The notes under the pieces were generated by a model, which searched no databases, was not told the DNA's origin, and was given only the letters and a program-made list of their open reading frames with translations. A stretch of 64,000 nucleotides of DNA from Parabacteroides massiliensis. GTDB taxonomy: Bacteria > Bacteroidota > Bacteroidia > Bacteroidales > Tannerellaceae. The stretch is from assembly GCF_900155425.1 (NCBI RefSeq), contig NZ_LT700189.1, forward strand, positions 675,787 through 739,786. The letters are read 5' to 3'. Within the stretch, counting starts at the first letter, position 1; every line of letters starts with the position of its first letter. Of the stretch, positions 1 through 64,000 are shown piece after piece. Position numbers and translations under genes: made by a program.

Positions 1-31
1 GACTTTCTGACAAATGAAACAAAAATATGAT

Positions 32-3000
32 TTATTTTTGTATTTGTTCTTTTCCGATCTCATCCAAATAACCGCAAGCCACCTCTACCGTCGGTACGTT
101 CTTGATCACGATACTGCGTTTCCCGTTTTGTTCGCGAAGCATGCATTCACGTGGATGCTTCTGAATGAAGCTGAGTAGTTTGTCGAAAGCTTCACTCTCG
201 TAATAGGGACTGTTGGGATTAGTGACAAGAAAGATGCTCATCTGCCCTTTTTTCAGAATGACTTTTTCCATGCCCAGCATCTTTGCCATGCGACGAAGAC
301 GAACGACACGGATCAGCTCTTTTCCTTCTTTCGGGACTTTCCCGAAACGGTCTTTCAGACGCTCGGTGAAAGCAAGGATATCGCGTTCTTCCTCCATCTT
401 ATCCAACTCGCGATAGAGGGAGACACGCTCGGAATCGTTCGGAATGTAAGTCGGCGGGAACATCAGTTCCAGATCGCTTTCGATATAAGTTTCGCGGACA
501 TATTCACTACCGGTGTCGGGGCGCTTTTCGGTCGCATCGGAATACAGGTCGGCAAATTCTTCCGCTTTCAGTTCGTCAACGGCTTCTTCCAATATCTTCT
601 GGTATGTTTCGTAGCCTAAGTCGGCGATGAAACCGCTTTGTTCGGCTCCCAACATATTTCCGGCTCCCCGGATGTCGAGATCCTGCATGGCAATATGGAT
701 ACCGCTTCCCAGCTCCGAGAAATTCTCGATCGCCTGCAAACGGCGGCGTGCTTCCTGCGTAAGGCTTGACAGGGGTGGAGAGAGGAGGTAGCAGAAGGCT
801 TTCCGGTTACTTCGTCCGACACGGCCGCGTAATTGATGCAGGTCGGACAATCCGAACTGCTGTGCGTTGTTGATAATGATCGTATTTGCATTCGGCACGT
901 CGATTCCGCTTTCCACAATGCTTGTGGCGATCAGCACGTCGTATTCGTAATTGACGAAATCCAGAATGATCTTTTCCAGTTTATCCGGCTCCATCTGTCC
1001 GTGTCCGACAGCAATACGGGCATCCGGTACTTCGCGTTTGACGAGCGCCTCCATTTCATAAATATTCTGGATACGGTTGTTGATGAAGAAAACCTGCCCG
1101 TTACGACTCATCTCGAAGTTGATGGCTTCACGGATAATGTCCGGGTTAAACCGTTCTACCTCTGTTTGCACCGGGTAGCGGTTGGGTGGGGGAGTCGTGA
1201 TGCTCGACAGGTCACGGGCTCCCATCAGCGAGAATTGCAGGGTACGGGGGATCGGCGTTGCGGTCATGGTGAGCGTGTCTACGTTTGCTTTCAACTGGCG
1301 CAACTTCTCTTTGACAGATACACCGAACTTCTGTTCCTCGTCGATAATCAGCAGGCCAAGGTCTTTGAATGTGACATCTTTTCCGACGATACGATGAGTC
1401 CCGATGATGATGTTAATATTCCCCTCCTTCAAGTCTTTCAATGTCTCTCTGATCTCTTTCGCCGTACGCGCCCGGCTGATATATTCGATCCGGCAGGGAA
1501 AGTCTTTCAACCGTTCGGAGAATGTCTGGTAATGCTGGAATGCTAACACCGTAGTCGGGACCAGCACGGCAACTTGCTTGTTATCCGAAACGGCTTTGAA
1601 AGCAGCACGGATGGCTACTTCCGTTTTCCCGAAGCCCACGTCTCCACAGATCAGACGGTCCATCGGACGGTCGCTTTCCATGTCGGCCTTGACATCGGCT
1701 GTCGCTTTCATCTGGTCAGGAGTGTCTTCATAAATAAAACTGGCTTCCAGTTCGTGCTGCATGAAGCTGTCCGGGCTGTATGCGAAACCTTTTTCTTGTT
1801 TTCGTTTGGAGTAGAGGAGAATCAGGTCGCGGGCGATATCTTTCACTTTCGACTTGGTGCGTTCCTTCATCTTTTCCCAAGCCCCCGTTCCGAGTTTGCT
1901 CAGTTTGGGTGGTTCCCCGCTCTCTTTGCCTTTATACTTGGACAATTTATGGAGGGAGTGGATGCTGACGAATATAATGTCGTTGTTCTGGTAGATCAGC
2001 TTGATGGCTTCTTGCATTTTACCGTTCACTTCCGTACGAACCAACCCTCCAAACTGTCCGACACCATGATCGATATGCACGATGTAGTCGCCGGTCGTGA
2101 ATTGGTTCAACTCCTTTAGCGACAGAGAGAGTTTTCCACTTCGTGCCTTGTCGCTTTTCAGGTTGAATTTATGGAATCGGTCGAATAACTGGTGATCCGT
2201 GAAAAGGCAGACACGCAAAGTTTCGTCGGCAAAACCTTCATGTATAGTCTTGTTGACAGAGGTAAAAGGTATATCGTCTCCCCGGTCCTCAAAGATGGCC
2301 CGGATACGGGCAGCTTGCTTTTCTACATCACTCAGTATATATAATGTATAGCCGTCTTCCAAATATTTGTGGAAAGATTCACTTACCAAATCAAAGTTTT
2401 TATGATAGATTGGTTGTGCTTCCATAGAGAAAGCCAAGGTTGCATCGACTACTCCCGCCACCCGCGTACCGAAATGGAGACGGCAGAAACCGAGCGCCGC
2501 ATGTAGAAAGTCCTCTCCGGTAATCAATTTGGCCCGCAGTTGTTCGATGTCGGCAAACGATTCTTCATCGCCTATGATCGGTTCTTCATTCCAGATACTG
2601 CTGATACGCTCTTTTACCCATGCCAAGTCTTTGCAGGCGAGCAACGTCTCGGACGGCAATGAGTCCAACAGGGACGAGTTGGTCCGGTTCCCTTTTGTCA
2701 TTTCAGGGACGATATAGATACTGTCCAGTTTTTCTTTGGATAGCTGTGTTTCTACATCGAACGAACGGATCGTCTCTACCTCGTTTCCAAAAAAGTCGAT
2801 ACGATAAGGAAATTCATATGAGAACGAGAATACGTCTAAGATACTGCCACGCATCGCATACTGCCCCGGTTCGTAAACGTAATCAACCTGTTCGAAACCG
2901 TATTCGTCCAACACGTCGGAAACAAACATATTGTCCAACTTCTCACCAACACTGATCTTCAGCGTATTTTCTTTCAGGACCTCCCGTGAAATCACTTTCT

Positions 3001-3391
3001 CCGCCAATGCCTCCGGATAGGTGACAATGACGAAAGGTGCAGTCGGATCCTGCAACGTACTGAGAACTTCTGTCCGCAGGATTTCGTTGGCAGGGTCCAC
3101 ATGTCCGTACTTGATAGCACGCCGATAGGCAGAGGGAAAGAAATAGATGCCGTCACCTCCGGTGAGTTGCACCAGATCATGATAAAAGTAGCCGGCTTCC
3201 TCCAGATCATTCAATACACACACATAGTTTCCCCTTCTTTTAAAAAAAAGAGAAGCTATTGTCATTGCGGCCCCTGAACCGTTCAGCCCTTTCAGAAATA
3301 TATTGCGGGATGTTTTGCTTTTTAACAGGGTATTTAACGCCGTCACTTGTGGATGAGCGGCATATTGTTTTAGTAAATCTTGTATCTCCAA
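32..3391 (-). CDS. mfd: Transcription-repair coupling factor Mfd
   Basis: This 1119-residue protein matches the usual Mfd length. Mfd displaces RNA polymerase stalled at DNA lesions and recruits UvrA for nucleotide excision repair. In order, the sequence shows a UvrB-like N-terminal region (about residues 1-400), a CarD-like RNA-polymerase interaction domain (GDYIVHIDHGVGQFGG, near residue 440), and a superfamily 2 translocase with Walker A CGDVGFGKTE, a DEEQ box (LLIIDEEQKFGV) and motif VI QLRGRVGRS. A TRCF C-terminal domain follows. The gene diverges from the glycosyltransferase gene. A -7 promoter element lies about 50 bp upstream of the start codon, which fits the chosen ATG. The stop is 31 bp inside the window, so the gene is complete. 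The assignment is secure. Confidence 0.97.
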   Translation of the reverse strand: MEIQDLLKQYAAHPQVTALNTLLKSKTSRNIFLKGLNGSGAAMTIASLFFKRRGNYVCVLNDLEEAGYFYHDLVQLTGGDGIYFFPSAYRRAIKYGHVDPANEILRTEVLSTLQDPTAPFVIVTYPEALAEKVISREVLKENTLKISVGEKLDNMFVSDVLDEYGFEQVDYVYEPGQYAMRGSILDVFSFSYEFPYRIDFFGNEVETIRSFDVETQLSKEKLDSIYIVPEMTKGNRTNSSLLDSLPSETLLACKDLAWVKERISSIWNEEPIIGDEESFADIEQLRAKLITGEDFLHAALGFCRLHFGTRVAGVVDATLAFSMEAQPIYHKNFDLVSESFHKYLEDGYTLYILSDVEKQAARIRAIFEDRGDDIPFTSVNKTIHEGFADETLRVCLFTDHQLFDRFHKFNLKSDKARSGKLSLSLKELNQFTTGDYIVHIDHGVGQFGGLVRTEVNGKMQEAIKLIYQNNDIIFVSIHSLHKLSKYKGKESGEPPKLSKLGTGAWEKMKERTKSKVKDIARDLILLYSKRKQEKGFAYSPDSFMQHELEASFIYEDTPDQMKATADVKADMESDRPMDRLICGDVGFGKTEVAIRAAFKAVSDNKQVAVLVPTTVLAFQHYQTFSERLKDFPCRIEYISRARTAKEIRETLKDLKEGNINIIIGTHRIVGKDVTFKDLGLLIIDEEQKFGVSVKEKLRQLKANVDTLTMTATPIPRTLQFSLMGARDLSSITTPPPNRYPVQTEVERFNPDIIREAINFEMSRNGQVFFINNRIQNIYEMEALVKREVPDARIAVGHGQMEPDKLEKIILDFVNYEYDVLIATSIVESGIDVPNANTIIINNAQQFGLSDLHQLRGRVGRSNRKAFCYLLSPPLSSLTQEARRRLQAIENFSELGSGIHIAMQDLDIRGAGNMLGAEQSGFIADLGYETYQKILEEAVDELKAEEFADLYSDATEKRPDTGSEYVRETYIESDLELMFPPTYIPNDSERVSLYRELDKMEEERDILAFTERLKDRFGKVPKEGKELIRVVRLRRMAKMLGMEKVILKKGQMSIFLVTNPNSPYYESEAFDKLLSFIQKHPRECMLREQNGKRSIVIKNVPTVEVACGYLDEIGKEQIQK

Positions 3392-3438
3392 CGGATGAAT
3401 TGCAAATTGATAATTGATAAATGAAAATTGTATATGTG

Positions 3439-3446
3439 CAAAATTA
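3439..3446 (-). promoter_or_regulatory. Bacteroidota -7 element of mfd
   Basis: On the minus strand this reads TAATTTTG, a match to TAnnTTTG, about 50 bp before the mfd start. No clear -33 TTTG was found at the right spacing. Confidence 0.5.
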
Positions 3447-3489
3447 CGGAAAATGTTACAATGATCTTCCTAAAACCAACGAAAATATC

Positions 3490-3497
3490 TACCTTCG
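3490..3497 (+). promoter_or_regulatory. Probable -7 element of the glycosyltransferase gene
   Basis: TACCTTCG differs from TAnnTTTG at one position and lies 80 bp before the chosen start. The leader between it and the ATG contains a TTTTCAA-type AT-rich tandem stretch (about 3536-3566). Confidence 0.4.
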
Positions 3498-3577
3498 CAC
3501 CTAAGTTGTCAATTGAAATAAGTAGATTCTTCTCATTTTCAATTTTCAATTTTCAAATTTCAATTAAACAGAGGATT

Positions 3578-4336
3578 ATGTCAGACAGTATTGTTATTAT
3601 ACCTACGTATAACGAGAAGGAGAATATAGAAAGTATTATTCGGGTTGTATTTGGGTTGGAGAAAGAATTTCATATTTTGATTATAGATGATGGATCGCCC
3701 GATGGTACGGCAGATATTGTAAAACGATTGCAAAAAGAGTTTCCCGAACGTCTTTTTATGGTGGAACGTAAAGGTAAGTTAGGATTGGGTACGGCTTATA
3801 TCTGCGGATTCAAGTGGGCTATAGAGCATAAGTATGATTTTATATTCGAAATGGATGCGGACTTCAGTCATAATCCGAATGATCTTCCCAAATTATATGC
3901 GGCCTGCACGGAACAGGGGGCTGATGTCGCGGTCGGTTCCCGCTACTGCAATGGTGTGAATGTTGTGAACTGGCCGTTAGGGCGTGTGCTGATGTCTTAT
4001 TATGCTTCTGTATATGTCCGTTTTGTTACCGGAATGAAAGTACAGGATACGACAGCCGGTTTCAAATGCTACCGCCGCGAGGTACTTGAGACGATTGATT
4101 TGGATCGTATCCATTTCAAAGGATATGCGTTCCAGATAGAAATGAAGTTTACGGCATATAAGTGTGGCTATAAAATTGTGGAAGTTCCCATTATCTTTAT
4201 CAATCGTGTATTAGGTACTTCCAAGATGAACTCCTCTATCTTCGGGGAAGCACTGTTTGGTGTATTGAAATTGAAATGGTGGAGTCTGTTTCGTAAATAC
4301 CCCCAAAAAGGAAACCGGAAAGCGATTGCCGAATAG
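3578..4336 (+). CDS. Polyprenol-phosphate mannosyltransferase-like GT2 enzyme
   Basis: The 252-residue product is a single-domain GT2 glycosyltransferase of the DPM1 type, which moves a sugar (typically mannose) from a nucleotide to a polyprenyl phosphate carrier on the cytoplasmic face of the inner membrane. It shows the N-terminal IIPTYNEKENI, the LIIDDGSPDGT nucleotide-binding turn, KGKLGLGTAY, and the metal-binding EMDADFSHNP. There are no C-terminal membrane helices, so it resembles short soluble DPM1 rather than the long flippase-fused form. The reading frame is open further upstream, but the extra 50 residues are low-complexity Phe/Ile-rich sequence from the AT-rich leader, so the ATG at 3578 is preferred. 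The true sugar donor cannot be read from sequence. Confidence 0.85.
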   Translation: MSDSIVIIPTYNEKENIESIIRVVFGLEKEFHILIIDDGSPDGTADIVKRLQKEFPERLFMVERKGKLGLGTAYICGFKWAIEHKYDFIFEMDADFSHNPNDLPKLYAACTEQGADVAVGSRYCNGVNVVNWPLGRVLMSYYASVYVRFVTGMKVQDTTAGFKCYRREVLETIDLDRIHFKGYAFQIEMKFTAYKCGYKIVEVPIIFINRVLGTSKMNSSIFGEALFGVLKLKWWSLFRKYPQKGNRKAIAE

Positions 4337-4349
4337 TACCATTATTATA

Positions 4350-4400
4350 AAAGCAATAAAAAAGCTGCACCTTTGAAAGATGCAGCTTTTTTATTGCTTT
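4350..4400. terminator. Bidirectional intrinsic terminator between convergent genes
   Basis: A perfect 20-bp inverted repeat (4350-4369 with 4381-4400) has an 11-nt loop and carries A-runs and T-runs on both sides. It can end the glycosyltransferase transcript on the plus strand and the kinase transcript on the minus strand. Confidence 0.85.
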
Positions 4401-4422
4401 TATATGCTATTGTTTGTTATTC

Positions 4423-5535
4423 TCAATTCAATGCTTTCAAGGAGAAATGGAAGGAAGTGCCTTTCCCTTCTTCGGAATCGAACCACATTTTACCACCGAG
4501 TTGCTCGACAAAATCTTTGCACAGCATTAAGCCCAGGCCGGATCCTTTTTCATTATTCGTTCCGTAAGAAGTAAAATGAGTGTTTTGCTTCAGCAACTTA
4601 CCCTGGTCTTCCATCTTGATTCCTTTACCTGAGTCTTTCACACTGACAATGACGAAATCCCCGTCTTTTTTGGTCGATACCGTAATCACGCCTTTTTCGT
4701 AGCTGAACTTGACAGCATTGGAAACCAGATTACGGACGATTGTCTTTACCATATCGATGTCTGTCGCCCCCATCAGTTCTTTATCCAGACCTTCGAGCGT
4801 GATGGATATGCCTTTCTGGGTTGCCATCGGAATAAATATCTCGGCAGTACTGTTGACTATACTGTTGATGTCGACCTGCTGTCTGTAAATATTCTGTTTG
4901 TTCAAACGATTCTTCGCCCATTTCAGGAGGTTGTCGAGAAGTTGGAATATTTCTTCCGATGTCTTGTTCATCATTTGAAGCATTTCGTATACCTCGTCGC
5001 TGACCTGATTCTTATCGACCATCATCAGGATAGCGTTATTCATCATCTTCAATGAACCAAGCGGAGAGCGCAAATCGTGTGCAATAACAGAATAGAGCGT
5101 ATCGCGAGATTCGATCGTGTTTTCAAGTTCCTGCTTGATACGTTTAATACTGAACAGTTCATAGCGATGGGCGACACGTTTTACCAATTCTTCCCGTTGA
5201 AAAGGTTTTGTTACATATTCCGTCGCTCCCAACTGGTAACCTTTTACGATACTTTGCATATCACTTAAGGCCGACATGATAATGACAGGGATATTGTTGG
5301 TTTCCGGATTGCTTTTCAAATGCTGCAACACTTCGTATCCATCCATCTCCGGCATCATAATATCGAGCAAGATAAGATTGGGATGCTTTTCCTGGGCGAT
5401 ACGTAACGCTTTGGTTCCACAGTCTGTCGTCAGTAGCGTATAACCTTCTTTTTTCAGTATCGCCTGCACAAGCATAACGTTAGTTGGCACATCGTCTACC
5501 ACTAATACTGTATATTGTGATGCTAAATTTTCCAT
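4423..5535 (-). CDS. Receiver-histidine kinase hybrid signalling protein
   Basis: The 370-residue protein begins with a receiver domain (about residues 8-125; VLVVDDVP acidic pair, phospho-acceptor Asp58 in LILLDIMMPEMDG, conserved Lys110 in YVTKPF). A helical linker, a HisKA domain (His153 in VIAHDLRSPLGS) and a HATPase_c domain follow (N box NLVSNAVKF, G1 DSGKGIK, G2 GSGLGLMLC). It has no membrane segment or signal peptide, so it works in the cytosol. Because the receiver comes before the kinase, the kinase is probably controlled by phosphorylation of its own N-terminus by another kinase. No dedicated partner gene is adjacent. A good -7 element lies 44 bp upstream. The signal is unknown. 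Confidence 0.92.
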   Translation of the reverse strand: MENLASQYTVLVVDDVPTNVMLVQAILKKEGYTLLTTDCGTKALRIAQEKHPNLILLDIMMPEMDGYEVLQHLKSNPETNNIPVIIMSALSDMQSIVKGYQLGATEYVTKPFQREELVKRVAHRYELFSIKRIKQELENTIESRDTLYSVIAHDLRSPLGSLKMMNNAILMMVDKNQVSDEVYEMLQMMNKTSEEIFQLLDNLLKWAKNRLNKQNIYRQQVDINSIVNSTAEIFIPMATQKGISITLEGLDKELMGATDIDMVKTIVRNLVSNAVKFSYEKGVITVSTKKDGDFVIVSVKDSGKGIKMEDQGKLLKQNTHFTSYGTNNEKGSGLGLMLCKDFVEQLGGKMWFDSEEGKGTSFHFSLKALN

Positions 5536-5578
5536 TTGATTTCGTATTTTTCTTGATATTCAAATACTATCAATGATA

Positions 5579-5586
5579 CAAAAGTA
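5579..5586 (-). promoter_or_regulatory. -7 element of the receiver-kinase gene
   Basis: Minus-strand TACTTTTG matches TAnnTTTG and lies 44 bp upstream of the start codon. Confidence 0.55.
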
Positions 5587-5723
5587 TTGAATTCTGTCGA
5601 CATAATCGTCTTTTCCTGAAAAATAAATTCTATTTCGGAAAAATATCTCTTTTGCATATTTAGCGTGTACAGCTAAAACGCTTGATATAGGTTGAAATGG
5701 AGTTTTTTATTGAAATTATTCTT

Positions 5724-5731
5724 TAAGTTTG
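5724..5731 (+). promoter_or_regulatory. -7 element directly abutting the GH51 start codon
   Basis: TAAGTTTG matches TAnnTTTG. Only four bases separate it from the ATG at 5736, so a transcript from it would be nearly or fully leaderless. The -33 region is weak. Confidence 0.5.
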
Positions 5732-5735
5732 CACC

Positions 5736-8183
5736 ATGAAATCGAATTTAGTTTTTTTAGTGCTCATATTAGCCGGTTGTCAGCCGGAAATGCCTGTGAC
5801 ATCCTCTATTCTGGTGGATGGGGACGGCTTGACAATTCCTGTAAACAAGGATCTGTATGGTTTGACCATTGAGGAAATCAACCATGCGGTGGATGGCGGT
5901 ATTTATGCGGAATTGATACAAAACCGGAGTTTTGAAGATGGAGTGCCTCCCTTGAACTGCCCGTACGACCCTGTCCGCCGAGTCCTGACTACTCCGAATG
6001 GATGGAGTATTCCTTTCTTACGTTCTGATTCGGTGCCGGGATGGCATCGCTTTTCTGCGACATCTTATATCTATCCCGACACAAAGGAGCTGATTAACGA
6101 CAAGAACCGGCGTTCCCTGTTGGTCTCGGTGTCTGCTTCTGCCGAATCGGGAAAAGGAGGTGTCGTTGCTGAAGGGTATGGAGGAATACCTCTTCACGAA
6201 GGCGAGAAATATGATTTGTCTTTCTATATAAAAGGAGCCTCTATGGTTCCGAAGACAGTAAGTCTGACTTTGGCTGATTCTACCGGAGAAACGGCTTTCA
6301 GCGAAGTTTTCCGTGTAGCACCGACCTATGAATGGAGGAAGTACAAGCATACTTTTACCGCGAACTCGAATACAAATAAAGCCGTGTTGACAATAACGAC
6401 TGACAGTTCGGCCGTTTTCTGGCTGGATGTCGTATCCTTGTTTCCTCAAAAAACATGGAAAGATCGTCCGAACGGATTACGTCCGGAACTGATGGAATTG
6501 ATTGCGGCATTGAAGCCGGCGTTCATTCGTTTTCCCGGCGGAAGTTTTGTTGAAGGATATACGGCCGGAACCTACCCGGTCTGGCGTGAAACGGTAGGAG
6601 ACATCGCCGAACGCAAACACTTCTGGAATGTATGGGCATATGGCACGACCAACGGCATTGGCTATCATGAGTATCTCCAAATGTGTGAAGACTTGGAAGC
6701 CGAACCGGTCTATGTCATCAATAGCGGTGTGACCAACCAAAGCCGCCGTCCGCGTTACGAAGACATAACGGCGATGGGAAAACTGGTACAAGACGCCTTG
6801 GACGCCATCGCTTATGCCAACGAGCCGACCGATTCCGTTATGGGAGCTTTACGGGCCGGTCATGGACATCCGGAACCTTTCGGGTTGAAGTATGTGGAGA
6901 TCGGTAGCGAAAATTACGGTCTGGAATATTCCAGACGCTTCGAACTGTTTAAGAAAGCGATCCAAGAAACCTATCCGGACGTTACGGTGATAAGCAGTTC
7001 CGAGGTCAGAAAGAAAAACAGGAATGAATGGTCGGATACTCATTTTTATTCAAGCGAATCGTTTTTGATCTCCAATCACAACCGTTTTGTTGCCGGACGT
7101 ACGCGCCGGATGCCACCTGCCTTTATCGGAGAATTCGGTTTATCCGGCGGAGCTGCTCCCGGAAGTTTGCGGGCTGCCATCGGGGAGGCTTGTTTCCTTG
7201 TCGGAGCAGAGAACGGGCAAGACATCGTGAAACGTTTGGCTTATGCCCCGGTTTTAGGGAATACGAAATACAAGATAGAACGCTATCCGGCCATTTCTTT
7301 TGACGGTGAACAGATCGCTCTTTCGCCCTCTTACCATCTGTTGCGAATGTTCGGCAACAACAGGGGAGACGAAGTGCTGAAGACCGAAGTCCATACCTAT
7401 CAGAAACCTCAGGTTACCTTCGGACGTGCCGGTATCGAGATGTTCGATAACAGCTATGAATTTAAAGAGGTGAAAATAGATAATTCGCCTGTTACGGAAG
7501 GAACTGTCATGACCGGAGGGTGGACAGTCGACCGGGGAAGACTGACACCGGTTGCAAACAGATGGAACTACATCCTTTTAGGCGATCCGTCTGCCTATGA
7601 TTATATCTTTTCGGCAGATATCAGGAGGACGAAGGGAAGCGGACAAATCCAATTCCGTGTGCGTGATAACGGGCTGCCCGGAGAACGGAATGACTATATC
7701 GGACTGACGATCGGCACCGGTCTTGTCGAGTTCTACCGCCAGGCAGGAGGAGTGAGGGATACGTTGCGTACGCCTGTCCTTTATCCGTTCCAGAGTAATC
7801 GCTGGTATAACGTGAAGATCGCTTGTAAAGGGGAACAAATCGGTTGTTTCGTGAATGACACACTGGTTCATGAAGCAATACTACCCGGCATACCTTCTTT
7901 GGTTTCTACCGCTGCACTGGATAAGGAGACGAATATGATTATACTGAAGGTGATCAACACGACCCAGCACGAAGAGAAGACGGAGTTGAACCTGCAAGGT
8001 ATCAGTGTTAAAAATACGGCGGAGATTATTCAACTCACAGGCGATCCCGAAGCGCGTAACACATACGGCAAACCCGACGAGATCATACCGGAGACAAAAG
8101 AAATATCCTTCTCGTTGAGTGGTCCCAAGGTATACAGTTTTCCTCCGAACTCGATTACGATAATGAAATTAAAAATCGATTGA
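5736..8183 (+). CDS. GH51 alpha-L-arabinofuranosidase lipoprotein
   Basis: The 815-residue protein has a lipoprotein signal (lipobox LAGC, Cys15), so it is anchored in the envelope. The GH51 features are the acid/base Glu in YVEIGSENYG and the nucleophile Glu in FIGEFGLSGG, in an enzyme that removes arabinofuranose side chains from arabinan, arabinoxylan or arabinogalactan. A jelly-roll carbohydrate-binding-like segment (about residues 90-230, FYIKGASMV onward) sits between the N-terminal strand and the TIM barrel, and the C-terminus (about 580-815) is beta-rich and laminin-G-like. The start is fixed by the signal peptide. No SusC/SusD pair is nearby, so this is not a classical polysaccharide utilisation locus. 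Exact substrate is inferred from family only. Confidence 0.9.
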   Translation: MKSNLVFLVLILAGCQPEMPVTSSILVDGDGLTIPVNKDLYGLTIEEINHAVDGGIYAELIQNRSFEDGVPPLNCPYDPVRRVLTTPNGWSIPFLRSDSVPGWHRFSATSYIYPDTKELINDKNRRSLLVSVSASAESGKGGVVAEGYGGIPLHEGEKYDLSFYIKGASMVPKTVSLTLADSTGETAFSEVFRVAPTYEWRKYKHTFTANSNTNKAVLTITTDSSAVFWLDVVSLFPQKTWKDRPNGLRPELMELIAALKPAFIRFPGGSFVEGYTAGTYPVWRETVGDIAERKHFWNVWAYGTTNGIGYHEYLQMCEDLEAEPVYVINSGVTNQSRRPRYEDITAMGKLVQDALDAIAYANEPTDSVMGALRAGHGHPEPFGLKYVEIGSENYGLEYSRRFELFKKAIQETYPDVTVISSSEVRKKNRNEWSDTHFYSSESFLISNHNRFVAGRTRRMPPAFIGEFGLSGGAAPGSLRAAIGEACFLVGAENGQDIVKRLAYAPVLGNTKYKIERYPAISFDGEQIALSPSYHLLRMFGNNRGDEVLKTEVHTYQKPQVTFGRAGIEMFDNSYEFKEVKIDNSPVTEGTVMTGGWTVDRGRLTPVANRWNYILLGDPSAYDYIFSADIRRTKGSGQIQFRVRDNGLPGERNDYIGLTIGTGLVEFYRQAGGVRDTLRTPVLYPFQSNRWYNVKIACKGEQIGCFVNDTLVHEAILPGIPSLVSTAALDKETNMIILKVINTTQHEEKTELNLQGISVKNTAEIIQLTGDPEARNTYGKPDEIIPETKEISFSLSGPKVYSFPPNSITIMKLKID

Positions 8184-8184
8184 T

Positions 8185-8230
8185 AACATTTAGGCACGGA
8201 TTACACGGGGAAATCCGTGCCTAAAATGTT
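8185..8230. terminator. Hairpin between convergent GH51 and GH20 genes
   Basis: An inverted repeat of about 18 bp with one bulge has a GC-rich core (GGCACGGATT / AATCCGTGCC) and lies between the two convergent stop codons. It has few trailing T residues, so its strength as an intrinsic terminator is uncertain. Confidence 0.65.
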
Positions 8231-8233
8231 TTC

Positions 8234-10582
8234 TTAATGAACTAACATCTCAGGAGTGATCTTGACAAACTTATCAGTATCGGCTTTGCGGAGTTTCACG
8301 CTTCCGTCGTTCCAGTTTGAAGGCCATCCGCCAATGATATGTCCCAAGAATACCACCTTGATCTCGTGCAAGCCTTTAGACAAAGCAGCCGAACTGTCGT
8401 GACGGGAGAAACGTTTCACTTCACCTCCGTTATTCACTAACAATTTACCATCGATCCATACTTCTTCGTTGTCGGAAGAAATATAGTAAACGCCGTCTTC
8501 AGGAATATTGACGTAACCGGTTGCTATGGCAGCATATTGCTTGACACCGCGCATAGATTCGCTTGTTTTCACTACGCTGGTGATTTCACGCAGATCTTTG
8601 ATGACCGATTTCTTCCATTCTTTTACGTCTCCCAGTTTGGATGAATTCAAGAACATGCCGTCGGTCACTTGCATTTCCAATCCCGGAGTAGTCTTGGCAA
8701 CTTCCTTGGCAGGAGCTAAGGCTTGCTTTTCAACTGTGATCGTACGAGTCTTACTCATTTTGCCGGAAGGCAATACGGAGCGAATCTTCAGAACACCGGA
8801 TTCCGTAAATTCGATCGGGGCGGAATAGACGGCAGATTCCTGAGCCGGTTCGGTTCCGTCGATTGTATAAACCATCTTGACCGGACGGGTTGTCTTGAAT
8901 TCCAGAGAAGCTTTGTCGGTGAATGCAACGAAATTACATGAACCGTTCGGCTGTTCCGGCTGCGGAATATGGTAGTTGATGTTCAGTTCGTCCAAACGAA
9001 CCAAAGCATTATCCAAGCGACGTTCGAAATCTTTATAATCTTTGCGTGCCAGTGTAGTCCAGCCGATTTCGGCTAATGCCAACACACGTGGATAAGCACG
9101 ATATTCCACCAGGTCCGTGTTGTACATATATTCAGACCAAAGGTTTGTTTGTACACCCTTGATCAAGTTTGCCTTTCCGGTAGCGACCAAAGTATCGGGC
9201 GTCGGATTGTATGCATACACTCTCGACAACGGATCGTAGCCGCCGATAGAAACCGGTTCGATCTTCGGATCTCCTTGGAACTGGTCAATGTACATGCCGC
9301 CGCTTCCTGGAGTCATGATCGCTTCATGTCCCATGTTTGCAGCAGCGATACCGCCTTCTTCACCACGCCAGGACATAACGGTTGCGGAAGGAGCGAGGCC
9401 GCCTTCGAGGATTTCATCCCATCCGATGATCTTTTTACCATGCTTGTCGGACAGGTATTTCTCCATGCGCTGAACGAAATAGCTCTGTAACTTTTCTTCG
9501 GCAGAGTTATTCTTGTCGGCTTTCAAGCCTTCCTCACGGATACGTTTCTGGCAGAGCGGGCATTCTTTCCAACTTGATTTCGGACATTCGTCACCACCGA
9601 TGTGAATATACTCACCGGGGAAAAGAGGTGCGACTTCGTCAAAAACATCCTGCAGGAACTCGAAAGGTTTTTCCTTTCCGGCACACAATACGATGTCTTC
9701 CACACCCCAGATGATACGCGGGGTAGTCGGTTCGCCCTTACAAGACAATTCAGGATATGCGGAGATTGCGGCCAACTCATGTCCCGGAAGTTCGATTTCG
9801 GGAACGATCGTAATAAAACGGTCTGCTGCATATTTTACCACATCTTTGATCTGTTCCTGCGTATAGAAACCGCCATATTCCGTTCCTTCGCCATCGATAC
9901 GCTTGGAACCGATCTCTGTCAGTTTCGGATATTTTTTGATTTCGATACGCCAACCCTGATCGTCCGTCAGATGCCAGTGCATGCGGTTGATCTTGAACAA
10001 GGCCAGTACATCGAGGTGTTTCTTAACGTTCTCTACCGGGATGAAATGACGGCAAGGATCCAACATGATACCACGATATTCGAAACGCGGTTCGTCTTTC
10101 ACCGTTACGCTGGGAGCAGTCCAGGCAATACCGTTCACGACTGCCGGACTTTCAATTTCGGCCGGAAGCAATTGCATGAATGTTTGCATACCGTAGAACA
10201 GGCCTTGCGGGGTTTTAGCCTTGACCGTCACGCCTTGCGGAGTGACATCCAACGTGTAGCCCTCGTTGTTTACATCCAGTGCCCCGTCGATTGCCAGCGT
10301 AATGCCGTTGGAGGCAGCCTTGTCACTGACTGTTATCTGATAGCCGGTGGCAAGATTCATTTGGGCGGCAAAATATTCAGCTACTGTTTTAGCTTCCGGA
10401 GTGGAAGCGGAGAAAGCTGTGTTTTTGCTTAGTTTAAAACTGCCCTCGTTCTGGACGAGGCTTACCGGCATCGGGATCACATTGATACCTTGATTGTAAG
10501 GCATCTGTTTTGTCGGTCCTTCGCTGCATGACGCAAGGATACAAAGTGCTGCGCCTGCACACATCGATAAAAGTGTTTTCAT
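8234..10582 (-). CDS. GH20 beta-N-acetylhexosaminidase lipoprotein
   Basis: The 782-residue enzyme has a lipoprotein signal (LASC lipobox, Cys19). It carries the GH20 N-terminal beta domain (about residues 30-165), then the TIM barrel with the catalytic Asp-Glu pair in HIGGDECPKSSW near residue 330. A chitobiase C-terminal-like Fn3_assoc segment (VYTIDGTEPAQES, near 570) and a PA14-like beta domain (about 640-775, with YYISSDNEEVWIDG) follow. It should release terminal beta-linked GlcNAc or GalNAc from host glycans or glycoconjugates in the envelope space. It lies downstream of glyA on the same strand, but a long palindrome separates them, so independent expression is likely. Confidence 0.95.
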   Translation of the reverse strand: MKTLLSMCAGAALCILASCSEGPTKQMPYNQGINVIPMPVSLVQNEGSFKLSKNTAFSASTPEAKTVAEYFAAQMNLATGYQITVSDKAASNGITLAIDGALDVNNEGYTLDVTPQGVTVKAKTPQGLFYGMQTFMQLLPAEIESPAVVNGIAWTAPSVTVKDEPRFEYRGIMLDPCRHFIPVENVKKHLDVLALFKINRMHWHLTDDQGWRIEIKKYPKLTEIGSKRIDGEGTEYGGFYTQEQIKDVVKYAADRFITIVPEIELPGHELAAISAYPELSCKGEPTTPRIIWGVEDIVLCAGKEKPFEFLQDVFDEVAPLFPGEYIHIGGDECPKSSWKECPLCQKRIREEGLKADKNNSAEEKLQSYFVQRMEKYLSDKHGKKIIGWDEILEGGLAPSATVMSWRGEEGGIAAANMGHEAIMTPGSGGMYIDQFQGDPKIEPVSIGGYDPLSRVYAYNPTPDTLVATGKANLIKGVQTNLWSEYMYNTDLVEYRAYPRVLALAEIGWTTLARKDYKDFERRLDNALVRLDELNINYHIPQPEQPNGSCNFVAFTDKASLEFKTTRPVKMVYTIDGTEPAQESAVYSAPIEFTESGVLKIRSVLPSGKMSKTRTITVEKQALAPAKEVAKTTPGLEMQVTDGMFLNSSKLGDVKEWKKSVIKDLREITSVVKTSESMRGVKQYAAIATGYVNIPEDGVYYISSDNEEVWIDGKLLVNNGGEVKRFSRHDSSAALSKGLHEIKVVFLGHIIGGWPSNWNDGSVKLRKADTDKFVKITPEMLVH

Positions 10583-10625
10583 AAATTATTTATGTAATTT
10601 GATTGATTTAGAAAAAGAAAGAAAG

Positions 10626-10694
10626 AGATTTATGATTTATAATTTATGATTTATTTTTGTGACGCATAAATCATAAATTATAAATCATAAATCT
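10626..10694. repeat. Perfect 29-bp AT-rich inverted repeat downstream of glyA
   Basis: The arms 10626-10654 and 10666-10694 are perfect reverse complements around an 11-nt loop. They are built from ATTTATGATTT and ATTTATAATTT units and belong to the same family as the repeats at 31204-31272 and 32419-32481. The repeat begins six bases after the glyA stop and probably acts as its terminator or 3' stabiliser. Confidence 0.85.
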
Positions 10695-10699
10695 ATACA

Positions 10700-11980
10700 T
10701 TACCACGCGAAGATTGGATATTCCTTCATGATGCTGTTTACTTTTTCGCGAACAGCAGTGATAGTCTTGTCGCATTCAGGTGCAGTCAGCACGGTATCGA
10801 TCAATTCGACGATCTCGGCCATCAGCGGTTCTTTGGCGCCACGGGTGGTGATTGCCGGTGTTCCGACACGGATACCTGAAGTCTGGAATGCCGAACGGCT
10901 GTCGAACGGAACCATATTCTTGTTTACGGTGATATCGGCAGCAACAAGAGCTTTTTCTGCAACCTTACCGGTCAGTTCGGGGAATTTCTTGCGCAGGTCG
11001 ATCAACATGCTATGATTGTCCGTACCATCTGAAATGATCTTGTAACCTTTGTCCATGAATGCTTTTGCCATAGCAGCCGCATTTGCCTTTACCTGAGCCT
11101 GATAGGTCTTATATTCCGGTTCCAGTGCTTCGCCGAAAGCTACGGCTTTGGCAGCGATCACATGTTCCAGCGGACCTCCCTGGATGCCGGGGAATACGGC
11201 GGAATCCAACAATTGAGACATTTTTTTGATCTCTCCCTTCGGAGTCTTCTTACCCCAAGGATTTTCGAAATCTTTACCCAGGAGGATGATACCGCCACGC
11301 GGACCACGCAAAGTCTTGTGGGTCGTGGAAGTTACGATATGAGCATATTCCAACGGGTTATTCAGCAATCCGGCAGCGATCAGACCGGCAGGGTGAGCCA
11401 TATCGATCATCAAAAGGGCACCAACCTTGTCAGCAATCTCACGCATCCGTTTGTAGTCCCATTCACGGGAATAAGCGGAACCGCCACCTACGATCAATTT
11501 CGGTTTTTCACGTAAAGCGACTTCTTCCATCTGGTCGTAATCAACACGGCCGGTGTCTTCTTTAACATTATATTCCGTAGCATGGTATAAGATACCCGAA
11601 CTGTTTACTGGAGAACCGTGGGAAAGGTGCCCGCCGTGTGCCAGGTTCAGGCCAAGGAATGTATCACCGGGATTCAGGACTGCCAGAAATACGGCAGCAT
11701 TAGCCTGTGCTCCGGAGTGTGGCTGTACGTTGGCCCATTCTGCATTGAAAATCTGTTTCAACCGTTCGATAGCGATGGTTTCGCTCTGGTCTACTACTTC
11801 GCAACCTCCATAATAGCGCTTGCCGGGATATCCTTCAGCGTATTTGTTGGTCAGACAGCTACCCATGGCTTGCATCACCTGGTCGCTTACAAAGTTTTCG
11901 GAAGCAATCAGTTCAATGCCTTTCAGCTGGCGCTGATGTTCCTTCTCAATGATGTCGAAAATGATATTGTCTCTTTTCAT
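10700..11980 (-). CDS. glyA: Serine hydroxymethyltransferase
   Basis: The 426-residue PLP enzyme interconverts serine and glycine with tetrahydrofolate and is the main source of one-carbon units. It shows the family features in order: [11 protein letters not shown] near the N-terminus, [14 protein letters not shown], the [12 protein letters not shown] loop, [10 protein letters not shown] with the PLP-binding Asp, and [13 protein letters not shown] with the Schiff-base Lys222. Length is normal. A -7 element lies about 57 bp upstream, leaving a short 5' leader with a small CCCCT/AGGGG hairpin. Its 3' end abuts the 29-bp AT palindrome. Confidence 0.97.
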
Positions 11981-12010
11981 TACATGTAAAATTGGTTATT
12001 GCAATGAGTC

Positions 12011-12044
12011 CCCCTCTCTTTTTAGGGGATCGTTGGCAAATTTA
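12011..12044 (-). promoter_or_regulatory. glyA -7 element and leader hairpin
   Basis: Minus-strand TAAATTTG at 12037-12044 matches TAnnTTTG. The leader downstream contains a CCCCT...AGGGG hairpin (12011-12028). No known riboswitch fold was recognised. Confidence 0.5.
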
Positions 12045-12088
12045 CGATAAAAAATCATATACGGAGATAAAATCATATCGAAATATCC

Positions 12089-12407
12089 TTATAACTTCAA
12101 CATTGTATATAGGTTGGATGGATCTTGGCGACAATCGAAAATGGCCACAATATAGATTCGTTCTTCTCTTCTGATAAGATAGATGATTTTATAATCTCCT
12201 TCGATCAGGGAACGAAAAGATTCTGTTCCTTGATAGTAGGATTCTACTTTTCCTACAATAGGGGAAACGGGTTAAACGATCTACCTGCTTCTTAATGGGG
12301 GAGATCCGTTTTTGAATCGTTTTCTTGCCAAAGGCTTTGTAGAAGTCGTAAATTTCTTTCATTTGTCTGATTGCTTGATCAGTCCAATAAGGCTTTAGGT
12401 TATCCAT
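12089..12407 (-). pseudogene. Frameshifted RelE/ParE-type toxin
   Basis: The first 50 codons (MDNLKPYWTDQAIRQMKEIY onward) read as the N-terminus of a RelE/ParE-superfamily toxin. The frame is then lost at a run of four C on the coding strand (plus-strand GGGG at 12261-12264). Removing one base restores a continuous frame through SFRSLIEGDYKIIYLIRR and IYIVAIFDCRQDPSNL to a TAA at 12089-12091, giving a 105-residue product of normal family length. As written, translation would stop at 12189 after 72 residues and lose the C-terminal strands that hold the catalytic residues. It lies 15 bp downstream of its intact antitoxin-like partner. Single-base loss of function, slippage-mediated phase variation or an assembly error could each explain it. 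Confidence 0.8.
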
Positions 12408-12422
12408 TATGTCTTTATTGTT

Positions 12423-12677
12423 TTACCAGGTTTTCATTTCTTCCTCTAATTCTTCAGTGGAAAGATATCTCCCTTCATCAATATCAGCTAATGACTGACG
12501 AAGTATCTCCATCTGCTCTTCATGCGTGTAAACGCAAGGACGTTTCATCGGGATAACATTCATGTCCTTGAATTTATCCAAGGCTTTTCTCAGGTAATCG
12601 ATCAGTCTCGGATTGTCTGTTTCCAATATTTCTTCAATCAGAAGCTGTTTTTGTGCATTCAATTCCATTGTTGTCAT
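12423..12677 (-). CDS. Antitoxin-like partner of the frameshifted toxin
   Basis: The 84-residue helical protein (MTTMELNAQKQLLIEEILE at the N-terminus, a long acidic C-terminal tail ending ELEEEMKTW) has the size, charge and position of a type II addiction-module antitoxin. It is first in a two-gene unit and lies just upstream of the RelE/ParE-like gene. No ribbon-helix-helix or helix-turn-helix was obvious by eye, so the family is not certain. It appears intact, in contrast to the toxin. A -7 element lies about 36 bp upstream. An internal ATG three codons in is an equally possible start. Confidence 0.65.
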   Translation of the reverse strand: MTTMELNAQKQLLIEEILETDNPRLIDYLRKALDKFKDMNVIPMKRPCVYTHEEQMEILRQSLADIDEGRYLSTEELEEEMKTW

Positions 12678-12712
12678 AATATAAAGTATTTATCTGTGTG
12701 TCGATGCAGTTG

Positions 12713-12720
12713 CAAATATA
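12713..12720 (-). promoter_or_regulatory. -7 element of the toxin-antitoxin unit
   Basis: Minus-strand TATATTTG is a perfect TAnnTTTG match, located between the oxidoreductase terminator and the antitoxin start. Confidence 0.6.
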
Positions 12721-12726
12721 GGTATA

Positions 12727-12768
12727 TCAAAAGAAAAAGCCCGGTTTTATGCGGGCTTTTTCTTTTGA
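12727..12768 (-). terminator. Intrinsic terminator after the oxidoreductase gene
   Basis: A perfect 17-bp stem (12727-12743 with 12752-12768) with GCCCG/CGGGC at its top and an 8-nt loop is followed by a T-rich tract. It starts six bases after the oxidoreductase stop. Confidence 0.9.
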
Positions 12769-12773
12769 CTGTT

Positions 12774-13835
12774 TTATTTTCTGATTTTCACAACTTTCCC
12801 CATCTTACTGCTATCGTAGGCTGCCTCGATCAGACGGATGACAGGCAACACGCCGGCGGCATCCGTCAGGAGTGGTTCGCCGTGGCGGAGATGTCGGTAA
12901 ATATTGTCGTAAAATCCGCCGTAATTTCCGGCATGGCTGGGATATTTGCGTCGGACGACGTTGCCGTCTTTCTCTGTGTGAAGGAGTCCCCATATGCTTT
13001 CGTCTTCAACACCCCAGCCGGGAGAGCCGGGCATCAGCCCTTCGTTCAGGTCTGCTTCCTGACGGTCCAAGCCGTATTTGACGAAAGATCCTTCCGTGCC
13101 GTGCAAGACGAAGCGGGGTTCGGGTTCGCACATCAGGTAGCTGGATTTCAAGGTGACTTTGACATGTGGCGCCTTGGAAGGGCGGAGCAGATGGATCACA
13201 AAATAATCGTCAACCTTGCCGCCCGTACGAATGATGTCGATATCGGCAAAAACGGCTTCCGGCATGCCGAACAACTGAACCGCCTGATCGATCACATGAG
13301 CCCCCAGGTTATAGGTCAGGCCGCCGCCCAACTCTCCGGTTTCCTTCCATGTCCCCGGTTTTATAAAGTTACGGTAGCGGGGATAAGTCGATTCGAACTC
13401 TACAAGACGTCCCAGCAGTCCTTTATCCAGTATTTCCCGAACCGTCAGGAAATCCGAATCCCAGCGTCTGTTCTGATACACGCTTATAGCCAGTCCTTTG
13501 GAGCGGGCGAGGTCGACCAGTTCTTGCCCTTGTTCTACGGTTGTCGTGAAAGGTTTCTCGACAATCACATTCTTTCCGGCCTCCAGTGCTTTCCGGGCGT
13601 AGTCGTAATGCGTACTGTCGGGCGTATTGATGACAACCAGTTCTAACTCATCCAACGCAACGAGTTCATCGAAACTGCGCACAATACGGGCTGAAGGATA
13701 ACGTTCTTTCGACAGTTCCTTGCTGCGCTCCGTGATTGCCGTCAGGCAAAAAGCCGGGTTCGTACTGATAAAGGGGGCATGAAATATTTGCCCAGACATG
13801 CCGAAGGCGGCCAATCCAGTTTTGATCTTCTCCAT
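12774..13835 (-). CDS. Gfo/Idh/MocA family NAD(P)-dependent oxidoreductase
   Basis: The product of about 353 residues starts with a Rossmann fold (KTGLAAFGMSGQIFHAPF) and carries the family's VEKPFTTT motif, with the conserved Lys-Pro that positions the cofactor and substrate, followed by the alpha/beta C-terminal domain (GGLTYNLGAHVIDQ with the conserved His). Such enzymes oxidise or reduce sugar hydroxyls, and some are glycosidases that use NAD. It is the last gene of a run with GH89 and a large predicted glycosidase, so a role in processing the released sugar is likely. An upstream in-frame ATG at 13898 would add 21 residues of unlike sequence, so 13835 is preferred. Confidence 0.88.
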   Translation of the reverse strand: MEKIKTGLAAFGMSGQIFHAPFISTNPAFCLTAITERSKELSKERYPSARIVRSFDELVALDELELVVINTPDSTHYDYARKALEAGKNVIVEKPFTTTVEQGQELVDLARSKGLAISVYQNRRWDSDFLTVREILDKGLLGRLVEFESTYPRYRNFIKPGTWKETGELGGGLTYNLGAHVIDQAVQLFGMPEAVFADIDIIRTGGKVDDYFVIHLLRPSKAPHVKVTLKSSYLMCEPEPRFVLHGTEGSFVKYGLDRQEADLNEGLMPGSPGWGVEDESIWGLLHTEKDGNVVRRKYPSHAGNYGGFYDNIYRHLRHGEPLLTDAAGVLPVIRLIEAAYDSSKMGKVVKIRK

Positions 13836-13916
13836 CTTTATGAAAGTTTGTTTTTGCGAAGATATGAATTTCTCCATCAAAATATCAGAAATTTGCAAAC
13901 AATGTGAACGGAGTAT

Positions 13917-16601
13917 TTACTTTTCAAGCAGGATGATCATGCCGCTCCGTCCCATAATCTCGCATCGCTCCAGATTGTTCACCCGGCTACCCCACTGGAT
14001 GTTTCTTATTTCCGGCAATGAAATCGTAGCCGGATGGAAGCCTAAAGCTTTCTCGTCGATGGATATTTTTGCCTTTTGCGGCAGGTCCGTCCAGTTGGCT
14101 ATCACGAGAAGGGCTTTGTCCCCGTTCGTATAGACCGTTGCCGGAAGATTCGCATTATCCGTCTTGACAGGGCTGTTTTCGTCCCAGTAGCCATGCATGG
14201 ATGCTTTATCCATCCCGAACGAATCCCACAATTGCCAAAGCGGGACAGGGTTGCCGCTCCAAGGCAGGCGAGGAAGCATACCGAATATCATACCCCGGAA
14301 AGGATTACGCGCGTCCAGTGTCTCGCTTAACAGGCCAAACGGAATACCTGACATTTCCACTAACCAGAAGTCGGCCGTATTGTCAGCATTGAAACCTTCG
14401 CCAATCCAGGTACGATCGACGTAGGGAAGAAGTTCCGTATAGAGGTGCAGGGAGTTGGCATAGCCGGCCCACTGGTTCATGTGGTTCCAGGAGTGGATGT
14501 CGATCAGCCGCCGTTTACCGTCGGCGTCGAGGATGCGCCGGGCACGCTGCAGTGTTTTGCGGTCAAGGGCGCTGTCGTCGATATAAATGCCGTCGACTCC
14601 TAAGTTTTTCACCATCCAATCCAGCCCGGCCAGATAATAGTTGTTCCAACGGGAATCGGGAGTCGTAATAACGGAAATGTCCATATCACCCGCATATTTT
14701 CCCTCTTTGAAAGCGTTGTACCAGGCAGGAATGAAGTGCGTGGCGAGATTCTTGTTCAGCCACTCGTTCGGCCCGTTACGATGGATCAACGTACGTGTGT
14801 CTTTTCCGGGACCGTCATGGATCACTTCTCCGCCCAGGCTTCGCAAGGCCCAGAGTTCGGGGATTTTCACGGTCAGTTCGCGCGTTGTGTAATATAACCG
14901 GACTCCGAGGTTTTTGCTGTGTGCTTCGGAGATGAAACGTTTCAGGTCGGCAACCGACTCGTCATAATACGGATAGTTGATGAAAGGATAAATATCTTTC
15001 TTATGATGGACATTGATCAAGTTCGCTCCAGCTTTCTGGGCAGCCGGGATATAGCCGGCGCTGACGTCGCTGTTCGAATGATAGAAACGCTCCGTTGCCT
15101 GCAATTCCAGGTCGATCGGTTTAACAGGCGTGATTTGCATGTCGAAGTTGTAATGCAGGACTTCGTCTTTGCGTAAACTGCGTTCGCCACTGTAGACGAT
15201 CATTCGTGTTTCGCCCTCTTTTTCTGGGCGGATACGGATACCGCCTCTGTTGTTGTTTCCCCAGGAAAGGGGCAGGTTCAATTTGCCGAGTGCATAATAG
15301 ATATTGACCAACGGACGCACAAAATTCTCATCCATGAAATGAAGGTTAAGGCCGGCGTTGACGTTACCCATCCAGATTTTGTCCTGATGCTTGCCGGTGT
15401 CCCATTTCCATGATATCAGCGTGTCCGGACGAAATCCGCCTTTGTGCCCCAATCCCATCATATACTTGGAGGCATAAGCCGTGTAAGGAATTTCCAAACG
15501 TATATCCTTGATCTCGACATCTTTTTTCGGTTTGACCTGAAGATGAATACTGCCGATACCGTCGAACCCGAAAGTACCCTGGCACACGACATCGAAGTTA
15601 CGGCTCTTTTGCTTCGTTTCCCAACTGACGGAAGCGTCATTGCGGCTCGTGACACGGAGACTTCCGGGGGTCAAGGCCTCCTGTCCGTCGGGAGTCTCGA
15701 TGACAAACGCCATTCCTTTTGCCAGGACGGCATTCGAGATTGAATCACTGAGCCGGTTGTTGGCATCGTAACAAGTGTTTATCCTGCACGGCAGCCCGCT
15801 CGAAGAAAGTTCGATTTCACCGCCCAACCAGGAGAGAGTTTTCTTTCGGACGGCCACCGGAGTGTAAGGCGCAGTCGGTTCATCGGCTTTCCCTAATGTG
15901 GAGTTGAGCCAGCGCAGACGGGTTTTCCGCCATCCTTCGTCATCGCCATGATTGGCGATCGGCGAACCCGACACGCTCAGTTCGATTGCTATCTCGACCG
16001 GTTTGCCGTTGCCTTCCTTCACGAAAGCCTTTCCTTTATACCGTCCTTCGGCAGAAGCCGGAATGTCCATCCCGATCCAGAGAGCTTGCACATGTCCTTT
16101 GGGGACACTGACGGTTTTCCGGAATGTTTGCCCGTCGGTGTCGGTTCCTCCTTGGTTGAAACACTGAAATGAGGAGGATTTGATCTTATTCCCATCTCCA
16201 TTGGTCAAATCGGAGAATGAAACGGAGACGTCTTTCAGCTCCTCGAAAGGAGTGAACACACCGATTTGCCACGTGTAGAACTCTCCGGGCCGGCAGTCGC
16301 CTTCCAATTGCAGCCAGGTCTCGTAGGCACGTTCCGTCCAACGGGCTGGGATGGTCTGGTCGAGACGGATATCATGCATCCGGTCTTCGGCAAAGCAAAA
16401 ATAGCCTGCCGCCGGTTTCCGTGCCAACAATTCTTGCATGGCGGCATTCGAGGCAGCCTGTCGCATTTCCGAATCTTGTTCGTTAACAGTTCCGGAGCGT
16501 TTCAGGTCATCGAAAGCATTCGTGACCGTTTCTTGGGCTTTCAGTCCGGCGTTGCCCCAGGTCAGGAGCAACGCAACGGCTGTCAGGATTGTTTTCTTCA
16601 T
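13917..16601 (-). CDS. Large secreted predicted glycoside hydrolase (DUF6067-like)
   Basis: The 894-residue protein has a signal peptide (MKKTILTAVALLLTWG...LKAQ) and no lipobox. An N-terminal beta-sandwich region (about 60-480) leads into a predicted TIM barrel (about 500-800) with acidic-rich motifs such as LGVDGIYIDDSALDRKT and YVDRTWIGEGFNADN. A C-terminal beta domain of the glycosidase type ends the protein. The arrangement resembles the DUF6067 group of Bacteroidota hydrolases, but I cannot name catalytic residues with certainty. It lies 36 bp downstream of GH89 and upstream of the oxidoreductase, so it probably acts on the same glycan. Substrate unknown. Confidence 0.7.
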   Translation of the reverse strand: MKKTILTAVALLLTWGNAGLKAQETVTNAFDDLKRSGTVNEQDSEMRQAASNAAMQELLARKPAAGYFCFAEDRMHDIRLDQTIPARWTERAYETWLQLEGDCRPGEFYTWQIGVFTPFEELKDVSVSFSDLTNGDGNKIKSSSFQCFNQGGTDTDGQTFRKTVSVPKGHVQALWIGMDIPASAEGRYKGKAFVKEGNGKPVEIAIELSVSGSPIANHGDDEGWRKTRLRWLNSTLGKADEPTAPYTPVAVRKKTLSWLGGEIELSSSGLPCRINTCYDANNRLSDSISNAVLAKGMAFVIETPDGQEALTPGSLRVTSRNDASVSWETKQKSRNFDVVCQGTFGFDGIGSIHLQVKPKKDVEIKDIRLEIPYTAYASKYMMGLGHKGGFRPDTLISWKWDTGKHQDKIWMGNVNAGLNLHFMDENFVRPLVNIYYALGKLNLPLSWGNNNRGGIRIRPEKEGETRMIVYSGERSLRKDEVLHYNFDMQITPVKPIDLELQATERFYHSNSDVSAGYIPAAQKAGANLINVHHKKDIYPFINYPYYDESVADLKRFISEAHSKNLGVRLYYTTRELTVKIPELWALRSLGGEVIHDGPGKDTRTLIHRNGPNEWLNKNLATHFIPAWYNAFKEGKYAGDMDISVITTPDSRWNNYYLAGLDWMVKNLGVDGIYIDDSALDRKTLQRARRILDADGKRRLIDIHSWNHMNQWAGYANSLHLYTELLPYVDRTWIGEGFNADNTADFWLVEMSGIPFGLLSETLDARNPFRGMIFGMLPRLPWSGNPVPLWQLWDSFGMDKASMHGYWDENSPVKTDNANLPATVYTNGDKALLVIANWTDLPQKAKISIDEKALGFHPATISLPEIRNIQWGSRVNNLERCEIMGRSGMIILLEK

Positions 16602-16637
16602 CTTGTTCGTTTACATTAGTATTGTCATATCGAGGTG

Positions 16638-18899
16638 CTATTCACCCAGGTTTTCAAAGATGTTGCCTTCATGGATTTCATCTGCCTTGATTTCATCTTT
16701 ATAATATTCGGCGGCGAGGCGGACATACTTTTTATACAGGCGGGTAGCGGTTTCCACTTCGTCGCCTTGCGTGATAGGGGTGCGGACTTTGCCGGGCGTG
16801 GAAACGAACTGAAGTTCCCAGTCACCCAACATGCTGTAGAAATCGTTGGCACGGAAAGCTTCACGGCCGTGTGTTTGCGGCAATCCTTCTTCGCTGTAGC
16901 TTGTCCCGGCGTCGAGATGCTCCTGAAGCATGGCGTAGAACTTTTCCCAGCGTTTCAGATAATATCCGTCTATCAAACCCGTCCATTCCCGCCAAGAGTA
17001 GTCGAAGATAAGCGGATCGCCATCGGCCCCCCACACTGTGACAAGCGCGGTCGCGTCTTTTTCAAAGAGGTCTTTTTCTTCCTTGTTATCTCCCCAACTA
17101 CGAGCCTGGGTCAACCATTTGTCAAAGTTGAATTCCGGACGCGTTCGCAACAGCTCGTCGGCATCGCGCAGCATTTCGAGAAAACGGCCGCTATGCAGGG
17201 CGAACGCTTCCTTGTCTTTTTTGCGGAACGCCTCTGCCGCCTGTTTATGGATGGCCTGTCCGAGGTTGGACATCAACTGGCGCTGGACATCGACTATATC
17301 GAAACGATAAGGATCGGACCCCTTCAGCCGGTCGGCGTCTTTCAGCAACAAGCTTTCGGCCTGGACTACCGACAGAGGGGAGTAGGGTATCCCCAGGCCG
17401 GCGTTAGGACCGGATTTCTTCACATCCACAGCGGGGCGGGCAGCGATGATGGAACTGCGTTCCGTCCCGTTTGTTCCCGGACGATAGGGTCCTTCCAACA
17501 GATGCCGCCAAGCCTGACGGGCGCTTTCGGACGGTTTGCCGTAGCGACGGTCTGCGTAACGGTCGAGCCATTTTTCGATATCGACCTCTTCCTTATGCAG
17601 CGGCATTTCGAAAGCCAGATCATAATAGACCGGATTTTGCTCGATAGACTCCATAAAGAGACCGGAGCCGCAAACATTCGGGTTCTTTCTTACCGCATTC
17701 GCGTATTGGTTGGAGGCAAGCAGGCGCAAATCTCCGTGCAGGTTGATACGTCCTCCGAAGTTATGCAGGTTTCCGGCAACGAGCGGATACCCCCAGCAAG
17801 CATTTTCCTGCTGGCTTCTGGCCCCGTTCAGGTCCAGGATCAGCAGATTCTCTTTCGGAACAGCTTTCACGATCGGTTCGCGAAGGCTCCATGCCTGCAT
17901 GGCCCAAATCGAGTTCGGGTCAAAATCGTCGAAGAGTTGGTGGATGGCGTTGCCGACGGCACTCAAATATTCCGGCGTGTCGACAGGCGGTTGGCTTTCG
18001 TGGAACGGATCGGCCGCATAAACGCCATGCGCCCCGTAGAGTTTTTTCTCTTCTTCCAGGAAGTCGCGCCCGATCACGGTGAACAACGAATCGGTCGGGT
18101 CCAACTGCGCCGCCCCGGTGAAACCGCACCAGGATGGTTGCAACTGTATCTTGGCATCCGGGTATTTTTCTTTCAGCTCACGCGGGACATAACCGGAAAA
18201 TCCTTGTTGAATGGGTTGCATGCCCAGTTCCAGCTCCCGGTCGATAATCTGTTTTCCCAGAACGATATGCTTGTCGATCCAAGATTTGGGAAGCGGGCCG
18301 CCATAACTTTGCAGGTTCTGCATCCATTGCCATGCGAAATGTCCGGGACCGGCCAGGAACCGGCGGGCTTCCTCGTCCGTAAACTTGTGTTTGAGGAGGG
18401 TATTGTACCAGACTGCTTCCAGTCCGACAACGGACAAGGGCATGTTAATCGAGTTCATTGCCATAAAGTCGAGTTCCCGTTGCCAGCGTTCCCAATCCCA
18501 CCAGGCTGCCGAGTAGCTGACCGTACAATAGTTCATGTAGACGCGGTATTTGCCGTTGATCGTGTTTTTAACAGGGACGGGCATCGGCAATTGTTCCGGC
18601 AGGTCCAGTTGATTGCCGAACCAGGAAACGTGTGCGTCGCAGGTATATTTCAGATACTGGTTGAACGCCGTCGCCAGTGAGACCGTGTTGTTTCCGCGCA
18701 GTACGACTTTGCCGTTGTCGGACGTGATCTCATAGGCGTCCATCCCATCGACAGGTTCCATTAATTCCAGTTTGAATTGATTTCCGTATCCGGGAGTCAC
18801 GCGTTCGATCAAGTCGTAGGCCGCCTGTATCCGAGGATCTTTCTTACATCCTGTAGTGCACACGAGGATGAAGCTAAGCAGTAGTAATTTGAGTTTCAT
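16638..18899 (-). CDS. GH89 alpha-N-acetylglucosaminidase lipoprotein
   Basis: The 753-residue protein has a lipoprotein signal (TTGC lipobox, Cys18). It matches the NAGLU/GH89 family throughout: an N-terminal alpha/beta domain, then the barrel region with YRVYMNYCTVSYSAAWWDW, DFMAMNSINMPL, QPSWCGFTG, YAADPFHESQPP and WGYPLVAGNLHNFGGR. The family removes terminal alpha-linked GlcNAc, found on heparan sulfate and on gastric-type mucin O-glycans. With the nearby GH20 this suggests scavenging of host amino sugars. It is probably the first gene of the GH89-predicted GH-oxidoreductase run, since a terminator lies just upstream. Confidence 0.95.
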   Translation of the reverse strand: MKLKLLLLSFILVCTTGCKKDPRIQAAYDLIERVTPGYGNQFKLELMEPVDGMDAYEITSDNGKVVLRGNNTVSLATAFNQYLKYTCDAHVSWFGNQLDLPEQLPMPVPVKNTINGKYRVYMNYCTVSYSAAWWDWERWQRELDFMAMNSINMPLSVVGLEAVWYNTLLKHKFTDEEARRFLAGPGHFAWQWMQNLQSYGGPLPKSWIDKHIVLGKQIIDRELELGMQPIQQGFSGYVPRELKEKYPDAKIQLQPSWCGFTGAAQLDPTDSLFTVIGRDFLEEEKKLYGAHGVYAADPFHESQPPVDTPEYLSAVGNAIHQLFDDFDPNSIWAMQAWSLREPIVKAVPKENLLILDLNGARSQQENACWGYPLVAGNLHNFGGRINLHGDLRLLASNQYANAVRKNPNVCGSGLFMESIEQNPVYYDLAFEMPLHKEEVDIEKWLDRYADRRYGKPSESARQAWRHLLEGPYRPGTNGTERSSIIAARPAVDVKKSGPNAGLGIPYSPLSVVQAESLLLKDADRLKGSDPYRFDIVDVQRQLMSNLGQAIHKQAAEAFRKKDKEAFALHSGRFLEMLRDADELLRTRPEFNFDKWLTQARSWGDNKEEKDLFEKDATALVTVWGADGDPLIFDYSWREWTGLIDGYYLKRWEKFYAMLQEHLDAGTSYSEEGLPQTHGREAFRANDFYSMLGDWELQFVSTPGKVRTPITQGDEVETATRLYKKYVRLAAEYYKDEIKADEIHEGNIFENLGE

Positions 18900-18940
18900 T
18901 TTTTTTGTTTGTTGAAATTAGATATTACAATCATAAGACG

Positions 18941-18984
18941 AACAAAAAAAGCGTTTCCCTATGGCGGGCGACGCTTTTTTTGTT
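18941..18984 (-). terminator. Intrinsic terminator overlapping the mscS stop codon
   Basis: A 14-bp perfect stem (18941-18954 with 18971-18984) with a long A/T tract straddles the TAA of the upstream minus-strand channel gene. It separates that transcript from GH89. Confidence 0.85.
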
Positions 18985-20248
18985 ATTGTACTATTTTCAA
19001 TCCTCTCAAATCGTTGCCGGAGACATTCTGGAAGACGCTGAGCCCAAATTCCGGAATTACGGCCAGTACATGGTCGAACACGTCGGATTGAATGCTTTCG
19101 TAAGGGACCCAGTCTTTCACGGAGGAGAAGAAATAGAGTTCGATCGGTATGCCGGTTTCCGTCGGCTGCAACTGGCGGACCATGCAGGTCAGTTCCTTGC
19201 TGACCTCCGGAAGGCTTTTCAGATAATTGACCAGGTAGGCGCGAAACACGCCGATATTCGTTTGCCGCCGGCCGTTCACACGGATGGAGCCGTCGATCCG
19301 GTGCTCTTCGTTATAGGCGTCCAGTTCTTTTTCTTTCTTGTCGATATAGTCTGCCAGCAAAGAAATTTTACGGAATTTGGCCAACATCTCCGGTGTGCAG
19401 AAGCTCACGCTGTTCATGTCGATATTGATGGAACGCTTGATCCGTCGTCCGGGAGATTCCGACATGCCACGCCAGTTCTGGAAAGCATCGCTCACCAGGG
19501 CGTAAGGGGGGATCGTCGTGATCGTATTGTCGAAGTTCTTGACTTTGACTGCGTTCAGCGTGACTTCGGTAACCGTCCCGTTCGCCCCGTATTTCTCCAT
19601 CGTGATCCAGTCGCCCGGACGCAGCATGTCGTTGATCGAAAGTTGTATGCCTGCCACAAATCCCAAGATCGTATCTTTGAACACCAACATCAGGATAGCG
19701 GCGGAAGCACCCAGTCCGGCGAACAGCGTCGCCGGGGATTTTCCGATCAGAATACTGATGATCAGTATGAAGCCGATAAAGGAAACGGCGACCTGCAGCA
19801 GTTGGATGAAGCCTTTCAGCGGTTTGTTCCTGAACGATTCTTTCCGGTTGTATATTTCATGGACGACATTCAGGGAAGCGTTGATGAAGCGAAGCGAAAT
19901 GGCAATGATATAAATCTGGCATATCATTTGCAGGATTCCCAATATCTTCGGCGCCTCGTCGGCCGGAAAAGCCAACGGCAACAACACATACACCAGGATG
20001 GCGGGGATCATGTGCATCAGCTTGTTGATAATCTTGCGCTCGACGATCAGATCGTCCCACTGGTTGCGGGTTCTCTTCGCAAGCCGTTTGAACATATTCA
20101 GGAAGATATAACGACAGGCGTAGTCGATGCCGACCGTCACGACTATGATCAGAAACAGGACGATCGCATTGTCCAGTTCATTTGCCGAACTACTGATAAT
20201 ACCCCATTCGATCAGACGATTGTTAATCCATTCTTGTATTGCGTGCAT
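18983..20248 (-). CDS. MscS-type mechanosensitive channel, copy 1
   Basis: The 421-residue protein has four or more predicted N-terminal membrane helices and an MscS pore region (SPATLFAGLGASAAILMLVF, with the Gly/Ala-rich TM3 packing pattern). The beta domain follows (IQLSINDMLRPGDWITM, TTIPPYALVS) and then a C-terminal cytosolic domain. It opens to relieve osmotic pressure. A -7 element at 20300-20307 lies inside the longer open frame, so the ATG at 20248 is chosen; alignment with the neighbouring copy also begins there. Compared with copy 2 it carries an extra charged insert of about 20 residues in the C-terminal domain (KKEKELDAYNEEHRIDG). Its larger size and domain order resemble YbdG/MscM more than short MscS. 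Confidence 0.92.
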   Translation of the reverse strand: MHAIQEWINNRLIEWGIISSSANELDNAIVLFLIIVVTVGIDYACRYIFLNMFKRLAKRTRNQWDDLIVERKIINKLMHMIPAILVYVLLPLAFPADEAPKILGILQMICQIYIIAISLRFINASLNVVHEIYNRKESFRNKPLKGFIQLLQVAVSFIGFILIISILIGKSPATLFAGLGASAAILMLVFKDTILGFVAGIQLSINDMLRPGDWITMEKYGANGTVTEVTLNAVKVKNFDNTITTIPPYALVSDAFQNWRGMSESPGRRIKRSINIDMNSVSFCTPEMLAKFRKISLLADYIDKKEKELDAYNEEHRIDGSIRVNGRRQTNIGVFRAYLVNYLKSLPEVSKELTCMVRQLQPTETGIPIELYFFSSVKDWVPYESIQSDVFDHVLAVIPEFGLSVFQNVSGNDLRGLKIVQ

Positions 20249-20299
20249 ATTCTTTAAATGATTGGTCAAGTGTACTTGCGATAACCTGGAATTTCCATA

Positions 20300-20307
20300 C
20301 AAAGCTA
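20300..20307 (-). promoter_or_regulatory. -7 element of mscS copy 1
   Basis: Minus-strand TAGCTTTG matches TAnnTTTG, 52 bp upstream of the chosen start. Confidence 0.5.
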
Positions 20308-20434
20308 ACTAAAAAAATACAATATACCCCATAAAAAGCGACAAAAAGGCCATTATCCTAATATATAGCCGATTAGCTAAAACACCAGTTTCTTAAAAAA
20401 TATTACCCCTGCGGGAAATTTTATTTTTATGGGT

Positions 20435-20452
20435 ATGAAAATCGATTTTCAT
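20435..20452. repeat. Perfect 18-bp palindrome between the two mscS genes
   Basis: The sequence ATGAAAATCGATTTTCAT is self-complementary without a loop, as in a dimeric operator. It lies upstream of copy 1 and downstream of copy 2. No regulator was assigned. Confidence 0.5.
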
Positions 20453-20530
20453 GCTTGTGTGTTTCGATTTGGACCAATGGGTGTTTTTGCAAATTCGACA
20501 ATAAGGCCAGTCTTTCCCTTGTCGCCTTAT

Positions 20531-21697
20531 TTATGAATACTGGTAAACTTTCAGTTCGAATTTGGGAATCATTGCGAAGAAATGGTCGAAAATGTCCGAC
20601 TGGATACGTTCGTATTCTTTCCATACTTTATTGCGGGAGAAGAAATATATCTGGATCGGCACGCCATATTCGGTCGATTGCAACTGGCTGATGATCAGAT
20701 CGAGGTCGGTATTGACGACCGGAAGACTTGTCAGGTATCTCTCCACATAGACACGGAATATCTGCGAATTGGTAGGCACGACGCCTTCGTCAGGCTTGTA
20801 GTCGGCAAGCAGCGGGATCTCCTTGCGGAACGTGTCGAGCATGTCCGGCGTGCAGAACTTGATGGTATTGAGGTCGAGAAAGATGGATTTCATCACACGG
20901 CGACCGCCCGATTCGACCATTCCACGCCAGTTCTGGAACGAAACGTTTACCAACGTGTAAGGCGGGATGGTGGAGATGGTATTGTCGAAGTTCCGTATCT
21001 TGACCGTGTTCAGCGTGATCTCCTGCACGATCCCGTTCGCGTTCGATCCCGGAACCGTGATCCAGTCGCCCGGTCGCAGCATGTCGTTGGCGGAAAGCTG
21101 TATGCCCGCCACGAATCCTAAGATCGTATCTTTGAATACCAACATCAGGATCGCCGCCGAAGCGCCCAATCCGGCAAACAGGCTTGCCGGCGACTTGCCG
21201 ATCAGGATGGCGATGATGACGATCCCGCCGATAAAGAACAGCAAGACCTGAAGCACCTGCATGAACCCTTTGATCGGGTGGTCCTTACTTGCTTGCCGCA
21301 TATTGTACATATCCAGAAACACCAGAATAAAACCGTTTATCGCCAGCAGCAAAGCGGACACGATATACACGGCGCATATTTTCTGGGACAAAAGCAACAA
21401 TCCTTTTCCCCGTATAAACGCCAGAGGCAACAGGGCGTAGACCAGGAGGGCGGGTATCGTGTGGACCAGGTGATGGGCTACCTTGCGTTTGAGAAGCAAC
21501 GAATCCCACTGGTAACGCGTATGCTGCGCCAGTTTTTTCATGCTGCCGACAAAGATCGCCTGACACAGGTAATCCAGCCCGATCGCCAGTATGACCAGCA
21601 ATGCAGCGATAATCATCTCGTCGAAAGTATCGGCAATCTTAGGGTCTACGCCCCAGCCGATCAGGATGCCGTTCATCCAACTGCCTAAGTTCACCAT
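20531..21697 (-). CDS. MscS-type mechanosensitive channel, copy 2
   Basis: The 388-residue paralogue of the adjacent copy shares the same membrane topology and nearly identical pore and beta-domain sequence (GKSPASLFAGLGASAAIL, SANDMLRPGDWIT, TISTIPPYTLVNVSFQNWRGM). It lacks the charged C-terminal insert of copy 1, having only a short KPDEGV linker there. The copies lie head to tail with 282 bp between them, including a promoter for copy 1, so they are a tandem duplication with separable expression. The length is shorter than copy 1 mainly because of the insert and the C-terminal tail. Confidence 0.92.
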   Translation of the reverse strand: MVNLGSWMNGILIGWGVDPKIADTFDEMIIAALLVILAIGLDYLCQAIFVGSMKKLAQHTRYQWDSLLLKRKVAHHLVHTIPALLVYALLPLAFIRGKGLLLLSQKICAVYIVSALLLAINGFILVFLDMYNMRQASKDHPIKGFMQVLQVLLFFIGGIVIIAILIGKSPASLFAGLGASAAILMLVFKDTILGFVAGIQLSANDMLRPGDWITVPGSNANGIVQEITLNTVKIRNFDNTISTIPPYTLVNVSFQNWRGMVESGGRRVMKSIFLDLNTIKFCTPDMLDTFRKEIPLLADYKPDEGVVPTNSQIFRVYVERYLTSLPVVNTDLDLIISQLQSTEYGVPIQIYFFSRNKVWKEYERIQSDIFDHFFAMIPKFELKVYQYS

Positions 21698-21757
21698 ATC
21701 GTATTTGCTTTTTTATTTTGGATAACAACTCAATATTCGTTTGGTTTACTATAATCA

Positions 21758-21790
21758 ATTGCAAATATCTGATTAATTTTTTTACCTTTG
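21758..21790 (+). promoter_or_regulatory. Promoter of the M16 protease gene
   Basis: A -7 element TACCTTTG (21783-21790) follows an ATTG -33-like element (21758-21761) with a 21-nt spacer, 29 bp before the GTG start. Confidence 0.6.
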
Positions 21791-21819
21791 ACGCTAATAT
21801 TACAAATCTGTAAAAGATC

Positions 21820-24705
21820 GTGAACTTAAAATTAGTGATGATGGCATTTGCATGTTGTTCTTATCAATCGCAAGCAGAGGACTTGAACGCTCTCAAAGTT
21901 AAAGAATATAAACTGGAAAACGGACTGACCGTTTGGCTGAACGAAGATCACAGCCAGCCGAAGGTTTTCGGTGCCATCGTCGTGAAAGCAGGAGCGAAGG
22001 ACTGTCCGGGCACAGGGATCGCCCACTATTTCGAGCATATGATGTTTAAGGGGACGGAACGCATCGGGACGCTCGACTACGAGTCGGAGAAAGTCTTGCT
22101 GGATTCCATCGCCATGAAATACGACGAACTGGCCATGACGGAAGATGCCGAAACACGCGCCCGCCTGCAGAAGGAGATCAACGAGCTGAGCATCCGCTCT
22201 TCCGAATATGTCATTCCCAACGAGTTCAACCGGCTCATCAGCAGGTTCGGCGGTTCCGGGCTGAACGCGGCGACCTCGTACGACGCCACATTCTATTTCA
22301 ATACGTTTTCCCCGCAATATATGGTCCAATGGGCGGAGATCAACAGCGAACGCCTGATCAACCCCGTCTTCCGCCTTTTCCAAAGCGAACTGGAAACGGT
22401 TTATGAGGAGAAGAACATGTACGGAGACTTCATCGGCGGCCAGGTGATGGACACGTTGATGGCACGCTATTTCGGCCCGCACCCGTATGCTTACCCGATT
22501 CTCGGCAGCACGAAGAGCCTCAAGAATCCGCGGCTGACGGAAATGCGCAAGTTCTTCGAGGACTATTACGTGGCCTCCAATATGGCGCTGGTCCTTAGCG
22601 GCGATTTCGATACGCAGCAGGTTATGCCTATACTGGAAAAGGACTTTTCACGCATCCGTCCGGGCAATGTGCCGAAGCAGGAGAAGGTGATGCTCCCGCC
22701 GTTCAACGGGCGGGAGAGAATGAAGGTGAAGTTCCCGATCCCCTTTATCAAGGCGATGGCGTTTGGTTTCCGGGGCGTTCCGGCCAACCACGAGGACCAG
22801 GTTGCCCTGAATATAGCGGTCAACCTGCTGAACAACACCAACGGCACGGGCTATCTGGACAAACTGATGGTGGAACATAAGCTGATGGGAGCCGTTGCCA
22901 TCCACAATAGCTTGAACGAGGCGGGGATCCTTGCGATCGCCATTATGCCGAAGTTGCTGGTCCAGTCGTACGGTTCGGCCGAAAAGATGGTCTGGAACGA
23001 GATCAACCGGGTGAAGAACGGAGACTTCAGCGACGATGTGTTCAGCAGCCTGAAGCTGGAACAGAAACGTCAGTATGCTTCCGCATTGGAGAATATCGAC
23101 TCGCGTGCGACGGTCATGATGAATCTGTTCTCGCAAGGAAAGAGTTGGGACGATTATCTGAACGAGGTAGCACGGATCGAGTCCATTACGAAAGAGGATG
23201 TCGTGCGTGTCGCCCAAAAATATTTCAGTAATAACTATCTGTGCGTAACCAAGAGCACGGGAAAATACCCGAAGGACAATCTGCCGAAACCGGCTTTTGC
23301 CCCGGTCGTTCCCCGGCATGCAGACGCTTCGTCTTCTTATGCCGAAGAGCTGGAAAAGATACCGGAACAGCACGTGGCGCCGCGTATCATCGATTTCGAG
23401 AAGGATGTGAAGACGTCGAAGCTGGCTCCTTTGGTGACGTTGTACACGACGCCCAATCCGCTGAACGATATTTTCACCTTCAATATATCCTATGGGATAG
23501 GCGCGTTGGAACAACCGGTGTTGATGCAGCTCGCCAACTACCTGCAACTGTTAGGGACCGATTCTTTGTCTTTCGAACAGTTCCGCGGCCGCTTGCAATC
23601 GATCGGGAGCACGCTTGCTTTCGACGTGACGCCCGATGCTTTTGTCATGAAGGTGACCGGTTTCGATAACCGTATCGACGAGACGATGGAACTCGTGGGC
23701 GACTTTATCCGCCATGCGAAGGCAGACGACAAGAAGCTCCGCCAGGTTGTGGACGAGGCCAAAGTCTCGAACAAAGCTTTTTTCAAGTCGGGCGACAATG
23801 TGGCGTCGGCCTTGCTTGAACAGGTGAAATATGGTGGCCAATCCCGTTACCTGCGCAAGCTTTCACTCTCGCAGGTCAGGAAGTTGAAGGGCAAAGACCT
23901 GCTGGCGGCCTACGATAAGGTACGGAGCATGCAGTGCGACCTTCATTACTGCGGCACATTGCCCGCAGAGAAGGTGATCGGGACGATTCGCCGGCATATC
24001 CCGTTGGAGCGGACGACCGTGGCCACTCATTCTCCCTATTACCGCGAGTTGAAGCAATACGACCGGCCGACCGTCTTTTTTATCGATATGCCGGATATGG
24101 CACAGAGCATCGTTTACGGCTATGTCAAAGGCGATCCTGTCGACGACAATGCTTCCCGCCATGCTTCCCAACTGTTCTCCATCTACTTCGGGGGCGATAT
24201 GTCGTCGCTGATGTTCCAGGAGATAAGGGAGTTCCGTTCTTTTGCATACCGGACAAGCGGGCGGTATCAGTTGCCGAACCATGTGCATAAGGGAGCTGCC
24301 GGATCTTTTACGGCGATGTTGTCCACTCAGAGCGACAAGACGCTGGATGCGTTGGGCGTACTGGATTCGCTGATCCGGGAAATGCCGTTGAAACCGGAAA
24401 GGGTGGAGGCGGTCAAACAGACGTTGACCAACCATATCAACAACGATTATCCGCCTTTCCGCAGCCTTTCCGAAAAAGTGGCGAGTGCGCGGATGGAAGG
24501 TTTCGACCGTGATCCGGCTGAAGAATTCCTGCAGGATATCGCTACGATGGATATGCAGGATATTTCCCGTTTCTACCAGGAGCAGATTCATGGCCGCCCG
24601 GTCGTTTACGTGATTGCCGGGAACCGGAAACACATCGATATGAAGAAGCTGGCCGGATACGGCACGATAGTCAAAGTGAAAAAGAAAGAAATCTATAACA
24701 ATTGA
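21820..24705 (+). CDS. M16 family zinc metalloprotease (two-repeat form)
   Basis: The 961-residue protein has a short hydrophobic N-terminus ending near SQAED, consistent with export. The inverted zinc motif HxxEH is present as His69-Tyr-Phe-Glu72-His73 (GIAHYFEHMMFKG). The second repeat (from about residue 530) lacks this motif, as expected for the inactive half of the pitrilysin-type clamp. The family degrades peptides of up to about 70 residues, so it probably processes peptides in the periplasm. Translation probably starts at GTG 21820; an ATG at 21838 is the alternative. It is followed at short distance by the DUF4268 gene and an M1 aminopeptidase, suggesting a peptide-turnover cluster. 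Confidence 0.93.
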   Translation: MNLKLVMMAFACCSYQSQAEDLNALKVKEYKLENGLTVWLNEDHSQPKVFGAIVVKAGAKDCPGTGIAHYFEHMMFKGTERIGTLDYESEKVLLDSIAMKYDELAMTEDAETRARLQKEINELSIRSSEYVIPNEFNRLISRFGGSGLNAATSYDATFYFNTFSPQYMVQWAEINSERLINPVFRLFQSELETVYEEKNMYGDFIGGQVMDTLMARYFGPHPYAYPILGSTKSLKNPRLTEMRKFFEDYYVASNMALVLSGDFDTQQVMPILEKDFSRIRPGNVPKQEKVMLPPFNGRERMKVKFPIPFIKAMAFGFRGVPANHEDQVALNIAVNLLNNTNGTGYLDKLMVEHKLMGAVAIHNSLNEAGILAIAIMPKLLVQSYGSAEKMVWNEINRVKNGDFSDDVFSSLKLEQKRQYASALENIDSRATVMMNLFSQGKSWDDYLNEVARIESITKEDVVRVAQKYFSNNYLCVTKSTGKYPKDNLPKPAFAPVVPRHADASSSYAEELEKIPEQHVAPRIIDFEKDVKTSKLAPLVTLYTTPNPLNDIFTFNISYGIGALEQPVLMQLANYLQLLGTDSLSFEQFRGRLQSIGSTLAFDVTPDAFVMKVTGFDNRIDETMELVGDFIRHAKADDKKLRQVVDEAKVSNKAFFKSGDNVASALLEQVKYGGQSRYLRKLSLSQVRKLKGKDLLAAYDKVRSMQCDLHYCGTLPAEKVIGTIRRHIPLERTTVATHSPYYRELKQYDRPTVFFIDMPDMAQSIVYGYVKGDPVDDNASRHASQLFSIYFGGDMSSLMFQEIREFRSFAYRTSGRYQLPNHVHKGAAGSFTAMLSTQSDKTLDALGVLDSLIREMPLKPERVEAVKQTLTNHINNDYPPFRSLSEKVASARMEGFDRDPAEEFLQDIATMDMQDISRFYQEQIHGRPVVYVIAGNRKHIDMKKLAGYGTIVKVKKKEIYNN

Positions 24706-24720
24706 CAATTTTTAAAAAGC

Positions 24721-25176
24721 GTGTATAGTAAAGACGAACTCAAGAACCTGAAACTTGAATTTTGGGAAAGTTTCGCCGCATTTTGTGAAGTACAGCCGTA
24801 TCTGAGAAGACGCAAGAAGATATGGACTTTGTATGATACGAAAGTGAAAGGAGTTGAACTTAAATTCGATGCGACAAGAGATGGGGCGTTTGTCATCCTC
24901 GAAGTGAACCATAAGGGCGAAGAAGCCCGTCTGGAAATGTTCGAACGCCTGACGTGGTATAAGGAGACGCTGGAAAAGGATTTCCCGGAGGGATTGACCT
25001 GGGACATTTGCTTCGTGCGTGACACGGGAAAGCAGGTAGCCCGTATTTATACATCCAAATCCGGAATCGATTTTCACCGCCGTCAGGACTGGGGAGAGTT
25101 TTTCTCCTTTATGGCAAGCCAGATGTATCTGTTGGAACGGAACTTCATGTCCATAGCAGAGTATTTAAGGGAATAG
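24721..25176 (+). CDS. DUF4268 domain protein
   Basis: The 151-residue soluble protein fits the DUF4268 family (FWESFAAFCEVQPYLRRRKK, EARLEMFERLTWYKE, and a C-terminal FFSFMASQMYLLERNFM). The family is found alone and fused to nuclease-type modules, and its role is unknown. It begins with GTG, 15 bp after the protease stop, and precedes the aminopeptidase gene by 34 bp, so all three are probably co-transcribed. No signal peptide or catalytic motif is visible. Confidence 0.8.
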   Translation: MYSKDELKNLKLEFWESFAAFCEVQPYLRRRKKIWTLYDTKVKGVELKFDATRDGAFVILEVNHKGEEARLEMFERLTWYKETLEKDFPEGLTWDICFVRDTGKQVARIYTSKSGIDFHRRQDWGEFFSFMASQMYLLERNFMSIAEYLRE

Positions 25177-25210
25177 GGATATTTATGATTTTTGAATGAT
25201 GGTTTGTGTC

Positions 25211-27745
25211 ATGTTTAAACAATTTATTGGTATAGCTTCTATCGCATTCTTAAGTGCTTGCGGTAGTCCTGCGCCGGATACGGCGCTGTTGCAACCGGGA
25301 GTCAGCCGGGAATTGGCTCAGTTCAGGAAAGAACATTTCGAGGGAGTACGTTACAACCTCTTTTTCTCCATCCCCGAATCCCGCAAGGAGGCCGTCACAG
25401 GCAAAGCGGAAATAACGCTTGCCATTCGTGAAAAACAGCCTGTTATCATAGACTTCCGGGGAGAACCGGAACAGGTCGCCTCGGTTTTGTTGAACGGCCG
25501 GAAAGTTCCTTATACAGTGAAGGACGAACATATCGTGGTCGACGCCAAAGAGGTGGCAGAAGGAGAGAATCGCGTGAGCATCGAATTTACGGCTAACGAC
25601 CAGTCGCTGAACCGCCGGGACGAGTTTCTTTATACGTTGCTGGTTCCCGACCGGGCGCGTACGCTCTTCCCTTGTTTCGACCAGCCGGACATGAAATCGA
25701 TTTTCACCCTCTCGTTGGAGGTTCCGTCTTCCTGGCAGGCTGTCGCCAACGGGGCAATCGAGCAGGAGGATTCGACTTCCGTCGCCGGACGCAGGCGGGT
25801 TTCTTTCCGGGAGACGGAACCGCTCAGCACCTATCTTTTCTCTTTTGTCGCCGGTAAGCTGACACGAGAAACATATTCGCGCAACGGACGGAATATTTCG
25901 ATCTACCATCGCGAGACCGACCCGAAGAAAGTGGCACAGTGTCCCGACATCGCATCCGAAGTGTTCGACGCGCTCGAATGGCAGGAGGAATATACCCGGA
26001 TACCGTATCCTTTCGCCAAATACGACCTGATCATTTTACCGGGATTCCAGTTCGGCGGAATGGAACATACGGGAGCGACTTTATATACGGACGGGCGGAT
26101 GTTCCTGAACGAAAACCCGACACTGAACGAGCGTCTGTCACGCAGTTCCCTGATTGCGCACGAGACGTCGCACATGTGGTTCGGCGACTTCGTGACGATG
26201 GAGTGGTTCAATGATGTATGGACAAAAGAGGTCTTTGCCAATTATTATGCCTCCCAGATGATCGAGCCTCTGTTTCCGGAGGTGAACCATTCCCTGAATT
26301 TCATGCTCGACTATATCCCCGCGGCCTATTCCGAAGACCGTACTGCCGGAGCCAATCCGGTCAAGCAGCAACTGGAGAACATGCGGGATGCCGGACTGAT
26401 GTACGGTAATATCATCTATGACAAGTCTCCGGTTATCCTGGAAATGCTGATCAAGAAAATGGGGAAGGAGCCTTTCAGGAATGGGATCCGGGAATATCTG
26501 AAGACGTATGCATACGGAAATGCGACTTGGGAAGGCTTGATCGGTATCCTGGACAAATATACGGACGACGATCTGGCAGCCTGGAGCCGGGTTTGGGTGA
26601 ATGAAAAGGGCATGCCGGAGATATGTGGAGTGATATCCGAAGATGGCAAATCGTTGCAGGTCTCGCAGAAAGATCCGTTAGGACGTGGGCTGCTGTGGGA
26701 ACAAGATTTGTCTTTTCTGGTTGTCTATCCCGACGGAGGGACGGAGGACGTGCAAGTTTCCTTTGGAAAAGAACAGGCGTCATGCCTCAAGGTGTTGAAA
26801 AGGCAGGCGGGCGAAGGCTGTTTCGTCATGCCCAACGCCGATGGCAAAGGATATGGTTTCTTCCGCCTGCTTGAGAAAGATGCGAAGGCTTGTTTGGCCA
26901 ACCTTCCCGCTTGCAAGGACGAGGTGTTGAGAGGTTCCTTGTTGATTACGTTGTACGAGAATTTATTGAACCGGACGATCCCTGCAGAGCTTTATATGGA
27001 AGCGATGTTGGATTATCTGCCTACGGAAAACAATTCTCTGTTGTTCTCGGCCGCCCTCGGATATACCGGCAATTGCCAGCGTCTCTATCTCGCTGATCCG
27101 GAGAGACTGGAACAGGTGCTCTGGCAAATCGTGACAACGGCAGAACAACCCCAGCAACGTCTGCAGGCGTTCCGCCAATATCGTTCCGTTGCCCGTTCGC
27201 CGGAAGCGGTCGGAAAACTATACGCGCTCTGGAAAGACCAAAAAGCGCCTGCCGGATGTTCGCTGAGCGAAAACGATTATATCAGCCTGTCCTACGGCCT
27301 GGCAATCCAAATGCCTGACAAAGCCGATGAAATTGTTGCAACCCAGCAAGCACGGATCACCAACCCGGACCGCAAACGGCAATATGCGTTCATCTCGCCC
27401 TCCGTTTCTCCCCGAAAGGAAGTGCGCGACAGTGTGTTTGCTTCTCTGCTCGTAGCCGAGAACCGTCGTGTCGAACCGTGGGCTTCGGCTGCCTTGTCGA
27501 ACCTGAACTGCCAGTTGCGCCAGAAAGAAGCGGTCGGTTATATCCGTCCGGCTCTGGAAATCTTGCAGGATGTGCAACGTACGGGAGATATCTTTTTCCC
27601 GCGCAGCTGGGTACGGGCTTTGCTGGGCGGACATACTTCGCCGGAAGCCAGGAAAGAGGTGGACGACTTCTTTGCCGCCTATCCGGACTATCCGGTCCTG
27701 CTTTCGAATAAAATCCGTCAGCAGGCGGACCATTTGTACAGATAA
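25211..27745 (+). CDS. M1 family zinc aminopeptidase lipoprotein
   Basis: The product of about 844 residues starts with a lipoprotein signal (LSAC lipobox, Cys17), which is why the ATG at 25211 is chosen over two upstream ATGs. The M1 architecture is clear: an N-terminal beta saddle, a substrate-binding GGMEHTG (variant of GAMEN), zinc site HETSH (HExxH) and the third ligand Glu in WTKEVFANYY (about residues 315-340). A long helical C-terminal domain follows. It removes N-terminal amino acids from peptides at the cell envelope, fitting the adjacent M16 endopeptidase. It ends before a GC-rich hairpin. Confidence 0.95.
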   Translation: MFKQFIGIASIAFLSACGSPAPDTALLQPGVSRELAQFRKEHFEGVRYNLFFSIPESRKEAVTGKAEITLAIREKQPVIIDFRGEPEQVASVLLNGRKVPYTVKDEHIVVDAKEVAEGENRVSIEFTANDQSLNRRDEFLYTLLVPDRARTLFPCFDQPDMKSIFTLSLEVPSSWQAVANGAIEQEDSTSVAGRRRVSFRETEPLSTYLFSFVAGKLTRETYSRNGRNISIYHRETDPKKVAQCPDIASEVFDALEWQEEYTRIPYPFAKYDLIILPGFQFGGMEHTGATLYTDGRMFLNENPTLNERLSRSSLIAHETSHMWFGDFVTMEWFNDVWTKEVFANYYASQMIEPLFPEVNHSLNFMLDYIPAAYSEDRTAGANPVKQQLENMRDAGLMYGNIIYDKSPVILEMLIKKMGKEPFRNGIREYLKTYAYGNATWEGLIGILDKYTDDDLAAWSRVWVNEKGMPEICGVISEDGKSLQVSQKDPLGRGLLWEQDLSFLVVYPDGGTEDVQVSFGKEQASCLKVLKRQAGEGCFVMPNADGKGYGFFRLLEKDAKACLANLPACKDEVLRGSLLITLYENLLNRTIPAELYMEAMLDYLPTENNSLLFSAALGYTGNCQRLYLADPERLEQVLWQIVTTAEQPQQRLQAFRQYRSVARSPEAVGKLYALWKDQKAPAGCSLSENDYISLSYGLAIQMPDKADEIVATQQARITNPDRKRQYAFISPSVSPRKEVRDSVFASLLVAENRRVEPWASAALSNLNCQLRQKEAVGYIRPALEILQDVQRTGDIFFPRSWVRALLGGHTSPEARKEVDDFFAAYPDYPVLLSNKIRQQADHLYR

Positions 27746-27751
27746 CCGGGA

Positions 27752-27797
27752 TTAGCGGGGCTAAACAGGTCTCATAATAAAAAAATAGCCCCGCTAA
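27752..27797 (+). terminator. Probable terminator after the aminopeptidase gene
   Basis: A 12-bp perfect stem (27752-27763 with 27786-27797) with a GCGGGGC/GCCCCGC core encloses a 22-nt A-rich loop. The T tract is short, so strength is uncertain. Confidence 0.6.
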
Positions 27798-27818
27798 GCT
27801 AATCTTTTGTAAGTTTTA

Positions 27819-27848
27819 TTTGTCAATTCAATTATTTTTGTAACTTTG
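27819..27848 (+). promoter_or_regulatory. his operon promoter
   Basis: TTTG (27819-27822) and TAACTTTG (27841-27848) are separated by 18 nt, a full match to the Bacteroidota housekeeping consensus. The predicted start of transcription is just before the leader peptide ORF. Confidence 0.8.
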
Positions 27849-27868
27849 CAGCATAAAAATAATAACAA

Positions 27869-27919
27869 ATGAAAAGTTTAGTTCTGCATCTCCACCATCA
27901 TCATTACAACGGGCAATAG
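27869..27919 (+). CDS. Histidine-rich leader peptide of the his attenuator
   Basis: The 16-codon ORF encodes MKSLVLHLHHHHYNGQ, with five His codons in six positions. It lies 21 bp after the -7 element and ahead of hisG. In known his operons such a peptide senses charged tRNA-His: when histidine is scarce the ribosome stalls at the His codons and the RNA folds into an antiterminator. The following RNA can form exactly these alternatives (see the attenuator entry). The gene is too short for standard ORF calling. Confidence 0.9.
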   Translation: MKSLVLHLHHHHYNGQ

Positions 27920-27921
27920 TT

Positions 27922-27996
27922 CGGTGGGCTGTGTGGTATGTAGAAACATATGATATAAAGGAATAAGGCTTGCCGTTTACGGTGAGCCTTTTTTTG
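27922..27996 (+). promoter_or_regulatory. his operon attenuator (antiterminator and terminator)
   Basis: The terminator stem pairs 27965-27975 with 27980-27990 (11 bp including two G-U pairs, loop TTTA) and is followed by a run of T. CGGTGGGCT at 27922-27930 can instead pair with 27967-27975 to block it. TCCACC at 27891-27896, within the His codons, can pair with GGTGGG at 27923-27928 to release it. This three-way arrangement is the classical ribosome-mediated attenuation design. Confidence 0.85.
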
Positions 27997-28029
27997 TTTC
28001 TGGAATAATATATATAAACGAAATAAACA

Positions 28030-28881
28030 ATGTTACGAATCGCAGTACAATCAAAAGGTCGTCTTTACGATGAAACAATGCTTCTCTTGGAAGAAGCCGG
28101 TATTAAACTGAACAAAGGAAAACGTATTTTGCTGTTGTCGGCAAAAGGTTTTCCGGTGGAAGTCTTGTTCTTGCGCGATGACGATATTCCACAATCAGTA
28201 GCCAATGGCGTTGCCGATGTCGGTATCGTAGGCGAAAACGAATATGTAGAGAAAGGGCAGGAGGCCAAGCTGATCAAACGTCTGGGATTCAGTAAATGCC
28301 GTCTTTCACTCGCCATTCCGAAAGATGAAGACTACCAAGGGGTGGAATGGTTCTCAGGAAAAACGATCGCAACTTCCTATCCGGAAATACTGAAGACTTA
28401 CCTGGCTGAAAAGGGCGTGAAAGCAGACCTTCACGTAATCAGCGGCTCTGTGGAAATCGCTCCGGGCATCGGCCTTGCGGATGCGATTTTCGATATCGTC
28501 AGCTCAGGCAGTACACTGGTGAGCAATCAGCTTAAAGAGGTGGAAGTCATCATGGAGAGCGAAGCTTTGTTGATTGCCAACAACAACCTGTCGGATGAAA
28601 AACAAGCTATCCTGGACGAACTGTTGTTCCGTTTCGAAGCGATCCAGGTAGCGGAAGGCAAGAAGTATGTATTGCTGAACGCTCCGAAAGACAAGATGGA
28701 CGAGATCATAGAAGTGCTGCCGGGCATGAAGAGCCCGACCATCACGCCGCTTGCCGATGAGAACTGGGTGTCTGTCCAGTCCGTTATTGCGGAGAAACAT
28801 TTCTGGGAAATCATCGGTAAATTGAAATCGTTGGGAGCGGAAGGTATATTGGTGTTACCGATCGAGAAAATGATCTTATAA
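28030..28881 (+). CDS. hisG: ATP phosphoribosyltransferase, long form
   Basis: The 283-residue enzyme catalyses the first step of histidine synthesis, joining ATP and PRPP. It is the long form with its own C-terminal regulatory domain (from about residue 210, LPGMKSPTITPLADENWVSV), so no HisZ is needed and feedback inhibition by histidine is expected. The PRPP-binding loop GIGLADAIFDIVSSGSTL is present. It is the first structural gene after the attenuator and is followed after 3 bp by hisD. Confidence 0.97.
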   Translation: MLRIAVQSKGRLYDETMLLLEEAGIKLNKGKRILLLSAKGFPVEVLFLRDDDIPQSVANGVADVGIVGENEYVEKGQEAKLIKRLGFSKCRLSLAIPKDEDYQGVEWFSGKTIATSYPEILKTYLAEKGVKADLHVISGSVEIAPGIGLADAIFDIVSSGSTLVSNQLKEVEVIMESEALLIANNNLSDEKQAILDELLFRFEAIQVAEGKKYVLLNAPKDKMDEIIEVLPGMKSPTITPLADENWVSVQSVIAEKHFWEIIGKLKSLGAEGILVLPIEKMIL

Positions 28882-28884
28882 ATT

Positions 28885-30174
28885 ATGGAAGTAATCAAAT
28901 ATCCGTCAAGAGAAGAATGGGCTTCATTAGCCCAGCGTCCGGCACTGGATGTCACGACACTGTTCGACACTGTTCGTACGGTGCTGGATGAAGTCCGGGA
29001 GGGAGGAGATGCTGCCGTTATCAGGTATGAGGAAAAGTTCGACAAAATAGATCCTGCCACTTTCAAAGGGTTGCAGGTTTCAGAACAGGAATTGGCAGAA
29101 GCGAAAGAGCTCGTGCCTGAAGACCTGAAACAGGCTATCCGCCAGGCAAAGAACAATATAGAACTATTTCACGCCTCACAACGTTTTACGGGGAAGAAGG
29201 TGGAGACGACACCGGGTGTCACCTGCTGGCAGAAAGCGGTCGCGATAGAAAAGGTCGGTTTGTATATTCCCGGCGGAACGGCTCCTCTTTTCTCTACCGT
29301 CCTGATGTTGGCTGTCCCGGCACATATTGCCGGCTGTAAGGAAATCGTGCTTTGTACGCCTCCGAACAGGGAAGGGAAGGTACACCCTGCCATCCTCTTT
29401 GCAGCGGAAACGGCAGGTGTCAGCAAAATATTCAAGGCCGGGGGAATCCAGGCCATAGCGGCGATGGCTTACGGAACAGAATCGGTTCCGAAGGTCTATA
29501 AGATATTCGGTCCCGGTAACCAGTATGTGACAGCGGCCAAACAGTTGGTCAGCCTGAAAGAGGTGGCTATCGACATGCCTGCCGGTCCTTCCGAAGTGGA
29601 AGTGATAGCGGATGAATCGGCCAATCCGGCTTTTATCGCCGCCGATTTCCTTTCCCAGGCGGAACATGGCGTGGACAGCCAAGCCATGCTGGTGACGGCA
29701 TCCGAAAGCGTCGTCGAACCGGTCATGCAAGCGATCCGGGAACAACTGGACCGGCTGCCTCGTAAGGAGATCACGGAAAAATCGTTGAGCCACAGCCGTC
29801 TTATCGTGCTGAAGGATAAACAGGAAGTGATCGACTTCACCAACCTGTACGCACCGGAACATCTGATTATCCAGACGGCCGACTATGCTGATATTGCCGG
29901 ACAGATAGAGAATGCAGGCAGTGTCTTTATGGGACCCTATACGCCGGAAAGCGCCGGTGACTACGCTTCCGGGACGAACCATACATTACCGACCAACGGA
30001 TATGCAAAAGCCTACAGTGGTGTGAACTTGGACAGCTTTATCAAAAAGATCACGTTCCAGGAGATCACGGCCGACGGTATCAAGCGGTTGGGCGAAACGA
30101 TCCGGACAATGGCAGCCAACGAGCAGTTGGATGCACACAAGAATGCAGTAACAATCAGATTGAAAACATTATGA
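28885..30174 (+). CDS. hisD: Histidinol dehydrogenase
   Basis: The 429-residue zinc enzyme performs the last two oxidations of histidine synthesis, from histidinol to histidine. It contains the NAD-binding and catalytic motifs [29 protein letters not shown], the zinc-ligand region [12 protein letters not shown], the catalytic Glu-His in YAPEHLI, and the C-terminal ligand His in AHKNAVTIR. It overlaps hisC by four bases, indicating translational coupling. Confidence 0.97.
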
Positions 30175-31202
30175 AAGACTTAAAAAATTTGGTCAGACCC
30201 AATGTCTGGAACATGAAGCCGTACTCGTCTGCCAGAGACGAGTTTCAAGGCAATGCCTCTGTTTTCCTGGATGCGAACGAAAATCCGTTTAACAGACCGT
30301 ACAACCGATATCCCGATCCCTTGCAATGGGAACTGAAGAAAAAGATTGCGGAGATCAAAGGGGTGAAACGCGAGTCTATCTTCCTGGGGAACGGGAGTGA
30401 CGAACCGATCGATCTGATTATCCGTGCGTTTTGCGAACCGTCTATCGACAGCGTCGTGAGCATCGATCCTTCCTACGGTATGTATGAAGTGGCGGCCAAT
30501 GTCAATAACGTAGAGTTCCGGAAGATCAAGCTGGACGAAAAGTTCGACCTGGATACGGACAGCCTTCTGGAAGCGGCAGATGATTGGGTGAAGGTGATAT
30601 TCCTGTGTTCTCCCAACAACCCGACGGGAAATAACCTGAGCCGTGATCGCCTTTATAAAGTATTGAATACTTTCCAGGGAATCGTTGTGATCGACGAGGC
30701 TTATGTCGATTTCTCCATCGAACCTTCTTTCTTGGGTGAGCTGGACAAATTTCCGAACCTGATTGTCCTGCAGACTATGTCGAAAGCATGGGGAGCTGCC
30801 GGAATCCGGTTGGGAATGGCTTTTGCTTCTCCCGAAATCATCGCGATCCTCAATAAGATCAAATATCCGTACAATGTAAATCTGCTGACTCAGGAACGTG
30901 CCTTGTATATGCTCGAAAACAAGGAACAGATGGAAAGCCAACTTCGTTCGATCCTCTCCGAACGGATTCGTTTGCAGACCGAATTACCGGAGTTGAACTG
31001 CGTGCGCAAGATTTATCCTACGGATGCAAACTTTATCCTGGTCGATGTGACAAACGCCGATACGGTCTATAAGAATCTGGTCAGACAGGGAATCATTGTC
31101 CGCAACCGGACTAACGTGACCATGTGTAACGGCTGCCTTCGAATTACGGTTGGCAAACCGGGTGAAAACGATGCTTTGATTAATGCGCTTAAAAGAATGT
31201 AG
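30171..31202 (+). CDS. hisC: Histidinol-phosphate aminotransferase
   Basis: The 343-residue class I/II PLP aminotransferase converts imidazole acetol phosphate to histidinol phosphate. It shows [17 protein letters not shown] near the N-terminus, the [11 protein letters not shown] loop with the PLP-binding Asn, VIDEAYVDF, and the Schiff-base Lys in [14 protein letters not shown]. It starts within the hisD stop region. The stop is followed directly by a long AT-rich palindrome that separates it from hisB. Confidence 0.96.
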
Positions 31203-31203
31203 G

Positions 31204-31272
31204 GATTTATGATTTGAGATTTATAATTTATGAAATGACACGTCATAAATTATAAATCTCAAATCATAAATC
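31204..31272. repeat. Perfect 30-bp AT-rich inverted repeat inside the his operon
   Basis: The arms 31204-31233 and 31243-31272 are perfect reverse complements around a 9-nt loop, with two further ATAAATC units after the right arm. The units are those of the repeats at 10626 and 32419. Lying between hisC and hisB, the repeat could pause or attenuate transcription or protect the upstream mRNA. Confidence 0.85.
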
Positions 31273-31290
31273 ATAAATCATAAATCATCA

Positions 31291-32418
31291 ATGAAAAGAG
31301 CTTTATTTATAGATAGGGACGGGACGCTTGTGATAGAGCCGCCGGTAGACTATCAACTGGACAGCCTGGAGAAGCTGGAATTCTATCCGAAGGTATTCCG
31401 CAACCTGTACTTTATCCGTAAGCAGTTGGATTTCGAGTTTGTGATGGTGACGAACCAGGACGGGTTGGGTACGGATTCTTTTCCGGAAGAGACGTTCTGG
31501 CCGGCACACAACAAGATGTTGAAGACATTGGAAGGCGAGGGGATCCGTTTCGACGATATCCTGATCGACCGTTCTTTTCCGGAAGAAAACTCTCCGAACC
31601 GGAAACCTCGCACGGGCATGTTGGGTAACTACCTGTCCGGCGAATACGACCTGGCAAACAGCTATGTGATAGGTGACCGGCTGACAGATATGCAGCTGGC
31701 TGTCAATTTGGGGGCAAAAGGGATATGGCTTCGTCCGGATGACGACGAGGCCCGACAGTTACTCACGGAGAATACGGCTATTTCTCCCGTCCTGATTACG
31801 GACGACTGGGACCGGATCACGGAATATCTTTTTGCCGGAGAACGCCGGGCCACTGTTAGACGAACGACAAGGGAGACAGACATTTTTGTGGATGTGAACT
31901 TGGACGGACATGGGCGGACGGAGATTTCCACCGGTCTCGGTTTCTTCGACCATATGCTCGACCAGATTGGGAAACATTCGGGTATCGACTTGACGGTACG
32001 GGTGAAAGGGGATCTGGAAGTAGACGAACATCATACGATAGAGGATACGGCTATTGCGCTTGGAGAAGCTTTGTTAAAGGCTTTGGGCGATAAGAGAGGG
32101 ATCGAACGCTACGGTTACTGTCTGCCGATGGACGATTGCCTGTGCAGTGTGGCGCTTGATTTCGGCGGACGTCCTTGGTTGGTTTGGGATGCGGAGTTCC
32201 ACCGTGAGAAAGTAGGGGATATGCCGACCGAAATGTTCCTGCATTTCTTTAAGAGCCTGAGCGATACAGCCCGCATGAACCTGAACATCAAAGCGGAAGG
32301 CACGAACGAACACCACAAGATCGAAGGTATCTTCAAGGCTTTGGCCCGTTCCATCAAGATGGCCATCCGACGCGATATCTACAGGTTTGAACTGCCGAGC
32401 ACGAAAGGAACTTTGTAG
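31291..32418 (+). CDS. hisB: Bifunctional histidinol-phosphatase / imidazoleglycerol-phosphate dehydratase
   Basis: The 375-residue fusion carries an N-terminal HAD phosphatase (FIDRDGTLV with the catalytic Asp8 and Asp10; [10 protein letters not shown]) and, from about residue 185, an IGP dehydratase ([21 protein letters not shown], then [17 protein letters not shown] for metal binding). It performs steps 7 and 9 of the pathway. The fusion matches the enterobacterial arrangement. hisH, hisA, hisF and hisI are not in this window, so the rest of the pathway must be elsewhere. Confidence 0.97.
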
Positions 32419-32481
32419 ATTTATGATTTTAGATTTATGATTTATTGTCGACACATAAATCATAAATCTAAAATCATAAAT
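32419..32481. repeat. Perfect 27-bp AT-rich inverted repeat after hisB
   Basis: The arms 32419-32445 and 32455-32481 are perfect reverse complements around TGTCGACAC. It is the third member of the same repeat family and lies between the convergent hisB and GH43 genes, six bases from the GH43 stop. It probably serves as a bidirectional terminator. Confidence 0.85.
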
Positions 32482-32486
32482 TATAA

Positions 32487-33602
32487 TTACTCCGCCGTCG
32501 GTCCTTCCACATAAAGCCTGCCGTTCTCATCGATTCCCATCTTGTCGATAAAGACGACCCGCTGGTTTCCCGTTTTCTGGGTGTAACCATGATAAACACA
32601 ATACATCTGCTTGCCGTCTTTTGACCAGGTCACGCTGTTGTGTCCCGTACCGGTAACGATGCCACCTTGCTCCACATTTTTTTGAAGTACAGGATTGTCG
32701 TTCGATTTGACAAACGGGCCGAGCGGACTTTTTGCCGTTGCATAGCCAACAGCATAATTCTTGCCTTTATAATAATTGGCCGAATACATCATATAGTAAG
32801 TATCTCCCTTTTTCAGCGTGTAAGGTCCTTCCGTCCAACGGCGGTTGATCTCGCCCGAAGTAACGGAGCGGCTTTCCCATTCGGATTGCGTGTCGTCCAG
32901 TTTTACAGGCGGACGGAGCAGCAGGACCGGTTCGCCGATCACCTCTGTCAAATCCGGCTTTACCTCGATGCCGTATATCCAGCTTTCCTCTATCTCGTCG
33001 AACTTTCCTTCTTTTTTAGCCTGTTCGGCAATTTCGCTTTCCACCGGATGTTTGTAGCAACAACGGGAATAATACAGATAGGTCCGTCCATTCTCGTCGT
33101 CGATCAGGTTCCCGTCGATAGCCGGATAGCCCGGATCAAACAAAGGTTTGTCGGATAACTCCTTGAAGGGGCCTGTCGGTTTGTCTGCAACGGCCACTCC
33201 GATACGGAAGTTTTCCAGTTCGTTAGTCGGGTTTTCTTTCCAGTCGGCACTGTACAACATATAGAACTTCCCGTTCCGTTCGTACACCTCCGGAGCCCAG
33301 AAGTTGGCGACTCCCCATGATCCCGGAACGTTACCCCGGAACACCTGTCCTTCGGCTTTCCAGTTCACCAAGTCGGGAGAGGAATACACACTGAAGCCGT
33401 CGACGGCGCCTCCGCCTGTTCCATACATATAGTATATGCCGTCCGAAGCCAGCAATACATACGGATCACCAAACTGCACGGGAAGGGGATTGGTATGCAC
33501 GATACCTTCTTCTTCCTGTTGTTCCTTCTGCACTTTGTGTGTGCAGGAAGAAAAAGTGAATACTGCTAAAAGCAATATTACAAATTGTTTCATTTGTCTC
33601 AT
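32487..33602 (-). CDS. GH43 family glycosidase lipoprotein
   Basis: The 371-residue protein has a lipoprotein signal (FSSC lipobox, Cys20) and a five-bladed beta-propeller of the GH43 type. The three acidic catalytic residues can be seen as Asp in FGDPYVLLASDG, Asp in YPAIDGNLIDDENG, and Glu in RWTEGPYTLKKGDTYYMMY. GH43 enzymes act on arabinan, xylan side chains or galactan, so it may work alongside the GH51 arabinofuranosidase 25 kb away. The start could also be the ATG three codons in (33593). A -7 element lies 40 bp upstream. Confidence 0.9.
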   Translation of the reverse strand: MRQMKQFVILLLAVFTFSSCTHKVQKEQQEEEGIVHTNPLPVQFGDPYVLLASDGIYYMYGTGGGAVDGFSVYSSPDLVNWKAEGQVFRGNVPGSWGVANFWAPEVYERNGKFYMLYSADWKENPTNELENFRIGVAVADKPTGPFKELSDKPLFDPGYPAIDGNLIDDENGRTYLYYSRCCYKHPVESEIAEQAKKEGKFDEIEESWIYGIEVKPDLTEVIGEPVLLLRPPVKLDDTQSEWESRSVTSGEINRRWTEGPYTLKKGDTYYMMYSANYYKGKNYAVGYATAKSPLGPFVKSNDNPVLQKNVEQGGIVTGTGHNSVTWSKDGKQMYCVYHGYTQKTGNQRVVFIDKMGIDENGRLYVEGPTAE

Positions 33603-33641
33603 AAAATGTCTGTAAAATTAAAAACACATAATAAATAGCGA

Positions 33642-33649
33642 CAAATATA
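33642..33649 (-). promoter_or_regulatory. -7 element of the GH43 gene
   Basis: Minus-strand TATATTTG is a perfect TAnnTTTG match, 40 bp before the start. Confidence 0.55.
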
Positions 33650-33710
33650 CGAATTTGAAATTATTTCCTTTCCTTTGACTCCCGATTTAAGCAGAAAAAG
33701 AGTATATAGT

Positions 33711-34112
33711 ATGATTAGAAATACATTGATAGCGCTTTGTGTGATCCTGTTCGCCTCATGCAGTAAAGGCACAGAATCCAAACTGTTCGGTAAATGGCAA
33801 TTACAGAAGGTGGAAACAAGCGGCGACGTGCAGAATGTCGATACGGTTTATTTCAATTTTGAACATTCTTTGTTTATGTACCAGGTGTATGTCGCAAAAA
33901 CCAATTCTTTCCGCCATCAATATGGTTACAACGCGTTGGAAGGAGAAAAAACATTGTTGTTGGAGTTGGAGAACGATCCGGGTCCGGTCAGTAAATTCCT
34001 GCCTTATACCGATTGGAATTCAGCTAAACAAACTTATACAATCGATAAACTGAACACCAAGCAACTGATCCTAAGCTGCGAGGGAAAAACGTATACGTTC
34101 CGGAAGTTCTAA
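33711..34112 (+). CDS. Small lipocalin-like lipoprotein
   Basis: The 133-residue protein has a clear lipoprotein signal (MIRNTLIALCVILFASC, Cys17), which fixes the start at 33711 rather than an upstream in-frame ATG. The mature part begins with LFGKWQLQKVE, a pattern seen at the first strand of lipocalin-like proteins of Bacteroidota, and continues as alternating beta strands to the end (KQLILSCEGKTYTFRKF). A role in binding a small ligand or in envelope maintenance is possible but unproven. It is divergent from GH43 and convergent with ybaK. Confidence 0.7.
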   Translation: MIRNTLIALCVILFASCSKGTESKLFGKWQLQKVETSGDVQNVDTVYFNFEHSLFMYQVYVAKTNSFRHQYGYNALEGEKTLLLELENDPGPVSKFLPYTDWNSAKQTYTIDKLNTKQLILSCEGKTYTFRKF

Positions 34113-34180
34113 AGATAAAGGCCGGGCATATTCCGGCAACCGCAAATCCTCTCCTTGAAAAGCGGCAAACATCCCTTTTC

Positions 34181-34240
34181 AAAACATATATGATTTGATT
34201 TCAAAACACCTATGTTTTGCATTCAAATCATATATGTTTT
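34181..34240. repeat. Nested inverted repeat between convergent genes
   Basis: An outer 18-bp perfect inverted repeat (34181-34198 with 34223-34240) encloses an inner 7-bp hairpin CAAAACA/TGTTTTG (34202-34219). The two levels use related words, so the element looks like three diverged copies of one unit in alternating orientation. It probably terminates both flanking genes. Confidence 0.7.
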
Positions 34241-34254
34241 AAAAATGATACATA

Positions 34255-34740
34255 CTACTCGTCTTTCTTTATGATATCCGCCACTTCCGCCCGTGCTTCC
34301 CGGATCAGATCTTCCGGTGCGATCCGTATTTGCAAACCCCGTTGTCCGGCACTGACATAAATGTGGTCGAACTGTCCGGCTGTGTGATGGATGTAGGTCG
34401 GGAAATGCTTTTTCATGCCGATGGGGGAACAGCCGCCACGGATATAGCCGGTGAGGGGCAGGAGTTCCTTGACCGGGATCATTTCACAGCTTTTGTTGCC
34501 GGAGACCTTGGCAGCCTTTTTCAGATCGACTTCGTCGGCACCGGGAATGACACAGACAAAATACCCGCTTTTGTCACCGTGCAGGACAAGCGTCTTGAAT
34601 ACTTGCGCGACATTCTCGCCTAACTGGCCGGCAACGTGTGTCGCGCTCAGATCGTTTTCATCTACTTCATAAGGAACCAACTGATAAGCGACTTTGGCTT
34701 TGTCCAGAAGGCGTGCTACGTTTGTTTTGTTGATTTTCAT
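34255..34740 (-). CDS. ybaK: YbaK-type aminoacyl-tRNA deacylase
   Basis: The 161-residue single-domain protein matches YbaK/EbsC, which removes mischarged Cys from tRNA-Pro. The family features are KTNVARLLDKAKVAYQ, the conserved Lys in VFKTLVLHGD, and YIRGGCSPIGMKK near residue 100. It lies 22 bp downstream of tex and is probably the last gene of a clpC-tex-ybaK unit, giving a proteostasis theme. Confidence 0.92.
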   Translation of the reverse strand: MKINKTNVARLLDKAKVAYQLVPYEVDENDLSATHVAGQLGENVAQVFKTLVLHGDKSGYFVCVIPGADEVDLKKAAKVSGNKSCEMIPVKELLPLTGYIRGGCSPIGMKKHFPTYIHHTAGQFDHIYVSAGQRGLQIRIAPEDLIREARAEVADIIKKDE

Positions 34741-34762
34741 CGCTACTATAAAAAGCTGTTTT

Positions 34763-36889
34763 TTATATTCCTTTCATAGAAAGCCCGACCCGTTTGCGCA
34801 CGAGGTCGACACTTAACACTTTCACTTTCACATGTTGATGGATCGAGACGACTTGCGTCGGATCGCTGACAAAGCGATCTGCAAGCTCGGATATATGAAC
34901 CAGTCCGTTCTCCTTGATGCCGACATCGACAAAACAGCCGAAATTCGTTATGTTGGTGACGATGCCCGGCAGCACTTGCCCTTCTTTCAGGTCTTCGATC
35001 GTTTTGACTGTCGGATCGAAAGAAAATACCTGGATGGTCTGGCGCGGATCGCGTCCCGGCTTGTCCAGTTCTTCCATGATATCCAGCAGGGTCGGCATCC
35101 CGACTTTGTCCGTTACATATTTCTTCAAGTCGAGCTTTTTCTTCAATTCCTTATTGCTGATCAGCTCGGCGACAGTACATTTCAAGTCTTTGGCCATCTG
35201 TTCGACGATCGGATAACTTTCAGGATGGACAGCCGAGTTGTCCAACGGGTTCTTGCCTCCCTGAATACGAAGGAAACCGGCGCTTTGTTCGAATGCCTTT
35301 TCTCCCATGCGGGGCACTTTCAGCAGTTCGCGGCGGGACCGGAAAGGCCCGTGTTCGGTACGGTAGTCGACAATGTTCTGTGCCAGTGCCGGACCGAGTC
35401 CGGAGATATAGGTCAGCAGATGTTTGCTTGCCGTGTTGACATTCACGCCAACCAGGTTCACGCAACTTTCCACCGTCTGGTCGAGACTCTTTTTCAGGGC
35501 GCCCTGCTCGACGTCATGCTGGTATTGCCCGACACCGATGCTTTTCGGATCGATCTTGACCAACTCGGCAAGCGGGTCCATCAGGCGACGGCCGATGCTG
35601 ACGGCGCCACGGACCGTCACGTCATATTCGGGAAACTCGTCGCGGGCGATCTTGGAGGCGGAATAGATGGACGCTCCGTTCTCGCTGACCACGAATACCT
35701 GCACCTTGCGGTCGTAGCGGATATTGGTGATGAACTGTTCCGTCTCGCGGCTTGCCGTCCCGTTCCCGATAGCGATGGCGTCGATGGCGTATGTGGCGAC
35801 CAATTGTGCCACTTTGGCAGCCGCTTTGCTTTTTTCGTTCTGGGGCGGATGGGGATAGATCGCTTCGTTATGCAACAATGTCCCTTGCGCATCGAGGCAA
35901 ACCAGTTTGCAACCGGTACGGTAGCCGGGATCGACACCCAACACGCGCTTCTGTCCCAATGGCGGCGCCAACAACAGTTGGCGCAGGTTCTCGGCAAACA
36001 CGCGTATCGCCTCTTCGTCGGCTTTCGCCTTGCTCAGGTTGGCAAATTCGGTTTCGATGGAAGGTTTCAACAAGCGCTTGAAAGAGTCGTCTACGGCTGC
36101 CGATACCTGGTCGGACGCTTCGCCCCGTCCTTTCACGAAACGGCGTTTCAGACGATCCAGGCAGCCCTCCGTGTCTGGTGAAATGCTTACACGCAGAATG
36201 CCTTCCGCTTCGCCTCGGCGCAGGGCCAGCAGGCGGTGTGAACTCGTTCGGTTCAGCGGTTCGCTGAATTCGAAATAATCGCGGTACTTGGCGCCCTCTT
36301 CCTCTTTTCCTTTGACGACTTTGGAGGTGATAACCGCTGTGTGCGAGAATGAATTCCGGACGGCGTTACGTGCCTCTTCGTTCTCGTTCACCCATTCGGC
36401 AATGATGTCGCGTGCTCCTTGCAACGCATCTTCTTCGCTCTTCACATCTCCTTTGACAAAGGTCGCCGCGCGGGCGGACAAATCCCGTTCGTTCTGCATC
36501 ATCACAACTTTGGCAAGAGGTTCGAGCCCTTTCCTGCGGGCGATCTCCGCTTTGGTGACTCGTTTGGGTTTGTAGGGCAGATACAGGTCTTCTATTTCGG
36601 TGCTGTCCCACGAATCCTCGATCCGTTTTTTCAGTTCGGGAGTCAGTTTGCCTTGTTCTTCTATAGAAGACAAGATACTTTCTTTTCTCTTCTTCAGTTC
36701 GGTCAACTTGTCCAACTGGTCTTTGATATTGCCGATCTGGACTTCATCCAGTCCTCCGGTCACCTCTTTGCGGTACCGGCTGATGAAGGGAATTGTCGCT
36801 CCTTCTCCCAGCAACCCGATGGTCCGTTCCACCTGTCCGGCCGGAATGTTCAGGCTGCGGGAGATCAGCGTATGAAATGATGTTACCAT
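34763..36889 (-). CDS. tex: Tex-family RNA-binding transcription accessory protein
   Basis: The 708-residue protein has the Tex domain order: N-terminal helical domain, YqgF-like RNase fold (VLGVDPGYRTGCKLVCLD), helix-hairpin-helix repeats (TYISGLGPALAQNIVDYR), and a C-terminal S1 RNA-binding domain (LPGIVTNITNFGCFVDVGI). Tex binds nucleic acids and associates with RNA polymerase. It lies 12 bp downstream of clpC on the same strand. Confidence 0.95.
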   Translation of the reverse strand: MVTSFHTLISRSLNIPAGQVERTIGLLGEGATIPFISRYRKEVTGGLDEVQIGNIKDQLDKLTELKKRKESILSSIEEQGKLTPELKKRIEDSWDSTEIEDLYLPYKPKRVTKAEIARRKGLEPLAKVVMMQNERDLSARAATFVKGDVKSEEDALQGARDIIAEWVNENEEARNAVRNSFSHTAVITSKVVKGKEEEGAKYRDYFEFSEPLNRTSSHRLLALRRGEAEGILRVSISPDTEGCLDRLKRRFVKGRGEASDQVSAAVDDSFKRLLKPSIETEFANLSKAKADEEAIRVFAENLRQLLLAPPLGQKRVLGVDPGYRTGCKLVCLDAQGTLLHNEAIYPHPPQNEKSKAAAKVAQLVATYAIDAIAIGNGTASRETEQFITNIRYDRKVQVFVVSENGASIYSASKIARDEFPEYDVTVRGAVSIGRRLMDPLAELVKIDPKSIGVGQYQHDVEQGALKKSLDQTVESCVNLVGVNVNTASKHLLTYISGLGPALAQNIVDYRTEHGPFRSRRELLKVPRMGEKAFEQSAGFLRIQGGKNPLDNSAVHPESYPIVEQMAKDLKCTVAELISNKELKKKLDLKKYVTDKVGMPTLLDIMEELDKPGRDPRQTIQVFSFDPTVKTIEDLKEGQVLPGIVTNITNFGCFVDVGIKENGLVHISELADRFVSDPTQVVSIHQHVKVKVLSVDLVRKRVGLSMKGI

Positions 36890-36901
36890 ATATTCTAAAA
36901 A

Positions 36902-39490
36902 TCAGGATTCGGATGCCTGTTCGCTCTTCTTTACGTTCGTGACGATTTCCTGTTTGTCCTTATCGAAGTCGACAACGATCGTATCTCCTTCGCCGACAGA
37001 CGCACGGATAATCATTTCAGCCATTTCGTCTTCCAGGTATTTCTGGATGGCGCGTTTCAGCGGACGTGCCCCGAACTGGATGTCATAGCCTTTGGTGGCG
37101 ATAAAATCTTTGGCGGCATCTGTCAGTTCCAATGAATATCCCAGGCCGGCCACACGTTTGTAAAGGCCTTGCAACTCGATATCGATGATCTTATGGATCG
37201 CTTCCTTATCCAGTTGGTCGAACATGATGATGTCGTCCACACGGTTCAGGAACTCCGGAGCGAACGCCTTGTTCAACGCTTTCTGGATGACACTGCGCGA
37301 AAAGTCCTTATCCGGTTCACCGGCTGCCTGCGAACTGAAACCGACACCACGGCCGAAGTCTTTCAACTGGCGTGTACCGATATTGGATGTCATGATCAGA
37401 ATCGTATTCTTAAAGTCTATCCGTCTGCCAAGGCTGTCAGTCAGACGGCCTTCGTCCAAGACTTGCAGCAGCAGGTTGAACACGTCCGGATGCGCTTTTT
37501 CGATTTCATCCAGAAGGACGACAGAGTAGGGTTTACGGCGGACCTTCTCGGTCAACTGGCCGCCTTCTTCATAACCTACATATCCCGGAGGCGCACCGAT
37601 CAGACGGGACACCGCAAACTTTTCAAGGTATTCGCTCATGTCGATACGGACCAAAGCGTCTGCCGAATCAAACAGATATTCAGCCAATTTCTTGGCCAGA
37701 TGAGTCTTGCCGACACCTGTCGGTCCTAAGAACATGAACGTCCCGATCGGTTTGTTCGGATCCTTCAGCCCGACGCGGTTACGCTGGATCGCTTTTACTA
37801 TCTTCTGGACGGCATCATCCTGGCCGACCACTTTCTTCTTCAGGTTCTCGGCCATTTCGAGCAGCTTCAGGTTTTCAGCTTTTGCGATACGCTGAACGGG
37901 AACTCCTGACATCATGGCTACAACTTCTGCCACCTTATCTTCATCCACCGTTTCGCGGTGTTCCTGCAATTCCTGTTCCCATTTCGCTTTGGCCGCTTCC
38001 AGCTGCAGGAGATACTGGCGCTCCTTGTCGCGGAAGCTGGCTGCCAGCTCGAAGTTCTGCGACTTAACGGCCGCGAGCTTCTCCGTCTTGGTCGCTTCGA
38101 TCTTGGCTTCCAGTTCTTCGATGCTCTTCGGAACCGTGATATTAGATATATGTACGCGAGAACCGGCTTCATCCAACGCATCGATCGCCTTATCGGGGAA
38201 GTTGCGGTCGCTGATGTAACGTTCCGTCAGCTTCACACAAGCCTGCAGGGCTTCGGGCGTATAGATCACGTTGTGGTGTTCTTCGTAGCGGGCCTTGATG
38301 TTTTGCAGGATTTGCAACGTCTCTTCCGCTGTTGTCGGATCGACGATCACTTTCTGGAAACGACGTTCCAACGCTCCGTCTTTCTCGATATTCTTACGGT
38401 ATTCATCGAGCGTCGTAGCGCCGATACATTGTATTTCGCCACGGGCCAAAGCCGGCTTCAGCATATTGGCGGCATCCATTGAACCGGAAGCCGAACCCGC
38501 ACCGACGATCGTATGTATCTCATCGATAAACAGAATGATGTTCGGGTTCTTCGACAGTTCGTTCAGGATCGCTTTGATACGCTCTTCAAACTGGCCGCGG
38601 TATTTGGTCCCTGCCACGATAGAGGCCATATCCAGGCTGATCACGCGCTTGTCGAACAATACGCGGGAAACTTTACGCTGGATGATACGCAGGGCCAAGC
38701 CTTCCACGATCGCCGATTTGCCGACACCCGGTTCGCCGATCAGAACAGGATTGTTTTTCTTGCGACGGCTCAATATCTGCGCCAGGCGTTCGATTTCTTT
38801 CTCGCGTCCGACAATCGGGTCGAGGCGGTTTTCCGCTGCCGCGCGTGTCATATCCGTACCGAAGTTATCCAACACAGGCGTGTCGTTCGGCGATTTGGGC
38901 TGTGCCGATCCGGCTCCGGAAGAGGAGCGGGGAGACTCCCGACGGGAAGAGAAATCATCGTCTTCGTCTTCATCATCGTCTGTGTAACCATCGCTGATTT
39001 CCTCAAAATGTTCGGCAACGTCTTCACCGGCAAAATCCTCCATGCGCTTCAAACCCGTACCGCTCACCAGGTAATTATATATGCTGCGATACGTTATGCC
39101 CGCTTCGTTCAGCACTTTTGCCGCAACGTTAAACTCTTCTTTCAGAATGGCCAGAAGCAGATGTTCCGTTCCGGTTTCTTCTTTCTTGAACAAGCGCGAT
39201 TCAAGCATGCTCATACGCAAGACACGCTCGGTTGTTTTACTGATGGCGATGTCATGCTGGACAGCTTCTTCGGCATCGATTGTATTCTTGATTTCTTGTT
39301 CGATCTTTCCTTTAATAGCCCACTCGTCGACATTCAGTTCACGCAGGGCCTGCACGGCTTTCCCTTCGCCGTCGCGAATAATTCCAAGCATTAAGTGTTC
39401 CGGTCCGATATAACTGTTCTGAAGCCTTGCTGCTTCTTCGCGGCTATATTCAATAACGTCCATTAATCTCTTTGAATAGTTATTTTTCAT
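36902..39490 (-). CDS. clpC: ClpC-type AAA+ unfoldase
   Basis: The product of about 862 residues has an N-terminal Clp repeat domain, two AAA+ modules (Walker [14 protein letters not shown] and [13 protein letters not shown]) and a UVR-like helical motif between them ([19 protein letters not shown]), which distinguishes ClpC from ClpB. It unfolds proteins for ClpP. A linker after the N-domain (about 165-200) is very acidic. The ATG at 39490 is chosen because the -7 promoter element sits at 39516-39523, so the longer frame would begin before transcription. It diverges from gyrA. Confidence 0.95.
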
Positions 39491-39515
39491 ATTATAATAA
39501 TGTACTGTGATCATG

Positions 39516-39523
39516 CAAATGTA
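39516..39523 (-). promoter_or_regulatory. -7 element of clpC
   Basis: Minus-strand TACATTTG matches TAnnTTTG and decides the clpC start codon, which lies 25 bp downstream. Confidence 0.6.
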
Positions 39524-39861
39524 ATAAACTCTCGCTATATATCTAACAAAATCCGTGCCATTATTCCTTAAAAGAAAATAAAGCAGACGAAAGCAAATTT
39601 GTCATATTATCATAAATAACAAGCTTATTCCACCATAAAGAAACGTTAAAAAATATTACCCTATAGTGTAATTCTAAAAACATGCCCTACTAATCCCATT
39701 TTCATGGGGTGGTAGTTTCATTTTGATAGTTTGGATCCGGATCTCCCCGGACAAGTAAATTCTAAAATTTCGAGCCAAAAACTTTCGTGATACACGGAAA
39801 AGCCTTACCTTAGTGCACTTTTTGAAAGGTGAGATATTGAGTGTAATTAATATAAAACTAA
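39524..39861 (+). promoter_or_regulatory. clpC-gyrA intergenic region with gyrA promoter
   Basis: This 338-bp divergent spacer holds no convincing gene. A probable gyrA -7 element, TACCTTAG (one mismatch to TAnnTTTG), is at 39806-39813. An imperfect hairpin with a CCCAT/ATGGG core and a flanking CTAC/GTAG pairing spans about 39687-39715. Beyond this it is AT-rich with no recognised RNA. Confidence 0.4.
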
Positions 39862-42471
39862 ATGGTTGATCAAGACAGAATTATTAAGATTAACATCGAG
39901 GAGGAAATGAAATCGGCATACATTGACTATTCAATGTCTGTCATAGTTTCGCGTGCCCTTCCGGATGTTAGGGATGGTTTTAAACCGGTTCATCGTCGTA
40001 TTTTATTCGGGATGAATGAATTAGGTAACACATCCGACAAACCTTATAAAAAATCTGCGAGAATTGTTGGTGAAGTTTTAGGTAAATACCATCCACACGG
40101 CGACTCGTCCGTCTATTTCGCAATGGTTCGTATGGCACAGACATGGTCTATGCGCTATACACTGGTGGATGGACAAGGAAACTTCGGTTCGGTGGACGGC
40201 GACAGCCCTGCCGCCATGCGTTACACGGAAGCAAGGTTAAGCAAGCTTGCCGAAGAAATGCTTCGCGATATAGACAAAGACACGGTTGATTTCCAGCTTA
40301 ACTTCGACGATACGCTGAAAGAACCGACCGTATTGCCGACTCGCATTCCGAACCTGCTGGTAAACGGTGCTTCCGGTATTGCCGTCGGTATGGCAACAAA
40401 CATGCCGACACACAACCTTAGCGAGGTGCTGGATGGCTGTATGGCATACATCGATGCCCACGGAGAAATGGAAGTGGCTGATTTGATGCAATATATCAAA
40501 GCACCGGATTTCCCGACCGGCGCAACCATCTATGGATATGCCGGCGTAAAAGATGCCTTCGAAACAGGTAAAGGGCGCATTGTCCTGCGAGGCAAAGCAG
40601 AAATCGAGACGGAAAACAACCACGAGAAGATTATCATTTCGGAAATACCCTACGGTGTAAATAAAGCCGAACTGATCAAATACATTGCCGATTTAGTGAA
40701 CGAAAAGCGCATAGACGGCATATCGAATGTAAACGACGAGTCGGACCGCCAAGGCATGAGAATCGTCGTAGACGTGAAAAGAGATGCAAATTCGAGCGTC
40801 GTGCTCAACAAGCTGTACAAGATGACGGCATTGCAGTCCTCTTTCAGCGTCAACAATATCGCCCTGGTGAACGGACGCCCCAAATTGCTCAATCTGAAAG
40901 ATTTGATCAAAGCGTTTGTCGACCATAGACATGAAGTCGTGATCCGCCGTACGAAATACGACTTGAAGAAAGCCGAAGAACGCGCCCATATCCTGGAAGG
41001 TCTCATCATAGCTTCCGACAATATCGACGAAGTCATCGCGATCATCAAATCGTCTAAAAGCCCGGTTGAAGCCGTCGAACGGCTGAAAGAACGTTTCTCC
41101 CTGTCGGACGTACAGGCTCGCGCCATCGTGGAAATGAGACTTCGCCAGTTGACAGGCCTGGAACAAGACAAACTTCGTGCAGAATATGAAGAAATCGAAA
41201 AATTAATCGCATATTTGAAGGAAATTCTGGAAAATGACGATCTTTGTATGAAAGTCATCAAAGACGAGTTGCAGGAAATCAAGGACAAGTACGGAGACGA
41301 GCGCAAGACAGACATCGTCTATGCCTCAGAAGAGCTTAATCCTGAAGACTTCTATGCGGATGACGAGATGATCATCACCATCTCCCACATGGGATACATC
41401 AAGCGTACGCCGCTCAGTGAATTCCGTGCTCAGGGACGCGGCGGAGTAGGGGCCAAAGGTTCTGAAACACGTGATGAAGATTTCGTGGAATACATCTACC
41501 CGGCTTCCATGCACGCCACCTTGCTGATTTTTACAGCAAAAGGAAAATGCTATTGGCTGAAAGTATTCGAAATCCCGGAAGGAGCAAAGAACTCGAAAGG
41601 AAGAGCGATCCAGAACTTGTTGAACATCGAACAAGACGACAAAGTCAATGCCTTCATCCGCGTAAAGAAACTGACGACAGATACAGAGTTTATCAATTCT
41701 CATTACCTGTTGTTCTGCACAAAGAAAGGCGTGATCAAGAAGACACTGCTGGAAGCATATTCCCGTCCCCGCCAGAATGGCGTGAATGCCATCACATTGC
41801 GTGAAGACGACGGCCTGATCGAAGTTTGTATGACAAACGGCAACAATGAAGTCCTGATTGCAAACCGCAACGGACGTGCCATCCGTTTCCACGAAAACGC
41901 AGTACGCGTTATGGGCCGTACCGCATCCGGAGTGAGAGGCATGACACTTGATGACGATCCGAACGACGAAGTCGTAGGAATGGTTTGCGTCAAGGACAAA
42001 GAAAAGGAAACCGTACTGGTAGTGTCCGAACAAGGTTACGGCAAACGTTCCAATATCGAAGATTATCGTATTACGAACCGTGGAGGTAAAGGTGTCAAAA
42101 CCATCAACATTACGGAAAAGACCGGTAAACTTGTTGCCATCAAGAATGTTACGGAAGAAAACGATATTATGATCATTAATAAATCCGGTATCGCAATCCG
42201 TATGAAGGTATCCGATCTGAATGTCATCGGACGTGCGACACAAGGAGTACGCCTGATCAATTTAGGGAAACGTAATGACGAAATCGCCTCTGTATGTAAA
42301 GTACTGTCACAGACTGAAGAAGAAATCGCCGAAGAAAAAGCACAACGCGAAGCTTCAGAAAATGCGGCAAGTCATGAACATCCGATAGAGAATACCGGTT
42401 TCGAAGATGTCTCTGATGATGTCGAAAGCAATGAAAATGCAAACGATACAGAAGAAACAACGGAGGAATAA
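39862..42471 (+). CDS. gyrA: DNA gyrase subunit A
   Basis: The 869-residue subunit contains the breakage-reunion domain with catalytic Tyr121 ([11 protein letters not shown]) and the C-terminal pinwheel of GyrA boxes (from about 520; [13 protein letters not shown] is the GyrA-box-type motif). In the quinolone region ([17 protein letters not shown]) Ser82 matches E. coli Ser83, and a Phe occupies the position of Asp87. The last 60 residues are strongly acidic (EEIAEEKAQ ... [11 protein letters not shown]). With GyrB it introduces negative supercoils. The TPR gene follows after 41 bp. Confidence 0.97.
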
Positions 42472-42512
42472 TTTAAACAAAATAGAATATTAATCTCAAA
42501 TCACTATCACAA

Positions 42513-43739
42513 ATGAAACGAGTATTATTAACAGTTGCACTATGTGTTGCAGCATCTGCCTCTTTCGCACAGAAAAAAGTCGTAAGCGAGGCACAGAGTA
42601 TCGCAAAAGGCAGTAATGCAGATTTCGGAGAAGCCAGAACCTTGATCAAAGGTGCATTGGAAAATCCGGAAACTAAAAATGACGCTAAAACTTGGTATGT
42701 AGCAGGTTTTATTGAAGATCAGCAGTTCAATGCTGAAAGAGCTAAACAAATCTTGGGACAGCAACCCAACGAACCGGTTATGTACGAAGCTCTGTATGGT
42801 ATTTTACCTTATTTCCAGAAAGCCTACGAACTGGATCAGTTGCCAAACGAAAAAGGTAAAGTAAAACCTAAATTCACAAAAGATATCCAAAGTATCCTGA
42901 GTGCAAACCATGTATATCTGTTCAACGGTGGAGCATATTACTTCGATAAACAAGAGTACAAGAAAGCATACGATTTCTTCAACCAGTATGTGGAAATATC
43001 CGAACTGCCAATGTTTGCAGGAACTCAGACAGCAGAAAAAGACTCGACATTCATGACAGTTCAGTTCTACGCAGCAGCAGCCGCTTCTTTAACAAAAGAT
43101 TCCAAATTAGCTATTGCCGCCCTGGAACGTGCAAAGAAAACTCCCTATCGTCAATATGATGTTTATCAGTATCTTTGCTACGAATATGGAGAAGCAAAAA
43201 CAGCTCAGGACTCTCTTATGCTGGAAAAAACATTTGAAGAAGGTATGCAGATTTTCCCGGATTCAGCTTTCTTTTTGAATAACTTGATCAACACCTACAT
43301 CTATTCCAATAGAAATGAAAAAGCAGTGGAAATGCTGAATGTTGCAATCCAGAAAAACCCGAACGATGCAAACCTTTACAATGTAATGGGACGTGTCTAT
43401 GAAACAGGACTGAAAGATAATGACAATGCAGAAAAATACTTCAAAACAGCATTGGAAAAAGATCCGAATCTGACAGATGCACTTTCTAACATCGGCCGTA
43501 TCTATTACAATCAGGGTGTGAACAAACTGAGTGAAGCCAATATGATCAATGATAGCAAGAAATATCAGGAAGAATTAGGCTTGGCAAAAGAATTGTTCAA
43601 AAAAGCTCTTCCATATTATAAGAAAGCTCATGAAGCAGACCCCGGAAAGATGGATAACATGATTGCTTTGAGAGGTATCTATTACAATCTGAACATGGGT
43701 CCGGAACTGGAAGCTATCGAAGCAGAAATGAATAAATAA
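42513..43739 (+). CDS. Exported tetratricopeptide repeat protein
   Basis: The 408-residue protein has a cleavable signal peptide (MKRVLLTVALCVAASASFAQ) and is helical throughout, with TPR units clear from about residue 250 onward (NEKAVEMLNVAIQKNPND, DNAEKYFKTALEKDPNLTDAL). It is probably a periplasmic scaffold. Gene order behind gyrA and the strong terminator downstream suggest co-transcription with gyrA. Partner proteins are unknown. Confidence 0.88.
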   Translation: MKRVLLTVALCVAASASFAQKKVVSEAQSIAKGSNADFGEARTLIKGALENPETKNDAKTWYVAGFIEDQQFNAERAKQILGQQPNEPVMYEALYGILPYFQKAYELDQLPNEKGKVKPKFTKDIQSILSANHVYLFNGGAYYFDKQEYKKAYDFFNQYVEISELPMFAGTQTAEKDSTFMTVQFYAAAAASLTKDSKLAIAALERAKKTPYRQYDVYQYLCYEYGEAKTAQDSLMLEKTFEEGMQIFPDSAFFLNNLINTYIYSNRNEKAVEMLNVAIQKNPNDANLYNVMGRVYETGLKDNDNAEKYFKTALEKDPNLTDALSNIGRIYYNQGVNKLSEANMINDSKKYQEELGLAKELFKKALPYYKKAHEADPGKMDNMIALRGIYYNLNMGPELEAIEAEMNK

Positions 43740-43762
43740 AATAGCTCAGAAAATTTATTGAT

Positions 43763-43796
43763 AAAGGAGTTCTCTGAATTGAGAGCTCCTTTTTTT
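43763..43796 (+). terminator. Intrinsic terminator of the gyrA-TPR unit
   Basis: A 12-bp stem (43763-43774 with 43781-43792, one G-U pair) with a 6-nt loop is followed by a T tract. It sits inside a wider 12-bp inverted repeat, ATTTATTGATAA / TTATCAATAAAT (outer limits about 43754-43829). Confidence 0.9.
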
Positions 43797-43799
43797 ATG

Positions 43800-43967
43800 T
43801 AAAAACTCTTTTTCCCGTTATCAATAAATCTTTTCCGCGATGTAGAGGAATCTTTTTCAATGTTGGGTGCAGAACCGGTTGCTATGAGTGCGTTAGGAGG
43901 ATCTTGTGCCGTTCTCATCCTGAAGTTCCACAATCCTATTAAACATAATCGTAATTATTTTAATTAA
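43800..43967 (+). other. Unassigned open stretch, possible gene remnant
   Basis: After the terminator, one plus-strand frame stays open and reads protein-like sequence (RDVEESFSMLGAEPVAMSAL, then GGSCAVLILKFHNPIKHN) to a stop near 43967. It has no credible start or promoter, so it may be the end of a decayed gene. I do not recognise the family. An overlapping minus-strand frame is also open, so chance cannot be excluded. Confidence 0.25.
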
Positions 43968-43999
43968 AAGCCTGAAACAGAAGCAGATAGCATATAAAT

Positions 44000-44029
44000 A
44001 AAAATCCGCATCCAGCTTCACAGCTACAT
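44000..44029. repeat. Left copy of a 30-nt direct repeat
   Basis: This copy is identical over 30 nt to 44973-45002. It begins AAAAATCCGCATCCAGC and ends GCTACAT. Here the sequence after the repeat differs from the right copy, so the hairpin found at the right copy is missing. The two copies bracket the DUF4160/DUF2442 pair. Confidence 0.9.
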
Positions 44030-44041
44030 ATAAAATGACAT

Positions 44042-44073
44042 AAAAAAGGCGTGACCATTGCCACGCCTAAAAA
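44042..44073 (-). terminator. Terminator after the DUF2442-type gene
   Basis: A 7-bp GC-rich stem, AGGCGTG/CACGCCT (44047-44053 with 44062-44068), is followed on the minus strand by a run of T. It lies five bases after the gene's stop codon and within the repeat-flanked island. Confidence 0.85.
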
Positions 44074-44077
44074 GTTG

Positions 44078-44494
44078 TTAGACTGCTATTAATTCTTCTC
44101 CCAATACATGTAATGCTTCTTTTATTTGCATTTTCCTCTGAATGCTTGGTTTTTTAATGCCGTAAATATATTTAGAAAGAAGACTTTTATTAATTCCCAT
44201 ACTCCGTGCTACTTCTGACACGTTCAGTTGAGGGAAGCGTTTAAATATGGCAGCTATTTCATTTTCATAATCAGGCTCCACAGTCTCGAAGAAACTGGAA
44301 ATATGAATATCTTCATCTAATGATTCCCAACGGACATCATCACCAAACTTTCCTATCTTGAAATTAAGACGATCTTTATCACTTGCTTCTTTCAGTAAAG
44401 GAAATGCTTCTAACGGACGACTGAAAGTTTTTCCTGTGTCCGTTTTCATATAAATGCGATTTGCGTCAAACCAAATGTCTTTTATTATATCCAT
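44078..44494 (-). CDS. DUF2442-type protein with C-terminal helix-turn-helix
   Basis: The 138-residue protein begins with a compact beta domain of the DUF2442 type (DIWFDANRIYMKTDTGKTFSRPLEAFPLL, split here over two motifs: FDANRIYMKTDTGKT and RPLEAFPLLKEA). It ends with an HTH that resembles XRE/Cro-type DNA binding (NVSEVARSMGINKSLLSKYI). The combination suits an autoregulating antitoxin-like protein. It lies 18 bp downstream of the DUF4160 gene on the same strand, so the two form a pair. It is intact and has its own terminator. Confidence 0.75.
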   Translation of the reverse strand: MDIIKDIWFDANRIYMKTDTGKTFSRPLEAFPLLKEASDKDRLNFKIGKFGDDVRWESLDEDIHISSFFETVEPDYENEIAAIFKRFPQLNVSEVARSMGINKSLLSKYIYGIKKPSIQRKMQIKEALHVLGEELIAV

Positions 44495-44512
44495 AACTTT
44501 TAGTTTTATTGA

Positions 44513-44749
44513 TTATTCTCCGTGATATCTTCTCCAAGCGTCAATTATATCATCTTGATATGTTTCAATAATCACCAATGCTTTTTTTTAATCCTTTGGC
44601 TTTATACCATTATTCGATACAAGTTCTATTTTGGAATAAACATTAACTTTTGCCTTACCATCACCATTTTCTATATGAACATGAATAGGCAAATGTTCTT
44701 CTGAATAGAAATAAAATCGAATACCAAAAAGTTCAAATAAAGTTGGCAT
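44513..44749 (-). pseudogene. DUF4160 gene with an in-frame nonsense codon
   Basis: From the ATG at 44749 the frame reads MPTLFELFGIRFYFYSEEH and continues through HVHIENGDGKAKVNV to GIKPKD, then meets TAA at 44588-44590. The same frame continues without any shift for 24 more codons (KKALVIIETYQDDIIDAW, then RRYHGE) to a second stop at 44513-44515, 18 bp before the DUF2442 start. DUF4160 proteins normally include this C-terminal helix, so the first stop is probably a recent TTA to TAA change. The truncated form keeps the HxH region but loses about a third of the domain. Stop-codon readthrough cannot be ruled out. Confidence 0.8.
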
Positions 44750-44839
44750 AACTACATGATGTTTAATTTTATGATACAAATAAAGGGATAAATATTTATC
44801 CCTGCAAATAAACAGCCGAAAAAATAGCGGCAACTTCAA

Positions 44840-45158
44840 AGAATCACTACTAACTGTTCTATTTTTCTTATTACAAAATTATAAACCCCGCAATTTTTCT
44901 GCCAACATGTCAATTATCTGTTACGTATTACAAGTTAAATGCGATCAAAGCCCTTTATTTATGCTAAACATAAAAAATCCGCATCCAGCTTCACAGCTAC
45001 ATGCGGATCAAACAAATAACAAACTCTACTTATATGAAAAAACAAATACTACTAACTTTATAATATATGATTGGAATTTCTTTGGATGCAAATTCCGAAC
45101 TCATTTTATCTTATAACAGTATACAGACCTGTTTGGTTCAGAAAAAACAGAAAAAAAA
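44840..45158. other. Intergenic spacer upstream of the island pair
   Basis: This stretch holds no convincing gene. It contains the right copy of the 30-nt direct repeat and the cysE terminator, listed separately. The rest is AT-rich without a recognised promoter or RNA. Confidence 0.5.
44972..45008 (-). terminator. cysE operon terminator containing the right repeat copy
   Basis: On the minus strand, ATCCGCAT (45001-45008) pairs with ATGCGGAT (44977-44984) around an AGCT/AGCT inner pairing, followed by six T residues. The right copy of the 30-nt direct repeat covers 44973-45002, so it supplies all of the hairpin except its last six bases. It ends the long signalling operon about 150 bp after the cysE stop. 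Confidence 0.8.
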
Positions 45159-46046
45159 TCATTTACCTTCGACAGCACGTGTCTGCAAGACTTTGGAATC
45201 AGGCGGTACGCTATGGGTCAGCCAGATATTGCCACCGATTACGGAACCGCGGCCGATTGTGATCCGGCCCAAAATAGAAGCATTGGAATAGATCGTAACA
45301 TAATCTTCTATAATCGGATGGCGTGGCACGTCCATAGGCAAGCCTTCTTCATCCAGAGTAAAACTCTTTGCCCCCAACGTCACGCCTTGATAGAGACGGA
45401 CATGATTTCCGATCACAGCCGTCTGCCCGATCACAACGCCTGTTCCATGATCTATACTGAAATATTCTCCTATCTGCGCTCCCGGATGAATGTCTATTCC
45501 CGTGTCTGAATGGGCCATTTCCGTTATGATACGCGGAATCACGGGCACACCGAGTTTCAATAGCTCATGTGCCACTCGCTGATAAAGAATGGCATGGATT
45601 GCCGGATAACAAAAAATAATTTCACTTGGACTTTGGGCTGCCGGATCGCCATCTAAGATCGCTTTCACATCTGTCGATAACAGATACTTGATATGCGGAA
45701 TCTTATTAATGAAAGCGATGGCTATTTCTGATGCGCGATCCTTTGAGTCACAACAACGTTCGACCTCAAAGCACAGGCCGTTATAGATTTGTTCATGCAA
45801 CAGATCGTAGGCCTGTTCCAGATATACGCCCGTATAATATTGTATGGTGTCGGTCTGTGCCTCCTGTTCCGTCCCAAAGAAACCGGGGAAAATAATCTTG
45901 CGAAGCAGGCTCATGATCTCCCTGAGCGCTGTCACCGACGGTGATGTTTTTTGGTGTAGCGGAATGTATTTATACTCCGCTGAACCTGTAGCTGACAAGA
46001 GTTCTACGTTTTTTTGAATCTCTTCTAATATCTTTGTTCTGTTCAT
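45159..46046 (-). CDS. cysE: Serine O-acetyltransferase
   Basis: The 295-residue enzyme makes O-acetylserine for cysteine synthesis. An N-terminal helical region (about 1-150) leads to the left-handed beta-helix with hexapeptide repeats (HPGAQIGEYFSIDHGTGVVI, IGNHVRLYQGVTLGAKSF), including the catalytic Asp-His pair (SIDHGTG). It is of the long EpsC-type length. The ATG lies two bases after the stop of the Kelch lipoprotein gene, so it is translationally coupled to the signalling operon, an unusual location. A TTG two codons upstream is a less likely start. Confidence 0.93.
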   Translation of the reverse strand: MNRTKILEEIQKNVELLSATGSAEYKYIPLHQKTSPSVTALREIMSLLRKIIFPGFFGTEQEAQTDTIQYYTGVYLEQAYDLLHEQIYNGLCFEVERCCDSKDRASEIAIAFINKIPHIKYLLSTDVKAILDGDPAAQSPSEIIFCYPAIHAILYQRVAHELLKLGVPVIPRIITEMAHSDTGIDIHPGAQIGEYFSIDHGTGVVIGQTAVIGNHVRLYQGVTLGAKSFTLDEEGLPMDVPRHPIIEDYVTIYSNASILGRITIGRGSVIGGNIWLTHSVPPDSKVLQTRAVEGK

Positions 46047-46048
46047 GA

Positions 46049-48250
46049 TCAATTATCCCATATCGGATTATACATGATAAATTTGTTGACATAATAAAGA
46101 TCCTGTCCCAAAATATAGATTATACCATTCAACATAAACATGTGATAATTGTTCATGCGATAACCCAATAAAGAACGAGCAGTCCATTCACTGCTTGACA
46201 AATTATATTCCCATATCTTCCCGTTATTGTCAATCATAAAGAAGCTGTTTCGCCGTTCATCATAAACGCCTGATGAAACACTTCCTATTTTTTCAGGAAT
46301 AGATATCTGATTCCATATCTTCAAACTGTCCGAAGATTCCCAGAAGCCGTTTCTTATGCCGCTTCCGCCTTCTCCCAATCCGGCATAGACCTTATCTCCT
46401 ACGACCTGAACAATGCCGCCGCGCTGACGGGCCGGAAATTCAGCGACCATTTCCCAATCCGCGTCCGGAGAAGACAGGTCGTAGCGCAATATCTTATTCA
46501 TATTATTGCTTCCATCCGATCCGCCCAAGACATACAAAGAATCGCGATAGACGAAGCTGACAGAACCGAAACGGCCTTCAGGCAATGAATATCGCGCTGG
46601 TTCCGACCAGTTGTTGTCCAAATTGTATATCTGGCAATCAGCCCCTATCGTTTGTTTGTCTATACCGCCAAGGAGATATGCCTGGCTCCCATAAACAGCG
46701 GTACTCATCTGAGAGTAGGCTTTAGGGCAATCGGCCATGGAAATCCATTCATCTGCCTCTACATTATATCCAAACATTTCTTTACTGCGTTCACCTCCTA
46801 AGTCTCCCCCTACGACATAGATACGATCATCAAGTATGAACCCGGCAGAAAATTGCCTGTTAACTCCGGGATAAATATTTTTATTCTCAAAAATATTCGG
46901 GGTGGTGAAAGATTTGATTTCGCCATAACCGGTCAAACCGCTTTCATTAGTGGCATAAGTTCTTACATAATAGACTGTATTACCCTTTAACGACGGCAAT
47001 GCATACATGAAAAGCGTATCGTCTACGGCAACATGATTATCCTTGACACTCGGCTCCCGATTGCTTGAAGACCAGCAAATCCCCCACTCGACGGCGGCAC
47101 TGTTACCTCCATTCTGCAATTCACCGCCAATATGAACCGTTCCGTCGCTTTTGATCGAGTCCGGAGTGATAGCAAATGTGATAATATTCGGCTTCTCGCT
47201 TTTTGTCGAAATCGTAATTTCTTCTTCACTATATACCGTTCCGAACTCATTCACGGCATAAGCACGTGCATAATACTTCTTGGCCGATTCCAAATTTCGT
47301 ATTCTCCCGGTAAACAGACCGTCATCTGTCATGTTTGTGCACATGACCGTATCGGCCTCTATCGTCGGTTCTTCTTCAACACTCCAACAAAAACCATAGG
47401 CACTGACAGGCGCATCTCCTTCATTGATCAGGAAAGCCGAGAGATCGGCAGTGGTGAAAGTCGTACTGTCTTTTATCAAATTCAGCTTGCCTACCAAAGG
47501 TTTGCCATCTGTAGTCCTGAAAGAATCCACATTGAAAGCAAATTCGCCAAACTGATTTTTGGCAAAAGCACGTACATAATACCAGGTCTCCGGCTCGAGG
47601 TTCGTTATGTGGCAAGAGAAAGTATCGACAAGAGCCAAATCACTCTCTTCGTATGTGATGATTGAATCTTGATCCGAAGGTTCGATATTTCCGGCTTGTT
47701 CTTTCTTTTTGTAGTAGAAGCCTAACTTTTCAATGCCGACTCCCCTGCTTTTCACCTTCCCTTTCACCCAGACGGAAATAGCTTTTACGGTGGCGCTATC
47801 CACATCCAAAGTCGCGACTTCACCAATACCGTTTATTGTCGTATAGACTCCTTCTGTTTTTGAAAAAGCTGTATCTACATCATTAATGGCATAGGCATAT
47901 ACATAATATTTCGTACTATCTTCCAAGTTGGACATCGTTACCGTAAAATCATGGTTTTCGATTTTATCTGCTTTTTCAAATCGTTTGTCACGCATGTTTT
48001 CATGCGGTTCCGTTCCCTTTTGTGTACTCCAGCAAACCCCACATTCTTTTATCGGCAGACCGTTTTCTTTCACTACTTGAGCCCTTAACGTGATCGAAGA
48101 GGCATATGCTTCCCCTTCCATTGAAGTCTCGGAAACCTCCGGTGCCTTTGCATTCTGCAAGCGTGTATCCATATCCGGATCTTCCACACATCCGGACAGT
48201 ATCCATAAAAATGAAACTGCTGCTAAAAAGATTGAGTATATGTATTTCAT
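46049..48250 (-). CDS. Lipoprotein with FN3-like repeats and a Kelch propeller
   Basis: The 733-residue protein has a lipoprotein signal (LSGC lipobox, Cys21). Residues about 40-450 hold four or five beta-sandwich repeats, each with a CGVCWS/YGFCWS/WGICWS strand and a YYVRAYA.N..G strand, typical of FN3-like modules of Bacteroidota. Residues about 460-733 form a Kelch beta-propeller (VVGGDLGG, LLGGIDKQ, VLGGSDGS, VYAGLGEGG). Both folds usually bind proteins or glycans, so this is a good candidate envelope sensor or ligand-binding partner of the kinase encoded two genes upstream. No enzyme motif is visible. Confidence 0.88.
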   Translation of the reverse strand: MKYIYSIFLAAVSFLWILSGCVEDPDMDTRLQNAKAPEVSETSMEGEAYASSITLRAQVVKENGLPIKECGVCWSTQKGTEPHENMRDKRFEKADKIENHDFTVTMSNLEDSTKYYVYAYAINDVDTAFSKTEGVYTTINGIGEVATLDVDSATVKAISVWVKGKVKSRGVGIEKLGFYYKKKEQAGNIEPSDQDSIITYEESDLALVDTFSCHITNLEPETWYYVRAFAKNQFGEFAFNVDSFRTTDGKPLVGKLNLIKDSTTFTTADLSAFLINEGDAPVSAYGFCWSVEEEPTIEADTVMCTNMTDDGLFTGRIRNLESAKKYYARAYAVNEFGTVYSEEEITISTKSEKPNIITFAITPDSIKSDGTVHIGGELQNGGNSAAVEWGICWSSSNREPSVKDNHVAVDDTLFMYALPSLKGNTVYYVRTYATNESGLTGYGEIKSFTTPNIFENKNIYPGVNRQFSAGFILDDRIYVVGGDLGGERSKEMFGYNVEADEWISMADCPKAYSQMSTAVYGSQAYLLGGIDKQTIGADCQIYNLDNNWSEPARYSLPEGRFGSVSFVYRDSLYVLGGSDGSNNMNKILRYDLSSPDADWEMVAEFPARQRGGIVQVVGDKVYAGLGEGGSGIRNGFWESSDSLKIWNQISIPEKIGSVSSGVYDERRNSFFMIDNNGKIWEYNLSSSEWTARSLLGYRMNNYHMFMLNGIIYILGQDLYYVNKFIMYNPIWDN

Positions 48251-48262
48251 AAATTATTCTTA

Positions 48263-49213
48263 TTAGAAAAACAGGCCGATACCGGCATTCAAATCAACAT
48301 ATTTAAAATTCAATGTATTGCATCCCGCACTTACAAACACAGGACCGACTTTGATCATTACATCCAGATCGGCCGCCAATCCACTATAGGAATAATCCAA
48401 ATTCTTCGCCCAATAGGATTTTTCTATCCTGTGATCCGAGTTGTCGATTGTGGCATATTCACATAATAATTCCCGACTGCCATATCCCAGACCGACAGAC
48501 GTATATAACCAAGATGTACATTTGAAAACCACCCCCGCCGTTCCGGCATAACTATTCACCTTTTTCTTGTTCGTGAAATGATAGGCGTTATCGGATGTTG
48601 AACCAACCAGTTCATCCGTACCTCTGCATTCCCCGTCATAATCGTCAAAGCCCAGATTGGTTTTAAAACGAATAAACCACCCGAAACGGGATTTCACGCC
48701 TCCCACAGTCAGGCCATAAGGAGCTTCTATGGAGTAGGCATAACCCAAAAAGAACTTCATCGGTTCTTTGGGTTTGTCCGTCTTTATTTGATTGCCAGGT
48801 GAATAAAAGGCAGGTTCCGTCGGTTTGCGGAGTGTTTCCAAGCGGTCTTGCCAGGATTTTGCCAAAGTTTCATTTTTGGAAGTTCCTATTCCCTCGGTAT
48901 AATAGACTATCAACCGCGAAATAGCGGTCGTATCCTCATTGTTGGCCATCAGTTCCAGGCAAGCCCGACATTTGTTCATCAAACTATGCATTGAAGGACG
49001 CATCCGCTGGTTGGCTAACCATATCGAAGTGAGCTGCCCGATACTGTAAGGGTCACATTGCACGACACCTTCTTCATACCACATCCTTGCATCACTATAG
49101 TCCAGACGTTTCATCGCCTCGTCTCCTTTTCTGTTATATTCTGTTTTTTGTTGGGCCAGCAAGCACACCGGCAATACAACAAAAAGAATCAAAATCATCC
49201 AAAGTCTTTTCAT
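48263..49213 (-). CDS. Outer-membrane barrel protein with N-terminal helical repeats
   Basis: The product of about 316 residues has a signal peptide (MKRLWMILILFVVLPVCLLAQ), a helical repeat region (about 22-130, GDEAMKRLDYSDARMWYEEG, resembling Sel1/TPR units) and a C-terminal half of amphipathic beta strands ending in IGLFF, as expected for an outer-membrane barrel. It lies 8 bp after the kinase gene and 12 bp before the Kelch lipoprotein gene. An outer-membrane component next to a transmembrane kinase suggests that the pathway reads or controls envelope state. The family is not recognised. Confidence 0.75.
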   Translation of the reverse strand: MKRLWMILILFVVLPVCLLAQQKTEYNRKGDEAMKRLDYSDARMWYEEGVVQCDPYSIGQLTSIWLANQRMRPSMHSLMNKCRACLELMANNEDTTAISRLIVYYTEGIGTSKNETLAKSWQDRLETLRKPTEPAFYSPGNQIKTDKPKEPMKFFLGYAYSIEAPYGLTVGGVKSRFGWFIRFKTNLGFDDYDGECRGTDELVGSTSDNAYHFTNKKKVNSYAGTAGVVFKCTSWLYTSVGLGYGSRELLCEYATIDNSDHRIEKSYWAKNLDYSYSGLAADLDVMIKVGPVFVSAGCNTLNFKYVDLNAGIGLFF

Positions 49214-49221
49214 AAACACGT

Positions 49222-51054
49222 TTAATAATACGTTGATCCTTCATTTATCAATACGCCATCAGCATTATAGATATCGAACAAACCATCTTTACGTTCGAAA
49301 GCACGGCCATTTTCGGCGATCCCGACATTGCGGTATTTACATGGAATACGTTCGTTCGCATCCGAATCGATTGCTCCGTATAACATGGTCGATTTCTTTC
49401 GTACAATCGTAAAATTCCCGAAAGTCTTCTTCATCTCATATTGAGCTTTCCTGTCGGCCAAGAGTTTGGCTGCTTCCTTCTCGTCGCAAGAAATCAGAAG
49501 ACGTACGACCTCTTCCGTCAATTTGGTTTCTTTCGCTTTCGTGAAATCTTTCTTTGCATTCGTAAAATCAGCTTTCCCCATCTTCTCCTTGCCGGAAGCT
49601 ATCAGAGCGGCATATTCCGCATCAATTTCTTCGACGGTAGGCTGTAGTGGCTGTATTGTTATTTTATTCTCTTCTACCGGAATCCGCTTTGTTTCGGGTT
49701 GTTTCCGAGGTTCATCAACAACAACGGGTATAGCTTTTTCCGGCTGTCGCACCATTGTCGTTTCCGTTTTCTTATCTTCCTTGTCAAGCATAGGTTCTTC
49801 TTTCACCTCCGGAACAGTCGTTTCCGGAAGCTGTTGCTCCGAATCTTTTTTTTCTTCGACCGGACTGACCAACTCCGTTACGTTCGGTTTCGTAGAGGCT
49901 TTGTTTCCCTGAACCAGGAAAGCGACAGCAGATCCTACGCAGGCAAATATAGCAATAACCACGGAAACCAGTATCCACTTCCTTCTTTTCTTACGGGGTG
50001 ACTGATAAACGATTTCGTCGCTGTTTACAACCGTTCGGTCTTCATCGTTCTCATTATAAGTCGATTGTTCACTTTGATGAATGACTGTTGTCTCATCATC
50101 CTCTTCTTGTCCGTCTGTATTTTGCAATTTATTTGCGGGAGTTTCTTCTTCTTCCGCAGGAAGATCTAATGCTGCCATCATTTCGGCTATCGTCTGGAAA
50201 CGATCGGCCGGAATGATTTGCATTGCCTTGATTATGGCAGCTTCCGTCTTAGGCGATATATCCTTATTCAGTTCCGACGGTTTCAGTAAAGGATGTGTCG
50301 CCCGCAAAATAGATTCGGTCGGTATTTTCCCCGTCAAAAGGTTGTACATGGTAGCACCCAACGAATAGATATCCGGACAAGGTGAAAAGCTCTGTGTCCC
50401 TTCGTTGTCATATTGTTCGATCGAAGCAAATCCTTTTGACAAGGTAAGCATGGTCGTACTGGTTTCCTGTTGCTCGATATCGTATCGTTTGCTTACGCCG
50501 AAATCGATCAGACGCGCTTTCCCTGACGAGTCGATCAGGATATTGCTGGGTTTGATATCCAAATGAAGGATGTTCTTTTCGTGTACAAACCGGAGTGCTT
50601 CTCCTATTTGGCGAACATATCTGAGTACTTTCGTTTCCGGCAATACGCCTTCCCGCTCCATCATATACTTGAGGGAACAGCCGGAAATGTATTCCATGGC
50701 TATATAAGCCGTGTCGTTTTCTTCGAAAACCTCTAGTACATTCACTATATGGGGATGGTGGACTTCAGAAAGTATCTTGGCTTCCTTGATAAGTTTTTCC
50801 TTGAATTTATCGAAAAGAGCTCTTCCTGTCTCGGAGTGTACCTTGACAGCAAAAGATTCAGCTTCTCTGTAACAATAATCTTTAAAGAAGTATTCTTTTA
50901 TACAAATAGGCACCTCTGTTTGCACAGTTCCTAACGAACCCTTCACCTCCGTATACCAGACGCCTTTGTAAGTTATACCAAAGCCCCCCTGACCAATTAC
51001 ATGAGTGATCCGATATTTTCCATTCTGAAGAACATGTCCGTTTGGCAAATTCAT
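49222..51054 (-). CDS. Transmembrane Ser/Thr protein kinase
   Basis: The product of about 610 residues has an N-terminal Hanks-type kinase domain (about 14-300): glycine loop GQGGFGITY, ATP-binding Lys53 (CIKEYFFKDY), catalytic Asp166 in HLDIKPSN, DFG Asp184. An acidic juxtamembrane linker (300-357) contains DDETTVIH (Thr322/323) and EDRTVVN (Thr341), candidate autophosphorylation sites. One membrane helix (about 360-382) follows, and a periplasmic part with a TPR-like helical stretch and a C-terminal WG-repeat-like segment (ERKDGLFDIYNADGVLI). The chosen ATG begins MNLPNGHVLQNGKYRI, as in related kinases; another ATG lies five codons upstream. It is flanked by PP2C and by envelope proteins. 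Confidence 0.93.
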   Translation of the reverse strand: MNLPNGHVLQNGKYRITHVIGQGGFGITYKGVWYTEVKGSLGTVQTEVPICIKEYFFKDYCYREAESFAVKVHSETGRALFDKFKEKLIKEAKILSEVHHPHIVNVLEVFEENDTAYIAMEYISGCSLKYMMEREGVLPETKVLRYVRQIGEALRFVHEKNILHLDIKPSNILIDSSGKARLIDFGVSKRYDIEQQETSTTMLTLSKGFASIEQYDNEGTQSFSPCPDIYSLGATMYNLLTGKIPTESILRATHPLLKPSELNKDISPKTEAAIIKAMQIIPADRFQTIAEMMAALDLPAEEEETPANKLQNTDGQEEDDETTVIHQSEQSTYNENDEDRTVVNSDEIVYQSPRKKRRKWILVSVVIAIFACVGSAVAFLVQGNKASTKPNVTELVSPVEEKKDSEQQLPETTVPEVKEEPMLDKEDKKTETTMVRQPEKAIPVVVDEPRKQPETKRIPVEENKITIQPLQPTVEEIDAEYAALIASGKEKMGKADFTNAKKDFTKAKETKLTEEVVRLLISCDEKEAAKLLADRKAQYEMKKTFGNFTIVRKKSTMLYGAIDSDANERIPCKYRNVGIAENGRAFERKDGLFDIYNADGVLINEGSTYY

Positions 51055-51097
51055 AACATCTATGCGCAATTCTATTAATCTGCCAAAATTACGTTAT

Positions 51098-51925
51098 TTA
51101 TATAAAAGAATAAAGGAAAGAAAGTATATTTTGTTTAATTCCTGTGAAATCTAATACATTTTGTATGGGGATGATATAAAAAGAAAAGTTATCGCGTGTT
51201 TTCCCGCTGCAAGCAGACATAATTGCATTTTTAATCTCTTCCGGGCTGCCGGAATGCTCGAATATATCAGAAAGTTCCTCATTGCTAAGGCGTTCGAGCA
51301 CACCGTCCGAACACATAAACAGATAATCTCCGGCTTTGATATCGTTCAAAAGCACGACATCGGCTTCTGTCGGACGGTTCGTTCCTTGGATTGCCCGTAT
51401 GATTACGTTCCGCTGCGGGTGGTGTGCGGCCTCTTCACGGGTGATTTTTCCCAATTTCACCAACGAATTGACCAGTGAGTGATCTTCGGTCCGGAACAAG
51501 ATTTCTCCCTTACGGAAATGGTAAATCCGGCTGTCTCCCACATGTGCCAGAGTTATGCCGGTTGTCCCTACAAAGGTCATGGTCAGAGTGGTAGCCATTC
51601 CTTTGGCTTCCGGATGAATTGCTACATAGTCATCAAAACGTGCTTCGGTATAACGAATTGCTTTATTTATGAAACCGGCGTTCGGTTCACCTTCACGAAA
51701 AGTTGAAAAAAAAGCCTGAAAAGACTCGCAAGCCAACGAACTTGCAATTTCCCCTTTTTCTGCGCCTCCGACACCATCACAGACCAGAAACAAGTTTTGA
51801 TTGGAGTTTACTGTTTCCGGTAGAGGAAAGATGGAATCTTCATTATTCAATCTGCCTCCTTTTTCGCTGACAGCCCAAGGTTTGCCGATCGTTATATTCA
51901 TATAGCATAGACCATTTTTATTCAT
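51098..51925 (-). CDS. PP2C-type Ser/Thr protein phosphatase
   Basis: The 275-residue cytosolic phosphatase has the metal-binding motifs of the PP2C family: NNEDSIF, FLVCDGVGGAEKGE, LAHVGDSRIYHF, FMCSDGVLERLSNEE and the last Asp in KTRDNFSFYII. It should reverse the action of the kinase encoded immediately downstream. Its ATG overlaps the stop of the zinc-ribbon FHA gene by eight bases; the alternative ATG at 51901 would trim eight residues. Confidence 0.95.
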   Translation of the reverse strand: MNKNGLCYMNITIGKPWAVSEKGGRLNNEDSIFPLPETVNSNQNLFLVCDGVGGAEKGEIASSLACESFQAFFSTFREGEPNAGFINKAIRYTEARFDDYVAIHPEAKGMATTLTMTFVGTTGITLAHVGDSRIYHFRKGEILFRTEDHSLVNSLVKLGKITREEAAHHPQRNVIIRAIQGTNRPTEADVVLLNDIKAGDYLFMCSDGVLERLSNEELSDIFEHSGSPEEIKNAIMSACSGKTRDNFSFYIIPIQNVLDFTGIKQNILSFLYSFI

Positions 51926-52433
51926 TAAACCGGAGAACTGTGTGACCTATAATAATTTCATCATTATTATTGAGTACGACAATCTCTCCATTCTCTAAGT
52001 AATTGCTATTATATAACGTATGATTTTTGCTATTATTGTCAGAAAGATAATGTTTATAGCCGCCTTTGGCATCTTTTTTCACCTCGATCCGAATATGTTC
52101 CCGGCTCATTGATTTATCAGCCGTCACAATACCGATCGTAGCATTGGACGTATTGGATTTTCGTCCGATAATATGGACTCCTTCCTGAAGTGGAAAAGTT
52201 TGCCCAGGCGTATCAGCATTTGCTATTACAGAGAGACGTCCGGTTGTCATACAAAGAGGCTGTATCAGAACCGTTTCCGATTCAGATGTGGCACTTCCTT
52301 TCTCCATTGACAACAAAGAAACAGGAATCGGTTGTTTGCACTTCGGACATTTGAAAGAGGTGATATCGAGGGGAATTTTCCCCTCGTCTACCTTTAACCC
52401 AACATGGCAATGTGGACATTTAACGGAAATCAT
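51918..52433 (-). CDS. Zinc-ribbon and FHA domain protein
   Basis: The 171-residue protein starts with a zinc ribbon (Cys6, Cys9, Cys29, Cys32), then a short linker with ESETVLIQ (Thr54), then an FHA domain (about 80-170; HIIGRKS, MSREHIRI, and the Asn in NNSKNHTLYN) that should bind phosphothreonine. The linker Thr lies in an acidic T-V-[IVL] context like that in the kinase juxtamembrane region, so the protein may be both substrate and reader. It overlaps the acidic protein gene by four bases and PP2C by eight. Confidence 0.9.
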   Translation of the reverse strand: MISVKCPHCHVGLKVDEGKIPLDITSFKCPKCKQPIPVSLLSMEKGSATSESETVLIQPLCMTTGRLSVIANADTPGQTFPLQEGVHIIGRKSNTSNATIGIVTADKSMSREHIRIEVKKDAKGGYKHYLSDNNSKNHTLYNSNYLENGEIVVLNNNDEIIIGHTVLRFNE

Positions 52434-52669
52434 AGGATAAACGATATATCAGATCCGTCAATATCTGTTGAATATGTATCCAGCATGTCTGCATCGGACA
52501 ACATAACAGTGTCATCAGATAGTGTAATAAAATCAGAAGCATCAATGCTTTCATCAATCATCACAACATCCGACAAATCGTTTTCCCCGTCCACATCCAC
52601 GATAACAGCGTCAGTCGATATAACGTCGTCGCTGTCTAATGTCACGAATGTGTAATCCTCTTCTTGCAT
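52430..52669 (-). CDS. Highly acidic 79-residue protein without basic residues
   Basis: The protein has 24 Asp/Glu residues and no Lys, Arg or His. It is rich in Ser and Thr in acidic settings, for example LSDDTVMLSDADMLD (Thr54) and VTLDSDDV. No fold or family is recognised and no signal peptide is present. It begins the second transcription unit of the signalling cassette and is translationally coupled (ATGA overlap) to the zinc-ribbon FHA gene. Its composition suggests a disordered phosphorylation substrate or a decoy for the FHA domains. That is inference; the coding status rests on the overlap, the upstream promoter and the frame length. Confidence 0.7.
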   Translation of the reverse strand: MQEEDYTFVTLDSDDVISTDAVIVDVDGENDLSDVVMIDESIDASDFITLSDDTVMLSDADMLDTYSTDIDGSDISFIL

Positions 52670-52697
52670 AAAATGTTATAATTAAATTTTCTGGAAA

Positions 52698-52727
52698 CAA
52701 AAGTAAGGAAACGGACTGACATCCAAA
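52698..52727 (-). promoter_or_regulatory. Internal promoter of the signalling cassette
   Basis: On the minus strand TTTG (52724-52727) and TACTTTTG (52698-52705) are separated by 18 nt, a full consensus match, 29 bp before the acidic protein gene. It can drive acidic protein, FHA, PP2C, kinase and downstream genes separately from LytTR. Confidence 0.75.
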
Positions 52728-52804
52728 CACAAAATAGTTCCTTATAATCAAATGTTTGGGTTTACTGTACGAAAGTATTACTTTTAGTATATGAAACGGG
52801 AATC

Positions 52805-53458
52805 CTACTCGCTCACCCATTTAGCCTTACAGGAAGGCATCGGGCATTGTTTTCTGTTGCGTAATGATTCCCAGGGTATTTCACCTAAGAACGTTCCACA
52901 CTTGGGGCATACATAGTCGATTTTGAATTGATTGGTCAAATCTTGCAACAATTGCGGGATCTTGGCCGACTGTTTCGCACCCAGGTAGATACCGACTGTC
53001 GGAGCGCAGACCGTAATAAACAAACTTAGCCCGAACAATTCCGGACTTCCTTTCCCCAAAAAGCCAATCACGACCCCCACTACACCGGGGATGGCAAACG
53101 GAAGAGACTGAAACAATCTGGTTTTAAATTGGTTGGACGATTGTATCTTAACCTTTGCTTGAATGTAATTGTCATACACCTGCTTCAGTGCTGCAAATTC
53201 CTCGCTGTAATCATTGCTGGACTTCAGGGCTTCAGACATGTTTAACACATAATTGTCTCCCAGTTTGATTGTGTCGCTTGGAGTTACATGTTTCTTAACG
53301 ATTTGGGAGCCATTGACAAATGTTCCGTTTGTCGACCCCAAATCTTCAAGCAGCCAACATCCTCCCTCTTCACGAACCAGCTTTGCGTGGTGGCGGCTTA
53401 CATGAGGATCGTTCACTACAAAATCATTATCGTTTGCTTTTCCAATCTTAATGATCAT
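52805..53458 (-). CDS. Membrane FHA protein with C-terminal zinc ribbon
   Basis: The 217-residue protein opens with an FHA domain (IKIGKANDNDF, SRHH at 21-24, STNGTFVNG at 42-50), then a helical stretch, two membrane helices (about 118-138 and 143-165), and a C-terminal zinc ribbon (YVCPKCGTF and QCPMPSCKAKW). It should sit in the inner membrane and bind phosphothreonine partners, possibly the kinase linker. It overlaps the LytTR gene by four bases, so the two are translated together. Confidence 0.9.
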   Translation of the reverse strand: MIIKIGKANDNDFVVNDPHVSRHHAKLVREEGGCWLLEDLGSTNGTFVNGSQIVKKHVTPSDTIKLGDNYVLNMSEALKSSNDYSEEFAALKQVYDNYIQAKVKIQSSNQFKTRLFQSLPFAIPGVVGVVIGFLGKGSPELFGLSLFITVCAPTVGIYLGAKQSAKIPQLLQDLTNQFKIDYVCPKCGTFLGEIPWESLRNRKQCPMPSCKAKWVSE

Positions 53459-53868
53459 TCCGTAATTTCTTTTGGTTCCTCTGTTTTTCCCATTTCCTTT
53501 TCGAGTGTGTCTTTCAGCACCTTCAAAGGATCTTTGGATATCACCAGTTCTCTCGGTTTTCCATCTTGTGTCAGCAATAACAGTTTCTGCTTGGGCAAGT
53601 TTATCTGTAAGATATGATTTTTATTGATGATATGGCTTTTGCCAACGCGCATCAAGATTGCGTTACAACCTGCCACCTGCTTCTCCAATATTTCTTCAAT
53701 TTTTCCTATGTTAATTGCAAATGTAAATTGAATTCCGTTGGATAAAAGTAGTTTAGTGTAATTTCTATCGGCTTCAAAATAGAGGATTTGCCCTATTTTG
53801 ATGCGCAACAATTCATCTCTCGTCTTAATTATTAAATATCGCTCCATACGTAGATATTGTTTATTCAT
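53455..53868 (-). CDS. Stand-alone LytTR DNA-binding regulator
   Basis: The 137-residue protein is a single LytTR domain (ILYFEADRNYTKLLLSNG, MRVGKSHIINKNHILQIN), a beta fold that binds direct-repeat operators. It has no receiver domain, so it is not a classical response regulator. A C-terminal acidic tail (EKEMGKTEEPKEITE) carries Thr residues that the kinase could target. As first gene of the cassette it is the natural transcriptional output. The ATG seven codons in (53847) is an alternative start. Confidence 0.92.
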   Translation of the reverse strand: MNKQYLRMERYLIIKTRDELLRIKIGQILYFEADRNYTKLLLSNGIQFTFAINIGKIEEILEKQVAGCNAILMRVGKSHIINKNHILQINLPKQKLLLLTQDGKPRELVISKDPLKVLKDTLEKEMGKTEEPKEITE

Positions 53869-53882
53869 TCATCATCAAAAAA

Positions 53883-53890
53883 CAAATATA
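53883..53890 (-). promoter_or_regulatory. -7 element of the LytTR-FHA unit
   Basis: Minus-strand TATATTTG is a perfect TAnnTTTG match, 15 bp before the LytTR start. The -33 region is weak, as expected for an activated promoter. Confidence 0.55.
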
Positions 53891-53968
53891 CATTATTTTG
53901 TGATTTCTTCGACACTTTTTTCCACAAATTATTTTCAGAAAACCATCAGAAACCATAATAAAATAAGA

Positions 53969-54097
53969 AACGGTCTTCTATCGGATGTCTTGGATGTAAC
54001 CATGCCGGATGAAGAATCGTTGCGTTGGGATGCAATTGATGTAGATCTTGAGATCGACAGCATAATTCATCCGGAGTGTTATCCGATATCTTTTTAA
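53969..54097 (+). other. Possible remnant of a small-protein gene
   Basis: A plus-strand frame reads GLLSDVLDVTMPDEESLRWD and then AIDVDLEIDSIIHPECYPIS to a TAA just before a terminator. The pattern of a Trp followed by an acidic D-x-D-L strand recalls the C-terminus of DUF2442-type proteins, but the match is too short to be sure. There is no credible N-terminus upstream. The 53869-54251 spacer otherwise contains only the LytTR promoter and the terminator. Confidence 0.3.
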
Positions 54098-54100
54098 ATG

Positions 54101-54138
54101 ATAAATCCCTGCTAACCGAGAAGTTAACAGGGATTTAT
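54101..54138. terminator. Terminator downstream of ppdK
   Basis: An 11-bp perfect stem, ATAAATCCCTG/CAGGGATTTAT (54101-54111 with 54128-54138), has an inner AAC/GTT pairing. It is about 110 bp past the ppdK stop and just after the possible gene remnant, so it can act in either direction. Confidence 0.7.
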
Positions 54139-54251
54139 TACTACCAAACAAATCAAAATCCATCACTATAACATAACCTTTTCTTTACTCTGATAGTGTG
54201 TAAACAGATACGTTCGCTTGGCATATATTCTGCGACCAATTATGTCGGAGA

Positions 54252-56972
54252 TCAGTCCTCTATAGCTGCCTGCGCCGCTGCGATACGTGCGATCGGGACG
54301 CGGAACGGTGAGCAGGACACATAGTTCAATCCTACTTTGTGGCAGAACTTCACAGAAGAAGGTTCACCGCCATGTTCGCCGCAGATACCGCATTTCAGGT
54401 CCGGACGGATAGCACGGCCTTTTTCGGTGGCCATACGAACCAATTGCCCCACCCCTTTCTGATCGAGGACCTGGAACGGATCGACTTTCAGAATCTTCTT
54501 TTCCAGATAAACCGGCAGGAAGGAAGCGATATCGTCGCGTGAGTAGCCGAATGTCATCTGCGTCAGGTCGTTTGTTCCGAATGAGAAGAACTCGGCAGAA
54601 GAAGCAATACGGTCTGCTGTCAATGCGGCACGCGGAATTTCGATCATCGTTCCGACCTTGAAGTCGATACTGTCTCCCATTTCCTCGAACAGTTGTGCGG
54701 CAGTTTCACGGATCACTTTTTCTTGTTCCTTGAATTCATACAAGATACCCGTCAGCGGAACCATGATTTCAGGTTTTGCTTCGATACCTTCTTTCTTCAA
54801 TTCAAGAGCGGCTCCCAAAATGGCGCGTGTTTGCATTTCCGTGATTTCAGGATATGTATTCCCCAAACGGCAACCACGGTGTCCCAACATCGGATTGTGT
54901 TCACATAGCGATTCCACGCGTTTTTGGATTTCTTTGACCGATACGCCCATTGCTTCCGCCATTTCTGCCTGGCCTTTCAGATCATGAGGCACGAATTCGT
55001 GCAAAGGAGGATCGAGCAAACGTACGGTTACCGGACAGCCAGCCATTGCCTTGAAAATACCTTTGAAGTCTTCCTTCTGGTAAGGCAATATCTTTGCCAG
55101 AGCTTTCTTACGTCCTTCCGCATCTTCCGCCAGGATCATTTCACGCATGGCTTTGATTTTTTCACCTTCGAAGAACATATGTTCCGTACGGCACAAACCA
55201 ATGCCTACGGCTCCGAAATTACGTGCGATCGTCGCATCGTGCGGTGTGTCGGCATTCGTGCGGACCTGCAATTTCGTATATTTATCTGCCAGTGTCATCA
55301 ATTCGGCAAAGTCGCCAGACAGTTCGGCAGCCTTCGTTTCTACTTTTCCGACATAAACCGTGCCGGTCGTACCGTTGATAGAAATATAGTCGCCTTCTTT
55401 GAGCTTAACGCCATCTACTTCGACTGTCTTATTCTTATAATCGATTTCCAAAGCACCGGCACCGGAAACACAACATTTGCCCATACCGCGTGCGACAACG
55501 GCTGCATGCGAAGTCATACCGCCACGAGCAGTCAGGATACCTTCGGCGACAGCCATACCGGCCAAATCTTCAGGAGATGTTTCGATACGGACCATTACGA
55601 CTTTCTTGCCGTCTGCATACCATTTTGCGGCATCATCGGCAAAGAACACGATCTGTCCCGTAGCCGCCCCCGGAGATGCAGGTAAACCTTTCACCCAAAC
55701 TTTTGCCTGTTTCTCGGCCACCTTGTCGAATACAGGGTGAAGCAATTCGTCCAGTTTATTCGGTTCGATACGTTTCAATGCTGTTTTTTCGTCAATCATA
55801 CCTTGATGTAACAAATCGATTGCGATTTTAACCATTGCTGCACCGGTACGCTTCCCGTTACGGGTTTGCAGGAACCACAGTTTTCCTTCCTGTACGGTGA
55901 ATTCCATATCCTGCATATCACGATAATGGTTTTCCAGTTTTGTTTGCAGCTCGTCCAGTTGTTTATAGATTTCCGGCATGGCCTCTTCCATCGAAGGATA
56001 TTTGGCTGCGCGTTCTTCTTCTGAAATACCGGCGCGTTCCGCCCAACGTTGCGAACCGATCTTGGTGATCTGTTGCGGTGTGCGGATACCGGCAACAACG
56101 TCTTCGCCTTGCGCGTTGATCAAGTATTCACCGTTGAAGAGGTCTTCTCCGTTTCCGGCATCGCGAGAGAAACATACGCCGGTGGCGGAAGTATCGCCCA
56201 TATTACCGAACACCATAGCCTGCACGCTGACAGCCGTACCCCATTCGGCAGGAATTCCTTCCATCTTGCGATAGAGGATGGCACGTTCGTTCATCCAACT
56301 GTCAAACACGGCACAGATGGCGCCCCAAAGCTGTTCGTAGGCGGAAGTCGGAAAATCCTTACCTGTCTGAGCCTTGACTGCCGCTTTGAATTTAGCGACC
56401 AGTGTCTTCAGGTCTTCCACATCCAGTTCATTGTCTAACTTGACGCCTTTTGCTTCCTTGACTTCTTCAATGATTGCTTCAAACGGATCGATATCATCCT
56501 TGTTTGTCGGTTTCATACCCAACACAACGTCTCCGTACATCTGTACGAAACGGCGATATGAATCCCATGCAAAACGGGGATTATTCGTTTTACGGCTCAG
56601 GCCTTCCACTACTTCATCGTTCAGCCCTAAGTTCAGGATCGTATCCATCATACCCGGCATAGACGCGCGGGCTCCGGAACGAACTGACACCAACAACGGA
56701 TTGGCTACGTCTCCAAACTTTGAATTCATCAACGTCTCAATATTGGCAATCGCCTTTTCAACGTCTGATTTCAACAATTCAACCACTTTGTCTTTTCCCA
56801 AATCATAATATTCGGAACATACCTCTGTGGTAATCGTAAATCCCGGAGGAACCGGAACGCCAATCAGATTCATTTCGGCAAGGTTCGCACCCTTGCCTCC
56901 CAGCAGATTTCTCATATCCGCTTTCCCTTCGGCTTTTCCATTTCCGAATGTGTAAACTCTTTTTCTTTCCAT
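54252..56972 (-). CDS. ppdK: Pyruvate, phosphate dikinase
   Basis: The 906-residue enzyme interconverts pyruvate, ATP and Pi with phosphoenolpyruvate, AMP and PPi. It shows the N-terminal ATP-grasp domain (NLLGGKGANLAEM), the phosphohistidine domain with the catalytic His in GGMTSHAAVVARGMGK, and the C-terminal PEP/pyruvate barrel with the catalytic Cys in CGICGEHGGEP. Length is normal. In anaerobic Bacteroidales it links glycolysis and gluconeogenesis. A -7 element lies 68 bp upstream. Confidence 0.97.
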   Translation of the reverse strand: MERKRVYTFGNGKAEGKADMRNLLGGKGANLAEMNLIGVPVPPGFTITTEVCSEYYDLGKDKVVELLKSDVEKAIANIETLMNSKFGDVANPLLVSVRSGARASMPGMMDTILNLGLNDEVVEGLSRKTNNPRFAWDSYRRFVQMYGDVVLGMKPTNKDDIDPFEAIIEEVKEAKGVKLDNELDVEDLKTLVAKFKAAVKAQTGKDFPTSAYEQLWGAICAVFDSWMNERAILYRKMEGIPAEWGTAVSVQAMVFGNMGDTSATGVCFSRDAGNGEDLFNGEYLINAQGEDVVAGIRTPQQITKIGSQRWAERAGISEEERAAKYPSMEEAMPEIYKQLDELQTKLENHYRDMQDMEFTVQEGKLWFLQTRNGKRTGAAMVKIAIDLLHQGMIDEKTALKRIEPNKLDELLHPVFDKVAEKQAKVWVKGLPASPGAATGQIVFFADDAAKWYADGKKVVMVRIETSPEDLAGMAVAEGILTARGGMTSHAAVVARGMGKCCVSGAGALEIDYKNKTVEVDGVKLKEGDYISINGTTGTVYVGKVETKAAELSGDFAELMTLADKYTKLQVRTNADTPHDATIARNFGAVGIGLCRTEHMFFEGEKIKAMREMILAEDAEGRKKALAKILPYQKEDFKGIFKAMAGCPVTVRLLDPPLHEFVPHDLKGQAEMAEAMGVSVKEIQKRVESLCEHNPMLGHRGCRLGNTYPEITEMQTRAILGAALELKKEGIEAKPEIMVPLTGILYEFKEQEKVIRETAAQLFEEMGDSIDFKVGTMIEIPRAALTADRIASSAEFFSFGTNDLTQMTFGYSRDDIASFLPVYLEKKILKVDPFQVLDQKGVGQLVRMATEKGRAIRPDLKCGICGEHGGEPSSVKFCHKVGLNYVSCSPFRVPIARIAAAQAAIED

Positions 56973-57039
56973 ATTCGACAGTATTTAAACAATATTTAAA
57001 TTTAGATTTCAGGTTTGCCATCTCCAGATTGCAATGTTG

Positions 57040-57047
57040 CAAATATA
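57040..57047 (-). promoter_or_regulatory. -7 element of ppdK
   Basis: Minus-strand TATATTTG is a perfect TAnnTTTG match, leaving a leader of about 60 nt. Confidence 0.6.
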
Positions 57048-57170
57048 TGCTATTTAAAAGTCGCATTCGCACCTATGGTTAAATAAATTTAGATGTTTTA
57101 CAACTATTTTTTATTATCCATATCCGGTAAATAACTACATTAGCGTGCGGAAATTTTTAAAGCCTAAAGA

Positions 57171-57223
57171 AACAGCCTGTATTCCAAAAGTCTTTTCATG
57201 AGATTTTTGGAATGCAGGCTGTT
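57171..57223 (-). terminator. Long hairpin terminator of the acyl-CoA synthetase gene
   Basis: A 23-bp inverted repeat with two mismatches (57171-57193 with 57201-57223) and a 7-nt loop lies 29 bp after the stop codon. Confidence 0.8.
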
Positions 57224-57252
57224 TGGTATCAGTACGTTACCTCGCGTATCGA

Positions 57253-59313
57253 TCACTTTTCGATTCGTATACGTGCATCTACGGCAAACAATCCACGTTC
57301 GGTTGCGACAAGCGGATTGATATCCATCTCCTTGATTTCGGAAGCAAAACGGAGCAGCGTGGACAGGCGGACTATGATATCCGCGTATTGCTGTTCATCC
57401 ACTCCCCGCTGTCCTCGTGTTCCTTTTATAATCGGATAACCGCGCAAGGAGCGGATCATGGAATAGGTCTCGTCATACGACAAAGGCGACAGACCGTACG
57501 ACACGTCTTTCAGCACTTCGACAAAAATGCCACCCAGGCCGCAAAGCACGACATGACCGAAACGGTCTTCATACTTGGCGCCTAAGAACAACTCCTGCCC
57601 TTTCAACATCGGCTGTACCATGACGGCCGTCACATCAGGCAGACGCATCATCCGTTCATATTCGAAAATCAGATGTTCTTCGCTGCGGATATTCAGCGCG
57701 ACACCCCCTATATCGCTCTTATGTATAGGACCGACCACCTTGGCAACAACCGGGAACTTCACCTTCTTGGCAAAAGCGACCAATTCGTCGCGGTCGGTCG
57801 ACGTGAACTCTTCTACCAACGGTATCTGGGCTGCTTTCAACAGAGTACGGATTTCTCCGGGATTCAAATAGCCGCTACCCGGCAACCGGTCGATAATACG
57901 GCGGACTTCAGGTACATCGACGCCATACAACTGAATATCCGTACTCATAGGTTTCGGCGTATTGAGCACACGCGAGAGGGCTGTCCCCAACGTCACTTCA
58001 TCCGAAAAGTTCACATGGCCTTTCTTCACGAAACTTTGCACTTCCGGGCCAGCCGTGACGATGGACGGCAACACCGGGAAAATCGGTTTTTTGCACTCCT
58101 CCATTTTCTTATGGAGCACTTCGTAGGCATCATATAGTTTGACCAATCCCGGACTGCCGAAGATGACCATCATCAGGTCGATATCTTCAAAACGGTTTTC
58201 ACAGAAATCGATGGCGGTAGCCAGATGTTCGGGAGTACCCGTACCGATGATATCTATCGGATTGCCGACGGCAGCACCCGGATATAGTTTGGATTTCAAC
58301 TCTGCAGCGATCGGGCCATCCAGTTTGGGAACGTTCAGCCGTCCCTTTTCCAGCGCATCCGCCAGCATTACGGCCGGACCTCCGGCATGCGTGATAATCG
58401 CACAGTTCTTGCCTTTCACTTCTTTCAAGGTGAAGATACTGGCAACGGTCGTCAATTCTTCACGGCTGAAACAACGCACGATACCCGCTTTGCGGAACAG
58501 GGCTTCCACTGCCGAGTCGGAACTGGCGATCGCCCCTGTATGGGAAGACGCGGCACGCTTGCCGACATCCGTACTGCCCGCTTTGATGGCTGCGATATGG
58601 CAACCCTTGCGAATCAGAGAAGAGGCATGATACAAGAGCTTATCCGGATTCTTGATCTGCTCGACATAGAGCATCTTTATTTTGGAGTCAAGGACCGGGT
58701 CGAAGTTGCGGTCCATATATTCGATCACTTCTTCCACACCGATCTGCTTGGAGTTGCCGACAGACCAGACCGAAGAAAAACGAAGTCCTTTTGTCAATGC
58801 CGATTCGATAATGAAAAGCGCCGTACCGCCTGAACTGGAAACAAAATCGACTCCGTCTGCATGAAACTCGGGAATCGGCTGGGTGAAAACACCATGATAG
58901 TGCATATTCATCAAACCGATGCAGTTCGGTCCGATCAATGAAGCTCCGGCCTCATTAATGCTTTTCAGCATCTGCTCTTCCAGGATCGCCCCTTCATGCG
59001 TCTCTTCTCCGAAGCCAGCCGAAATGACAATGAACGCCTTTACGTTTTTCTGTTTGGCAAGCACATCCACCACCTCCGGACAGGCCGGACCGGGAATGGA
59101 GATGACAGCCAGTTCCGTCTCCGGAATATCATACACCGAATGATAAGATTTCAAACCCTGCACATCATCCTCTTTGGCATTTACGACATACAGTTCACCT
59201 TTATACTTTCCGTCCAGCAGATTACGGACCAAGCGGCCACCCGGTTTATGCACATTATTGGATCCTCCCACCACTACGATGCTCTGAGGATTGATTAATT
59301 CTCGGTTAATCAT
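57253..59313 (-). CDS. Fused ADP-forming acyl-CoA (acetyl-CoA) synthetase
   Basis: The product of about 686 residues joins the alpha and beta parts of NDP-forming acyl-CoA synthetase in one chain. The N-terminal CoA-binding Rossmann domain (SIVVVGGSNNVHKPGG) and ligase domain include the active-site His in AASSHTGAIAS; the C-terminal ATP-grasp part (from about 470) ends in a conserved region. It converts an acyl-CoA, ADP and Pi to the acid and ATP, giving substrate-level phosphorylation. The ATG at 59313 is chosen because a -7 element at 59348-59355 leaves almost no leader for the upstream ATG at 59337. Acyl substrate is inferred. Confidence 0.9.
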   Translation of the reverse strand: MINRELINPQSIVVVGGSNNVHKPGGRLVRNLLDGKYKGELYVVNAKEDDVQGLKSYHSVYDIPETELAVISIPGPACPEVVDVLAKQKNVKAFIVISAGFGEETHEGAILEEQMLKSINEAGASLIGPNCIGLMNMHYHGVFTQPIPEFHADGVDFVSSSGGTALFIIESALTKGLRFSSVWSVGNSKQIGVEEVIEYMDRNFDPVLDSKIKMLYVEQIKNPDKLLYHASSLIRKGCHIAAIKAGSTDVGKRAASSHTGAIASSDSAVEALFRKAGIVRCFSREELTTVASIFTLKEVKGKNCAIITHAGGPAVMLADALEKGRLNVPKLDGPIAAELKSKLYPGAAVGNPIDIIGTGTPEHLATAIDFCENRFEDIDLMMVIFGSPGLVKLYDAYEVLHKKMEECKKPIFPVLPSIVTAGPEVQSFVKKGHVNFSDEVTLGTALSRVLNTPKPMSTDIQLYGVDVPEVRRIIDRLPGSGYLNPGEIRTLLKAAQIPLVEEFTSTDRDELVAFAKKVKFPVVAKVVGPIHKSDIGGVALNIRSEEHLIFEYERMMRLPDVTAVMVQPMLKGQELFLGAKYEDRFGHVVLCGLGGIFVEVLKDVSYGLSPLSYDETYSMIRSLRGYPIIKGTRGQRGVDEQQYADIIVRLSTLLRFASEIKEMDINPLVATERGLFAVDARIRIEK

Positions 59314-59347
59314 GACATTTTGATTAATTTGGTTCAATGACTGGGAA

Positions 59348-59355
59348 CAAATATA
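59348..59355 (-). promoter_or_regulatory. -7 element of the acyl-CoA synthetase gene
   Basis: Minus-strand TATATTTG is a perfect TAnnTTTG match. It decides between the two candidate ATGs in favour of the downstream one. Confidence 0.55.
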
Positions 59356-59484
59356 GTTTATTTCTCCATTTATTCATCAAATTCAGCGTAAATTATTTAC
59401 ATTTTGTACATTCTTGAGCCATTGCGCCAAGCATCCACCTCTATACATTATATATATAGCCTTCTACACGGGCACGGAGCCATA

Positions 59485-59524
59485 AAAAAAGAGCTGCCCC
59501 CTTTGACAGGAACAGCTCTTTTTT
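59485..59524 (-). terminator. Terminator after the thioredoxin-fold gene
   Basis: A 12-bp stem, AAAAAAGAGCTG/CAGCTCTTTTTT (59485-59496 with 59513-59524), ends in a T tract on the minus strand, 16 bp after the stop codon. Confidence 0.9.
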
Positions 59525-59540
59525 GCTAATAATCTACTGA

Positions 59541-60041
59541 TTAACTTTTCTTCAAAACCTTTATCAGATCTTCCGGGGTTACATTGGCGGCGATAATAAC
59601 CCCTTTGTCGTCGATCAGGAAGTTACGGAATCCCTTTTGCAGGTTATACTTCCCAAACAAATCTGACTTTCTGCCAAGCTCATCATGAAATTGCTTTGCC
59701 CCATCCAATTTGTCGGCCTTTACCGTTTCGGCAAAAATGGATTCTTTCTCATCCAAAGAGATCGAATACATCGCAATCTTGTCTGAACTCAACTTGTTAA
59801 CTTCATTCCATAATCGAACGTTACGGGCCCGCGATTCAGCATCGTAAGCTGCCCAGAAATTCAGCAATGTGTAACGTCCTGAATGATTTTGGAAACTAAA
59901 ATTGCTTCCGTTTCCTAAAGACTCTATTCTCGGAGCAAGGTCGCCAGGGTTAGTACCGACTGTCGGCTTTGCGTTTTTAGTTCCGGCAGACACTGCAAGC
60001 AGCGCAACCGCAACAAAGAGAACATAAGCTCTTACTTTCAT
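59541..60041 (-). CDS. Exported thioredoxin-fold protein lacking CxxC
   Basis: The 166-residue protein has an N-terminal signal (MKVRAYVLFVAVALLAVSAG) and a TlpA/AhpC-type fold: PGDLAPRIESL, then YTLLNFWAAYDAESRARN where redox enzymes have WASWCxPC, then the conserved KYNLQKGFRNFLIDDKG with cis-Pro replaced by Phe-Arg. No cysteine is present anywhere in the protein, so it cannot do dithiol chemistry. A structural, chaperone-like or binding role is likely. It is preceded by a long, structured leader. Confidence 0.85.
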   Translation of the reverse strand: MKVRAYVLFVAVALLAVSAGTKNAKPTVGTNPGDLAPRIESLGNGSNFSFQNHSGRYTLLNFWAAYDAESRARNVRLWNEVNKLSSDKIAMYSISLDEKESIFAETVKADKLDGAKQFHDELGRKSDLFGKYNLQKGFRNFLIDDKGVIIAANVTPEDLIKVLKKS

Positions 60042-60202
60042 ATCATCATTTTTATGTTAAACTTAATCGGAGCAGCGTTTGATTGCCTTTTCCTCCGACT
60101 CCTGATTTTCAGGATGCAAACAAGGGCTTCACCTTCGCTAAGGAATCGCTTTCTTGTTTTTAACGGTTGCAAATATACAGGCAAAAGCCTCATTCAACCA
60201 AA
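60042..60202 (-). promoter_or_regulatory. Promoter and structured leader of the thioredoxin-fold gene
   Basis: TTTG (60199-60202) and TATATTTG (60170-60177), 21 nt apart on the minus strand, give a leader of about 120 nt. It can form a TCCTGA/TCAGGA hairpin (60100-60114) and a TCGGAG/CTCCGA stem (60067-60072 with 60093-60098). I do not recognise a known riboswitch. Confidence 0.55.
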
Positions 60203-60268
60203 TGTTATAACACTTTTCTATCCAAAAGCAAGATTTTTTATATGTTTTATTGCATCAATAGGACGAAA

Positions 60269-60294
60269 AACAATATGTTTTGCAGCATATTGTT
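60269..60294. terminator. Terminator of the gene ending at 60313
   Basis: A 9-bp stem, AACAATATG/CATATTGTT, with an 8-nt loop and T-rich flanks on both strands lies 18 bp past the stop. Confidence 0.7.
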
Positions 60295-60312
60295 AACTTT
60301 TTTTATTATACC

Positions 60313-60846
60313 TTATTCTTTCCGGTCGCCATCATAAGGCGAAGGCATCGGCATGCCTTCCTTTATATATTCATCATATACAACAGTCGGATGGTCCTGT
60401 AAAGACGCGACGTTATACTCTTCTCTGAAGTTATCGCGACGGAAATTTTTCAGCTTCAGGTTTTCCGAACTGTAGGTACGCAAGGTCTGCCTTTTGTTGC
60501 CGGTCAAAGAACTTTCCACTACTTCCGAATCCAAAATATTCATTTTTGGCGTGAGGGACGGTAAAAGTTTCTGTTCGAGCAATCCGCGATAAGCCCCGAT
60601 GTATTCACACCAGACGGCATTACCGCGCATAAAAATACGATAAGTATAATTGGACCATGCTGTCCGGATATGGATTTCATGTTGCCAAATTTCAATACAA
60701 GCTTCCGACTCGAAGTTCGGGTCCTTGATCGTTACCCGTTCCAGCCCATGCATCTTTTCCAGGATTTGCGTTTGCCATTTGTCTGAATGCATTATTTCTG
60801 CAATAATTTCAGGCAGTCTTTCCTTAATTTCAAACTGAATCTTCAT
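60313..60846 (-). CDS. Unrecognised 177-residue cytosolic protein
   Basis: I do not recognise a family. The protein has no signal peptide or membrane segment. It is predicted alpha/beta with an aromatic-rich middle (IEIWQHEIHIRTAWSNYTYR, GNAVWCEYIGAYRG) and a charged C-terminal third rich in Arg, Lys and Asn ending PSPYDGDRKE. The frame is long, has a terminator just downstream and normal codon use. It diverges from the histidine kinase gene across a 306-bp spacer. Confidence 0.75.
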   Translation of the reverse strand: MKIQFEIKERLPEIIAEIMHSDKWQTQILEKMHGLERVTIKDPNFESEACIEIWQHEIHIRTAWSNYTYRIFMRGNAVWCEYIGAYRGLLEQKLLPSLTPKMNILDSEVVESSLTGNKRQTLRTYSSENLKLKNFRRDNFREEYNVASLQDHPTVVYDEYIKEGMPMPSPYDGDRKE

Positions 60847-61152
60847 CTTCGTGTGCCTGCCAGTCAGGACTTCTTAAGGTTGCCAGGTTCTGTTATTAAT
60901 ATAGTGTCTCTAAATCAATAACAATAGAAGTACATGATTTGTTCACAAAATCATTACTTTTTTGAAAACACCGACCATGATGTGTCTTTTGTCGGATAGC
61001 CTGCACATCTTTACAAACACTGTTAAATCGCTAACAGACAACATTCTTTTCCCATTTTACTCTCACTTTCGTTTCTTTGTCGTATATTTGCGATATACAA
61101 TAATAATCATGCATTTTTAGCATAATATGGGGTAAAAGTAAAACGTTAGCTT
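60847..61152. other. Divergent spacer upstream of the PAS histidine kinase gene
   Basis: It holds the kinase -7 element TATATTTG at 61083-61090 (plus strand) and an ATGATTT/AAATCAT hairpin at 60934-60954 followed by six T, which could be an operator or a terminator. No gene was seen. Confidence 0.5.
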
Positions 61153-62268
61153 ATGGGACTAATACTAATCATAGAAACGATAGTCTGTATCATTCTTCTA
61201 TTGCTTTTGATCAGAAGTAACAGAAAACGGACCCAAAACCTGGTACTGAGCAGCATCAATTTCGGGCTCGTGTTTGTCGATAAAAACTATGTCGTCCAAT
61301 GGGAATCGACAGCCAACCTGCACGGAATTGCCAAAGGAAGACATTATTGCGCCGGAAAAATTTGTTACCAAACCGCAATGAACCGCCAAACACCTTGTCT
61401 GCAATGTGCTTTAAACGAAGCGATAGAAACAGGAAAACCGGTATGCCATGAGCTGGTCGAAAAAAATACGGTTATCGAAATCAGCGCCATTCCGGTCTAT
61501 ACAAAAACCGGAGAGATACAAGGCGGCCTGATGAAGATTGAAGATATCTCGGATAAAAAGCGTATCGAACGCCTGCAATACGAAGTAAAGAAAGCTGATG
61601 AAGCCAACCGCTTGAAATCTGCCTTTCTGGCAAATATGAGCCATGAAATCCGTACTCCATTGAATGCCATCATCGGTTTCTCCAACCTATTGGTCGAGAC
61701 AGACGATCCGAAAGAGAAAAAGGAGTTTGTCCATATCATCACCTCCAACAACGAGCTGTTGCTGCAACTGATCAACGATATCATCGATATGTCAAAAATA
61801 GAATCCGGGACCCTCGATTTTACCTATTCCGAGACCGATATCAACCAGCTGATGGAAGATATTTGCCAGCAAATGAAAATAAAAAACAAAAGGTCGGATT
61901 CCGTCAGAATCGAATTCGTACAAAAGCAACCCGAATGCATTATCAATACGGATAGTAACCGCATCATGCAAATCATGATTAATTTCATGACCAATGCCAT
62001 AAAATTTACCGAACGAGGCAGCATATCCTTCGGTTATGAAAAATCTGAACAAGACATCTACTTTTTTGTTAAAGATACAGGAATCGGTATTCCGCCAGAC
62101 AAGAAAGACCTGATATTCGACCGCTTTGTCAAATTGAACGTTTTCGCACAAGGAACAGGACTCGGCCTGCCTATCTGTGCCATGATTGTCAACAAATTCG
62201 GTGGAATAATCGGCGTAGATTCACAACAAGGCGAAGGGTCGACCTTTTGGTTTCGTTTGCCTCTCTGA
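61153..62268 (+). CDS. Membrane PAS histidine kinase with a four-Cys motif
   Basis: The 371-residue kinase has one N-terminal membrane helix (about 2-20), a PAS domain (about 30-135), HisKA with His164 ([14 protein letters not shown]) and HATPase_c ([24 protein letters not shown]). There is no receiver domain. The PAS domain holds Cys66, Cys71, Cys82 and Cys85 (C-x4-C-x10-C-x2-C), suited to binding a metal, an iron-sulfur cluster or heme, or to thiol switching. No cognate response regulator is adjacent. The downstream gene (Omp85-type barrel) follows after 54 bp. Confidence 0.92.
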
Positions 62269-62322
62269 AATAAAATCCGGTTTCTTTAAAAATAGGTTTA
62301 TCTACATTAATAAGAATAGTCA

Positions 62323-63615
62323 ATGTTTAAACATTTTGTAGTATTTGCAGGAGCCTCTTTGTTTGCAGTCTTTTTGCCGGCAAAGGCTCAGGAGCAACGC
62401 GACATTATAGCGATCTCCTCCGAAGAAATAACGACTCCTTCAGATACTGCGTCACGGAAGGAAGTTGTCACCGTAGACGGAGTGGCACTGAACGAAAAGC
62501 AGCAGAAACGCTACTACCGCCAATTACGTAAGGATTCCATCCGAGCCCGTAAAAACATCTGGTGGTCCATACTGGGCGGTCCTTCATACACACCGGAAGC
62601 TTCGTTGGGCGTCGGCGGTGCTGTCCTCGCCAGCTTCCGGATGAATAAACAGGACACGATTTCCCAACGTTCTTTCCTGCCTGCCGGCTTGAACCTTTCC
62701 ATAAACGGGACTATCGTTGCCGCAGGCGCCGGAACGTTTTTCTTCAATGAGAACCGTTTTCGCATCTACATGAATTATGGTTACCGGAACGAGCCTTCAC
62801 ACTATTACGGGAAAGGATTTGAAAAGGCGGAGAATCTCGAAAGAGGCGACTCCACGACCCGGTTCCATCGAAGCTATTTTCAATTGTATCCTCGATTTGT
62901 ATGGGAAGTCCGTCCGCATTTCTATTTAGGCGGCTTGTTTGACCTGAACTACACAAAGGTTTCGGATGTCAATCCGGTAATGAAAAACGATCCCTATTAC
63001 CAAAAATTCAAAAGCAAAGACTCGGATGGCAGCAAATACTTCAACGTCGGTATTGGCGGGCTCATCCAATATGACACTCGCGACGATGTGGCCACACCGA
63101 CACGCGGCATGCTGTTAGGAGCCAATTTCAAACTGTTCGGCAAATATTTGGGAGGCGCCTATAACTACGAGATCATCGAGCTTGAATACCGGCACTTCAA
63201 AAACGTGTTCCGTCCGCGCAGCACACTTGCCTGGATTGCCAAGAGCCAGGTCGGTTTAGGCGACGTCCCTTTTACGGAACTCCCGACTTTCGGTTCTCCA
63301 TTCGACCTTCGTGGTTATTATATGGGCAAATACCGCGACAAATCAATGGCCTACGGGATCGTTGAATACCGTCATATGTTCGGCTCCCCGGCCAAATACA
63401 AGAGCGGGAACTTCTGGGCAAAATGCGGCTTTGTCGCATGGGCCGGGACCGGGACGATCGGGGAAACTCCTTTTGACTGGCATAAATGGAAACTCAATTT
63501 CGGAGCCGGCCTCCGCTTCCAGATGCAGCCGGGAAAGAACTTCAGGCTGGATATCGGGAAAGAACCCGGACAACCGGGCATGCAGGTCTATATGAATATG
63601 ACAGAGGCTTTCTAA
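62323..63615 (+). CDS. Omp85/BamA-type outer-membrane barrel protein
   Basis: The 430-residue protein has a signal peptide (MFKHFVVFAGASLFAVFLPAKAQ), a short charged linker without POTRA domains, and a 16-strand-type barrel (from about 80) with the family traits YDTRDD, TPTRGMLLGANF, and a C-terminal aromatic (MTEAF). POTRA-less members occur in Bacteroidota as secretion or uptake barrels of unknown cargo. It shares direction with the histidine kinase gene and may be its target or partner. Confidence 0.88.
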   Translation: MFKHFVVFAGASLFAVFLPAKAQEQRDIIAISSEEITTPSDTASRKEVVTVDGVALNEKQQKRYYRQLRKDSIRARKNIWWSILGGPSYTPEASLGVGGAVLASFRMNKQDTISQRSFLPAGLNLSINGTIVAAGAGTFFFNENRFRIYMNYGYRNEPSHYYGKGFEKAENLERGDSTTRFHRSYFQLYPRFVWEVRPHFYLGGLFDLNYTKVSDVNPVMKNDPYYQKFKSKDSDGSKYFNVGIGGLIQYDTRDDVATPTRGMLLGANFKLFGKYLGGAYNYEIIELEYRHFKNVFRPRSTLAWIAKSQVGLGDVPFTELPTFGSPFDLRGYYMGKYRDKSMAYGIVEYRHMFGSPAKYKSGNFWAKCGFVAWAGTGTIGETPFDWHKWKLNFGAGLRFQMQPGKNFRLDIGKEPGQPGMQVYMNMTEAF

Positions 63616-63661
63616 GCATACAAAATCCGTGCCTGAAAGCCCCCGTAATATGTCAGAATGA

Positions 63662-64000
63662 TCAGAATGACATTCGCATCATAAACCGAACGCCTCTCGT
63701 CTGGATACCCAGATGGTCGCGATAGTTCAAACGCCAAACATAATCAAGACGAAGGAACTTAAAGATGTTTTCAATGCCGACACTGGCTTCCATATAAGGA
63801 GCTTTACCAAACGTGTAGGAACCGTCAGGGAAAAGATACAGGCCGTCTCCCCCGTTCATCGGATTGTTTTTCTCCGTCAGATGTCCCCACATGCCACGGA
63901 AACAAAAGACCTCTCTCCATTTCAACTTCTTGACAAGCGGCAGGCGGTTCAGCAAGTTTCCGTTCATATAGTATGTCAAATCCCAAGAAGCATATTCATC
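63662..64000 (-). CDS. C-terminal part of a DUF5686-type outer-membrane protein (partial)
   Basis: The frame enters from the right edge and ends at 63662. It reads SWDLTYYMNGNLLNRLPLV, then LKWREVFCFRGMWGH, and finishes LGIQTRGVRFMMRMSF, the pattern seen at the end of DUF5686 (carboxypeptidase-regulatory-like) barrel proteins. The N-terminal plug and most of the barrel are outside the window. It converges with the Omp85-type gene. Confidence 0.75.
   Translation of the reverse strand, partial: DEYASWDLTYYMNGNLLNRLPLVKKLKWREVFCFRGMWGHLTEKNNPMNGGDGLYLFPDGSYTFGKAPYMEASVGIENIFKFLRLDYVWRLNYRDHLGIQTRGVRFMMRMSF

Follow-up and report, generated by a model that had tools for sequence, protein, structure and literature searches.

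A conserved cassette of LytTR, FHA, Ser/Thr kinase and PP2C genes with a candidate LytTR operator in the Parabacteroides/Tannerella family

Gene content and layout of the cassette

The window, i.e. the whole 64-kb stretch of DNA that was analyzed, carries a signalling cassette on the minus strand at 45159–53868, and all the genes named here lie inside it. Their order is LytTR–FHA1–ACID–FHA2–PP2C–KIN–TPR/OMP–Kelch, with cysE after Kelch. Gene content, order, conservation, the near-invariant catalytic and FHA residues and the Thr motifs were computed; the Pfam scan covered eight cassette proteins and left out ACID. Reading frames and Pfam matches confirmed the original prediction in that the named genes are adjacent on the minus strand; it spoke of ten genes, but nine were found, and its own list also has nine. 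Homologues supported later starts for LytTR (53847), PP2C (51904), the kinase (51057), TPR/OMP (49213), and CysE (46046). The gaps, predicted to be mostly below 20 bp, are so for most neighbours, with the exceptions of FHA1–ACID (135 bp) and PP2C–KIN (approximately 40 bp). Both long gaps are kept in the family, with medians of 135 bp (67 pairs) and 43 bp (69 pairs), respectively, and each contains a −7-like box. ACID and FHA2 overlap by 4 bp in 66 of 68 pairs.

LytTR (53455–53868, minus strand) is a DNA-binding protein of 137 aa as read (PF04397, E = 7.9e-10), and in the alignment the ATG at 53847 is the start used by most of its homologues. LytTR was the only Pfam domain found in the 137 aa, no receiver domain being detected, and the lack of any TM-like segment points to a soluble regulator. 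The family holds 65 non-redundant homologues, with a median identity of 81% to the window protein. FHA1 (52805–53458, minus strand) comprises an N-terminal FHA domain (PF00498, E = 7.2e-20), a coil, and a C-terminal zinc ribbon, with two TM-like segments at residues 115–133 and 141–159. Residues S21, R22, H24, G45 and the four Cys are each present in 79/79 sequences, and N44 in 78/79. FHA domains usually carry Arg at the GR position, where FHA1 has Lys (position 7), not Arg, in 78/79.

ACID (52430–52669, minus strand) is a strongly acidic protein of 79 aa with 396 relatives at E ≤ 0.01. The window protein contains neither K nor R, and 44/70 homologues are without a basic residue. Its threonines are not strictly kept (T7 in 59/70, T10 in 56/70, T49 in 61/70, and T54 in 42/70). 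The protein is probably disordered: the AlphaFold2 model was not confident (mean pLDDT 44.8) and a folded domain was rejected on this ground, although a model built from 20 aligned rows does not prove disorder.

FHA2 (51918–52433, minus strand) has an N-terminal zinc ribbon of the MJ0042 type, a linker, and a C-terminal FHA domain (PF00498, E = 1.4e-11). Within the linker, T54 (SETVLI) occurs in 74/74 homologues, whereas at the remaining positions of residues 42–58 the majority residue occurs in 12–44 of 74. R91, S110, R111, H113, and N137 are likewise found in 74/74. The predicted PP2C-type Ser/Thr phosphatase (51098–51925, minus strand, with the start at 51904 supported) matched PF13672 (PP2C_2, E = 1.2e-15) and, below the cut-off, an Stp1-type model (2.5e-55). 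Its metal-site Asp residues are near-invariant (D22 77/78, D42 76/78, D199 78/78, and D237 77/78).

The predicted transmembrane Hanks-type kinase (49222–51069, minus strand, start 51057 supported; PF00069, E = 1.1e-41) is composed of a kinase domain, an acidic linker with Thr motifs, a TM segment near residue 361, and a periplasmic part in which a WG repeat was weakly matched, below the cut-off (E = 0.0056). The P-loop Gly, K53, HxDxKxxN, and DFG catalytic residues are present in 73/73 kinases. The linker motif [DE].?T.?[VIL][VIL] was found in 56/73 kinases vs 9.8% of shuffles, and two or more copies in 31/73 vs 0.4%, relatedness being ignored by the shuffles in both cases; the other 17/73 lack the motif as written.

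Downstream, the TPR/OMP gene (48263–49219, minus strand, start 49213) encodes a predicted exported protein with a hydrophobic signal-like N-terminus that is TPR-like by eye. The whole protein gave no Pfam match. The outer-membrane barrel of the original prediction is weakly favoured by this N-terminus and by a Phe at the C-terminus of at least 90% of the 51 sequences, but the OMP_b-brl match to the C-terminal part (E = 0.09) is below the cut-off; the C-terminus is possibly such a barrel. The FN3/Kelch protein (46049–48250, minus strand; Kelch 5.7e-16, fn3 8.9e-9) has a lipoprotein-like N-terminus by eye and is the fastest-changing part of the cassette, with a median identity of 32%. The CysE-like serine acetyltransferase (45159–46052, minus strand, start 46046; Hexapep 1e-9) matched NCBIfam cysE at 3.9e-46, below its cut-off.

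In profile searches of the own genome, the cassette kinase was the sole Pkinase match and the cassette PP2C the sole PP2C_2 match; two of the three FHA matches fall in the cassette, and LytTR has eight matches genome-wide. The predicted self-containment of the pathway thus stands within the models searched, PP2C_2 being the only phosphatase model among them. As predicted, a scan of 10 flanking window ORFs (one of which had no match) revealed no recognisable secretion-system gene.

Conservation and distribution in the family

The cassette is conserved across the Parabacteroides/Tannerella family of gut and mouth bacteria and is not a local arrangement. FHA1 and the kinase each had a match in 107/123 family genomes: both were present in 105 and neither in 14, while two had FHA1 only and two the kinase only. 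Kinase and FHA genes are therefore not always separate, in line with the original prediction, and the gene-neighbourhood search found the LytTR-to-Kelch order intact in 35/44 and 46/63 fetched loci (the two sets overlap). The cassette is also complete in a record titled P. distasonis. By contrast, cysE, which the prediction had counted as a member, is not constant. It is present in 28/35 and 18/46 full loci of two overlapping sets and in 1/29 Tannerella-titled loci, some of the latter being cut by contig ends, and is a lineage-limited neighbour rather than a core part.

The most persistent pair of the cassette is LytTR–FHA1, which stays together where the rest splits off. LytTR was found with FHA1 in 41/41 and 62/63 FHA1-bearing loci (two overlapping sets), and the sole exception begins at a contig end. 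Two loci run 10 kb past FHA1 without the remaining cassette genes, and in one genome the kinase half sits on another contig. No envelope regulon was found. Three genomes have the cluster broken between PP2C and the kinase, and the envelope half is thus separable. Two genomes, 99% and 98% complete, have neither FHA1 nor the kinase, so that the cluster is dispensable.

Retention in 107/123 genomes gives no hint of an accessory defence island. Antiphage defence was rejected, as the PADLOC matches of the kinase were to many kinase models and PP2C had one weak match; FHA1, FHA2, LytTR, and ACID had none.

The same wide retention would suit a PknB–FhaB-like growth/division kinase system, in which cell-wall enzymes would be scaffolded by the FHA proteins and the presence of LytTR would be incidental. 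At scores under the respective cut-offs, FHA1 is similar to FhaB (NF049868, E = 2e-17) and the kinase to PASTA kinases (2e-57). The kinase, however, has no PASTA repeats in Pfam, the 10 flanking ORFs scanned included no recognisable cell-wall or division gene, and LytTR is the very gene most tightly tied to FHA1; we regard this explanation as highly improbable.

In divergent cassettes elsewhere in Bacteroidota, the acidic protein, which is unnamed, is larger, and a caspase-like protein is sometimes present as well. LytTR adjoins FHA1 in four of them (L067, L085, L087, and L078) and is found, weakly, in its vicinity in L073 and L185. The idea that ACID is left over from their long acidic proteins was rejected: the profile comparison covered 32 columns with a probability of 14.6%, and homology is not claimed. 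A search of the own genome with the long-form profile, run without a positive control, was empty.

A candidate operator upstream of ACID–FHA2–PP2C

A footprint over 67 loci in the FHA1–ACID gap, upstream of ACID–FHA2–PP2C, represents a candidate bipartite LytTR operator with a half-site spacing of 21 bp (52745–52774, minus strand). GTAC is present in 67/67 loci and G at +21 in 66/67. The footprint's self-match peaked at offset 21 (6.76 of 13), with a runner-up of 5.28 among the offsets 15–28 tried. The repeat is clear in Tannerella-type loci, and its second half-site is degenerate in Parabacteroides. The window's own gap alone fails the shuffle test (23/300 shuffles), the best repeat there being a different one; the case for an operator rests on conservation.

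Ahead of ACID–FHA2–PP2C lie a −7 box, TACTTTTG (TAnnTTTG, Bacteroidetes −7 type; 52698–52705, minus strand), and a TTTG −33-like element (52724–52727, minus strand). TAnnTTTG was found downstream of the candidate operator in 65/67 loci vs 6.8% of shuffled sequences, at a distance from the footprint of 65–66 bp in 53/67 and of 76–77 bp, one turn more, in 11/67. The operator-like footprint is phased to the promoter and is nearly unique in the genus: in 38 genus genomes, 27/29 pattern hits lay at the cassette and the reversed-pattern control gave 0. Eleven of the 38 had no hit, seven of which have an FHA1 match. In the window, the best other place scored 5.4 bits vs 50.6 bits for the candidate operator. 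LytTR is predicted to target the ACID–FHA2–PP2C operon of its own cassette.

With up to three mismatches, the own genome gave eight hits (control 0), of which the cassette's was exact, one had one mismatch, one had two, and five had three. The 1-mismatch site is flanked on one side by the gene of a hybrid two-component/AraC regulator and on the other by that of an Mfa2-type fimbrial anchor. A wider regulon was rejected; the two strongest other hits in this genome were examined, and only the first, near fimbrial genes, seemed of note. That site, together with the eight LytTR matches, could mean that another regulator binds the conserved site while LytTR controls genes elsewhere, e.g. fimbrial genes. 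Against this, off-cassette hits with at most one mismatch occurred in only this and one other of the 38 genomes, the hit in the other precedes no gene start, and the site is also missing from the four genus genomes in which FHA1 had no match; we consider the explanation improbable. Across 41 genomes from the genus to which genome G224 belongs, a Tannerella-type pattern gave 52 hits with up to three mismatches (reversed control 27), 35 beside FHA1 and 17 elsewhere. One of the 17 is an exact hit at a contig end that may be a cassette's own, and a wider regulon from the remainder was rejected as not above noise.

Upstream of the kinase is a second −7-like box, TAATTTTG (51084–51091, minus strand), whose TA..TTTG is conserved in the 68-locus PP2C–KIN gap alignment. 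Since ACID and the kinase each have such a box in front of them, separate regulation of the parts is possible. This, and the three clusters split between PP2C and the kinase, would fit two stable neighbours, namely a post-translational kinase/PP2C/FHA envelope regulator and a LytTR–FHA1 pair that works on the ACID promoter with no input from phosphothreonine, FHA1 serving as a constitutive tether or responding to some other cue. We think this rather unlikely, as the phosphothreonine-binding residues of FHA1 are kept almost without exception, and FHA1 and the kinase are nearly always co-present or co-absent, even where located apart.

Repeats in 15 gaps of divergent cassettes are suggestive at most. 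In 300 uncorrected shuffles each, matches numbered 2 for L067 (upstream of LytTR), 7 for L073, 14 for L085 (before the kinase), and 16 for L087 (upstream of LytTR); the other gaps were weaker.

Proposed relay and comparison with known systems

We propose, at about even chances, that a dedicated phosphothreonine relay controls the one-domain LytTR regulator through the membrane protein FHA1. The envelope state would be sensed by the kinase, including its periplasmic part, and by the exported partners, as their topology suggests. The kinase would phosphorylate Thr in its own cytosolic linker and in the FHA2 linker, and probably in ACID, and these marks would be read by the FHA domains and erased by PP2C. 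Membrane-bound FHA1, encoded with LytTR, would hold or release it according to phosphothreonine binding, and LytTR would act at the repeat upstream of ACID–FHA2–PP2C, thereby re-setting the relay's own adaptors and phosphatase. From sequence we infer the kinase activity, the FHA–ligand pairs, the FHA1–LytTR contact, LytTR binding at the footprint, its sign, and the signal.

If true, the relay would join eukaryote-like Ser/Thr phosphorylation with LytTR/membrane-protein systems, so far described apart, in a bacterial family common in the human gut and mouth. The single Pkinase and PP2C_2 matches would make this genome a clean system, in which one-gene deletion may remove most Hanks-type phosphorylation, and the candidate operator, FHA2 T54, and the kinase linker are direct test points. 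Open-access PMC texts, outside which most subscription journals fall, yielded nothing on LytTR together with an FHA domain, whether in Bacteroidetes, in general or with a threonine kinase; for Parabacteroides and LytTR they yielded only papers on diet.

The cassette has the catalytic, PP2C metal-site, and FHA phosphothreonine-binding residues of a Hanks kinase/PP2C/FHA module. It shares the kinase, PP2C, and FHA set with the PpkA–PppA–Fha threonine phosphorylation pathway of type VI secretion (PMC6213207). Unlike that system, no type VI gene was recognised in the eight cassette proteins or the 10 flanking ORFs, on which ground a type VI pathway was rejected, and FHA1 scored far below the TagH cut-off (40 vs 120 bits). 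The TerY-P triad places a vWA protein beside a kinase and PP2C; unlike in this triad, no vWA match was found among the same eight proteins and 10 ORFs. FHA1 also matched PDB 5a8i (E = 1.2e-5), archaeal ArnA. ArnA combines an FHA domain with a zinc finger and belongs to a kinase/phosphatase pathway; the cassette resembles it in this combination and setting and differs in organism, target, and partners.

The EmbR entry was likewise among the FHA1 matches. EmbR carries its FHA domain within the regulator itself; in the cassette, the DNA-binding and FHA proteins are separate genes, with one FHA protein in the membrane. In mycobacteria, Hanks kinases act on FHA proteins (PknH–EmbR, PknB–GarA, and Rv0019c/FhaB), and EmbR is a transcription regulator among these targets (PMC6213207).

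The LytTR regulatory systems termed LRS (HdrRM and BrsRM) are described in PMC6193735. In these, the regulator gene precedes that of the membrane inhibitor, and direct repeats of approximately 9 bp, 11–13 and mostly 12 bp apart, lie approximately 10–11 bp upstream of the promoter. Similarly, the cassette LytTR is soluble and without a receiver, and its gene directly precedes that of a small membrane protein, FHA1. The candidate operator can be read as 9-12-9 bp, i.e. with repeats approximately 12 bp apart, at approximately 10–11 bp from the −33 position upstream of the promoter, with the frame set post hoc; its letters bear only a loose resemblance to the published LRS repeats. Unlike in LRS, the membrane protein bears FHA and zinc-ribbon domains, the site precedes ACID–FHA2–PP2C and not the LytTR–FHA1 operon, so that the autoregulation typical of LRS is not seen, and the pair is joined to a Ser/Thr kinase and PP2C. 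In PMC6193735, no kinase or other enzymatic domain was found in five S. mutans LRS membrane proteins, and Bacteroides LRS-like operons are described as having the genes in the opposite order, with NfeD/DUF2154 proteins and with LytTR regulators that are bound to the membrane. Tentatively, and with less confidence than in the relay, we suggest that the cassette is a phosphothreonine-gated relative of LRS, in which FHA1 would be a membrane anti-regulator, the Hanks kinase/PP2C set would act on its grip on LytTR via ACID as a disordered, acidic phospho-adaptor, and the regulon would be roughly the cassette. LRS-activating signals are described in that source as little known (PMC6193735), and kinase input would be one route to activation if this reading is true; given the divergent versions in Bacteroidota, such a relative would represent a wider, undescribed signalling class.

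Gene content and conservation of the cassette

Sequence inspection and domain scans assigned nine proteins to the minus-strand run 53868–45159, in the order LytTR, FHA1 (FHA domain, two TM-like windows and a zinc ribbon), ACID (79 aa), FHA2 (zinc ribbon and FHA domain), PP2C, a transmembrane kinase, an exported TPR/OMP-like protein, an FN3/Kelch protein and CysE, confirming the original prediction with small corrections. The Pfam scan covered eight of the nine; for ACID the scans were those of NCBIfam and PADLOC, and neither gave a match. The upstream neighbor is a pyruvate phosphate dikinase gene, and downstream lie a DUF2442 protein gene (44078–44839), then TPR and GyrA genes. A short ORF ahead of the DUF2442 gene resembles what we take to be a DUF4160 partner, and the two possibly form a toxin–antitoxin-like pair. 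No secretion genes were recognized in the 10 flanking ORFs scanned, in agreement with their predicted lack.

FHA1 (E ≤ 1e-5) and the kinase (E ≤ 1e-20) were each matched in 107 of 123 Tannerellaceae genomes (58/61 high-quality genomes for each), counts that include divergent copies (genome G217) and matches amounting to no more than a weak kinase hit (G238). Comparison of the two match lists placed both genes in 105 genomes, neither in 14 and one alone in four (FHA1 in G230 and G235; the kinase in G200, which has a stop, and in G156, a weak match), bearing out the kinase/FHA association. The near-complete genomes G207 and G269 lacked both. At the order level, 15 of 149 genomes had an FHA1 match, and two of these belong to the window's genus. 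A second scan yielded 63 loci whose records are titled Parabacteroides, Tannerella (T. forsythia among them), Tannerellaceae or, in a few cases, something broader. The eight-gene core order from LytTR to Kelch was complete in 35/44 family-genome loci and 46/63 second-scan loci, two sets that share genomes, so the neighborhood is conserved beyond this genome; several of the remaining loci run out at contig edges or are halves of split clusters. The inclusion of CysE held in part, the gene being present at 28/35 and 18/46 full loci. Median identity to the window dropped from the inside to the outside of the cassette (LytTR 81, FHA1 68, FHA2 65, PP2C 63, kinase 56, ACID 54, TPR/OMP 46 and Kelch 32%).

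The cluster was broken between PP2C and kinase in G206, G226 and G153, and G170 carried LytTR–FHA1 on one contig and the kinase half on another. At loci L117 and L152, LytTR–FHA1 alone was found despite 10 kb of sequence beyond. LytTR was present in 41/41 and 62/63 FHA1-bearing loci of two sets, and LytTR–FHA1 is therefore the tightest pair. Several cassette genes of L070 (G266) and L088 (G268) carry in-frame stops or frame breaks, and these copies are seemingly in decay. An extra LytTR with a partial FHA1 lies immediately upstream of the full cassette in L066 (G177) and L136. In the Tannerella-titled locus L151, CysE comes straight after the kinase, with no TPR/OMP or Kelch match.

Predicted Ser/Thr phosphorylation set and threonine motifs

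Searches of the window's genome (99.9% complete) with four domain models gave a single match each for Pkinase and PP2C_2, eight for LytTR and three for FHA, two of the FHA matches lying inside the cassette. Key residues of the kinase, PP2C and FHA domains are near-invariant in homologue alignments. The third FHA protein (G000:C1:1292111-1292341; L091:8354-8884) is a zinc-ribbon FHA2-like paralogue distant from the cassette.

FHA2 T54, followed by hydrophobic residues, was kept in 74/74 non-redundant homologues; at other positions of its linker (42–58), the majority residue was kept in 12–44 of 74. Between kinase domain and TM, the motif [DE].?T.?[VIL][VIL] occurred in 56/73 linkers compared with 9.8% of shuffled linkers, and at least two copies in 31/73 compared with 0.4%, both uncorrected for relatedness; as written, it was missing in 17/73. 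ACID yielded no confident fold in AlphaFold2 prediction. Its F8 and V9 were kept in 70/70 homologues and D12, D46 and I48 in 69/70, with Thr at positions 7 (59/70), 10 (56/70), 49 (61/70) and 54 (42/70). We infer that the Thr motifs of FHA2, the kinase linker and ACID may be phosphothreonine sites for FHA domains.

Candidate operator between FHA1 and ACID

The FHA1–ACID gap (122–204 bp in 67 pairs) contained GTAC in 67/67 and G at +21 in 66/67. Half-site 2 of this candidate operator reads TTTGATTA in Parabacteroides and is a near-copy of half-site 1 in Tannerella-type loci; self-match across loci was maximal at offset 21 (offsets 15–28). TAnnTTTG, a candidate −7 box, followed in 65/67 loci compared with 6.8% of shuffles. 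It lay 65–66 bp away in 53 loci, one helical turn further (76–77 bp) in 11 and 132 bp away in one. Taken singly, the window's own gap fails the shuffle test.

Among 38 genomes of the window's genus, the operator pattern (≤1 mismatch) gave 29 matches, of which 27 lay at the cassette: 26 next to FHA1 and, in G192, one next to the kinase where the contig breaks. The control gave none. The pattern had no match in 11/38, seven of these with an FHA1 match. A looser pattern gave 52 matches in 41 genomes of G224's genus, 35 adjoining FHA1 on inspection, the off-cassette matches not exceeding the control. A second operator-like site with one mismatch (G000:C2:683609-683638; L203:10610-10639) sits between genes for a hybrid two-component/AraC regulator and an Mfa2-type fimbrial anchor.

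The putative relay has good support from comparative evidence at the sequence level. Most surprising are a Ser/Thr system that is closed within the models searched, the LytTR–FHA pair and an operator-like site that is phased and almost unique.

Divergent cassettes and known systems

Most of 26 further scanned loci, which include one core-set locus (L071), carry FHA1-like, FHA2-like, PP2C and kinase genes in variable order. LytTR clearly adjoins FHA1 in L067, L085, L087, L078 and L071, and its match is weak in L073 and L185. The remaining 19 loci, several of them short contigs, gave no LytTR match. Many inspected divergent loci have a longer acidic protein (233–492 aa) near FHA1 or FHA2. Those at L085:6839-7762, L067:6565-7536, L087:13942-14781, L185:8282-9406, L186:8546-9496 and L189:8646-9632 are probably membrane proteins; they share a conserved MSFxxAF...EVGPGGxFEWHG stretch and also contain Asp-rich repeats. 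None of eight long acidic proteins scanned passed a Pfam cut-off; 338 relatives (E ≤ 1e-5) were found among 8000 scored candidates, and profile comparison did not establish homology to ACID. Secreted-looking caspase-domain (Peptidase_C14) proteins lie beside FHA1 at L067:10744-11493 and L078:9091-9807.

Mycobacterial kinases target FHA proteins and EmbR, according to PMC6213207. In a LytTR Regulatory System (LRS), as outlined in PMC6193735, a LytTR gene precedes the gene for a membrane inhibitor, and repeats with a spacing of mostly 12 bp lie about 10 bp before the promoter. The cassette resembles an LRS in its pair of LytTR and membrane-protein genes and, judging by the footprint, possibly in the geometry of its repeats, but its candidate operator is not at the regulator's own promoter. 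The cassette, not classed as an LRS, may be described by analogy as working like one.
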